Assembly (NCBI RefSeq): GCF_008831285.2
Contig: NC_045140.1
Span: forward strand, 16,056,370-16,120,369
Reading direction: 5' to 3'
Length of the DNA: 64,000 nucleotides
Origin: Nymphaea colorata
Taxonomy: Eukaryota; Streptophyta; Magnoliopsida; Nymphaeales; Nymphaeaceae
In this document: in pieces, positions 1 through 64,000 of the stretch
Numbering within the stretch: position 1 is the first letter of the stretch
Layout: each line of letters starts with the position of its first letter
Notes under the pieces: model-generated
What the model was told of the DNA's origin: nothing
Databases searched by the model: none
What the model saw: the letters and a program-made list of their open reading frames with translations, nothing else
Made by a program: the position numbers and the translations under genes

Positions 1-772
1 GAAACAGGTGGAACTGTAATACTGGGAAGAAATTTTTTGTCTGTTAACTTCTCGATGCTTAGAAGAAAGGTTCATTGGAATCGAACAAATAGGATAAATG
101 AAGGGTAGAACAAAAATTCTACGAAAAAAATGTACCTGGTATTTAGTTCCAGGCATTCAAACGTTACCTTAGATATGTTGGAGAACAAAATCCAAATCCA
201 AATAGACTTCTATTAAGATTTTCCTCCTGTTCGTGAAGCAGATCCACAAATGGTTTAACAGGAGGGCATCAGTCATCCTGGTTCAAAGTCACTGTGCCGA
301 TAGACAAAAGTTCAACGCGGGGAGGTCCGGATTTGATGGGACTCATTTTCTAAGCCAATAATGCTCTCGGTGGATCAGATATGGATCTTTCCCTTGTCAG
401 GTAGCTCCATCCAAGCTTTGGATTTTTGGAAATACTGACATCGCCCTCATGAAACTCTTACTTGTTAAATTTTGCTTCAATGGTGCCCATCCCCCCTCAT
501 GTGACCAACACGTCTTCTAACTTTCAGCCAAACCTGAATTACTGTTTTCCCAGAGACCTCAAAACCACAGCACCCCCAAGAATCGACACAAATGGTTTTG
601 CAATGTAAGATACAAAAAGACAAATCAAAACATGTCAAAAGTAAATTTGCATTTTCTTTTCTGCATGGCCCACAGTGACTTTCTTTTTTTTTAACTTTCA
701 GAAATAGCCCCTACCAGTCTGACATCCACTATAGCTGCATTTCTTCACTTTCCCTTTTCAAGTTTGGTCTTA

Positions 773-815
773 CATATATATATATATATATATATAAAGA
801 GAGAGAGAGAGAGAA
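773..815. repeat. compound (TA)n-(GA)n microsatellite
   Basis: About 12 TA repeats run directly into about 9 GA repeats. It is a plain simple-sequence tract, likely length-variable between individuals. Confidence 0.9.
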
Positions 816-1583
816 GATATGTGGACTTCTCCATCCAGGTTTGGACGACGAAATCTTTCAACCTCCCAGCAGTACATTAAGCGGTGTATTTACTCTTAAG
901 CACGTATGCTCGATGCAATGCATAGGGTTGCCATGATTAGACGGAACTCAAAATAGGAAGAGAATGTGAACAATCCTTTGTATGTCCAGGCGCAAGGTGC
1001 AAAAGAAAAGACCTTGAAAACTAAGAATGCTGCTCATATAATAAGGGACCTCGTATAGATGGGACAAGTCATTGCAGTGATGATGATAAAGAGCTTCAGT
1101 AATAAAATAAAGGGCTTCTGGTTATCATTGTTTAGCATGGGGAAAAGTTGTTTTTTCTTATTCTTTTTCACACTTTGCCTCTGAATTTGCTGTTGTTTTC
1201 AGTCGATAAAACTAAACAATTGGTACTGGAGTTTCAAAAATGATGAAGAGTACTACATAGCTTAGCTTACTGAAGCTTCTTTAGGGGGGGTCTTGCTTAG
1301 GAGAGAGAGGCCATGACAACCTGCATGTGAAGATTTAATGTGCCAAAAATATCGGCACATGGCCTATCCACTGTTATTATACTGATTTTGACTGTCGGTA
1401 AAAAAAAAAAAGAAAGAAATCAAGTCCAGTCCAGTCAAGAAAATTAATTGGCGAATATCATATTTATCATTCCCCAGACTCAACTTCCTTCTGCTCGATT
1501 TTAGTTAGAAAATAATATAAAAAACAGGATCATATCTGCAGTCTTTGGCCCCATTTTCTCTAAGTTTTAATGCGTTTGGCCGT

Positions 1584-1613
1584 TACTCCCTCTCTCTCTC
1601 TCTCTCTCTCTCT
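1584..1613. repeat. (CT)n microsatellite
   Basis: A pure CT run of about 14 repeats. A second, shorter CT run lies at about 1748-1766. Confidence 0.85.
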
Positions 1614-2083
1614 GTATGTTCACACCAGAAACTGTCATGTTAAGCCTAAACCGCCAATAAAGTTCAGCAGTGGAAGAAACATCCATTCAAACCAGGCGCA
1701 CTGTAACGCTCAAAGCATTCAAGCGGAAAGGCCAAGTGACAGTGGAACTCTCTCTCTCTCTCTCTCATCCTTCTGTGAGGCAGATGTACAGATGAAGAAA
1801 GACAATGATAACAATCTTGATTTCTTTAATTTCGATCCTATACGAGTCGGACTCGATCGTATAGAGAAAACAGAGACGACCGACCTTCACAAACTCTGAT
1901 ACCCATCTCCGCTCACTCACAGAGTGGATATGGGTTCGGTTTGAAACAGTTCAAACTAGCATGAAAATGACTAACATCCATGCACCTAGCGTTTTCTTTT
2001 ACAACTAACACATAACATAGAATATGACTGTACGCAGAGTAACTACTTCAGCTGCAATAATGCATGCCTGAAAGTCTAAGCAG

Positions 2084-2659
2084 CTAATTCTCTGAAATGG
2101 AAGAGGAGGAGGAGCAATAAGAAGAGGAAATCTCCATTGACCCGTAATAGAGCAGCTCCTGTATCATCTGTTCAATGTCCTCATCATCCAAATTTTCATA
2201 ATTCTCAAGCGCTATCTCCTTCCCACTGCCTTCATCCCCATTGACCCCGTGTGGTTCGGCGACCCCTTCGCGGCGCCCGTTCCCGACCTTCTGCCGGTTC
2301 TGACTCGCAAGATAGCACTTCTGCAGCTTTGCTGTTATGCTTGCCGAGAACGCGCTTGGGCCAGAAGAATTTGGATCCGGTGGGAAGTTTGTTCGAGCCA
2401 GAGGGCCTGACATCAGACGAGCCGCTTCATCATAAGCTCTCGCAGCGTCCTCCGCCGTCTCGAAAGTTCCAAGCCAGATTCTTGTCTTCCTGCAATTAGA
2501 AGAAGAAGATAACTCAGCAATTCGTTCACATGCGCTCAAAGTTACTGCATTTTTGTGCAGAAGGGGTTGAAGGACTTACAGCAAAGGGTGTCTGATCTCA
2601 GATACCCAAGAGCCCCAGTGCCTCTGCCTTACACCTTTGAACCTCTGTTGCCTTGCCAT
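2084..2659 (-). CDS. ERF003: AP2/ERF transcription factor, ERF003-like, two exons
   Basis: A nuclear DNA-binding factor of the plant ERF family, expected to bind GCC-box or related promoter elements through one AP2 domain. Exon 1 is 2580-2659 and exon 2 is 2084-2489, joined across a 90-bp intron with GT (2579-2578) and AG (2491-2490). The join gives 161 residues. The AP2 domain covers residues ~6-63: [20 protein letters not shown] lies in exon 1, and [19 protein letters not shown] plus RTNFP in exon 2. The intron splits the Leu codon just before KTRIWLG. The start MARQQ, the KTRIWLG variant and the acidic C-terminal [12 protein letters not shown] motif match Arabidopsis ERF003 better than the related SHINE/WIN1 wax regulators, which have KRRIWLG. 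A Ser-rich tail ends the protein. Length is near the family norm (ERF003 is about 180 residues). It looks intact. The 5' leader and promoter lie at higher coordinates. Confidence 0.93.
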
Positions 2660-2770
2660 GGATGAAACTTGACTTCAAAGAGCTCTTTCTGTTTGGTTTT
2701 CTCTGTTTCTGCTTTCTTCTAAGGCAGGGAGACCTGAATGCAGTGGTGTGGGGCGGGGGGCGAGAGTGAG

Positions 2771-2779
2771 CCTTTTGTA
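2771..2779 (-). promoter_or_regulatory. possible TATA-like element of the ERF gene
   Basis: On the minus strand the sequence TACAAAAGG lies about 112 nt upstream of the ATG, followed by CT-rich leader-like sequence. It is a weak match to TATAAA and would place transcription start at about 2740-2750. That would exclude a longer upstream ORF beginning at 2837. Transcript data are needed to confirm. Confidence 0.22.
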
Positions 2780-3007
2780 GGCGAGAAGTTGAGATTCTCT
2801 TTACAAAGCTGGGCACCGCCTTGTTAAAAAATCCCATTTTTCAAACTGATATAACTGTCCATGTGTCCAAAATGACAGAAATACCTTTCACAGATATGCC
2901 CTGAACTCAGACCATCAATGGCGACCCACTAAGGCTTTCTCCAAGAACTGATGTGAACCAAATTCAGAGTCCTAAAAGACAAGCGCTTCTACAGTAAAGT
3001 GGGTCCG

Positions 3008-3197
3008 TTGATCATTCCTTTATAAGATTCAATACAGGAGATCAACCACAGTGATCTTAGTCATCTGTTTGACGCCTCTCTTCAGTATGGGCTACCGGAT
3101 AACTTGATCATTCCTTTAAGATTGAGTACAGGAGATCAACCACAGTGGTCTTAGTCATCGGTTTGACGCCTCTCTTCAGTATGGGCTACCGGATAAC
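3008..3197. repeat. 96-bp tandem duplication
   Basis: Two adjacent copies, 3008-3103 and 3104-3197, both begin TTGATCATTCCTTTA and end GGGCTACCGGATAAC. They differ by a few substitutions and a short indel. No coding or transposon signature is visible. Confidence 0.9.
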
Positions 3198-6100
3198 GGC
3201 ACCGCCTTGGGAGATTTTATGTTGAGAAGGGTAGCATTGACAAATATGGAAGCATTTATTCTTGGGGCCCAACTCATTTGTTTTCACCATGTGGAAGTGT
3301 AGCATGAGTTAATATGGGGGCTACGATGCCTTTAATGCATGTTGCCTTTTTTTAGTCATTTATCTGTTGAAAATTTAGACCTTGGAAAAAGTTAGCAGAG
3401 GAGAGGGGGCATGGACCGTCTGCTTCTGGCCAGGAAACATCAGCAAAACGCTAATTTAAGACCCTCGAATCTTCTCTGGTTCTGTTCTCCTATCAATATT
3501 GGTAATGAGAATAACAGTGGATGATAAATGTTGATCATCATGACGACAGTGATATATAGATTTAGCGTGTTCCTTGATTGCATTATGAGCGCCTGGGAGT
3601 ACAGTGCCTGAGCATATGGCACCCGGCTCTACATTCAAAATTGAAGTGTGCACCGTTCCTATCGTTGCTGCCAAAACAACACCGGACCCCAGAGGCAAGG
3701 GGAATGGAGGGCTTTCTGGCCTTTTTTTTACCAACCGTGGATTGTTAACCTCTGGCTCATCCAAAATATATATAGATGATGGATTTTGAGTGACGGACTG
3801 ACCCAGAAACCCTGGTGTTTCACATCCTGCTCCATCTTGATCGCTATTTACTGCGCCACCCTTCTAACAGTTGAAACAAGGAAGATGCTTAAGAAATAGG
3901 GTGCATAAGTGACCAGAAACCAGACCAATGACTGCCATCACCAATCCTGCCCTTGATTGAGCCACAAACCGTTTGACATATATTCAAGTTGCCTGGTAAC
4001 TATTTGGTATGTCATAAATGCAGTCTAGCCCTACCCAGGCTGCTGTGCCATGAAGGTGGACCAAGTATTCAAGTTCAACCATTGTTTGAAGCTCTGGTTC
4101 AACCAGCACCTGTCATGTGCCTTGCCACTTCTTGTCAGGTGGGCTGGGCCTATGTGTCTGCGGCACATGTTGCAATACACATGGTGGATGCTGGTTCGAT
4201 GTAGCCCTCCAAAGGTATACGAATTTAAGTACCTCAGGAGCTCAACCAGCATGGAGTAAAATCTTGGATGCCAGTAGTTTGGAGCCTTCTCAAGATTTTG
4301 AGGACACTGTGCTGAAATTTTGTGATACTTGGTAACACGACTCATCACAATTATAATTTCTATTCTTCCTTGCCGAAGCTGCTGTTTGCAGTTTGCTGTT
4401 ACTTAACAAAATGTTTTGTTCTAAAGCAGAAACTTATTGTGCAACTTCCAAGGACTTAAAACAATTACAGCAGTGAATGGGTCAGGGTGATACTACGTAT
4501 ATTGGCTAGAATTCCAAAGCTGATGTCTAACCCATGTTATTTTTGTCCCTTCCTTTTGGTTTTAATGGTTGAATAGAAGCTCAATGAATGATAAAGCTAT
4601 CGTTCCTTATAGTTATTAGGGGAGGAAAATGAATATAGTATTCTTCATGTCAGCAGATCCCACGTGGAGCCAAGGGCAGAAGCTCCAATTCCTGTCAAAG
4701 CTTCTCAAAATAAAAGCCAATTTTTTAATGAAGAATAAGCTTGGGAACTCAACATGAACACATGCACCCATCTTCAGCCCACATGAAATGCTCTTCCTTG
4801 CCCACACTTTCTCCTTTGTTTTTCAACGATCAACATCACTTCCATTGCCGCGTCATTTCTTTCTGCAAACCCGAGTCTGTGGGAGATAACCGATCAAATT
4901 TGACAAGCTGCAAAACACACCTACCATTCTCGAGCACAATATACTCTACCTGTGCCTTACACCGTATGTGCTTTTTCATAAAACACAACACAAGGAAAAC
5001 TGTTGATGAACATATTCGAGTTCATATAAAAGTAGCAATTCGAGCTTTTGCTACTGATCTTGACATATGAAGACCTATGAACCAATTCAATGAATCTTTT
5101 GCAGCAACATTTGTCATTAAAGCTCCCCGAGGGGGATTGGTGCAATAACGGGGCAGGGGCTGGTAAACAATCATCTTCCATTTCAAACTTTCATGGCATC
5201 AACTCTTTGTTCTGCCAAAAAAAAAAAAAAGTATCGATCGAAGCATAGCAAACTCATCATGTCAAAGCACCGGAAACAGCCATGAAGATTCAGGCAACAA
5301 CTTTTCCTTCCATCCACTAAAAAAACAAATGTCTTTAAAGGTCATTAATTAAAAGGTCATTTCCTTCCACACACGCACCCCTTGTAGAACGTAAATGAAA
5401 AATTTTCGGTCGTTTTGTATGTCGGATGCCCATACACAATCAAAAGACCAATATGTTGGCAGCAATTATCTCTTATCTAGAATGCCAATTTGGCAGCGAC
5501 ATGGGGCCTCGCAGAATTTTTCACCAATCTGAAAAACTTTGACCAAAGTCTTGTTCACATCATGCCAATCACGTCCACGAAACCGCCGCAGCAATTGGTG
5601 GTGCCTCTCAGGAGCTATTCATGAAATCATTGGTCTTCTTCCGGTTTTTTTTTTTTTCCTTTTGAACAGCAAAAGGTTGAGCGTTTCATTGGAGTTGTTA
5701 TGGTTCTGACAACATAAGGGCCACTCTCATGAACATGGTCATGTTCCATGTGAGGCCAAAAATCCCCTTAACCACTGACATCAATCTATTTACATATAGT
5801 TTTGTTAATTAATTTCCCCTATTTTTGGTCCCCCCCAAGCAATCATCACTGAAACAAATCAAAACCAAACTGCATCTTCTTAAATCAAGCTGCCCCAGTT
5901 ACCTGTCTCCAAGTGCGCAAGTTGGAGAGGATTCCTTCGAAGCATTCCCTTGTTTTTCGTTGCTTTAACCAAGTTGTGTTCAGTCAGGTTCCTATCAGCC
6001 TATGCCAAGGACTCGGCTATTGAACTCTCCCCTTTATTCGTCTTAAACTCCAATCCCTTAACCAGGTCCAAAGAGCTCTTTCTGTTCCTTTACAAGGAAA

Positions 6101-7818
6101 ACCACTGCTTTGGTTTTTCTGACGCCCTTATAATAGCGTAGCTTTCAATTCACTCCCACCATGTTGGGATAACACAGAGTTTAGGTATTGAACGTTTAAC
6201 CGCTTTCGACTCGAAAGCCTAGAGTCAACCACCTGGTTAAGCCACGAGTATAAGGAGCTTTCATTGGGGAACAACTTCCTCTTTGTATTATTGCCCAAAA
6301 TGAAGCATCTCACCGTGGCTTGATTTTTAAATAGACCATACTGTAAAGAAACCTGAATGTCCTGAACAATAAGCATGTTACCATTAACTCATGTTAATAA
6401 ACATTTCAGCTATCATTTGGAAGAATAAGTGACCGTAATAAACAATATTAGATTCCATTAGGTCGCTCAGTAGGTAAGCTACATGCACACGGATACTCTG
6501 TGGGCACCGTTTCCATAAATCATAAACGATATCTTAAGCGGAAGGCACAGAGCGTATGAAACCTTGCAATCCCATAATTATAAAATACGGGAAGGCACTT
6601 CTAAACATGTGCCCCTGCGCTTTGTTCATTGAATTCTAACAAAGTTACAGAAATCTTTTCTGGTTTTGCCTTTTTTGTGATTAGAAAAGAAAGGTTCGTA
6701 AAGCATGCTTTCTTTCATTTTCCATCTTCTGATTAGGGGCACTTATGAGCATGATCAAGAGAAACCCGGCACCTGAAACCACATTGGTCGCTGCCCACTA
6801 AGGACCAACATCTCAAAATGTTAATCTTTTGATGTTCTAGACCCAAATCCAATTTGCAAAGAAGATTTGACCAAGTTCAGATAACACCAAAAAGAAGTTC
6901 AACTGTGTTGGTTTTGTAAGTTCTTATATAGAACGCAGCAAGAGAACTTCCTTCATGTGCAACAAGAGAATCCAATGCATACACAAAAACGCGTTTCTTG
7001 GAGGCATATGGGCCCAAGCGCGGAGTGCACTGGGGATCATCGCTGCAGACAGTGAGTTCCAAATGAGGCAATGCACAGGAGACAAAATCCAATACCCACC
7101 GACACATCACATGGCATTAGGAGCATGAAATCAGCCCACGCGTCGGGCCCAAAGAGATGCTGACCTCAGTTTCTGGCCGTTTGTAAGATGGATTAAAGGG
7201 CGTACAAGTAAACCGGTATGGCCTGGATAACATGGCCACATCCTCTGTATACGAAATTCATGCAAAGAAAATTGAATCTAGCTATGGTAGGGGCACTGGG
7301 GAGGTTTGCACAAAGAGACAAGTTGAAAACGGCACCGTAGACAAACGCATCCAGAAAGGTACCTGTGGTTTTTTTTTTTTGGGATCGCGAGATAAGTGTA
7401 CAATGTATATGCATGTTCACGTAAAGATGTCAAGTTGAAGAGACGGATCCGTTGTCTGAGCATTTCATAGAGTAGTCCTCACAAGTGAAGAGACAAGCTC
7501 TGTGGAGAGACTCACCAAGGGCTTTCCCCTTGAAAGATCGCTTGTTATTGAAAAAGAAAAGACATCAAAAAGTGCAAATCTTTAGGCTGCAGTCAAAAAA
7601 AGTATCACTTGCCTAAAGAAGTAAAACCTGTCATATAAATTGCAGCATCTGAAAACCAGAAACTCGCTGCGTTTCTTAAAATCATGAGGTAGTTGGCATC
7701 ATGACGGCAGTAAAACAGAGAATCAGCAAGAAAGTCGGTCAGCTAGATTGCCTTTTTGTAGTTGGATCACTAATCGTTCAAATGACAACATTGTTGCGGC
7801 TGGGCCAGCAGCACTTAC
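3198..7818. other. intergenic, no gene supported
   Basis: Several open frames of 60-110 codons occur here on both strands (for example minus 3456-3764). None shows a recognisable domain, a clean splice pattern or codon-level support. Short A/T homopolymers are frequent. I see no mobile element with clear ends. Confidence 0.4.
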
Positions 7819-8755
7819 CCCCGTCATCCACAAGTAATCCGCTCGGCTCCTGTCACTAAAACCTTCAGGTCCTCTAAGCCTACCAAGAAGTAAATCCAGC
7901 TTTTACGGATGGAAGATTGGAACGTTTCATAAGGTAATTCTGTAAAGCTCTCAAGCTTCCTCAAATGAACAGAGGCCTTGTGCGCTAGTGAAGTGCTCAA
8001 CTATATTCCAAGTAGAATTTTTTTTTTTTTTTTGCCCTTACTGTGTATTAGAACTTATAAACTTCAAATATATAACCACAAAAAAAGTTACTAATAGTAT
8101 CTAAGAGTTTACATTTTCAGTCACAAAAAAATCATTGTAAGACCTTCAACATAGAGGCCTGCCTTTCCACCAAAATCCAATCAAAGAACTATGCAATTAT
8201 ACAGCTAGCTAGCTTTCTTTCTTTTATGGTGAACCAATTCTACTAAACATGTATAGATGTAATACAGTTTGATTCAGAATCACTGAAACATATCCAAGGC
8301 CTCCCAAAAGATTGCTTGGTTATAAACAGCATGGTACCTTCTTGAACACTAAACTGAGCTCCTGCCTGAACATGGTTTACTCTCTTGCCATCCTGCTCAC
8401 GCTTTATCTTCAATTCTGAATGCAAAGGAGAAGCAGCCCAGTTCTCTAAACCAACCTTTTTCATCTCTAGCGCAATAGTCCAGTCTCCACTTTGAAGAGA
8501 AAATGCACAAATGACCTTCAACCAGTTCTCCAGTTATGGAAATCCTGCTTTGAATCATATCTTTCAAGCTCAACTGAGTTTTACTATGAACTATTTTCCA
8601 AATACTTGATAGTACTGCCTGGAAAAAAGTCACCTGTTATAAATCACCTTTGAGTTAAAATTATGGTCCCTCCATCGAAGTTGCTCGATTGAAGTTGAGG
8701 CACCGTCACTTGGTTGAAGGACCTAACTATTTCAGTCCAAAGGTTTCCATCAAGG
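7819..8755 (-). pseudogene. broken gene, coding-like exon blocks, identity unknown
   Basis: Read on the minus strand, three blocks look like former exons. Block 1 (8648-8755, after TTGCAG, before GTGATT) reads LDGNLWTEIVRSF then NQVTVPQLQSSNFDGGTIIL. Block 2 starts after TTCCAG at 8618. In the phase expected from block 1 it reads QYYQVFGK and then hits a stop, while a different frame goes on IVHSKTQLSLKDMIQSRIS. Further on the plausible frame changes again (WTIALEMKKVGLENWAASP; KREQDGKRVNHVQAGAQFSV). Block 3 (7819-7899, after AAAAG, before GTAAGT) is open and reads GRLRGPEGFSDRSRADYLW. Two frame changes within block 2 argue for a decayed gene or gene fragment. I do not recognise the family. 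The alternative is chance open frames, but three splice-bounded blocks on one strand make that less likely. Confidence 0.4.
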
Positions 8756-11700
8756 CTGCAAGAGATGAACAAATGGATGAGATGACTATCACTTGTTAGA
8801 CAAAGACAGCATTGGCTAGCACAAGAGATGCTCTATGTTTTTAACTTTTCATTGAATAGGGTGCTTATCCTATACAGCTAAAAGGAGTTCTTGAGAGTGA
8901 TGGAACTTGTTCCAGATCAGTTAGTACTAGCCTCTCCTCTTGGAGGCACTTTCTCAATTAAATCAAGGCTGACTAACAGATCTAGTTTGAAATTCCATGT
9001 TTGTTGCTCAATCTGGAGAATGGATTACAATCTAATAAAGCCATGAATCCAGAAAATCACAGGCCTCCAAACTTTCTATATCTAAGACGTGCTCTCTCTC
9101 TCTCACCCCACTCTCCTCTCTCCCCCCCCCCACGCACACGCACACACACATTCGCTGTTTTGGACCTACTTCATAGAACACAGTGCACTCATGTCTCAGA
9201 TATACAATGCATGTTCTATGTCCATCATAAAGTCTACGGCAACTTTAGTATCAAATGCATAAGCAAGGTAAGAAAGTGGCGTCCATTTGCAATTTATCAC
9301 ATCAATCTAGCCATATCTAGAGACCATGCTTGAGAAATCATGATCAGCTCCCAAACCAAACAGTCCCATGGCTTTGATGGAGCTGCAACCTCGACATAAT
9401 TTTCAAATTGACAAAAGTTGACTACAAATTTTTGCCCTAATAAAAGCCAAAAATACAGAGCCACCAATCTGATTCACTGAAAGCTCAACAGGACAACATA
9501 TTCAGTTAGAAGTCTGGAAATATATGCATTGCAACTCCAACAGCTGATATAATGTTGCTGGTGCTTGCTGTGAGAAAAGAAAGGACTATGAAAGGAATAA
9601 ATAAACCCCAACTCTTAGAAACATATATTGTAGGTAAAGTTCTCAATCCATTAGAGGCAGTACCCTTTACAATAAGTACATGGATTCCTGTTACCCTTTA
9701 CTTCATCTATCAAATGGCACAAGCATTTCACACACACAGAGAGAGAGAGAGAGAGCACGTTAAATTAGTAGCCATGATTGACTGCATGAAGAATCAACAC
9801 GTTATGTCAGAACAAGCATCTCAATGAAGATTTTCAATTAATTTTCATAAATCTGAAACACAGTATCTCGTTTCTGCCTTTAACATTGTTATCAATATCT
9901 CTTACAGACAAGTTTTTCAATCTTGGTCTTTAACTTGCATGAATATGTAACCAATGGTTGCATAGAAATGGCAGAAGAAAATGTGTAAACATTTTTCATC
10001 AATGTAACACTTTCAGCCAAACCACATATATCTGACATCCTTCTCCATTATTTTTTGTTTCATTGAGTATCTTTCTTTAACTTCCACATGGTACCAGAGC
10101 AGCAAATTTTTTGTTGATCAGCTGATTGTCAAGCTAGTATTTCAATGTTCATGCTATGCATTCTTCAGTAAGTTCCGAATGATTGTGTTATATTAGAGGT
10201 AACCAGTTTTCCACCCAATCCGACAATTTCAGATTTATTGCCCAACACAGACTATTTTAATATTTGCAAGTGGAAGACTTGCTTCGTTCAAGGGAAGTGC
10301 AATTACAACAACAGATACAGTCAGTGATGATTTTCAACTATAACTTGTAGAGATATGACAAATATATAAAATTGCATCCTCATTTTAAGATCCTTATTAT
10401 TCATAATTTTTGCAGATCTGCATTTTACGATTAGGGTCTTCAACCTGTACGCATCTATCCCAGTTAAAAACCCCGATATTGGGAAACCCATCTACAACAT
10501 ATATCAATTACAATCTTCAAGATAGAGATCAGATTTAAAACTGTTAATCAAAGTACAAAAGTTTTAATTGCAAGCTTTTGCAAATTCTGTCTTTTTCTAG
10601 TAGGCTCTAATACTTCCCTTAACGGTGAAGAATGAAGAAAAGAAGTCCTCATCCGGGCACTAAAATCGACATCATGAGTCGACATAATACCAAATAACTA
10701 AACCTGGGCAAACTAAATCTATGGTTTTTGTATATAGCATGGATTTGAGATCTATGCTACTAAGATCCCTTGTTTTCCCTTATTTTTACAAACTACGGAT
10801 CTTACGTGGCAAAACCTTTTAAGCAGCCTCAGATTTGAGATCCAAGACTATCAAATATGGCCTACGAGAATTTTAGAACCATGAATTAGATCACAAGTTG
10901 GTCTAGATCTACAAGCCAGATTATAGATATCCCACTTGTAAATTCGATGGATCCAATAACTCACATACATCATACACCTAAAGGAACAAATCCAAATCCT
11001 AGATCCATACCAAATTTGATTTTATAACCACTATATTTTCATGAAAATTTATGCATTTAATAATTAAAAAAAAATTCCCACACATTGTTATATACACCAA
11101 AACCATGAAGATGATTTTTTTTTTTTTTGTGCATGGACTTTTACTGTATCTCCATGTTCCTTTTTTGCAATTTTGATGATATAATCTTTTTGTTACATGT
11201 CTTCCAACATGCTTTCAACATTTTTGATAAAAATCCGAAATAGTAAAAATTGAAGTCAGATAGAGTTGGGGTTTTGATGGCAATCCATTCATGATGATTG
11301 CAACTCCATCAAAGAAGATGGAGAATAGATGGGGGGAACTAGGAAGAACAACCTCCGCCACCAACCCACCACCATTTCATTATGGAAGGAGATGGATCTT
11401 CCTCTCCTCTTTCATGATAAGGGTTACCATTTAAATTGGTAACTTCCTCCTGAATGAAGAAAGAGGAGAGACATTAAAAAATGTCTCCTACCTCCTCTCA
11501 TTATAAATAAACATATCAAAAGAAAATAATAAAGAAGCGCCAAGTTAGTTAAATTTGTCGACGTGCTCATGGCCTATTTAACACCATATAAGGCGTGACA
11601 TGTGTTTTAAATAATACACACACACAAACAAACGTATAATAAGTCGTCCATATTCCATACAGTTTTTTATTTTGTGTCGGTAGGTAGTTTTGGACCTTAG

Positions 11701-12044
11701 GTGTTACTGAGTACACCCAAATTGCATGCAACCCAGTGCATTGGGTCAAAATCCAAAGACACCCTAAAGAACCTTTGGTGAGCCTAGGTTAAACCAAGCC
11801 ACTCTATGTTGTTATGCACAAGTTGTGGTGCCCGTGCAAGCACTGCAACACATGCAGGTGTTGTAGCATGTTGGCACACCGAAGATCAAGATTCAAGAGC
11901 CTTTGTATTAAGCAGCAGCTTTTGCTCCGTTTTCAATCCCCAAAACACCTTATGTTGCTCTATGGCATATCAAAACACCCAATGCACATTCTAACTCTCA
12001 ATGGACCATAAAGATCAATTTAAAAATAATGATAATAATAATAA
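8756..12044. other. intergenic, no gene supported
   Basis: AT-rich DNA with a CT-rich tract at ~9091-9127 (followed by CA repeats) and a GA tract at ~9738-9755. No protein domain, RNA gene or transposon end was identified. The stretch 10400-11500 is especially AT-rich and unstructured by eye. Confidence 0.4.
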
Positions 12045-13888
12045 TGTATCTTTTATCGTTTGCCAGACCAGCCCAAATGGATCCATAATCAGCGGGTCGA
12101 CTGTACTCAAGCCTGACCCACTAGAAAGTCTTGATTTTTCAAGAAAGGAACCTCATACTTACAAGGCCAGGAATGTACAAGGATCAGGCTGGGTCCAATT
12201 TAAAATTTAGTTGCGTGCTGTAGCAAAATCATTTTGCTTTCAAGTTGTAAGAGGCGTACGCCTCAGTGCCCTTTGAGGTGTTTTTAGAAAACGCCTCCAA
12301 GTGCAAGGGTGAGGCGCGCAAGCCTCAAGCATCCCTAAAGTGTGCCCCTCGTGCCACAACCCAAAGCAGACTCTTTGCCTACTCAAGGACTGAGCCATTT
12401 TTATGATTTTTAATTTGAAAACTGAAAAAATAAAAATAAAAAACTCGTCCACTAAAATAACTGGGTAGATAATATTGGCAGGACTTTACGTGCATAAACT
12501 TATTAGTTCGGAGTATATCCACATGCAAAAGCGATGGGAAAGCGCGCCACAGCACAAGCCTCGCGAGAAAATGTGAAGCCCTGACAGGCATATTTCTGGA
12601 AATATCATCCGGGACCTTTTTTTCGTCCTACGTTTGATGGGGAGGAATTTTTTTTTTTTTTTTTTAACTTGAATTTTTATTCCAGGACAAATGTGAAGGA
12701 ACCGGACACAGATTTTATAAGTACATAGAAACCTCGAAGTTTTCGGGCAAAAGAGGTGCAGGAGGTCTCTCCGGTTATCACAGCTTGTACTAAGTTAGCA
12801 AAATATTTTGTAACTCTGTAACTAGAACCTCTTTGCTTCTGTTGAAAAAAGGCACAGAAGAAAAAAAAAATCATGCACATGGATTTATTAACCATCAATT
12901 TGTTGTACATGTTATACCTTATGTGTAGATATTTATGAAGTATATTACAATTTACATGTTACAAATCCATTTGCATATGATTTTCATAAGTCAATATTTG
13001 TTCATTTGGTTGTTCTGAGTTGAATCATGGAATAGACAGTTCCCATTTTAAATTGGATGGGTGGGATACTCATAATTGGTCTTGAAATATACTTGAAAAG
13101 CGAATGTCCCAGTTATCCATGGAAATCATGAACTATGGATCCAATAACTCAAAATCAGACAACTATATCCACATTCAAATAAAATTGATAACGTGCAATA
13201 TAATTCATAAATATGTATGCATGAAAAGAACACATAGATATAGCATGCATAGAAAATGATAATTAATGAATAAATGTGCATGAAAAGCCATTGAAAACTC
13301 AATACATCGCACATGCACAAGAAAAGAATCATTTTCATGGTTTTCGTAAATAACAAATATAGAAACAAGTGGGAAAAATTTTAGAGTATGTTCGGATAAC
13401 ACCCAACAAATGTTGTTTTATGTGTTACCCAAACATAGAGACCAAGTTGCAAAAATTAATTAGAAAACCAAGTTTTAACAAAACCTGATTTTCGTAAAAC
13501 GACTTTTTGAGAGGGTTTCATTTATTTTTTTCCAAAATGACGCTCTTGGTCCAACCAAAGCACATCCAAATGTCTTTGAGCATTTTTCAATTCCATAAAG
13601 CATCATAAGGTACTCTATCAGGCTAGTACGGAGCATAACTTAAGGCTCAATGCAAAGAGTCACGATCCCCATCTTGCGATATCAGCACCTATGTGCCGCA
13701 GCATCTGATTAACAACATAGATTGGGCCATTGAACATGGGCTCACCCAAGATTCCACCAATTGCATTAGGGTTTGACCAAGTACATCAAATTGCAAGCAA
13801 TCTGGGTGTAACATAAAACATGCGCATCATCACACCTAACATGAGGTCAAGCAAATAGAGAACATACCAGAAAAATCCTACTATCTTG
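12045..13888. repeat. duplicated segment, copy A (partial, most diverged)
   Basis: From TATCTTTTAT at about 12045 this stretch matches copy B from about 16850 and copy C from about 39365 in order and orientation. It starts inside the segment, so it lacks the first ~350 bp present in B and C. It has ~140 bp near 12260-12400 (GAGGCG/CGCCTC-rich) that B and C lack. It lacks ~170 bp near 12680 that B and C have. It runs directly into the 648-bp array. Confidence 0.8.
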
Positions 13889-16495
13889 CACCAATCATGG
13901 ACTTCACCAAATCAAATCTTAAAAGTGGTCTTACCTTTATGTCCCCACAAAAGCAAGTCAATTTGGTGGCTTGGTGAGTCCGTGGTAGTCACATAGATGT
14001 TAACACAAACAACTCAAATGTGGCATGATGTGCCTTTTGATCGCAAGGGCGACAACAACTTTTTATCATTGGAATTTGGAAATACCAAGTTGAGACATCG
14101 TTTAGGGACATTTTGGCTGAAGGAGAAAGAGGGAGTCGTTTCCTACCATCTTCCCTTTTCCTCACTCATGAGGAAATTACCATTTTCATGGCAACTCAAA
14201 ATAAATGAGGAGAAGGAGCATCCACCTCCTTCCCTCATGAATAAGAAAGGTAAGATTGATAGGTTATTAAAACTTAAAGAACCAAATCAAAGACTTCATG
14301 TTAGTGCACCAGTTACGATAAACAAAGTAAAATCTATTCCTGCAACAAGAAGCGATAAAAAATAACAAGAATCTATGTTCAACCAAGCTTGAACTTGAAC
14401 AATGCCATCTAACACTTGTCCCACCAGTTACGAACTGAAAAAAGGGTCTTTCAAATCCCAATTGGAGAAATAATCTTTTATAGAAAATAACTTCAAATCG
14501 CAAAAGCACAAAACAGGAAAAAGCATAGATTGCTTCCACCAATCATGGACTTCACCAAATCAAATCTTAAAAGTGGTCTTACCTTTATGTCCCCACAAAA
14601 GCAAGTCAATTTGGTGGCTTGGTGAGTCCGTGGTAGTCACATAGATGTTAACACAAACAACTCAAATGTGGCATGATGTGCCTTTTGATCGCAAGGGCGA
14701 CAACAACTTTTTATCATTGGAATTTGGAAATACCAAGTTGAGACATCGTTTAGGGACATTTTGGCTGAAGGAGAAAGAGGGAGTCGTTTCCTACCATCTT
14801 CCCTTTTCCTCACTCATGAGGAAATTACCATTTTCATGGCAACTCAAAATAAATGAGGAGAAGGAGCATCCACCTCCTTCCCTCATGAATAAGAAAGGTA
14901 AGATTGATAGGTTATTAAAACTTAAAGAACCAAATCAAAGACTTCATGTTAGTGCACCAGTTACGATAAACAAAGTAAAATCTATTCCTGCAACAAGAAG
15001 CGATAAAAAATAACAAGAATCTATGTTCAACCAAGCTTGAACTTGAACAATGCCATCTAACACTTGTCCCACCAGTTACGAACTGAAAAAAGGGTCTTTC
15101 AAATCCCAATTGGAGAAATAATCTTATAGAAAATAACTTCAAATCGCAAAAGCACAAAACAGGAAAAAGCATAGATTGCTTCCACCAATCATGGACTTCA
15201 CCAAATCAAATCTTAAAAGTGGTCTTACCTTTATGTCCCCACAAAAGCAAGTCAATTTGGTGGCTTGGTGAGTCCGTGGTAGTCACATAGATGTTAACAC
15301 AAACAACTCAAATGTGGCATGATGTGCCTTTTGATCGCAAGGGCGACAACAACTTTTTATCATTGGAATTTGGAAATACCAAGTTGAGACATCGTTTAGG
15401 GACATTTTGGCTGAAGGAGAAAGAGGGAGTCGTTTCCTACCATCTTCCCTTTTCCTCACTCATGAGGAAATTACCATTTTCATGGCAACTCAAAATAAAT
15501 GAGGAGAAGGAGCATCCACCTCCTTCCCTCATGAATAAGAAAGGTAAGATTGATAGGTTATTAAAACTTAAAGAACCAAATCAAAGACTTCATGTTAGTG
15601 CACCAGTTACGATAAACAAAGTAAAATCTATTCCTGCAACAAGAAGCGATAAAAAATAACAAGAATCTATGTTCAACCAAGCTTGAACTTGAACAATGCC
15701 ATCTAACACTTGTCCCACCAGTTACGAACTGAAAAAAGGGTCTTTCAAATCCCAATTGGAGAAATAATCTTTTATAGAAAATAACTTCAAATCGCAAAAG
15801 CACAAAACAGGAAAAAGCATAGATTGCTTCCACCAATCATGGACTTCACCAAATCAAATCTTAAAAGTGGTCTTACCTTTATGTCCCCACAAAAGCAAGT
15901 CAATTTGGTGGCTTGGTGAGTCCGTGGTAGTCACATAGATGTTAACACAAACAACTCAAATGTGGCATGATGTGCCTTTTGATCGCAAGGGCGACAACAA
16001 CTTTTTATCATTGGAATTTGGAAATACCAAGTTGAGACATCGTTTAGGGACATTTTGGCTGAAGGAGAAAGAGGGAGTCGTTTCCTACCATCTTCCCTTT
16101 TCCTCACTCATGAGGAAATTACCATTTTCATGGCAACTCAAAATAAATGAGGAGAAGGAGCATCCACCTCCTTCCCTCATGAATAAGAAAGGTAAGATTG
16201 ATAGGTTATTAAAACTTAAAGAACCAAATCAAAGACTTCATGTTAGTGCACCAGTTACGATAAACAAAGTAAAATCTATTCCTGCAACAAGAAGCGATAA
16301 AAAATAACAAGAATCTATGTTCAACCAAGCTTGAACTTGAACAATGCCATCTAACACTTGTCCCACCAGTTACGAACTGAAAAAAGGGTCTTTCAAATCC
16401 CAATTGGAGAAATAATCTTATAGAAAATAACTTCAAATCGCAAAAGCACAAAACAGGAAAAAGCATAGATTGCTTCCACCAATCATGGACTTCAC
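13889..16495. repeat. 648/646-bp tandem array, four units plus a 20-bp stub
   Basis: Units start at CACCAAT, at 13889, 14537, 15183 and 15831, and a fifth is cut off at 16495. Lengths alternate 648, 646, 648, 646, because units 2 and 4 lack a TT in the run before ATAGAAAATAAC (compare 14469 and 15117). Each carries the same 122-codon plus-strand open frame, identical in all four. The unit matches the distal part of the duplicated segment (41190-42000 in copy C; 18680-19120 in copy B). I do not think the frame is a gene: it has no recognisable domain and repeats only because the DNA does. Confidence 0.93.
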
Positions 16496-19400
16496 CATGC
16501 TGCAAGGATATTTTAAAATCGAACGATGATGCAATCTTGCAATTGCACCCTCACTTCCCTTCAAATGTATTTCCATGTTTCTGTGATATCTTTGTTACAT
16601 TTGTGATGTGGCTCATATACTAAATGAACTTTTTTTCATGTGAAGGACATTTACTGAAACCAACACATCCACCAAAGTAATGAGTTGGGATCGACACTTC
16701 TGCGTGGTCTATTGAAAGGAAACGAAGGTTGGAGTCAACTAAGATCCTAGCCTGTACATCCAAAATGGGTTCAACGTGTTTGGATATTTGTCACTATTTC
16801 GGACTAGGGTGCAGACTACATACCAAATCCAGATCCCAATTAGTAGTCACCATATCTTTTATAGTTTGCCAGATCAGCCTAGATGGATCCATAATCAGCG
16901 GGTCGACTGTACTCAAGCCTGACCCACTAGAAAGTCTTGATTTCTCTAGAATGGAACCACATACTTACAAGGCCAGGGATGTACGCAGATCACGCTGTGT
17001 CCAACTTAAAATTTAGTTAGGTGCTGTAGCAAAATCATGAAGTTGTAAGAGGCGTATGCCTCAGTAAACTTTGAGGTGACCAAAAAATGAAAATAAAAAA
17101 CTAGTCCACTGAAATAACTAGCCAGCTAATATTGGCAGGGCGCAACAGCACAAGCCTCGTGAGAAAACGTGAAGCCCTGACGAGTTACGGGCATATTTCA
17201 GGAAATATCATCCGGGACCTTTTTCTCGCCCTACGTTTGATGGGGAGGATTTTTTTTTTTTAAACTTGAATTTTATTCCACCACCAAAAGAACTTTCCTC
17301 CCCATCAAACGTCCCCAAGCGATTTTAATTTCCGTAGTAAGAGGAAAGTAGCCGTTACGGTCTGATTCTTTACATCATGTGTTGTACGTCGTTATTACGC
17401 ATGCGTGGGTATGTGATCGTGCCCAAGGATTTTGAGAAAGGTCACAGGAAAAATGTGAAGGAACCGGACACAGATTTTATAAGTAGACAGAAACCTTCGA
17501 AGTTTCCGGGCAAAAGAGGTGGAGGAGAAGGCCTCTGCGGTTCTCACAGCTTGTACTAAGTTAGCAAAATATTTTGTAATGGGATATCTCTGTAACTAGA
17601 ACCTGTTTGCTTCTGCTGAAAAGAAGCACAGAAGAAAAAAAAAATTCATGCACATGGATTTATTAACCATCAATTTTTTGTACATGTTATACCTTATGTG
17701 TAGATATTTATGAAGTATATTACAATTTACATGTTACAAATCCATTTGAATATGAATCTCATAAGTCAGTATTTGTTCATTTGGTTGTTTTGAGTTGAAT
17801 CATGGAATAGATGGTTCATTGTTTAAATTGGATGAGTGGGATACTCATAATTGGTCTTGAAATATACTTGAAAAACGAATATCCCACTTATCCATAGAAA
17901 TCGTGAACTATAGATCCAATAACTCAAAATCAGACAACTATATCCACATTCAAATAAAATTTATAACATGCAATAGAATTCATAAATATGTATGCATGAA
18001 AAGAAGAACACATAGATATAGCATGCATAGAAAATGATAATTAATGAATAAATGTGCATGAAAAGCCATTGAAAACTCAATACATCGCACATGCACACGA
18101 AAGGAATCATTTTCATGGTTTTGGTAAATAACAAATGTAGAAACAAGTGGGATCAATTTTAGAATATGTTAGGATAACACCCAACAAATGTTGTTTTATG
18201 TGTTACCCAAACATAGAGACCAAGTTTCAAAAATTAATTCAAAAACCAAGTTTTAACATTTTACTGATTTTTGTAAAAAAACTTCTATTGAGGGTTTAGT
18301 TTATTTTTTTCCAAAATGATGCTCTTGGTCCAACCAAAGCACTTTCAAATGTTTTTGAGCATTTTCCAATTCCATAAAGCATCGTAAGGTACTCTATCAG
18401 GCTAGTACAGAGCATACCTTAAGGCTCAATGCAAAGAGTCACGATCCCCACCTTGCGATATCAGCACCTATGTGCCGCAGCCTATGATTAACAACATAGA
18501 TTGGGCCATTGAACATGGGCTCACCCAAGATTCCACCAATTGCATTTGGGTTTGACCAAGTACATCAAATTGCAAGCAATCTGGGTGTAAAATAAAACAT
18601 GTGTATCATCACACTTGACATGAGGTCAAGCAAATAGAGAATATACCAGAAAAATCCAACTAACCTGCTTCTTGCACCAATGATTGTCTTCACCAAATCA
18701 AATCTTAAAAGTGGTCTTACCTTTATGTCCCCACAAAAGCAAGTCAATTTGGTGGCTTGGTGAGTCCGTGGTAGTCACATAGATGTTAACACAAACAACT
18801 CAAATGTGGCATGATGTGCCTTTTGATCGCAAGGGCGACAACAACTTTTTATCATTGGAATTTGGAAATACCAAGTTGAGACATCGTTTAGGGACATTTT
18901 GGCTGAAGGAGAAAGAGGGAGTCGTTTCCTACCATCTTCCCTTTTCCTCACTCATGAGGAAATTACCATTTTCATGGCAACTCAAAATAAATGAGGAGAA
19001 GGAGCATCCACCTCCTTCCCTCATGAATAAGAAAGGTAAGACTGATAGGCTATTAAAACTTAAAGAACCAAATCAAAGACTTCATGTTAGTGCACCAGTT
19101 ACGATAAACATAGATTGCTTCCACCAATACCTGCTCGACAAATATGAACTACAGCATAATTATAGCCAATTTCTTGTGGTACTCAAAGAAACAAGTTTCT
19201 AACAAGATGGAAAAGCAGGACGGCCATAACTGTTATTCTGGTAGGATAATCACATTTAACCGATTCATATGGCAATCTGTCATGAGTTCAGTCAGGTACC
19301 GGCAATTTCAAACTTGAAACTACACATAGAACTAATACCTGCATGCATATGAGTGAGCCCGTGCATATGAAGCATCTTATAACGTAAAACACTTTTCTTC

Positions 19401-19970
19401 GAAATTATTTAGTCATATGTGAAACCCTAAAAAAACTGAACAAGAGTGTAGGTGAATAATGGAAGAGCATTTTTCTGCTTAAATCTGCAGTGTTGGCAGT
19501 GATGGAAGTACTTTTAGCAAAAAATATGTAACAGATGCAAAAATAAACAAAAAAATCCACTACAGAGAGCATCTCGGGTAACAAACAAGCTGAGCAAAGC
19601 CAAACACAGCACAATTCACCGAACAGCAGAAGAAACCGAACCCACCTTGACGCCCGAAATAAGACGGTATCTAAAAAACAAAATCAATTCTTTAATTCCT
19701 AGAACGCGCTCAAGTTCCTACCGAGCACAAGTTCCTACCGATACTGGGTTAAAGTAGGCAAAGACCAGCAAAACGAAGGAATAGAAGGTCCCACTCATCA
19801 ATGCCCTAACAGACAATAATTCATGTAAAACACAAACTAAAATCCGTACATAGTACATCTAGAAACCAAAAATAATCATTGGCAGGTACGAATTGGCAAA
19901 GAAAAATCGACGGTTTAATTGTAAAAAATCTGATGCATAACTAAAAACCCAAAACAACAAACGATTTTAA
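16496..19970. repeat. duplicated segment, copy B
   Basis: Near-identical to copy C from CATGCTGCAAGG onward (16496 versus 39011), to about 19970 versus 42929. Compared with C it lacks several blocks in its distal third, including most of the unit tail after ACGATAAACA (19109) and the exon-like stretch at 42066-42140. Short open frames inside, such as 16729-17016, are shared with C but show no domain. Confidence 0.88.
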
Positions 19971-22052
19971 CTAGATGGCCATGCATTGGTTGTGTCAATC
20001 AGTCAAGTCATATATAAAATTTCATCCAATTGACATTTTTAACTTGATGAAGGGGACGTTGTTTCATCAAGATCCATGAACAGTTCCTAAGTCACACGGG
20101 ACTGTTTACCCCCATGTTGTACGGGGTTCATCGTATCTTATGCGCTCATAAAGAGATGATCACACATAACATCCTAAAACAGATTAATATATAGAAATTT
20201 TCAAATTTGCCACGCAATGGTTGTGTAAATCTGTTAGTCATTTAGCTCAATTGCATCTAATTGACAATTTCAACTTTATGGAGGGGACGTTGCTTCATAA
20301 AGATCCTTGAGCAATTCCCAGGTCTCATGGGACTGCTTAACCCCTTGTTGGACGAGTTTCATCATATCTTTTGTGCTCATAATGAGACGATCACACATAA
20401 CATACTAAAACTGCAATTGCATCGATGCATCAAGTTGGCCATGCAATGGTTGTGTCAATCTGTTAGTCATTTATTTCAATTGCATCCAATTGATATTTTT
20501 AACTTGATGGATGGGACATTGCCTCATCAAGATCCTTGAGCAGTTCCCAGGTCTCACGGGACTGTTTCCTCTCTTGTGGTAGAGGGTTCATTGCATCTTT
20601 CGCGCTTATAATGAGATGATCACACATAAACTCTTAAAACTGACCATTATACCAATGCATCCTGTGGGAACCGGAAAGTGAGAGAGGTGTACACGCCAAT
20701 CGGTAGATAAAAATAAAAGAAAGGGACAGATTGAGATCAAGAGATCAAAGAGGAGATTGAACATTGATGGAGATAGAGAGAACGTACTAGAAAAGCAGGG
20801 AGAGAGAGAGATCAGGAAAACTCCTGCGAAGTAGGGAGCAATAGATAACAAAATGGGGAGAGATTAGATGAAAATAGGAAATTAGATTTCTTATAGAAAA
20901 AATTGCTCAACATAACATGCGCTTGTGGTCATGCAGATATTAGGAACGATACCCCAATCCATCAACCAGGAAACGTCGTTGTGCGATGAAATGTTGCCAC
21001 TGGCTGTGATGAGGTTTGAGGAGGTTGGCCCAGCAGAGGTTTGAGGAGGTCGGCCTCTTCTCAAAACCATCTCAAAAACTTGTCTCTCTCTATCTCTCCT
21101 GTCTCCAACAAAAATCTCGTGCGTAAGCCGTCATTGTACCAATGCATCAAGTTGGCCATGCAATGGTTGTGTCTATCAGTATGTCATTTATTAGAATTGC
21201 ATCTAATTGACAATTTCAACTTGATGGAGGGGACGTTGCTTCATCAAGATCCTTGAGCAATTCCCAGGTCTCATGGGACTGCTTAACCCCTTGTTGGACG
21301 AGTTTCATCATATCTTTTGTGCTCATAATGAGACGATCACACATAACATACTAAAACTGCAATTGCATCGATGCATCAAGTTGGCCATGCAATGGTTGTG
21401 TCAATCTGTTAGTCATTTATTTCAATTGCATCCAATTGATATTTTTAACTTGATGGATGGGACATTGCCTCATCAAGATCCTTGAGCAGTTCCCAAGTCT
21501 CACGGGACTGTTTCCTCTCTTGTGGTAGAGGGTTCATTGGGGACGTTGCTTCATCAAGATCCTTGAGCAATTCCCAGGTCTCATGGGACTGCTTAACCCC
21601 TTGTTGGACGAGTTTCATCATATCTTTTGTGCTCATAATGAGACGATCACACATAACATACTAAAACTGCAATTGCATCGATGCATCAAGTTGGCCATGC
21701 AATGGTTGTGTCAATCTGTTAGTCATTTATTTCAATTGCATCCAATTGATAATTTTAGCTTGATGGATGGGACATTGTTTCATCAAGATCCTTGAGCAGT
21801 TCCCAGGTCTCACGGGACTGTTTCCTCTCTTGTGGTAGAGGGTTCATTCCATCTTTTGCGCTTATAATGAGATGATCACACATAAACTCTTAAAACTGAC
21901 CATTATACCAATGCATCCTGTGGGAACCGGAAAGTGAGAGAGGTGTACACGCCAATCGGTAGATAAAAATAAAAGAAAGGGACAGATTGAGATCAAGAGA
22001 TCAAAGAGGAGATTGAACATTGATGGAGATAGAGAGAACGTACTAGAAAAGC

Positions 22053-22845
22053 CAATGTTATCACTGGCGTATCGTATCGCGTATCGGTCGGGCCGACCTA
22101 TACGCCGTATCGTAACGTATCGTAAATGTATCGTAACGTATCGTAAAATTAATTTTTAATTTGTAAAAAATATTAAAAAATTATAAAAAAATAGAAAAAA
22201 ATCAAAAAAAATTTAAATAAATTCGAAAAAACAAGAAAAAATCAAGAAAAATGTATTTAAAGGAACATTCATCATTCATGTATATGAAGTATGAACTATG
22301 AAGTATGAATATGAACAACACATTCCAAAATAAGAAATCAGACATTCAAAAATCAAATAACATACTAAGCAGCCGAAGAGTATTCGATTACATCACAATT
22401 CATAAGTTCAGAAGTCAAAACATACAGACATAGTTATCATCTTTCATGATCCAAAAAGCCCTCTTTCTCCAAGCTTTCCACTGTGCCCTCTACGAGAAAG
22501 AAAGCTATCTCACGGGCAAAACTTAAAGCAAATGAGGAAAATCTCTTCCTCCCACGTCTCTTGCAATGTTTAGAAACAAGAAGAGAGAGAGAGAGGAGCA
22601 TATCTTTTGAAATAAAATGAAAAAAAGGGGCCATCGGACCCTTTTGCCATTTTTCCCCCGTATCGTACGATACGGGGGTGTATCGACCGTATCGTACGAT
22701 ACAGTGCCCGTATCGTGCGATACGGGCGATACGTCTACGATACACCTCCGTATCGTGTATTGTAGGCGTGTCGTATCGTTTTTGTTGATACAGACGATAC
22801 GTATCGTACGATACGCGTCCGTATCGTACGATACGGATAACATTG
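22053..22845. mobile_element. hAT-like non-autonomous element inserted in the satellite
   Basis: The 793-bp element starts CAATGTTATC and ends GATAACATTG, a perfect 10-bp terminal inverted repeat. It is flanked by perfect 8-bp direct repeats AGAAAAGC (22045-22052 and 22846-22853). Uninterrupted monomers have a single AGAAAAGC at this spot. An 8-bp duplication is the hallmark of the hAT superfamily. The subterminal regions are packed with GTATCG repeats, and the exact palindrome GTATCGTACGATAC occurs four times near the right end. The centre is very A-rich. There is no transposase; the minus-strand frame 22437-22745 has no domain I recognise. Confidence 0.9.
22655..22834. repeat. cluster of perfect GTATCGTACGATAC palindromes
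   Basis: Exact copies lie at 22660-22673, 22689-22702, 22801-22814 and 22821-22834. The first is extended by five C's and five G's into a 24-bp perfect palindrome (22655-22678). A fifth near-copy with one changed base lies at ~22707-22727. These are subterminal repeats of the hAT-like element, the usual place for transposase binding sites. Confidence 0.85.
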
Positions 22846-25800
22846 AGAAAAGCAAGGAGAGAGAGAGATCAGGAAAACTCCTGCGAAGTAGGGAGCGATA
22901 GACAACAAAATGGCGAGAGATTAGATGAAAATAGGAAATTAGATTTCTTATAGAAAAAATTGCTCAACTTAACATGCGCTTGTGGTCATGCAGATATTAG
23001 GAACGACACCCCAATCCATCAACCAGGAAACGTCGTTGTGCCATGAAATGTTGCCACTGGCGTGGATGAGGTTTGAGGAGGTTGGTCTCTTCTCAAAACC
23101 ATCTCAAAAACTTGTCTCTCTCTATCTCTCCTGTCTCCTCCAACAATCTCGTGCGTAAGCCGTCATTGTACCAATGCATCAGGTTGGCCATGCAATGGTT
23201 GTGTCTATCAGTATGCCATTTATTAGAATTGCATCTAATTGACAATTTCAACTTGATGGAGGGGACGTTGCTTCATCAAGATCCTTGAGCAATTCCCAGG
23301 TCTCATGGGACTGCTTAACCCCTTGTTGGACGAGTTTCATCATATCTTTTGTGCTCATAATGAGACGATCACACATAACATACTAAAACTGCAATTGCAT
23401 CGATGCATCAAGTTGGCCATGCAATGGTTGTGTCAATCTGTTAGTCATTTATTTCAATTGCATCAAATTGATATTTTTAACTTGATGGATGGGACATTGC
23501 CTCATCAAGATCCTTGAGCAGTTCCCAGGTCTCACAGGACTGTTTCCTCTCTTGTGGTAGAGGGTTCATTGCATCTTTCGCGCTTATAATGAGATGATCA
23601 CACATAAACTCTTAAAACTGACCATTATACCAATGCATCCAGTGGGAACCGGAAAGTGAGAGAGGTGTACACGCCAATCGGTAGATAAAAATAAAGAAAG
23701 GGACAGATTGAGATGAAGAGATCAAAGAGGAGATTGAACATTGATGGAGATAGAGAGAACGTACTAGAAAAGCAGGGAGAGAGAGAGATCAGGAAAACTC
23801 CTGCGAAGTAGGGAGCAATAGATAACAAAATGGGGAGAGATTAGATGAAAATAGGAAATTAGATTTCTTATAGAAAAAATTGCTCAACATAACATGCGCT
23901 TGTGGTCATGCAGATATTAGGAACGATACCCCAATCCATCAACCAGGAAACGTCGTTGTGCGATGAAATGTTGCCACTGGCGGTGATGAGGTTTGAGGAG
24001 GTTGGCCCAGCAGAGGTTTGAGGAGGTCGGCCTCTTCTCAAAACCATCTCAAAAACTTGTCCCTCTCTATCTTTCCTGTCTCCAACAAAAATCTCGTGCG
24101 TAAGCCGTCATTGTACCAATGCATCAAGTTGGCCATGCAATGGTTGTGTCTATCAGTATGTCATTTATTAGAATTGCATCTAATTGACAATTTCAACTTG
24201 ATGGAGGGGACGTTGCTTCATCAAGATCCTTGAGCAATTCCCAGGTCTCATGGGACTGCTTAACCCCTTGTTGGACGAGTTTCATCATATCTTTTGTGCT
24301 CATAATGAGACGATCACACATAACATACTAAAACTGCAATTGCATCGATGCATCAAGTTGGCCATGCAATGGTTGTGTCAATCTGTTAGTCATTTATTTC
24401 AATTGCATCCAATTGATATTTTTAACTTGATGGATGGGACATTGCCTCATCAAGATCCTTGAGCAGTTCCCAAGTCTCACGGGACTGTTTCCTCTCTTGT
24501 GGTAGAGGGTTCATTGCATCTTTTGCGCTTATAATGAAATGATCACACATAAACTCTTAAAACTGACCATGATACCAATGCATCCAGTGGGAACCGGAAA
24601 GTGAGAGAGGTGTGCAGGCCAATCGGTAGATAAAAATAAAGAAAGGAACAGATTGAGAACAAGAGATCAAAGAGGAGATTGAACATTGATGGAGATAGAG
24701 AGAACGTACTAGAAAAGCAGGGAGATAGAGAGATCAGGAAAACTCTTGCGAAGTAGGGAGCAATAGATAACAAAATGGGGAGAGATTAGATGAAAATAGG
24801 AAATTAGATTTCTTATAGAAAAAATTGCTCAACATAACATGCGCTTGTGGTCATGCAGATATTAGGAACGATTCCCCAATCCATGAACCAGGAAACGTCG
24901 TTGTTCGATGAAATGTTGCCACTGGCGGGGATGAGGTTTGAGGAGGTTGGTCTCTTCTCAAAACCATCTCAAAAACTTGTCTCTCTCTATCTCTCCTGTC
25001 TCCTCCAAAAATCTCGTGCGTAAGCCGTCATTGTACCAATGCATCAGGTTGGCCATCCAATGGTTGTGTCTATCAGTATGTCATTTATTAGAATTGCATC
25101 TAATTGACAATTTCAACTTGATGGAGGGGACGTTGATTCATCAAGATCCTTGAGCAATTCCCAGGTCTCATGGGACTGCTTAACCCCTTGTTCGACGAGT
25201 TTCATCATATCTTTTGTGCTCATAATGAGACGATCACACATAACATACTAAAACTGCAATTGCATCGATGCATCAAGTTGGCCATGCAATGGTTGGGTCA
25301 ATCTGTTAGTCATTTATTTCAATTGCATCCAATTGATATTTTTAACTTGATGGATGGGACATTGCCTCATCAAGATCCTTGAGCAGTTCCCAGGTCTCAC
25401 GGGACTGTTTCCTCTCTTGTGGTAGAGGGTTCATTGGGGACGTTGCTTCATCAAGATCCTTGAGCAATTCCCAGGTCTCATGGGACTGCTTAACCCCTTG
25501 TTGGACGAGTTTCATCATATCTTTTGTGCTCATAATGAGACGATCACACATAACATACTAAAACTGCAATTGCATCGATGCATCAAGTTGGCCATGCAAT
25601 GGTTGTGTCAATCTGTTAGTCATTTATTTCAATTGCATCCAATTGATAATTTTAGCTTGATGGATGGGACATTGTTTCATCAAGATCCTTGAGAAGTTCC
25701 CAGGTCTCACGGGACTGTTTCCTCTCTTGTGGTAGAGGGTTCATTGCATCTTTTGCGCTTATAATGAGATGATCACACATAAACTCTTAAAACTGACCAT

Positions 25801-28800
25801 TATACCAATGCATCCTGTGGGAACCGGAAAGTGAGAGAGGTGTACACGCCAATCGGTAGATAAAAGTAAAAGAAAGGGACAGATTGAGATCAAGAGATCA
25901 AAGAGGAGATTGAACATTGATGGAGATAGAGAGAACGTACTAGAAAAGCAGGGAGAGAGAGAGATCAGGAAAACTCCTGCGAAGTAGGGAGCGATAGACA
26001 ACAAAATGGGGAGAGATTAGATGAAAATAGGAAATTAGATTTCTTATAGAAAAAATTGCTCAACTTAACATGCACTTGTGGTCATGCAGATATTAGGAAC
26101 GATACCCCAATCCATCAACCAGGAAACGTCGTTGTTCGATGAAATGTTGCCACTGGCGGGGATGAGGTTTGAGGAGGTTGGTCTCTTCTCAAAACCATCT
26201 CAAAAACTTGTCTCTCTCTATCTCTCCTGCCTCCTCCAAAAATCTCGTGCGTAAGCCGTCATTGTACCAATGCATCAGGTTGGCCATCCAATGGTTGTGT
26301 CTATCAGTATGTCATTTATTAGAATTGCATCTAATTGACAATTTCAACTTGATGGAGGGGACGTTGATTCATCAAGATCCTTGAGCAATTCCCAGGTCTC
26401 ATGGGACTGCTTAACCCCTTGTTCGACGAGTTTCATCATATCTTTTGTGCTCATAATGAGACGATCACACATAACATACTAAAACTGCAATTGCATCGAT
26501 GCATCAAGTTGGCCATGCAATGGTTGGGTCAATCTGTTAGTCATTTATTTCAATTGCATCCAATTGAGATTTTTAACTTGATGGATGGGACATTGCCTCA
26601 TCAAGATCCTTGAGCAGTTCCCAGGTCTCACGGGACTGTTTCCTCTCTTGTGGTAGAGGGTTCATTGGGGACGTTGCTTCATCAAGATCCTTGAGCAATT
26701 CCCAGGTCTCATGGGACTGCTTAACCCCTTGTTGGACGAGTTTCATCATATCTTTTGTGCTCATAATGAGACGATCACACATAACATACTAAAACTGCAA
26801 TTGCATCGATGCATCAAGTTGGCCATGCAATGGTTGTGTCAATCTGTTAGTCATTTATTTCAATTGCATCCAATTGATAATTTTAGCTTGATGGATGGGA
26901 CATTGTTTCATCAAGATCCTTGAGCAGTTCCCAGGTCTCACGGGACTGTTTCCTCTCTTGTGGTAGAGGGTTCATTGCATCTTTTGCGCTTATAATGAGA
27001 TGATCACACATAAACTCTTAAAACTGACCATTATACCAATGCATCCTGTGGGAACCGGAAAGTGAGAGAGGTGTACACGCCAATCGGTAGATAAAAATAA
27101 AAGAAAGGGACAGATTGAGATCAAGAGATCAAGGAGGAGATTGAACATTGATGGAGATAGAGAGAACGTACTAGAAAAGCAGGGAGAGAGAGAGATCAGG
27201 AAAACTCCTGCGAAGTAGGGAGCGATAGACAACAAAATGGCGAGAGATTAGATGAAAATAGGAAATTAGATTTCTTATAGAAAAAATTGCTCAACTTAAC
27301 ATGCGCTTGTGGTCTTGCAGATATTAGGAACGATTCCCCAAACCATGAACCAGGAAACGTCGTTGTGCGATGAAATGTTGCCACTGGCGGTGATGAGGTT
27401 TGAGGAGGTTGGTCTCTTCTCAAAACCATCTCAAAAACTTGTCTCTCTCTATCTCTCCTGTCTCCTCCAACAATCTCGTGCGTAAGCCGTCATTGTACCA
27501 ATGCATCAGGTTGGCCATGCAATGGTTGTGTCTATCAGTATGCCATTTATTAGAATTGCATCTAATTGACAATTTCAACTTGATGGAGGGGACGTCAAGA
27601 TCCTTGAGCAATTCCCAGGTCTTATGGGACTGCTTAACCCCTTGTTGGACGAGTTTCATCATATCTTTTGTGCTCATAATGAGACGATCACACATAACAT
27701 ACTAAAACTGCAATTGCATCGATGCATCAAGTTGGCCATGCAATGGTTGTGTCAATCTGTTAGTCATTTATTTCAATTGCATCCAATTGATATTTTTAAC
27801 TTGATGGATGGGACATTGCCTCATCAAGATCCTTGAGCAGTTCCCAGGTCTCACGGGACTGTTTCCTCTCTTGTGGTAGAGGGTTCATTGCATCTTTCGC
27901 GCTTATAATGAGATGATCACACATAAACTCTTAAAACTGACCATTATACCAATGCATCCAGTGGGAACCGGAAAGTGAGAGAGGTGTACACGCCAATCGG
28001 TAGATAAAAATAAAGAAAGCGGCAGATTGAGATCAAGAGAGCAAAGAGGAGATTGAACATTGATGGAGATAGAGAGAACGTACTAGAAAAGCAGGGAGAG
28101 AGAGAGATCAGGAAAACTCCTGCGAAGTAGGGAGCGATAGATAACAAAATGGCGAGAGATTAGGTGAAAATAGGAAATTAGATTTCTTATAGAAAAAATT
28201 GCTCAACTTAACATGCGCTTGTGGTCATGCAGATATTAGGAACGATTCCCCAAACCATGAACCAGGAAACGTCGTTGTGCGATGAAATGTTGCCACTGGC
28301 GGTGATGAGGTTTGAGGAGGTTGGCCCAGCAGAGGTTTGAGGAGGTTGGCCTCTTCTCAAAACCATCTCAAAAACTTGTCTCTCTCTATCTCTCCTGTCT
28401 CCTCCAAAAATCTCGTGTGTAAGCCGTCATTGTACCAATGCATCAAGTTGGCCATGCAATGGTTGTGTCTATCAGTATGTCATTTATTAGAATTACATCT
28501 AATTGACAATTTCAACTTGATGGAGGGGACGTTGCTTCATCAACTTCTTTGAGCAATTCCCAGGTCTCATGGGACTGCTTAACCCCTTGTTGGACGAGTT
28601 TCATCATATCTTTTGTGCTCATAATGAGACGATCACACATAACATACTAAAACTGCAATTGCATCGATGCATCAAGTTGGCCATGCAATGGTTGTGTCAA
28701 TCTGTTAGTCATTTATTTCAATTGCATCCAATTGATAATTTTAGCTTGATGGATGGGACATTGTTTCATCAAGATCCTTGAGCAGTTCCCAGGTCTCACG

Positions 28801-31800
28801 GGACTGTTTCCTCTCTTGTGGTAGAGGGTTCATTGCATCTTTTGCGCTTATAATGAGATGATCACACATAAACTCTTAAAACTGACCATTATACCAATGC
28901 ATCCTGTGGGAACCGGAAAGTGAGAGAGGTGTACACGCCAATCGGTAGATAAAAATAAAAGAAAGGGACAGATTGAGATCAAGAGATCAAGGAGGAGATT
29001 GAACATTGATGGAGATAGAGAGAACGTACTAGAAAAGCAGGGAGAGAGAGAGATCAGGAAAACTCCTGCGAAGTAGGGAGCGATAGACAACAAAATGGCG
29101 AGAGATTAGATGAAAATAGGAAATTAGATTTCTTATAGAAAAAATTGCTCAACTTAACATGCGCTTGTGGTCTTGCAGATATTAGGAACGATTCCCCAAA
29201 CCATGAACCAGGAAACGTCGTTGTGCGATGAAATGTTGCCACTGGCGGTGATGAGGTTTGAGGAGGTTGGTCTCTTCTCAAAACCATCTCAAAAACTTGT
29301 CTCTCTCTATCTCTCCTGTCTCCTCCAACAATCTCGTGCGTAAGCCGTCATTGTACCAATGCATCAGGTTGGCCATGCAATGGTTGTGTCTATCAGTATG
29401 CCATTTATTAGAATTGCATCTAATTGACAATTTCAACTTGATGGAGGGGACGTCAAGATCCTTGAGCAATTCCCAGGTCTTATGGGACTGCTTAACCCCT
29501 TGTTGGACGAGTTTCATCATATCTTTTGTGCTCATAATGAGACGATCACACATAACATACTAAAACTGCAATTGCATCGATGCATCAAGTTGGCCATGCA
29601 ATGGTTGTGTCAATCTGTTAGTCATTTATTTCAATTGCATCCAATTGATATTTTTAACTTGATGGATGGGACATTGCCTCATCAAGATCCTTGAGCAGTT
29701 CCCAGGTCTCACGGGACTGTTTCCTCTCTTGTGGTAGAGGGTTCATTGCATCTTTCGCGCTTATAATGAGATGATCACACATAAACTCTTAAAACTGACC
29801 ATTATACCAATGCATCCAGTGGGAACCGGAAAGTGAGAGAGGTGTACACGCCAATCGGTAGATAAAAATAAAGAAAGCGGCAGATTGAGATCAAGAGAGC
29901 AAAGAGGAGATTGAACATTGATGGAGATAGAGAGAACGTACTAGAAAAGCAGGGAGAGAGAGAGATCAGGAAAACTCCTGCGAAGTAGGGAGCGATAGAT
30001 AACAAAATGGCGAGAGATTAGGTGAAAATAGGAAATTAGATTTCTTATAGAAAAAATTGCTCAACTTAACATGCGCTTGTGGTCATGCAGATATTAGGAA
30101 CGATTCCCCAAACCATGAACCAGGAAACGTCGTTGTGCGATGAAATGTTGCCACTGGCGGTGATGAGGTTTGAGGAGGTTGGCCCAGCAGAGGTTTGAGG
30201 AGGTTGGCCTCTTCTCAAAACCATCTCAAAAACTTGTCTCTCTCTATCTCTCCTGTCTCCTCCAAAAATCTCGTGTGTAAGCCGTCATTGTACCAATGCA
30301 TCAAGTTGGCCATGCAATGGTTGTGTCTATCAGTATGTCATTTATTAGAATTACATCTAATTGACAATTTCAACTTGATGGAGGGGACGTTGCTTCATCA
30401 ACTTCTTTGAGCAATTCCCAGGTCTCATGGGACTGCTTAACCCCTTGTTGGACGAGTTTCATCATATCTTTTGTGCTCATAATGAGACGATCACACATAA
30501 CATACTAAAACTGCAATTGCATCGATGCATCAAGTTGGCCATGCAATGGTTGCCTCAATCTGTTAGTCATTTATTTCAATTGCATCCAATTGATATTTTT
30601 AACTTGATGGATGGGACATTGCTTCATCAAGATCCTTGAGCAGTTCCCAGGTCTCACGGGACTGTTTCCTCTCTTGTGGTAGAGGGTTCATTGCATCTTT
30701 TGCGCTTATAATGAGATGATCACACATAAACTCTTAAAACTGACCATTATACCAATGCATCCAGTGGGAACCGGAAAGTGAGAGAGGTGTACACGCCAAT
30801 CGGTAGATAAAAATAAAGAAAGGGACAGATTGAGATGAAGAGATCAAAGAGGAGATTGAACATTGATGGAGATAGAGAGAACGTACTAGAAAAGCAGGGA
30901 GAGAGAGAGATCAGGAAAACTCCTGCGAAGTAGGGAGCCATAGATAACAAAATGGGGAGAGATTAGATGAAAATAGGAAATTAGATTTCTTATAGAAAAA
31001 ATTGCCCAACATAACATGCGCTTGTGGTCATGCAGATATTAGGAACGATTCCCCAAACCATGAACCAGGAAACGTCGTTGTGCGATGAAATGTTGCCACT
31101 GGCGGTGATGAGGTTTGAGGAGGTTGGCCCAGCAGAGGTTTGAGGAGGTTGGCCTCTTCTCAAAACCATCTCAAAAACTTGTCTCTCTCTATCTCTCCTG
31201 TCTCCTCCAAAAATCTCGTGGGTAAGCCGTCATTGTACCAATGCATCAAGTTGGCCATGCAGTGGTTGTGTCTATCAGTATGTCATTTATTAGAATTGCA
31301 TCTAATTGACAATTTCAACTTGATGGAGGGGACGTTGCTTCATCAAGATCCTTGAGCAATTCCCAGGTCTCATGGGACTGCTTAACCCCTCTTTTGTGCT
31401 CATAATGAGACGATCACACATAACATACTAAAACTGCAATTGCATCGATGCATCAAGTTGGCCATGCAATGGTTGTGTCAATCTGTTAGTCATTTATTTC
31501 AATTGCATCCAATTGACATTTTTAACTTCATGGAATTGACGTTGCTTCATCAAGATCCTTGAGCAATTCCCAGGTCTAATGGGACTGTTCAACGCCCTGT
31601 TGGATGAGGTTCATCGTGACTTTTGCGCTCATAATGACACGATCACACATAACATCATAAAACTGACAATTACACTGATGCATCAAGTTGGCCATGCATT
31701 GGTTGAATCAATCTGTTTGTCATTTATTTCAATTGCATCCAATTGACATTTTGAACTTTATAGACAGGACGTTGATTCATCAAGATCTTGGAGCAATTCT

Positions 31801-31870
31801 CAGGTCTCACGAGACTGCTTTTCATCTTGTTGTACAAGGTTGATCATATCGTTTGCGCTCATAATGAAAC

Positions 31871-33689
31871 AGCGATATGTCATTTACATCTCATCCCTTG
31901 AGCGGAGATGTGACCGCTCCTTAAATATATGTGTCGCTCTTTATTGCGAAGATGATGAGGCGAGATGCGTCAATAATAATGTCAAACAAAGTCTTATGTT
32001 TGTTCATCACTATTCGACAAGATTGTTCTCCCATATGCAGCATCCTTTCTCTGCTTGTACTAGTTTTGGACAATATTCTTAAAACTGCAATGTATATAAG
32101 ACACTGATTAATTGAATGAGTATATCTCATTCACTGCTCAAATAAGTGTCAATATTTGCTCCAACTAATCTCCAATTTGATCCATCCCCTTTTGCACCAA
32201 TAATAGAACATGATGATGCATCTCTTGAGTGCTCCCAAAGACATCTACGGCGCTCTCTCTTGCATAGATGATGAGGCAAGATGCATAGAATAGTTATTAA
32301 GTCTCAAACAAAATTGATGCTTCTTTCATCACATTTCATCATGAATGTCCCCCCCCCACCACCAGATGCTGCATCGACCATTTGGTCTATGCTTATGAGT
32401 CAACTTATCATAAAAAAATATTGCACCAGTTGCTATTTTGTAATTTGATGGTGGGGACATAGCCACATCTCATGGGATTACTCCCCCTCTTTTTGTACAA
32501 AATTGGTTATAGTAATTTCAGATTGGTTGATTTTACCTATGGGAGAGTATTTTTTTCAAAAACTCTTTATGCATCTCTATATAGTAATTCAAACATTACC
32601 CAAGGATTTCTTACTCATGTTTTGCCTAATCTTTCAACGAAAAGGAAATAATCTAAAATACACAACAAGATCATAAATTTGAATGTTCATGGTAGAGGGA
32701 TATTATCGTATTTACAAAGGCAACTACTGTCACAGCTGAGTAATATATCTGAAAACTAAAAAAGCCATAAAAGCCATTTATGAAGAGCTCTTGTAATCTG
32801 CCTAGACAACGGAAGCTATGGATGTAAAAATTAATTGTCATATGGATGGCAATAAGAACCAGTAAAAAACTGTACAACAATCAACAGTATTTTCAAGCAT
32901 GGAATAGAGATAACCACTAGATCAGAAACAGACAAGCCACAACTACACAAAACATCTGCAAATAAATAAGGGCAGTCTAAGTTGATCATCAATGGGATGA
33001 ATGAAAACAAGGTTCTCCAAACAAAACATGGAATAGACACATGATAAACGTGAAGGACCTTCAGCAACATATTATAGAATATTAACTTCATTTTGGGGAA
33101 AAAAAGAACCTCACATACCACGTGTACCTTTTCAAACCTCTCAGGAATGATAGGTATGTTTCCCTTTTCCAGTGCCCTCAGGCCCCAGGACTACAAACTA
33201 CTGCTTACCGACCCCTTACCGACAAGTGGCTCGATCACCTATCACATACAAGTGCTCCATTTAATTTGACTAGACTGTTTTGCCAAAAACCAATTGTGTT
33301 ATGAATTATGATATATAGAGAGAGAAAATTCCTGACCTCCCCACCACGTTCTGATCTTGGTACTCTTGATGTAGATGGTTCCTTCTTCACAGCAAGACCA
33401 GCCTCTTCAAGGTCTGCCCACAACTTTTTTGCAAGGTTCAAACAGACCAAGTCCACTGGAAATAGGAGACTCCTATGCTCAGGGAAGATGGTGAGCAAGT
33501 GACGCAAGCAAGAATAATCAATTAACTTGAAATTTCCTCAATCAGCCTGGGAAATGAAATTTCTCCTATGCTTAGGGCAAACAGCGAGCAAGTGAAGCAA
33601 GTAGCGACAACAATGTTGATAGATCGATAGTCAGCTAGAGGTCAAGATCAAGGGACACGGATCAAGAGAAAAACAGACAGAATGGCCAA
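31871..33689. other. decayed repeat flank and unassigned DNA
   Basis: Stretches near 31930-32010 and 32260-32340 resemble each other (AAGATGATGAGGC / TAGATGATGAGGC followed by similar sequence), so diverged repeat material continues past the array. A minus-strand stretch 33340-33507 is coding-like (it includes LAKKLWADLEEAGLAVKKEP) and ends at a possible donor. Part of it is itself duplicated at ~33550-33600, and I could not join it to other exons. Confidence 0.35.
33340..33507 (-). other. possible exon or gene fragment, unidentified
   Basis: On the minus strand the frame is open with a plausible amino-acid make-up (PVDLVCLNLAKKLWADLEEA, then GLAVKKEPSTSRVPRSERGG). No start, partner exon or known domain was found. 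A ~40-bp piece at its 5' side, CACTTGCTC...CATAGGAG, recurs at ~33560-33600, which suggests rearrangement. It may be a fragment of a captured gene or chance. Confidence 0.2.
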
Positions 33690-34195
33690 CCGAGGGAGAG
33701 TGGGAACCGGAGAGTGAGAGAGGTGTACACGCCAATCGGTAGATAAAAAATAAAGAAAGGGACAGATTGAGATCGAGAGATCAAAGAGGAGATTGAACAT
33801 TGATGGAGATAGAGAGAACGTACTAGAAAAGCAGGGAGAGAGAGAGATCAGGAAAACTCCTGCGAAGTAGGGAGTGATAGATAACAAAATGGGGAGAGAT
33901 TAGATGAAAATAGGAAATTAGATTTCTTATAGAAAAAATTGCTCACCTTAACATGCCCTTGTGGTTATGCAGATATTAGGAACGATTCCCCAAACCATGA
34001 ACCAGGAAACGTCGTGGTGCGATGAAATGTTGCCACTGGCGGTGATGAGGTTTGAGGAGGTTGGCCCAGCAGAGGACAAGATGCGCAAAGAAGCGGCGGT
34101 TTTGGAGGATGACGGCAATCTCTCCCAATCCCTCTTTTCAAAACCATCTCGAAAACCTGTCTCTCTCCTCCTCCAAAAATCTCGTGCGTAAGCCG
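33690..34195. repeat. single-copy relative of the satellite's 0.5-kb segment
   Basis: Collinear with the satellite segment from GTGGGAACCGGAGAGTGAGAG to AATCTCGTGCGTAAGCCGCC. It keeps ~60 bp (about 34075-34137, GACAAGATGCGC to CCAATCC) that every satellite monomer lacks. On the plus strand it has an open stretch after a possible acceptor (TTATGCAG, 33972) reading MLPLAVMRFEEVGPAEDKMR and ending at TAA after QKSRA, so it may derive from the last exon of a gene. No domain is recognised. Confidence 0.7.
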
Positions 34196-35766
34196 CCATT
34201 ATTGTATGTCTCCACTTCGTTCCTCCGTCTCTCAAACTTTTAGATGCCCCCTTTCCCTTCGGGTCATAGCCATCATTGTTTTTGTGGGTCAAAATTTTTG
34301 CCAAATCCTAATGAGAGCAGAAAGCCAGAGAGCGAATGGAGGAGGGAAAAACCATAATGAGAGCACAGAAAGAGCGAATGGAGGAGGGAGGAGGGAGGAA
34401 ACTTACAGTCTGACTCCACCACCAGAGGCAAGTAGCGAATTCTGAAGGATGAACTACGGGAACCGACGCACGCAATCTGCATCTTCCTTCATCGTCGGCG
34501 CCATCAACGATCCAGCCTCGCTCCCGTCAAGAGAGAGCGAGAGAGGTTGCTTTCCCTCCTTAGAACTCGCGGGAAAAGGAGAGCCTTCTTGAAACGGTAA
34601 CGGTTGAGAGTTTGTTTCTTGAACTTCTTGATTTTAACTTTTGTCCATAACCGAAGACGCAAATACAAAATATTAAATCATCGTGGCTAATTCGTCACTC
34701 CAAGCAAGAAAATATAAATCCGATGTGGTGCCTTAATTGTTCATTCATTAATTAATGAGTTCCCGATAACTAGTATGAGAATATCAATGGATCAGATTCT
34801 TCCGTTAAATTCAAATTCGGAATCAAACGGATAAAAAGAATATATACCATATTTGAATCCTACTTTTAATTTCACAATTGAACCCAAACTGGGATCCACT
34901 TTTAAATTCGTAACAAAATCTGTTTAAAATTATGATATTCTACGTACGAGCTTCAAATCTGTTGCAAATGTACTATTGGGAAATTAAATTTGTATTAAGA
35001 AACTATTTGATAAGAAGAAAATTGTGCTTTTTAAAACATGTGTTTTTGAATTATATGATACAAAATTCCTATGCTTTTGTTACTAGAATAAGGATATTAT
35101 CTTTGATCTCTTTCCGATTCTTTGTGGTATACGGATTCTTGCTAGCCCCAAATGGGGAGGGGTCTCCGACGACCCTCATCGCCTGACTCTCTCTCTCTCT
35201 CTCATGTTACCAACTGTCTGGAACTGGGGCCTCTGGTTCGACGTCCCCAAATCGACCGTCGGGCACTGGGGAATAGGGTATCCTGCCGTGTCTCCAAGCC
35301 TCCCTTCGTGCATCAGGGATTGGTTGTCCCGCCTCTCATCCCTACAATGACCCTTGTGCCTCAGGAAGGGTGTCTCCGGCCTGGTTCTCCAAATCCTTCA
35401 ACCGACCGGTAGAGAGTGGAGAGGCTGCTTTCAGGAGCCACGGGTTATGGGAAATGCATTGTCTCTGTTTCTAGATTTTCACTTGCCCTTTAACTTCTTT
35501 GGCTGTTCATTATTCCTTTCTCATGCATGCAAAGGTTTCATGTGGTTTCTTTGTTCGATGATTCTAAGAATGCTCATTGACTATTAAAAGCCCACGTTTC
35601 ACATGTTAACCACTTAGCCCAATCTACGATTGGACTTACAGTTGCCACGAAAACTTAGACTCACATAAGAGGCAAATCGACCAACATTTTGAGCATGCAA
35701 TACTCAAACCCTAGAAAAGAGGAAAGAAGAAAAAAAAGAACAGGAGAGTCGAGATCAATAAAGTAC
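34196..35766. other. no gene supported
   Basis: This holds CT/GA-rich, leader-like sequence, an AT-rich stretch (34600-35100) and a GC-richer block at 35150-35420 with an open plus-strand frame lacking any domain. An ATG at 34449 opens a 48-codon frame (MNYGNRRTQS...), which I cannot support further. Confidence 0.35.
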
Positions 35767-35871
35767 CAGAGAGCGGAGGTAAGAAACTGTAGATGCGCAT
35801 AAGGCACCCGTCGTCCAACGAGTTGATCGACGGTCGCGGCACAGCTTCGTCTTCCTCCCTTCCATTGTTAT
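35767..35871 (-). pseudogene. F-box domain exon fragment
   Basis: On the minus strand, between an acceptor (GGCACAG, before 35871) and a donor (CTCTCTG before GTAC, after 35767), the frame reads AVPRPSINSLDDGCLMRIYS followed by FLPPLSG. This matches the start of an F-box (LDDxCLxxIxSFLPPL), the Skp1-binding helix region of SCF ubiquitin-ligase receptors. The rest of the F-box and any LRR or kelch repeats were not found at lower coordinates, and no start exon is clear upstream. It is probably the truncated 5' part of an F-box gene; an unrecognised long intron cannot be excluded. Confidence 0.45.
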
Positions 35872-36480
35872 CTGTGCCAAAATAGACAAAACGTAGAGAA
35901 AACCTCAGACAAAACACAAATTGACATGTTTCTAGTGAAGGAAATCCTAAAAAGCAAAGAGAGAAGAAGACGAGCAATCGAGAGAGATTACTTGCCTAGT
36001 ATCATGTTTGTTCAAAGTATTGAAACTTCAGAAAGCGTCAGATAGAACAACGATGGACAGGAGAGCAAAGTTGATCAGATATGAGGTCCAAACGGTAGGC
36101 AGGCGGGAGGCACGATGATCGATCTAATAATCCGACGGGCGGTGAGGTAGATGGAGAGAGTGATCCGGTAAGGTGTCTAGGGTCACATGATCCCTACATG
36201 TGCCGCTATCACAAGAAGCTCAACATCCACAAAGACTCAAAAGAATCAATGACCATGTTCTTTCTCCTTCTTCCTCTTTCTTCTATGACAGCGCCCCCTT
36301 GCTCTGGAGTTCTCTGGGGTGAAAAAAGACATCAAGATCAGCGTCGATTACAACTGATGGATTTGGTAACGCTGCCTAGATTCACACAGTTCTCCGGAGC
36401 AGCCTCCTTCCCTCGCCATGGCTAAGGCACAGTGGGGAAAGAGAAAGAAATAAAAGAGGCATTTACCTTCGGGACACGGT
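35872..36480. other. no gene supported
   Basis: Mixed-composition DNA. A plus-strand frame 36198-36425 is open but shows no domain. The minus strand could contain leader sequence of the F-box fragment; I see no start I can defend. Confidence 0.35.
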
Positions 36481-36620
36481 GATGGTGGTGGAGATCGCGG
36501 ACTGGAGAGCGAGGAGCGATGGTGGTGGAGATCGCGGACTGGAGAGCGAGGAGCGGTGGTGGTGGAGATCGTGGACTGGAGAGAGAGCAGCGGTGGTGGT
36601 GGAGAGCGCCGGCGGGAGAG
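36481..36620. repeat. 37-bp GC-rich minisatellite
   Basis: The unit GATGGTGGTGGAGATCGCGG plus ACTGGAGAGCGAGGAGC is repeated nearly exactly twice, followed by two more diverged copies. It lies in a minus-strand open frame rich in Ser, Pro and His, which is repeat-driven. Confidence 0.88.
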
Positions 36621-36947
36621 CGAGCGATGGTCGCGGTTGAGGGCTGAAAGCGCGCGAAAGCGGGAAAGGGAAGAAACCGACGGTTACGTTTTTATGGACG
36701 ACCTCACTCATCAGTGACTACATAAGAAGGTTACTTTCCTATTAAGTGTTTATTAAGTTTCCTTTGTTGGCGCGCTCCACCGATCGTTTGAAATTTGGAT
36801 TTAATTTCGTTTGTAGACTTCATCGAAGCAGCGTTGTTGTTAATGTGACATTCACATCTCGCACATTTCGGACGATAAAACAAAAGCTTGGCTTATTGAA
36901 AGGCGGGTTTCATAGCCGTGGATCTCAGATCTAATTGAGAGAGAGAT

Positions 36948-37428
36948 CCATTGTATTATCAAACAGCGATGTTAACATCCATGGATTGCAGATCCACTTT
37001 GCATCTCAGCTTTACGGGAGAGGCGATGGCTAGGACGTTTGATACATCCACGGATTTTTTTTACCCTGACTAATATTTCGTGGATATCTTTTAGAGTGAC
37101 TCAGAAAAATAAACGATCTTTTAGGATGGAAATTTTTTCATGGAACAAATTTTTCGTGGATCTTTTAGGATGGATTTTTTACAAGGAAAAATTTTCGTGG
37201 ATTTTTAGGATGAAATTTTTTTATGGAAAAAAACTTTTGGTGGATCTTTTGTATGGATTTTTAGTCAATGAAAAGATTTCGTGGATTTTTAGGATGGATT
37301 TTTTTTTTATGAAAAAAACTTTTCGTGGATTAGGATGGATTTTTACCATTGTATTATCAAACAGCGATTTTAACATCCATGGATTTCAGATTCACTTTCG
37401 ATCTCAGCTCTACAGGAGAGGCGATGGC
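36948..37428. repeat. 83-bp direct repeats bracketing an AT-rich degenerate array
   Basis: The left copy (36948-37030) and right copy (37346-37428) both run from CCATTGTATTATCAAACAGC to GAGAGGCGATGGC. Between them, ~315 bp consists of degenerate ~45-50-bp units built on TTTTCGTGGAT and TTTAGGATGGA. The inner repeat stays open on the plus strand and gives an aromatic- and Lys-rich frame with no ATG at its start, which I do not regard as a gene. Confidence 0.85.
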
Positions 37429-37830
37429 AGGAAGACCGAAAGTTGGCAATAAGAGGTGCCGGCAAGCCCACCGCCGTCCACCCTCTCTCTCTCTAGCCAT
37501 CTACAAGAAGAGGCAAAGGGCTTGCCGAAAAACCAAACATGAACCCTCGGCCAGCGCCAAGTTCATGTTGTTAATTCGATGGATGTGATATTTCTGAGCT
37601 TCAACTCAGAACTTCAATTAAACGCCACCACAGAAGAAACTCTTTCTCAATTTTTACAGAATTAAAACCATCCCGTCGCGGAGGGTCCATCTGGCCAGGT
37701 TCAGAAAAAGAGGGATTCAAAACCTCTCTTTTTCTTGCTCTCGGCACTCCAGTGGTCGTCCGGCCGTTGGATGAGCTCCACCGCTGCTCCCCCCTACAAA
37801 AGAAGGAAAAAAATAAAAAATTAAAGAGCC

Positions 37831-38065
37831 AGGTGGAGAAACGTTTCGATTTCAAGAACCGGCTTGGAGAGGCGTCTCGATTTCAAAAACCAGGTTGGAA
37901 AAGCATCTCGGTTTCAAGAACCAAGTCGGAGAGGCATCTCGGTTTCAAGAACCGGGTCGAGAAGACAACGGAGGTTTGGGAAGCATCTCGGTTTCAATAA
38001 CCGGGTTGGGAATGTGTCTCGGTTTCAAGAACCGGGTTGGGGAGACATCTCGGTTTCAAGAACCC

Positions 38066-38066
<1 letters not shown>
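37831..38066. repeat. 31-bp minisatellite, seven copies
   Basis: The TCGGTTTCAAGAACC core recurs at 37846, 37877, 37908, 37939, 37988, 38019 and 38050. The period is exactly 31 bp except for one 49-bp step containing an 18-bp insertion. It ends in a GA microsatellite (38066-38093). All three plus-strand frames are open across most of the array. Confidence 0.92.
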
Positions 38067-38096
<30 letters not shown>

Positions 38097-38444
38097 GGTT
38101 ATGTGGCAAGAACTTGTAACATATGGCTTTGCTGGATTTTATATGATCATTTGCATTATTTATGTTGGTTGTTTTTAATGTCTATAAGAAGTTCATTGTA
38201 TAAGATACAAGTGGACACAAGATGATTGTTCTTCAAACGTTTCCAGATGTCCAGTGGGATATGTTTAGAGGATCTTTGCTTTCCTTTTCTTCAAGGCATG
38301 TTAGAAGGCTCTAGTGCTATGTATATGAAGACTCTGAATATAAAAACTGAACAACGAAAAATTATGCGAACATGAAAATACAGCCATCATGGACATAATA
38401 TTGTCTAATTTCTTCTATGCCTTAACCAAGTTTTATGCATGCAG

Positions 38445-38562
38445 TGGGCTGCTTGCAATTGCTTCCGTTCGGGATGATATAGCGTTTGCTTATATTGATG
38501 AAATGGAAGGAAGGACATATGAGATGCTGGCTTCTTATCAAAAGCTATGTGCGCAGAAAAGG
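38445..38562 (+). pseudogene. exon-like fragment, unidentified
   Basis: Between an acceptor (TTATGCATGCAG) and a donor (AAAAGG before GTATAA) the frame reads GLLAIASVRDDIAFAYIDEM followed by EGRTYEMLASYQKLCAQKR. The composition and amphipathic pattern are strongly protein-like, and an alpha helix after a beta strand is plausible. It could be part of a USP-type or kinase-associated domain, but I would not name it. No neighbouring exons were found, so it is probably a captured or relict exon. Confidence 0.3.
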
Positions 38563-39010
38563 GTATAAATGGCTATCAGTAGATTTTCCTTGTGTACTTC
38601 ATGGAACCATTGTACAAATGTTACAGGTCAGTTTTAGGATAGGTCTCTCTATGCACAGAGAGATATTAATGCGCAGCTTGTAGACTGCAACTGAATTCAC
38701 AGCTGTATCTAGGTATAAACTTGCTTGTATAAATGTAATATGTAAAGGAAAAAAAATAAATCTGAACTCGAGGAGAGGATGAAATATCTAAAGGAATAGA
38801 AAGAAAGAAAAATCTGAGCTCAAGAAGAGGACTTATATTTTTATCGGGGGAGTATTGCATCTTGTTCCAGGACTTGGTTGGCTTAGGTCCCTTTTATAGC
38901 ACATTATAATTGATTTATTATCATTGATTGCTATCAAACTGCAATAAGAAGTCCTGCTTTTTTTAATATGAATGAAGACCAATGTCAAAAATTTAACAAC
39001 TTATATTCAT
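38563..39010. other. no feature seen
   Basis: AT-rich DNA up to the left edge of copy C. No coding or repeat signal found. Confidence 0.4.
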
Positions 39011-42000
39011 CATGCTGCAAGGATATTTTAAAATCGAACGATGATGCAATCTTGCAATTGCACCCTCACTTCCCTTCAAATGTATTTCCATGTTTCTGTG
39101 ATATCTTTGTTACATTTGTGATGTGGCTCATATACTAAATGAACTTTTTTTCATGTGAAGGACATTTACTGAAACCAACACATCCACCAAAGTAATGAGT
39201 TGGGATCGACACTTCTGCGTGGTCTATTGAAAGGAAACGAAGGTTGGAGTCAACTAAGATCCTAGCCTGTACATCCAAAATGGGTTCAACGTGTTTGGAT
39301 ATTTGTCACTATTTTGGACTAGGGTGCAGACTACATACCAAATCCAGATCCCAATTAGTAGTCACCATATCTTTTATAGTTTGCCAGATCAGCCTAGATG
39401 GATCCATAATCAGCGGGTCGACTGTACTCAAGCCTGACCCACTAGAAAGTCTTGATTTCTCTAGAATGGAACCACATACTTACAAGGCCAGGGATGTACG
39501 CAGATCACGCTGTGTCCAACTTAAAATTTAGTTAGGTGCTGTAGCAAAATCATGAAGTTGTAAGAGGCGTACGCCTCAGTAAACTTTGAGGTGACCAAAA
39601 AATGAAAATAAAAAACTAGTCCACTGAAATAACTAGCCAGCTAATATTGGCAGGGCGCAACAGCACAAGCCTCGTGAGAAAACGTGAAGCCCTGACGAGT
39701 GACGGGCATATTTCAGGAAATATCATCCGGGACCTTTTTCTCGCCCTACGTTTGATGGGGAGGATTTTTTTTTTTTTAACTTGAATTTTCTTCCACCACC
39801 AAAAGAACTTTCCTCCCCATCAAACGTCCCCAAGCGATGTTAATTTCTGTAGTAAGAGGAAAGTAGCCGTTACGGTCTGATTCTTTACATCATGTGTTGT
39901 ACGTCGTTATTACGCATGCGTGGGTATGTGATCGTGCCCAAGGATTTTGAGAAAGGTTACAGGAAAAATGTGAAGGAACCGGACACAGATTTTATAAGTA
40001 GACAGAAACCTCGAAGTTTCCGGGCAAAAGAGGTGGAGGAGAAGGTCTCTGCGGTTCTCACAGCTTGTACTAAGTTAGCAAAATATTTTGTAATGGGATA
40101 TCTCTGTAACTAGAACCTGTTTGCTTCTGTTGAAAAGAAGCACAGAAGAAGAAGAAAAATTCATGCACATGGATTTATTAACCATCAATTTTTTGTACAT
40201 GTTATACCTTATGTGTAGATATTTATGAAGTATATTACAATTTACATGTTACAAATCCATTTGAATATGAATCTCATAAGTCAGTATTTGTTCATTTGGT
40301 TGTTTTGAGTTGAATCATGGAATAGATGGTTCATTGTTTAAATTGGATGAGTGGGATACTCATAATTGGTCTTGAAATATACTTGAAAAACGAATATCCC
40401 ACTTATCCATAGAAATCATGAACTATAGATCCAATAACTCAAAATCAGACAACTATATCCACATTCAAATAAAATTTATAACATGCAATAGAATTCATAA
40501 ATATGTATGCACGAAAAGAACACATAGATATAGCATGCATAGGAAATGATAATTAATGAATAAATGTGCATGAAAAGCCATTGAAAACTCAATACATCGC
40601 ACATGCACACGAAAGGAATCATTTTCATGGTTTTGGTAAATAACAAATGTAGAAACAAGTGGGATCAAATTTAGAATATGTTAGGATAACACCCAACAAA
40701 TGTTGTTTTATGTGTTACCCAAACATAGAGACCAAGTTTCAAAAATTAATTCAAAAACCAGTTTTAACAAAACCTGATTTTTGTAAAAAAACTTCTTCTG
40801 AGGGTTTCGTTTATTTTTTTCCAAAATATGCTCTTGGTCCAACCAAAGCACTTTCAAATGTTTTTGAGCATTTTCCAATTCCATAAAGCATCGTAAGGTA
40901 CTCTATCAGGCTAGTACAGAGCATACCTTAAGGCTCAATGCAAAGAGTCACGATCCCCATCTTGCGATATCAGCACCTATGTGCCGCAGCCTCTGATTAA
41001 CAACATAGATTGGGCCATTGAACATGGGCTCACCCAAGATTCCACCAATTGCATTTGGGTTTGACCAAGTACATCAAATTGCAAGCAATCTGGGTGTAAC
41101 ATAAAACATGTGTATCATCACACTTGGCATGAGGTCAAGCAAATAGAGAACCAGAAAAATCCAACTAACCTGCTTCTTGCACCAATGATGGTCTTCACCA
41201 AATCAAATATTAAAAGTGGTCTGACCTTTATGTCCCCACAAAAGCAAGTCAATTTGGTGGCTTGATGAGTCGGTGGTGGTCACATAGATGTTAACACAAA
41301 CAACTCAAATGTGGCATGATGTGCCTTTTGATCGCAAGGGCGACAACAACTTTCTATCATTGGAATTTGGAAATACCAAGTTTGAGAGATTGTTTAGGGA
41401 CATTTTGGCTGAAGGATGTTGTCTTTTTTTTTTCCTCTTTCAATCCCTTTATTTATAATAAGGAGAAAGAGGGAGTTGTTTCCTACCATCTTCCCTTTTC
41501 CTCACTCGTGAGGAAATTACCATTTTCATGGCAACTCCTTTCAAATAAATGAGGAGAAGGATCATCCACCTCCTTCCCTCATGAATAAGAAAGGCAAGAT
41601 TGATAGGTTATTAAAACTTAAAGAACCAAATGAAAGACTTCATTTTAGTGCAACAGTTACGATAAACAAAGTACAATCTATTCCAGCAACAAGAAGCGAT
41701 AAAAAATAACAAGAATCTATTTCAACCAAGCTTGAACTTGAACAATGCATCCAACACTTGTCCCACCAGTTACGAACTGAAAAAAGGGTCTTTCATAGAT
41801 TGCCATATTAAAGTAGAGCATCTTAAACAAGGATGAGACAGTGTTGTAAACAACGAACTGCTAAGTGCCAACAGCTCTTCACACCTTCTTGAGTTGAACG
41901 CATTGAAAACCCAATTGGAGAAATAATCTTATAGAAAATGACTTCAAATCGCAAAAGCACAAGACAGGAAAAAGCATAGATTGCTTCCAGCAATACCTGC

Positions 42001-42929
42001 TCGACAAATATGAACTACAGCATAATTATAGCCAATTTCTTGTGCTACTCCATTCCTGTAGCTAGATGAAAAAGAGTTGTCAAAAGTTTGATCAGGAGCA
42101 ACTCATGGATAATCTTGATTTTGGACAAGATAATGTTGCTTCAGTTGAAAAATCAAAGAAACAAGTTTCTAACAAGTTGGAAAAGCAGGACGGCCATAAC
42201 TGTTATTCTGGTAGGATAATCACATTTAACCGATTCATATGGCAATCTGTCATGAGTTCAATCAGGTACCCGCAATTTCAAACTTGAAAATATACATAGA
42301 ACTAATACCTGCATCCATATGAGTGTGCCCGTGCACATGAAGCATTTTATAACGTTCAACACTTTTCTTTTAAATTATTCAGTCGTATGTGAAACGCTAA
42401 AAAAACTGAACAAGACTGAAGGTCAATAGTGGGAGAGCATTTTTCTGCTTACATCTGCAGCGTTGCCAGTGATGGAAGTACTTTTAGCAAATTATATGCA
42501 ACCGACGCAAAAAATAAACGAAAGAATCCACTACAGAGAGCATCTAGGGTAACAAACAAGCTGAGGAACGCAGCCAAAGGCAGCACAGTTAACCAAACAG
42601 CAGAAGAACCCGAATCCACCTTGATGCCCGAATAAAACGGGATCTAAAAAACAAAATCAATTCTCTAATTCCCCGAACGCGCTCAAGTTCCTACCGATAC
42701 TGGGTTAAAGTAGGCAAAGAGACCAAAAAAACGAAAGAATAGAAGGTCCCACTCATCAATGCCCTAACAGACAATAATTCATGTAAAACCCAAACTAAAA
42801 TCCGTACATACTACATCTAGAAACCAAAAATAATCGTTGGCAGGTACGAATGGGAAAAGAAAAATCGACGGTTTAATTGTAAAAAATCCGATGCATAACT
42901 AAAAACGCAAAACAACAAACAATGTTAAC
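39011..42929. repeat. duplicated segment, copy C (fullest copy)
   Basis: Shares its left edge (CATGCTGCAAGG) and right portion (to AACAACAAACAATGTTAAC) with copy B, with high identity. Its distal third is complete where B and the 648-bp units are deleted: extra blocks lie at ~41418-41463, ~41793-41910 and 42060-42140. It therefore best represents the ancestral arrangement. It contains an open frame at 39892-40113 (73 codons) that is broken in B by an extra T and in A by a stop. No transposase, reverse transcriptase, terminal inverted repeat or LTR was found. Confidence 0.88.
42066..42210 (+). pseudogene. exon-like stretch in copy C
   Basis: After TAGCTAG and before a GTAGGA donor the frame reads MKKSCQKFDQEQLMDNLDFG, then QDNVASVEKSKKQVSNKLEK. 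It is hydrophilic and Lys/Asp/Gln-rich, as in a disordered linker exon. In copy B (~19190) its first ~80 bp are deleted. No domain or partner exon was recognised, so this may be a captured gene fragment. Confidence 0.25.
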
Positions 42930-44941
42930 CTTTCTCGGAAAAACACAGGACTCAAAGCAAACAGATGGATTCACAAAGATCACCGGTTCTTGGATCATCG
43001 TGGCCACATGACGACGGCGACCTACCAGCCTCTTTGCTGCCGATCCCCGATAATCAACCTTCAGGGACCGCTAGCAATAATCCTCTATGTAGGACGGAGC
43101 TTGCCGGACAACCACTTACTCACTTAGCCCTCGTCGGTTCAGGAAGGCCTTCCCTTCGATCCTACTTCCGGCTGGTGTACCCTACAAGCCGTCGACGTCA
43201 CGGCAAAGTGAAAAAAGGGAGGAAGCGGGGAAAGAAAAGAAAGCACGCGGGAACGAATGCAGAAAAAAGCGAGGGAACGCGCCAGAGGAGGGAATGCCGA
43301 AGTTGCCGACGAATTTAAAGTTGAAACCATGGTTTTTAAAGTTCAAATACTAATCAATTTGTTTTTTAAGATTAATTAAACATAAAATTTAGAAAATTAA
43401 CAGAAATAGATTAACGAAAATATAAGATTGCGTTTGTTTCATTATAGAACTGAGATCAGTTTTCGATCTCAAAGCAGCTTTGAGTTTAAGATTTGAAACT
43501 ATCAAATGCAACTTAACGCTTTGGCATTACGGGGAAAGATCTTGTCGGAGGTTTTGAAAGTTTTGACCGGATTTGATCCAAATCGTACTCTTGGTGAACC
43601 TAGTTGATCCGTTTGCATCACATGAAACTATTTCATACGGTTCATGCGAAGCCTAGCATGATTATCAAACTGTTCCGTTTAAGCTGCATTATAAACTTGG
43701 ACAGATTCATGAAATATTGTAATGGAAATGTTCCATCAATCAGTCTCAACCTTTAGTCATGCAACAGTTTGGATACACTGTTTTATTGCCGAGCGACTCC
43801 TGAAATAAAACGATGATTGAATTAGCTTTACTTGCAAGACCATGTGATCGAATAGTAAACTGTTTTAGATCAAGTGTCGACTCTGTCCGTTTGTCAATAG
43901 GCGGAATAAGTAATGGCTTGTTATAAAAAAGTTTGATCCGATATCTAAGAATTTTCTGAAGGTTTACGTAGGTGTTGGTTAAACGATTGTTTCATTTAGT
44001 TCTCAAGGTTTTCGATGGAAACCAAAACCGCTATGACTAAATTGATGTGCACCAAACCGGGAGCCCGAACTCAATGTGGGGATAAAATCAGAGTCCATGT
44101 GACTCGAAAGGTTACGTGACGTTCACAAGGGACCAACCATTAAATGTCAAATAAACAGAAACGCTTGTTGGATATCCCAAGCAATCAAACATTCCGTCCA
44201 ATCTTAAATTCAAAAGATAACTATTTAGTTATCAGGGATTTCATGTCTAATCACTTTTTTTGTTTTTTTTTACTGTAGTCGCATTCTTTTCAATTTTACC
44301 ACAATTGGCAAACTCGCCGGGCTGTTTCGAGAATGCTCGGATCGCCAACAAATTTAGTAAGAGTCAAGATTTGGCCCAAATTGCTTATGACTCGCCCGAT
44401 TCATCTGCAATTATGGTTATTTGAATACTCGATCAAGTCAACAAGTCAACTCACTGACCCAATGACCCAACCACATGCCGAATGGAGCCCACGAATTTTC
44501 TCAACTATAAATTTTACAGTGTTTAATATAGTTACCCCATTTCGTGGTCACACTCCACGTTACTGCGCCTTTTACGTCCATCGCACCAAAGCATTCAAAC
44601 GTCCGCTTAATATAGTTAAGAGGTGGTTTGATCGGTGCCATCTCCTTTAAACTGTCCGATATGTTTCTTGTTTCCCGTGGTAAGAGATGGTCCATACGGA
44701 ACGTATGAAGCAAACGACATGGGTTCATTTCAAGAACAATCTATATTTTCCCACGCAGTCCCTTGTTTGCCACTGTTCCGTGGAACGTTATGTTCTGCGC
44801 GTTCAAGCTAATAGTTCGATATGAAACAGTTGAATTTGGTGTTTCGAGATAGTCTCAACGTAATTGATTTCGGTCCAATTACTGAGTCATGCATTGAGGA
44901 AAATCACTCTATGAACTGATGCTAAAAAGTGGCGGAGCCAG
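42930..44941. other. no gene supported
   Basis: The plus frame 42965-43318 (117 codons, Arg/Lys-rich C-terminus) starts with an ATG but has no domain or splice context I trust. The remainder is AT-rich intergenic DNA. The motif GTGGCGGAGCCAGAA at ~44930, common at the edges of plant non-autonomous transposons, precedes the next array. Confidence 0.35.
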
Positions 44942-45639
44942 AATTTATTGGTTGAAAGACATTCAATCACCAATCTATATATATATAACTTTCAATCCAT
45001 ATAATGAATCTTTTGAGGCCCACACCACCCTCTGTGTAGCTCCCCATAACTTATTGGTTGAAAGACATTCAATCACCAATCTATATATATAACATTCAAT
45101 CCTTATAATCAAACTTTTGAGGCCCACACCAACCTCTATGTATCTCCCCATAATTTATTGGTTGAAAGGCATTCAATCACTAACCTATATATATAACCAT
45201 CAATCCTTATAATGAAACTTTTGAGACGCACACAAACCTCTATGTGTCTCCCCATAAATTTTTGGTAGAAAGACATTCGATCACTTGCCTATATATATAT
45301 AACTATCAATCCTTACAATGAAACATTTGAGGCCCACACCAACCTCTATGTATCTCCCCATAATATTTTGGTAGAAAGATGTTCGATCGCTTACCTATAT
45401 ATATAACTCTCAGTCCTTATAATGAAGCTTTTGAGGCCCACACCAACCTTTATGTATCTCCCCATAATTTATTGGTTGAAAGGCATTCAGTCACTACCCT
45501 ATATATATAACTCTAAATCCTTACAATGAAACTCTTGATGTGCACACCAATCTATATGTATCTCCCGGTAATTTTTTGGTAGAAAGACATTCAATCACCA
45601 ACCTATATATATACAACTTTCAATCCTTACAATGAAACA
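44942..45639. repeat. 105-bp tandem array, seven copies
   Basis: Copies start at about 44942, 45048, 45152, 45256, 45362, 45466 and 45570, a period of 104-106 bp. Each has a TTTGGT/TTGGTTGAAAG start, a short TA run (CTATATATATA) and a GAGGCCCACACCAACCTCTA block. Divergence is moderate, so the array is not recent. It may have grown inside a small transposon. Confidence 0.92.
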
Positions 45640-46754
45640 TGTATCTCGGGCGCTGATGCTAACGCTATGAAAGGACAAGAGACTAAGATGTTGGGCATCA
45701 AATATCTTTATACACCCTAATGCAAACAATGTTCAATAAGTTAAATCAGATACAAAACAACCAAAAAATGAACAAGTAATCAGATAGATATAAGAGGTGT
45801 TTTTCTTTATATACTATTTGAGATGTTAATATGTAGGGGTAGAGTCAAGGTAAGACCCGCTTAGGCCTTGGACGCATCTCATCTTTTTTTTTTATATATA
45901 TAAAAAATTACGTAAAAATTTTACTTTTTATATATAAAAATTTCAAAAAATGATATTTCGGCCCTAATCAATTTTAAAAACTTTATCTCGGTCCTCTTCA
46001 TGAAAAAATTATAATTTTGCCCTTGTTAATATGCATGAAAAGTTGAATATAAAACGGTAAAAAAATAAAAAATTTAGTTATGGATCCAATACCATTTTAT
46101 CGAATATCAGTGGCTCTTGTTTCACGAAAACAATGGAAAATGTACTACAAATAAAACGATCAAAATGAAGATAAGTTGTGAAATTTTGTTGGAAATAAGA
46201 TTCACCCAGCATCATCAAGGGGCTCTGCGTTGAAAACGAGGGTTCGTTCCTTGATCTCTCCAACTCCAAGTGGTCGCCGGTCCCCGAGCCGTAAAACGAA
46301 AATATCTAAAAGATCAAGTTGAAAAACGCCAAATACGAGAAACGTCGAACACTTTTCTGTAACTTTTCTTAAAATAAAAAAAATCTGGCTGGCCCGAGGA
46401 TATTTGTATGCATAGATGTCGAAATATGCAGCAGGGGCTTGACCTTTCGATGACCGCCTCATAAGCTCGTTACGTTACGCCCACCACGTTTGTGATTTTT
46501 ATCGGACTCTCCCTCTCTCTGACGTTGTAAAAAACGGTAAGGGAACCGTATCGGTCGCTTCGTTACGATGCGGAGTGATATTGCGAACATGCCTAGTCTC
46601 ACATTCTCGTCTTATCCCATCGCATCTCGCCCCGGCCGATAAAGGGAGAAATCTCCGGAAAAGAAATAGGAGAAAAATCGGCCCAGAAGACCCCTTCTCG
46701 TTTTGATCTTCGCTTGAGGTGCGGACCCTGTAACTAGCTTCTCTCTATCGGAGG
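45640..46754. other. upstream region of ZTL, promoter not pinpointed
   Basis: AT-rich DNA to about 46100, then GC-richer sequence from about 46480 with CT tracts (CTCCCTCTCTCTGACG) typical of plant core promoters and leaders. There is no clear TATA box near the expected start, as is common for broadly expressed genes. Minus-strand frames here (46078-46462) show no domain. Confidence 0.35.
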
Positions 46755-46784
46755 ATGGGTTTCGAGATCGATTCCGGTGGATGA
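46755..46784 (+). promoter_or_regulatory. uORF 1 of ZTL leader, peptide MGFEIDSGG
   Basis: ATG-GGT-TTC-GAG-ATC-GAT-TCC-GGT-GGA-TGA. First of four nine-codon upstream ORFs sharing the ending DSGG-stop. It lies 478 nt upstream of the main ATG. Whether it is in the mature leader depends on the transcription start and on any leader intron. Confidence 0.6.
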
Positions 46785-46888
46785 ACGGAAAGGCGCGGAA
46801 GAAATTGGGGATTTTGCGTCCTGTCTCTTTCTCTTGCGGAGTTTTCCTGGCGGTTTCAGCTACGGTTGCTGCGGAATTTCTCTCTGCG

Positions 46889-46918
46889 ATGGGTTGCCAG
46901 TTCGATTCTGGGGGTTGA
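46889..46918 (+). promoter_or_regulatory. uORF 2 of ZTL leader, peptide MGCQFDSGG
   Basis: ATG-GGT-TGC-CAG-TTC-GAT-TCT-GGG-GGT-TGA, starting 134 nt after uORF 1. The Ser and Gly codons differ from uORF 1 only at silent positions. Confidence 0.6.
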
Positions 46919-46999
46919 AGAATAGGAGGGAGAAATAGGCAAGTTTGCGCAGTTTCTTTGTGTTTATTTTTTGTTTTGTGGTTAGGCGAAGTAGCTCTA

Positions 47000-47029
47000 A
47001 TGGGTATGCAGATCGATTCCGGCGGTTGA
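47000..47029 (+). promoter_or_regulatory. uORF 3 of ZTL leader, peptide MGMQIDSGG
   Basis: ATG-GGT-ATG-CAG-ATC-GAT-TCC-GGC-GGT-TGA, starting 111 nt after uORF 2. A T-rich tract ending GTGGTTAG just before it (46968-46985) could serve as a 3' splice site, so this part of the leader might begin an exon. Confidence 0.6.
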
Positions 47030-47118
47030 AGGAGTTGGGGAAAGCGAGGAGTATCGTGGAATTTTTCGTAAGCTCTTTTATAGATTTGGTGTTTTGAGGG
47101 GATCTTTTATAGCATTCC

Positions 47119-47148
47119 ATGGCTATTGGGGTTGATTCTGGAGGTTGA
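47119..47148 (+). promoter_or_regulatory. uORF 4 of ZTL leader, peptide MAIGVDSGG
   Basis: ATG-GCT-ATT-GGG-GTT-GAT-TCT-GGA-GGT-TGA, starting 119 nt after uORF 3 and 114 nt before the main ATG. It is the most diverged in residues 2-5 but keeps DSGG-stop. Confidence 0.6.
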
Positions 47149-52198
<5,050 letters not shown>

Positions 52199-54109
52199 TG
52201 ATGGTGTATTGTATTTGAAGCGCTCTAGATCTGTGATGAATCTTGTGTCATTTGTGATTTCTGTATCGGAACTCATGACATTTATTTGGTGGTGGTCATG
52301 GTCTTTGGAAGCAGTAGCATGACACCAGGCTGGAGTGGGAGTCAGGTAAGTGTAGGTTAAAACGAGTAATGGATTTTGTTGTTGGTTCATTTCTTTCTCG
52401 TCTTCTCCCTTCAATTCCTCTTCATGACGTTGTTATGAATCAAGCGTGTCTGTAAATAGTATTATTATTAGACTTTGTTGCCGCTTTCTAACAGATGCAT
52501 CTTTGGTGTAGTCTGTGTCCGTCTCATATGTAGAGGAGGCAGAGAACAGACAAGCTTGGTCTGGTCGCCATTGTTTTTTTGTTTCTCTTTTTAAATTTTC
52601 TTCTTTTCCCTTTTCTGTTTTTTCCTTGTTCCGGTTGCAGAATATGCTACTCTGTTAATGTACCTTGTTCTAGCTATGCTCTCTCTCTCTTTCTCTCTCT
52701 CTTTTGGTGGTGATGTAAATCAATGGCGCCTTCTCTGAGTCTTGTTCATGAGTCGTGAAGCATGCCATTTGAAACTTTTTTTTCATAAGGTTCTTGTTTC
52801 AAACGAGAGAGAGAGAGATCCGTTCCGGAAAACCATTATAGAGGCATGCTGTTTAAAACAGTAGTCATCGTGTATTTAGAAGCATGGCCCTTGTAATATA
52901 AAGTCATGAACACTGTGTAGGAAAATTGAAAGAAAGTTAATTAAAAGGTTGGGCAGTCAGATTTTGTTCTTATAAGTTGAAGTAGTTCCTTATCTTTCGA
53001 AATTTTAATTTCTTTTGTTTTGCCTTAAAAAGGTAAGAGTACGCATATATACACGTGCTGAACATGGGAAACCCAGATGTTGAGGCTTTCTTGATAGTAG
53101 CGATGTCTTATATAGTTTAATTTGCACGAATTGCCTTGTCAGGTTCTCTTGTAAATTCTTGTTTGGTAGTAACGTAAAAAGTTCCTCTATTTGCTTAGAA
53201 GAGGGGAATGTTAAAGGGATCAAGTTGGAACCCCAAATGAAGACTTAAATCTCTCATTCTGTTGTCTGAGCTTTCTACTGGCTTTCTTGTAGAGCATGGT
53301 GGGCTGGACTCACCCCCTCAATGCAAAGAAGGAGATAGAATGGAATGGAAACAGCCGCTCATTCTCTTCCTCTAAAGAAAAAAGTGAAAAGCTCTTTGTA
53401 ACTTAAAAGGGACGTCTGAGGATCGATGGAGAATTTTTTCAGTTCTACCTTTTAAGAGGAGTTTATGGTCACTGTAAATCTTCTCATCGAACACAAGAAG
53501 GAATATCTGAAAAGATTTTTTTTTTTCTCCCCAATTGCATTTTGAATGGCTTTGTTTATTTTTTTCTGTCCCACGAAAAGGCCTTAACTTTTTCTCCTGA
53601 GATGTTTAACCCAAGATATGTTTTCTTTTTCAGTATATCAAATGCCCTCAAGAACCAAAGTTTAAAAGTATGAGCTTTTCACATATTCTAGCATGTCTTG
53701 ATTGAACTTCGGACTCCTTTTTACAGCCTTCAGCAGAAATAAAGTTTTCGCCATTTTGTAGTTATATATGTGAGCGCACTTCATCCTTTGATACAGTTTT
53801 TAGTAAAATTCCACCTACTTTGGGAAATAGCCACTGAAACTTTCTGAAAATTATAAACAAAGGTCAGTTTGTGTTTTGTTTTTCAAGGGTAGTACTTTGG
53901 CTTTTTTGAAAAAAATAGAGATATTTTCAGCATCTCACGAAAAGGAACCATTTTTTTTTGTCCTTGGAAGAGGTGGGTCTCTTTTTTACACCTGAAGGGC
54001 AGTTTTGTTATTTTAAACCTTAAAAAGGCCATAAGGTGGGCCACTGAGCTGTGGTCTCATTGGGCTTTCGGGCCTCTAGTCCGGATTGTAAAATGGGTTC
54101 AGGCCAGCA
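52199..54109. other. 3' flank of ZTL and intergenic DNA
   Basis: The first few hundred bases should contain the 3' untranslated region. AT-rich stretches such as TAAATAGTATTATTATTAG (~52453) could help polyadenylation, but no site can be fixed by eye. CT and GA tracts lie at ~52680-52702 and ~52805-52818. No gene seen. Confidence 0.4.
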
Positions 54110-54339
54110 TAGGCCTGGCAATGAATTGAGTGGATGCAGGCTTCTTTTTGGGGTTGGGGGGTGGGCTCGGGTCCAATTAAATATATTATGGTTACTTTTT
54201 AAATATATTTTTACATAGTTTTGTTATATTTATATATGTATGATATAAATATTTTTAGTTTTTAATTAAAAGTAGACCAAGCCTGGGCCTGATCCATGAT
54301 GGTGGAGCCCGGGCCGCCACTGTCCGATGCCCAGCCCTG
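54110..54339. mobile_element. probable hAT-like MITE, imperfect ends
   Basis: The left end TAGGCCTGGCAATGA and the inverted right end CAGGGCTGGGCATCG are similar, and CAGGGCTGGGCA-type ends are typical of hAT elements. The interior is very AT-rich. Flanks GGCCAGCA and GGGCCATA are only partly alike, so the 8-bp duplication is decayed or the ends are misplaced by a base or two. Confidence 0.4.
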
Positions 54340-56526
54340 GGGCCATATAACATCTTCCGTTGCAACCATAAATAGCTTGACAATGGGTTTGGTTTCTTGG
54401 ATTGCTCCAAAGAAAAGGAAGGGCGGATGGGGACTTCTCCTCTCGTCTTAGGTGGTGGTAGGATAAAATACTTTTTCTGCTCATCAATAATATTTACGTA
54501 AACAAATTGCTTTACTTTAGTGAATCAATGTATTTGAAGGCTGTTTGGAATATGAAAACAGTCGAATGTAAGATTGGTTTTGGCAGACCAACTCAGGCCA
54601 AGCCAATGTATGATTTGGCCGGTAGTTGTTTGTTAGAGTGGCACTAACATAGACAACGATGGTGATGGGATGCTGAGGATGAGTAGATACCTCTACCACG
54701 AAAGAAAGGTGTGCCTCCTTACTTCTTAGTGGGTCGTTGGTTCATTTGGTCCTTGATTAGTTGATTTCCCAACTGCTTTTGAATGTTGAACATTGTTTTC
54801 CTTTTCTTTTGATGGGGTAAGAGCAGCGGTGGAACTAGAAATTTTTTTGTTGTAGGGGTTGAAATATGATTTTAAAACTTTAACATGGGCCGAAGTATAT
54901 TTTTTTTTTCAAGTTTTTTATATGGATTCAACTAAAATTTTTAGAATTCACAAGTATAATTTTTATTTCTAAAAATCTGAGGGGGGCTACGTCCCCTGCC
55001 GGCTCCTCTTGCCTCTGCCTGTGGATGAGAGGAAGATTGAATTGGCAAAGTTCCAAGAGAGAGACGTCTAGCCTGCCCTGTAGCTGACTTCACCACATGC
55101 AACAAAAATGATTATAAAAAGAACAATAGTAGCATGGGGCTGTGATCTATGATGACTACTCTTTTTAACTCCCTTAAATACATGACTATCATTATGTCAA
55201 TCCCCACATTTGAGATGTTACAATTAGATCAAGCATAAGTAGTGAGAACAAGGAAATAATGTCTTTGGGATGGGTCGGATGTCTTCATGTTCCTGCACTA
55301 TTTTTGATAACCAAATTAGGATCCGACTTTTATTTGGGTAAGATTTTTATCTAATCGGCATTGGATATCAGATTTGGATCAGATTGTTCAACTGCATGGT
55401 GCACTGAGAATTTAAATCTGACTATTAATTGGATCCAACTTACGAGGAGATATATTCATTTGTTACTCCGCACATATAAACAGTAGCGCGCCCTCCCCAC
55501 CTTTAAAGACGCACACTAACTCGAATTTGTTGTTTTACGCTTCTAGCTTGAAGCCTTTCTTCGAAAGGGAGATGCCATGGCCGCTGTGGAGTCCTGCACA
55601 ACTAAACATGCTTCCTTCTTCCTCTTCATCAGAGATCGGGAATGTATGGGCCCGGTGGAAAACAATACATTGTTCATGGCATCTAAAAAGTAGCGGGAGG
55701 GAAAAAAAGAAAAAAGCTTCTGTTTTCGTTTTTCCTTTTAGGCCACCAAGGGAGGTTAAAGAAAAGGGTGAAAGTGAAACTGCCGCTTTGAAGTTAAAGC
55801 ACGCTTTTTCTTGGGGTTAATTTATGAAACAGCTTCTATGTCAATATATTTCGTCAATATTTGAAGAAAAATTGAGTCTTCAACCTTTTCTGGCAATGCT
55901 GGATTGGAGGACCTTTTCGTATGTCACTTCATACATTCTCATCTTAGATGATATCTGAGCATGTCGTAGAAGCATAAATGGTTTTTGTTTTTGCATGTTT
56001 AGTTTGTTATTCAGATTATTTTTTCGATTGTTTGATAGTATGAAAAATAGTTTAGGATAAGGTTCTTTCATGCTGCATACAGCAGAAATATATTTTTTAA
56101 AATGCCCAAAAATGGGTGCACCAATTGTTTGAAAATAATAATTGTAAAAACATTTGATTGATAAATTAAAAAATATTGGGACTTGTAGCAAGTTTTAAAT
56201 TTCGATAACCATGTTCATTTCAAGAGTTATCAATTCGAAGGGTCATGACAGTTCACTTGAAAATTTTTTGTTTTGGAAGTCAATGATGGTAACTGGTAAG
56301 AAGATTCACAGTAATCTACTCCAAAGAAGTGCAAAGAAAAGCTTTTCATTTTAAATGCGGATGCATAGGTTGAAAATAATCACGCCAATCAAGTGGTCTC
56401 CCAAAGCGCATTTAATAAACACATTAAAGTTCCCAAGTCTAGCTTTTATTTTTGGGTTGAAAGTTTCCCATCAGTCATAATAATAAATCGGCATTAATCA
56501 CATAAAAAGGATCAAGTGAATTTTTC
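54340..56526. other. no gene supported; one further transposon-like stretch
   Basis: 54828-55020 starts CAGCGGTGGAACTAGAAA and ends in GGCTCCTCTTGCCTCTG, a layout common to plant miniature elements, but no target duplication was found. At 55574 a 38-codon ATG frame (MAAVESCTTKHASFF...) lies ~100 nt after a TATA-like CATATAAACAG. It could be a small gene or chance; I cannot support it further. Confidence 0.3.
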
Positions 56527-56540
56527 AGGAGGAAATGCTT

Positions 56541-56781
56541 TCGGGTGAGCAAGGGGTATTAATCCCACCGCCCGAAAAAGGCTTGAAGGCCCCTCCATTC
56601 CCCCTACTTCCAGAGTCCTGAGCTGTGCCGGTGTCAGCGATAGCAACGGTGCACCCTTCAGTTTGGATGCCGCGCCCTACCGCCTTAAGACACAGGAACA
56701 TAACGTCCACGGGAATTGAACTAGAGACCTGCCTTAGTACAGGCCCTTAGTTCGACCAGCTACGCTATGCCCCTTGAGGCC
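56541..56781 (-). mobile_element. tRNA-derived SINE
   Basis: Read on the minus strand, the head has a perfect polymerase III A box (TAGCGTAGCTGG, 56767-56756) and a good B box (AGTTCAATTCC, 56722-56712), spaced ~33 nt apart as in tRNA genes. A ~150-bp tRNA-unrelated body follows. Imperfect direct repeats flank it: AGGAGGAAATGCTT (56527-56540) and AGAAGGAGATGCTT (56782-56795), 12 of 14 matching, consistent with an aged target-site duplication. It does not fold as a functional tRNA. No A- or T-tail is obvious at the 3' end. Confidence 0.72.
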
Positions 56782-56795
56782 AGAAGGAGATGCTT

Positions 56796-59041
56796 ACTAA
56801 AATTGTTTAATAATGATTCTCGTCTAATTGCCACAACCCACCGCTTTATGCCAACCCTTTCTACCCTTTTTGTGAAAAAAAAGATACAAAGAACCCCGTG
56901 TTTGGATCAGAATGTTTCGAAGAAGAACCTTGCATAAGCAAAGAAAAAGCAAGAATTTATTCCGTATTCCAGGGAATCCGTAGCTCGCCTCTCAATTCCC
57001 TTCAAACTTTCCGCAACGTTGTTTGTTTATGAAGTCACTGAATGTCTTAATGATCAACTGGTCCGCAATGGGAATTCGAAGTTCCGTTCCTCGAATCCTA
57101 AGTTGGATTATTGCCATCAATATTCTCTATGCGGCAAAGATGCGTCCACCGATATTTTATTGGTCACATAATTCTTTTTCCCCCCTGCCACACATGAATA
57201 CATTACAATATTCCAACTATGTGTTCACGTGGATCTAGATCCAGATCTGAAATCCAAATTTTTAATGTAGAAAATGCAACGAGGAAATCTGAAACCCTGA
57301 GAATTTAATATTGCTTCTGGCGCAGGTGAAAGGTGACGGTGGCGCATCACAAATGCATGGTGCACCTTCCTCTTCTCTCTTTCGGTACAAAAAGACAGAA
57401 CTGAACAAGCGGGAGAACAGGCACCATGCAGCTTAAAGCCTTGGCACAGTAAATTCTTTTGTCCAAATGCGCCGTCTCTTGGGACCCATTTTTGTTCTCG
57501 ATCAATGAACCTGCAGCATGCTGTTTTTCTGTTCATTAGTTGGAGAATTGATTCTACGGAGTAGAATCACATCTACCATTCTCAACTTAGACGAACTTAG
57601 GATTTTCTTTTCTTCTGAAAATCAAACCAACAAAAGATATGCTACTGTTTTCAATTTCACTGCTGCCGATTGGAGTTACTACGATTTATTTCCCCCTTTT
57701 TCTTTTTGTGATCTTCATAGATTTCTCGCCGAAAAGTGGAATGCAAAGAGCCATTTCGCTATTAATTTGATCCGCCAACAAGATTTCCCTACCAAGGCAT
57801 TGTTTTTTTTCCTGCTTCACCGTCTGTTCGCAGTGGAAAAAAGAGAGGTGGTGGTGCGATTTCAACAAAAACCAGCAAGGCAATAGCTGACAGAAGTGGC
57901 CTGTATTCAAAGGAAGGGAAAGCGAAGTCGATACTATTTTCAATAAAAGGGGAACAGTTATCTGCCAAAAAGCAATCGACTCAATACGATCGAGAGAAAA
58001 AGTGGGGAAAAGAAAAGGAAGAAACTAATGGAAGAAAAGAATAGAACCGTATGAGAAAAAGTTGGAGAATCCAAAGATCGAAAGGAGTCCTATTTTCTTT
58101 GTGGGTAGTTCTGGCGCATCCTCCTTTTGGCTTGTCTTTGAAGAATTTCACTGTAGACAAAGTGGATGAGTATAACTTTTGCTCAAATGATACCCAGAGA
58201 CGTGATATCATGAGGATATGTCTCATATATGCACCTTCTATCCGCGACAAAATGTCTCGATTTTTAGGACTATGAATTTTCAAGAGAATTCTGATAAGAT
58301 TTTTTATCCGCGGTTTTCTTTTTGTTCTGGTTGTACTGAATTCGACTAAAAGTTGGATTTCCCGTGTTATCCGCCGATCTAGATCTTGATAATTTAAGTC
58401 CACATTTTTGGAAAATTTTGAAATTAAGAACTGTCTGCGAAGAACACCAGGCACTAAGCGTCACGTAGGAAGAAAAGAACAAAAAAAGGCTAGTTGGGAC
58501 AAGCTTTGAAACTGCAGTTCCGTCACCTTTTGCATTGACGCAAGTTACAAAATTTCTATTCTGCACAGCTGTGAGCCTGTATACATAAAACAATCTCAAA
58601 TTGTGGACGTATATGTGAAAAAGGAAAAGAAGCTGGAAACTTCTTGATCATGATCTCGAGAATAGTTCTGTATTCCACTTTGATTTTATTTTTAGCTGAC
58701 ACTTTATTTTAACTAGTTTCATAGGATTACTGTGTATAAGCAAAACTAGAGGAATTGGTGCAAATTTGAAACCATTTAATTGGATCTAATAAACAGGAGA
58801 ACGTCTGATTATGAATCTCATCTTGATTCGGTATGCAATTCAAAATTCAGACAAAATTTATAATTGGGACCCCAATTTGACTCATTCATGACCCGCAGGT
58901 CCTTACATTTATGATTAAGTCACTTTGGTCGCAGTCTGATCGAAAAGAAAGTCCTTCAAATATGGTTTCAAATATGGTTTCAACTGATGTTTAGATAAGG
59001 TCTCAAGGCTTATAGTAACGTAGTTGGTTGGGTTGGTGGCA
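56796..59041. other. intergenic, no gene supported
   Basis: The longest frame is minus 57981-58454 (157 codons), rich in Lys, Arg, Leu and Ser without a domain. An opposing plus frame (58051-58275) is equally unremarkable. I treat both as chance. Confidence 0.35.
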
Positions 59042-59049
59042 CGTGAATG

Positions 59050-59244
59050 CAGGGCCGGAGGGAGGGGGGGCCGCTCGGGCCATGGCCCGAGTGAACCCAA
59101 AAGAAAAAAAAAATTATATGTAAAAAATCAAATTTTTTTAGTTTGGCTCGACCCATTCTTCCTCTTGGCCCTACCGTTGCTCCTCTTAGCCCGACCCACA
59201 AATGGTTTGACCCGCTCCTGAAAAAAATCCTAGTTTCGCCCCTG
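59050..59244. mobile_element. hAT-like MITE, 195 bp
   Basis: The element begins CAGGGCCGGAGGGAGG and ends TTTCGCCCCTG, with CAGGG/CCCTG-type inverted ends. It is flanked by perfect 8-bp direct repeats CGTGAATG (59042-59049 and 59245-59252). The interior has an A-rich core and repeated CCCGA/GGCCC motifs. There is no coding capacity. Confidence 0.85.
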
Positions 59245-59252
59245 CGTGAATG

Positions 59253-60170
59253 GGTGTGTTGTTCATCTCATTATTACTCTTATGGGATGAAAAACTTGTT
59301 TTCAATCTGAAGGTAATCTATAGAGTTTCGACTCTTTTCCAAGCGGTGGGTGTCTCTAGTCCATAACTAAGGTTCATCTTCAAAACAATTAAGAAACACT
59401 TAATCGATTTCTACACCAAATCTATCCGGATCAACCACACCCTAATTTTCACAGTAAGAATATAAAAAGATAGAACTTTGGTTTACTTATTAACATTTTA
59501 TTAACATTTTATGTTGTAAAAAAAAAAACGACTGATATGCAAATTAAAGTAAAGCAATAGTAGCTGAAGTAGCTTCGTTTTTATAAAGATGACGTCCAAA
59601 CTCTTATCTCAAAACTCCATTTTGATGCCATTTCTGAATTGAGTTTTACCCAAACTTTGTTTTACTATTTAGTATTCATTACAAATACTTTTCCATCCAA
59701 AATTTTGCAAGTGCCGTTTTTGTCAACAACTTATATAAACTAAATATGATTTTTGGAGGGGGGGCTTTTGACCACACGGTGCAATACATAGACATACGCT
59801 GGGTCGTATGAGCGGCGAACCTGGTGGTACCATTTTCGTAATTTCGATGGAAAGTAGGGTCTACTGTCAACTCGAAATCTGAGATAAAAAGCCAAAACAG
59901 AGAAAAAGAAGAGAAAAGGGAGCCATAAAAGAGGAGAGAGAGAGAGCGCGCACTCACAGTCTCACACTCCCTCTTTTGAGTGTGAACTATGAAAACCAGA
60001 GGGGTCTCAAATGGCGATTCCGAGATGCCGTAGCTCATCCGCCTAAGACCTCTGCAATCCACAGACTCTTGGCCTCCCTGAAACCTCTTTACAGAGAAAA
60101 ACCCTAATCTTTTCTCCATTCCGTCTCTTCTTCTCCTTTTCCTCCTTCATTTTCCGTTTCTGCGTCATCC
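59253..60170 (+). promoter_or_regulatory. promoter and leader region of the 60171 gene
   Basis: A TATA-like TTATATAAAC at ~59729-59738 is followed by a GA tract (59934-59947) and a CT-rich leader just before the ATG. Two overlapping upstream ORFs lie at 59989-60033 (MKTRGVSNGDSEMP) and 60011-60046 (MAIPRCRSSSA). A minus-strand 146-codon frame here is a shadow. Confidence 0.4.
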
Positions 60171-62155
60171 ATGGCTACGTCCAGAGGACCGACTACCACT
60201 CCACCGCCGATCATTGGGAAGGCCGGACGGTACACCGTCTTCATAACGCCGCCCAAGGTGCCGGACCAGACACCGGAGAAGGGGGGGTCACTGGAGAAGG
60301 CGGGGTCACCGGAGCCGACACCTGAGAAAGCGTCGCCGCCGGTGAGGCCACCGCCCCAGCAATTCGGAAAGGCTGCCCCCGAGCCTTCTCCGGCTTCATT
60401 GTTCGGGTTCTTCTGGAATGCCGTGGCGAAGGTTCAGAGAGGTATGCCGCTTTATTCTTTTGTTTCTCGCTTTTAGCTCCCATGGAATTTCAGGGGTTTT
60501 CCTTCTCCCTTTCCCCCCTTTTCTGCTGTTATTTTTCCTGAAAGTGTTTTTTTTTTTTTCGTGTTCTCTCTCTCTTCCCCATCTCTCTTTTTTCTTTTGC
60601 TTTGCTGAAGTTCATTCAAGCGTGGATGAGTATCTGGCGGACTTGTTCGGGTTAAACCAGTCGAAGTATCAGTGGGCTCTCAACGAGTATTACGAGAGCA
60701 AAGGATTGGTAACCTCTTCCTCTAACTCTCTCTCCCCCAGCGTATTTTAAGCGGCATTTGTTGCTTTACTTGTTTTTTGTAGCAAAGATTCGTTCTTAGA
60801 GTTGTTTCTTTCGTGGATCCGGTGTTGCTTTTTGTACGCTTCTGCTGGATTTAACACAAATGTTGGCTTCGTCGTCTTTTCTTCTTCATTTGGTGATCTG
60901 CAATGTAGATTTGTCTGTTGGTGGTGTGTTGCTTCTGTTTTTGTGTTGGCCCGATTTAGCTTTGACAGATCTATGCTGTTCGTTCGGCTTCAGAAAATAT
61001 TGGTGATTTTTGATGGGCTTGTTTTCTTGCATGTTGATTTCTGCTATGTCAAAGTTTGCTAGAGACAAATTCCTGTTCTTCGTCGGCTTACTAAGTAAAA
61101 TGTCCCCCAATTCCAGCATTGCGACACTCTCGCTGTGGGGCTGATAGCAAAATCAGCAGAGGATTGTAGCACGCCATGACGAGTCACGATAGGCATTTCT
61201 CATATGCAGCACAGGCACATCATTTAATGTTGTATTAATGAAATCTGGATGCCATAGGTCATTCAACTTCCCTTGTATCCTTATCATTGGCGGGCAACTT
61301 TAAAATGATGAAGTAGATTTCTTGTAGGCAAGGAGAGGGAATTGTTTAGCTGTCCTTGACGTAAGGTTTTCCTTTCTTTTCCTTTTTCTTTAAGAATGAG
61401 ATGGTGAGAAATTAATTAGCCAGTCCATTGGTGCTTCTGGAGGTCCATGAGTCTGAAGTTTGGTCATGAAGAGATTGGTCGTGAAGAGATAGCTAAACTA
61501 TTGGTCTTACTTTCACGTTGTGCCTGAGAAAGATAAATTTGATCCTTGGTGGTAGGCTAGGAATGCGGATAAGTTGTAACAAGTGGAAATGAGTATGGTT
61601 TGATCATCTCTGCTTGTTTAGTTGTTTATGAAATTTTCCAGTTTCAAGTAACCGAAACTTCTATTTGGAGAAGTGTTCTTGAAGGGCGAGGTCTCATTCA
61701 TTCCAAGGCTTTAATTGTGTCGACGGCGATCTCTATTCCTGTATAACTTGTCGTTTTTTTGCTTATTTAAGCCGAAGTTCATTATGTGCTTCTGTAGACC
61801 TAGAGTTCATGATGCAAGGGCATGCTACCTAAAAGTGGAGAATCTTTGCTGCTTGTTTTCTTGTAGTTTAGACTGCTGTAAGTGGCTTGTCTGTGAAGCA
61901 ATGAATGTATTATATCGTTTTGTTAAATTAGCCAAGAAGTGGACTTTCTCGGCAAGAACTGCTTAAGGGAGAAAGAAGCTACTTTTATTACCTCTTAACT
62001 GGCCCTGCTGTTATTGGCTCTATTACTATGGGTACTTCTTCTGTCGCATCGATGTTGCTAGCGTCTTTTGTAACTGTTGAGTATTGAATGAGTTTTTGCA
62101 GGACAAAAATGGGTTAAAACCTAAAGAAATCACAAGCAAGGGGCAAGGTGTCTGA
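60171..62155 (+). CDS. small plant protein of unknown function, three exons
   Basis: Exons 60171-60441, 60611-60708 and 62102-62155 join in frame across GT-AG introns (AGAG/GTATGC...GAAG; TTG/GTAACC...TGCAG) to give 140 residues. The N-terminal two thirds are Pro-rich and probably disordered, with three acidic/Lys PEKxxSPE-like repeats (residues ~30-60). The C-terminal part is compact: SLFGFFWNAVAKVQ, then VHSSVDEYLADLFGLNQSKY and QWALNEYYESKGL. This is likely the conserved core, with amphipathic helices. There is no signal peptide or clear membrane segment. The final exon adds 17 residues ending SKGQGV. I believe similar short proteins occur across flowering plants, but I cannot give a family name or function. 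Confidence 0.8.
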
Positions 62156-62700
62156 AAGATGAGGGGGAGCAGGTAAGGTGAATATTGTCTTTAGATTGTA
62201 CGATATCACTTTGTGTCCATGGTTAACATATGATGGTTGCTCTATCTCAGATCATGGAATGGTGCAGAACTTAGGAACGGTAGCCAAGTTTGGTTCGTGA
62301 ATTATTTTTGAAATTATATCTCCTTTGGGAATGATGTAATTTAAATTTCATGTAAGACTGTAGATGCTTCGTCATCACATTTTCTGCTCTTCTGCCGATG
62401 CTGTTGCTCGGTACATGTAAAATGTCAGTTTTCCTTGCCGACCAACGACCTCTTTACAGCGTCTCAACTTCTCCTGGCAGTCTATCGTGAATCTTGAAGT
62501 TTTAAAATATCGAATGGTATATATGGGTAGTCTCACAGACTTTACGTCCTTGTAAATCGTAACAGTCGTTACCGTCTTGGTTGCAAGTATCTGTATATCT
62601 GTATCTCGTTCTGTGGCTTTCAAGTTTGCTTGCCAAGGTACTCTTAATACAAATCGATCACCGTCCCTCCACCTCTTTCTGCTTTATTGCTCTTCTAACA

Positions 62701-62742
<42 letters not shown>
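62701..62742. repeat. (TC)n microsatellite
   Basis: About 20 TC repeats with one interruption (TTTC). Confidence 0.9.
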
Positions 62743-62746
<4 letters not shown>

Positions 62747-62977
62747 GGTGGTGCAACGAGAATTGAAAAATCCATTTACATTTAATCTGTGATGCTTGGG
62801 GAACTTGGTTTTGAGTTGATATATTTTTGTGTGCATATATATTTAACTAGCAGGAATCCTGATGACTCCAATCTAGGAAATTGTCCCGTCCTCTAAATGG
62901 GCTTTCACATGGGAGCGCTGAGGGGAAGCTAGAGGAGTTCCAAATGTTTGCAATTTTTGTTTATTCTTTAACTTGCA

Positions 62978-62981
<4 letters not shown>

Positions 62982-63025
<44 letters not shown>

Positions 63026-63026
63026 G
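62982..63026. repeat. (TA)n microsatellite
   Basis: About 22 TA repeats interrupted once by TG. Confidence 0.9.
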
Positions 63027-63799
63027 AGTTAGAGTCACCCAATCATTTAATAGAAAAACATGAAAGAAAAGATGAAAATTGATATTATATGATGAAAATG
63101 TTCGGCATTCTTTTTTTTTCCTTAATTGTCTGTCGGTCTTCATTAAATAATTGGATATATCTATATATACTAGGAGGGTTAAGAACAAACTTAGAACTCC
63201 AAACGCCTTTATGTCTTTGTAACAACCCCTTTTAATCTTATTTTCTATAAAATCTGTTTATGCAAATCAATGAGACGCCTATCCTATTGAACGTCGGCAG
63301 TAAAACATTTAACAATAAAAAAAGGTAAACACAACTGCCATCACGTCATATTTAGCGAAACATCCGGTTCTACATATTTAGTAATAATCATACTCATGCA
63401 TGGGTTCAACTCCTAAGATGTAAATATTCCTAGCAAACATTTGGATCTCGGGTTTCCTCTTTGATGGTGAAACTGGCTATATGTGCACAAACTTTTTGTT
63501 AACCAGTCTAATTAATGACCAAAATGCTCTTGGTTAATAAAAAAAGGTAACTTCTTTTTGTAAAGACAAAAGAAAATCAACAAAAGTTGAAAGACTAAAA
63601 AAAACATTTTTTAAAAACAATTTTCAAAGCACCCCAACTCCTACCTTTTTAAGTACCTATCTTGCGTGCACCGAGCATGTAGGCAACTCACTCTCCTCAT
63701 ATGAAGAGGCATGAACAGCCAAGCCTATCAATTGAGACATTTAGATGAGTAAAAAATAGAAAGGACCATCATCCAATGGCAGAGACATGTAGGCAAGAT

Positions 63800-63817
63800 C
63801 CTAAACCCTAAACCCTA
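63800..63817. repeat. short telomere-like (CCTAAAC)n stretch / telo-box
   Basis: CCTAAACCCTAAACCCTA contains just over two plant telomere units. It is too short for an interstitial telomere array. AAACCCTA telo-boxes are common near plant promoters and leaders. Confidence 0.6.
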
Positions 63818-64000
63818 TTATTAGGAAAGGCTTATGGTCGCACTATGATCCGAGCTGCCATAAAAGCTGTGCTTTTCAAGATCCTTGTATTTTTCTAACA
63901 TGGATCTTAAATTCATGTTACATGTAAAAAACCATGGATTTAAAGACAGAGGAAAGGAGTACGACCTTAAACCCTTGGATCCAAGATTCCCGGTAAAACA

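Follow-up and report, generated by a model that had tools for sequence, protein, structure and literature searches.

Four upstream open reading frames with a common DSGG ending precede a ZTL-like gene of Nymphaea colorata and may damp its translation

The uORF of mammalian AdoMetDC, MAGDIS, is very short, and its last residues matter at termination; it is present as a single copy and responds to polyamines. The smORFs of the insect tal/pri/mlpt RNA share one motif. The tal/pri/mlpt peptides act together with an E3 ligase (PMC10635573, PMC6428570). Conserved-peptide uORFs (CPuORFs) are reported from under 1% of transcripts and include another F-box/kelch gene (HG28, At1g67480; PMC3426882). In class I, the conserved part lies next to the stop codon, and 65.4% of the class I CPuORFs of Arabidopsis are reported to show the −16 reads that mark termination stalling (PMC9305500). 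A clock gene with several uORFs is TOC1 of Arabidopsis, itself a ZTL target, whose translation is restrained by four of them (PMC9122824).

The window analyzed here (the whole stretch of N. colorata DNA, 64 kb) contains four ATG-to-TGA frames of ten codons each in the genomic DNA 5' of an intact LOV/F-box/kelch (ZTL-like) gene (Table 1). Like the class I plant CPuORFs (e.g., HG17, CPuORF46/47), they are short, precede the main ORF, and are conserved beside the stop, but they comprise nine residues, occur four times in a single leader, and are conserved between copies instead of between species. With the TOC1 leader, they share the number of AUG uORFs, a roughly similar spacing, and the position ahead of a plant clock gene; for TOC1, however, repression and noise buffering were studied via AUG mutants, and the parts of that paper at hand do not mention a shared peptide (PMC9122824). 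The AdoMetDC uORF is equally very short and differs in its sequence, its single copy, and its polyamine response. Several short frames with one motif, here seen in DNA, are also the hallmark of tal/pri/mlpt, but there the products are the peptides themselves, which work in trans, whereas the present array precedes a long main ORF; a message free of any long ORF, as in the tal/pri type, was not found here, since the ZTL coding region follows from 47233. Judged by its sequence, the array is strongly non-random and appears to be constrained at the peptide level, and its novelty would lie in the iteration of a CPuORF within one leader. In the parts of the reports at hand, CPuORFs have so far been described by conservation between species. 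One uORF present four times, with only its last four residues kept amid wide silent divergence, amounts to a natural test, within one leader, of which residues are important.

Table 1. Features of the uORF array, the adjoining ZTL-like gene, and the related fragment on C2 (window coordinates unless noted otherwise)
Feature	Coordinates	Strand	Remarks
Evening-element-like motif AAAATATCT	46299..46307	+	about 450 nt 5' of uORF1
Cumulative GC skew minimum	46633	.	computed from 46300; rough proxy for transcript start
uORF1, MGFEIDSGG-TGA	46755..46784	+	AUG context A at −3, G at +4
Extra AUG frame	46781..46918	+	45 codons; ends at the uORF2 stop, hence also ...DSGG*
uORF2, MGCQFDSGG-TGA	46889..46918	+	AUG context G at −3, G at +4
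uORF3, MGMQIDSGG-TGA	47000..47029	+	AUG context C at −3, G at +4; internal in-frame AUG at 47006
uORF4, MAIGVDSGG-TGA	47119..47148	+	AUG context T at −3, G at +4
ZTL exon 1	47233..47453	+	main ORF start, start of LOV/PAS domain
ZTL exon 2	50566..52198	+	rest of LOV, F-box, kelch repeats, stop codon
ZTL fragment on C2	about 21,972,890-21,973,399 (C2)	minus	matches 46913-47411 at 81%
Same fragment, L012 (reverse complement) coordinates	2101-2610 (L012)		

The four frames had been listed in a first-pass annotation, and their coordinates, peptides, codons, and stops were recovered exactly as given there. The peptides follow the consensus M-[GA]-x-x-[IFV]-D-S-G-G, in which position 5 is Ile, Phe, or Val and position 3 is Phe, Cys, Met, or Ile. 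Asp of the core is encoded by GAT in all four copies. In uORF1 to uORF4, respectively, the Ser codons are TCC/TCT/TCC/TCT, those of the first Gly GGT/GGG/GGC/GGA, and those of the second GGA/GGT/GGT/GGT; the stop codon is TGA throughout. From stop to next AUG, the copies are 104, 81, and 89 nt apart, and the uORF4 stop is separated from the main AUG by 84 nt. Six AUGs occur in 46643-47232, and the frame of each terminates at a DSGG stop; they are the four uORF starts, the AUG at 47006, and that at 46781. AUGs located farther 5', e.g., at 46568 and 46589 (ending at 46642), lack such a stop. Throughout the 64 kb window, the six-frame translation contained no further DSGG*, SGG*, or DSG* end, and the four uORFs are the sole carriers. 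The −3 context is good for uORF1 and uORF2 and poor for uORF3 and uORF4; the main AUG has G at −3 and at +4. The AUG at 46781 sits in GGATGA and overlaps the stop of uORF1 (ATGA stop-start overlap), because the second Gly codon of uORF1 is GGA and that of the other three is GGT.

The gene 3' of the array is, from its predicted product, ZTL-like, as had been annotated: the two exons, joined at 47453/50566, encode 617 residues with one terminal stop and the sequence GRNCRFLQ across the junction, and the open joined frame covers PAS/LOV, F-box, and kelch. A domain search with exon 2 (queried from 50588) returned the F-box and the kelch repeats, the end of the PAS fold remaining below the Pfam cut-off. 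The best solved relatives of the protein are Adagio proteins 1 and 2.

The shared endings are not due to chance, which was ruled out by shuffling the leader. In 5000 dinucleotide shuffles of 46643-47232, no more than two ATG ORFs had the same last four residues (three shuffles), and the situation in the real leader, where these residues are common to all four distinct stops, was never reached. When only the last two residues were compared, three sharing ORFs appeared in 7 of the 5000 shuffles and four in none. Genome-wide, the patterns covered were TCN Ser with TGA, AGY Ser with TGA, and TCN Ser with TAA/TAG, i.e., all versions but AGY with TAA/TAG. The exact pattern M-x4-D-S(TCN)-G-G-TGA occurs six times in the genome, four times in the array and twice as a solitary match, and its reversed control pattern was absent. 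The AGY-serine version with a TGA stop had no match in the genome; the TCN-serine version with TAA/TAG had three, none of them at ZTL, and its reversed control had one. By eye, a clear adjoining gene was not evident at the two solitary TGA matches. A recent tandem duplication was rejected as well, Tandem Repeats Finder having reported no array over the four frames and the silent sites and flanks having diverged; one unrelated row was reported by the program at 47955.

Selection has acted on the peptide rather than on the DNA. Summed over the six pairs of copies, 13 of 20 synonymous and none of 52 nonsynonymous sites differ in codons 6-9 (DSGG), which bears out the earlier statement that substitutions in the core are all silent. 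In codons 2-5, the same sums are 5 of 15 synonymous and 25 of 57 nonsynonymous sites (pN 0.44, pS 0.33), and this front half is not conserved by the pN/pS measure. For codons 2-9 together, pN is 0.23 and pS is 0.51 between copies of one genome, so that the codon-level Ka/Ks comparison across copies suggested by the annotation is below 1. Two traits of class I CPuORFs are present: a Ka/Ks below 1, here between copies, as expected from purifying selection on the peptide, and conservation concentrated at the C-terminus, where the residues of codons 6-9 are invariant. The similarity is mostly confined to the frames: in 15-nt bins taken in register, the mean identity is 0.67 and 0.86 inside the frames vs. 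0.19-0.43 outside. The DNA between copies had been described as far less alike, which agrees with local alignments of the flanks (70 nt up- or downstream, 12 comparisons): 11 of them had a p-value of 0.074 or more against shuffles, and the sole comparison that beat the shuffles was that downstream of copies 1 and 2 (p = 0.004). Peptide-level selection on the DSGG ending is therefore well supported by the comparison of the copies.

Five matches to ZTL exon 1 were obtained in the genome; besides ZTL itself, they comprise an FKF1-like gene (C3), a fragment of ZTL (C2), and two weaker matches. The main frame of the C2 fragment is broken; the fragment is presumably free of selection and was hence used as a relaxed control. 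It lacks the core in all three copies that it covers (uORF3 MGMPINSSG, uORF4 MGIGVGYGG, uORF2 internally deleted to MEG); uORF3 and uORF4 still have their start and stop codons. Within the cores of these two frames, the fragment has acquired four nonsynonymous and one to two synonymous changes vs. none and at least five in the array (Fisher's exact test, one-sided p = 0.024-0.045, with small counts and polarity assigned by parsimony). Should the fragment represent the ancestral state, the functional lineage would have changed a single residue, Gly2 of uORF4 to Ala. Because the match ends inside exon 1, the fragment is uninformative on leader splicing, and a match to exon 2 was not found in the surrounding 10 kb. 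The surroundings (L003) contain a neighboring stretch of DNA duplicated about 1.06 kb apart, as seen by eye, which suggests that they are repeat-rich. At the FKF1-like gene, a DSGG-type end was not found on either strand in the 7 kb around the gene; many AUGs lie 5' of its LOV exon (L013 reverse complement, 2464-3960), none of them with a DSGG end. One of the two weaker matches (L004) presumably resembles phototropin. In viral contigs, 14 stretches fitted the pattern of relatives of ZTL exon 1, none of which was confirmed.

The composition of the leader fits a transcript start just 5' of uORF1, where the cumulative GC skew reaches its minimum; the skew itself is strongly positive (up to 0.66) over 46725-47324, i.e., the leader and the start of ZTL. 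If transcription started upstream of 46568, extra AUGs without DSGG would come ahead of the array. Four acceptor-like sites were found in the leader with a simple score (46859, 46985, 47083, and 47179), and the spacers are U-rich. GTAAGC was seen by eye at 47068, and its pairing with the acceptor-like site at 47179 would remove uORF4. Splicing of the leader could remove some copies. The donor score listed neither this GTAAGC nor the real donor of intron 1 at 47454, and because the latter was missed too, the score rules no leader intron out.

We consider the chance somewhat better than even that the array is a repeated conserved-peptide uORF unit which damps ZTL translation via poor termination and leaky scanning. 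Scanning ribosomes would start at uORF1 or uORF2, or leak past or reinitiate to reach uORF3 and uORF4. Most of them should be caught by uORF1 and uORF2 because of the AUG contexts of these frames (A/G and G/G at −3/+4). Any route would end at the same nascent D-S-G-G just before the UGA, and the nine-residue peptide, still within the ribosome, may slow or spoil termination at the Gly-Gly-stop. Few ribosomes would then arrive at the ZTL AUG, and ZTL output would be low and even; with four copies, each stop lying 81-104 nt from the following AUG, ribosomes could hardly evade the brake. Stop-adjacent conservation is the mark of class I CPuORFs, and a repeated, peptide-dependent termination brake is therefore favored, although no known stalling peptide was matched. 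We infer that all copies are transcribed and translated, that termination stalls, and that ZTL is repressed. The earlier interpretation of a uORF cassette controlling the translation of a clock photoreceptor appears partly supported. If it holds true, a peptide-dependent translational brake would act on ZTL.

AUG-initiated uORFs tend to repress, and translation of the array alone might lower ZTL, the peptide being irrelevant and the shared ending a relic of tandem duplication. The favorable start contexts of uORF1 and uORF2 would suit such a passive role, as would the uORFs of TOC1, which buffer output when examined as AUG mutants (PMC9122824). A relic is not expected to keep its core, however, and DSGG is intact in all four copies despite widely diverged flanks and silent sites. 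When neutral drift was simulated at the observed synonymous distance, M-x4-DSGG* was retained at a frequency of 1.25e-4 per copy (200,000 trials). Gene conversion is disfavored as a cause of the identical cores because the silent sites would have become alike too, and altogether a passive array is improbable. We give little credence to the idea that the repeated 31-mer is a protein-binding site or a structured RNA in which the reading frame is incidental. Asp is always GAT and the stop always TGA, so that some columns are fixed beyond the needs of the code; yet an in-frame AUG and a stop bracket every copy, and variation in the 18 columns of ATG, DSGG, and stop is limited to three, which coincide with the fourfold-degenerate sites of the Ser codon and the two Gly codons (chance 1/816). 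A structured RNA is not supported for the leader (46700-47260), whose fold was no better than that of shuffles (z = +1.02; 83 of 100 shuffles were at least as stable).

The frames may also lie outside the mature message, either because transcription starts downstream or because all of them are spliced out, and their conservation would then have another cause. The U-rich spacers, the acceptor-like sites, and the GTAAGC are compatible with this, but a constraint at the peptide level is hard to explain without translation and the switch in GC skew is located 5' of uORF1, which leaves such an arrangement quite unlikely. A polycistronic message might instead yield a bioactive nonapeptide acting in trans, possibly by binding ZTL or its substrates. 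Several copies of a short shared motif with a free C-terminal Gly-Gly adjoin the gene of an E3-ligase receptor, and the ZTL kelch, by its match (1.8e-58) to the Pfam KLHDC2/KLHL20/DRC7 kelch model, is akin to KLHDC2, which recognizes C-termini. Propellers of the KLHDC2 type are reported to bind their targets by the C-terminal carboxylate, the blade that carries the anchor differing between members (PMC11568203), and in insects, Ubr3, an E3 ligase, is the partner of the Pri/Tal peptides (PMC10635573). Despite these parallels, we regard trans-acting peptides as very doubtful. At the residues that we take to form the R-S-R anchor of KLHDC2, the aligned ZTL blade has E, P, and W vs. R, R, and S. 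A second blade, read by eye, contains RSWH, but C and L replace the arginines; the other blades were inspected by eye. A C-degron pocket of the KLHDC2 type (R/F-S-R anchor) is absent from the ZTL kelch at the aligned positions.

The annotation had known of no such system for ZTL, and among the matches listed in our literature search, there is likewise none that describes a conserved-peptide uORF for ZTL. Searched by name, the word ZTL has no occurrence in the main texts of three CPuORF papers (PMC7106846, PMC9305500, and PMC3426882). Repeated or tandem uORFs were not found in the literature search either. The ESUCA screen relies on BLAST searches with individual uORFs (E<2000) for its comparison of species (PMC7106846), and frames of nine residues may be hard to catch by screens of this kind.

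A further reading, to which we assign a low probability, concerns growth signaling. In Arabidopsis, ztl-3 plants are reported to have more S6K with a longer half-life, and ZTL overexpressors very little S6K (PMC11288760). Passage of four near-identical peptide brakes would demand a high reinitiation capacity, which TOR-S6K1 signaling reportedly raises. A nutrient-driven increase in S6K might then permit ZTL synthesis, whereupon S6K would be removed by ZTL and the gate set back at dusk, i.e., a negative feedback between TOR-S6K1 and ZTL. TOR and S6K1 reportedly promote reinitiation on uORF-containing mRNAs, and the level of ZTL affects the clock period. If true, a fourfold peptide-coding cassette would give rise to a translational loop linking growth signaling and the clock, and ZTL would be a read-out of the capacity of the cell to pass uORFs.

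Farther upstream, the motif AAAATATCT was noted, which resembles the evening element, a motif with a role in the clock. The sequence AAAAATCT is located nearby, at 46379.
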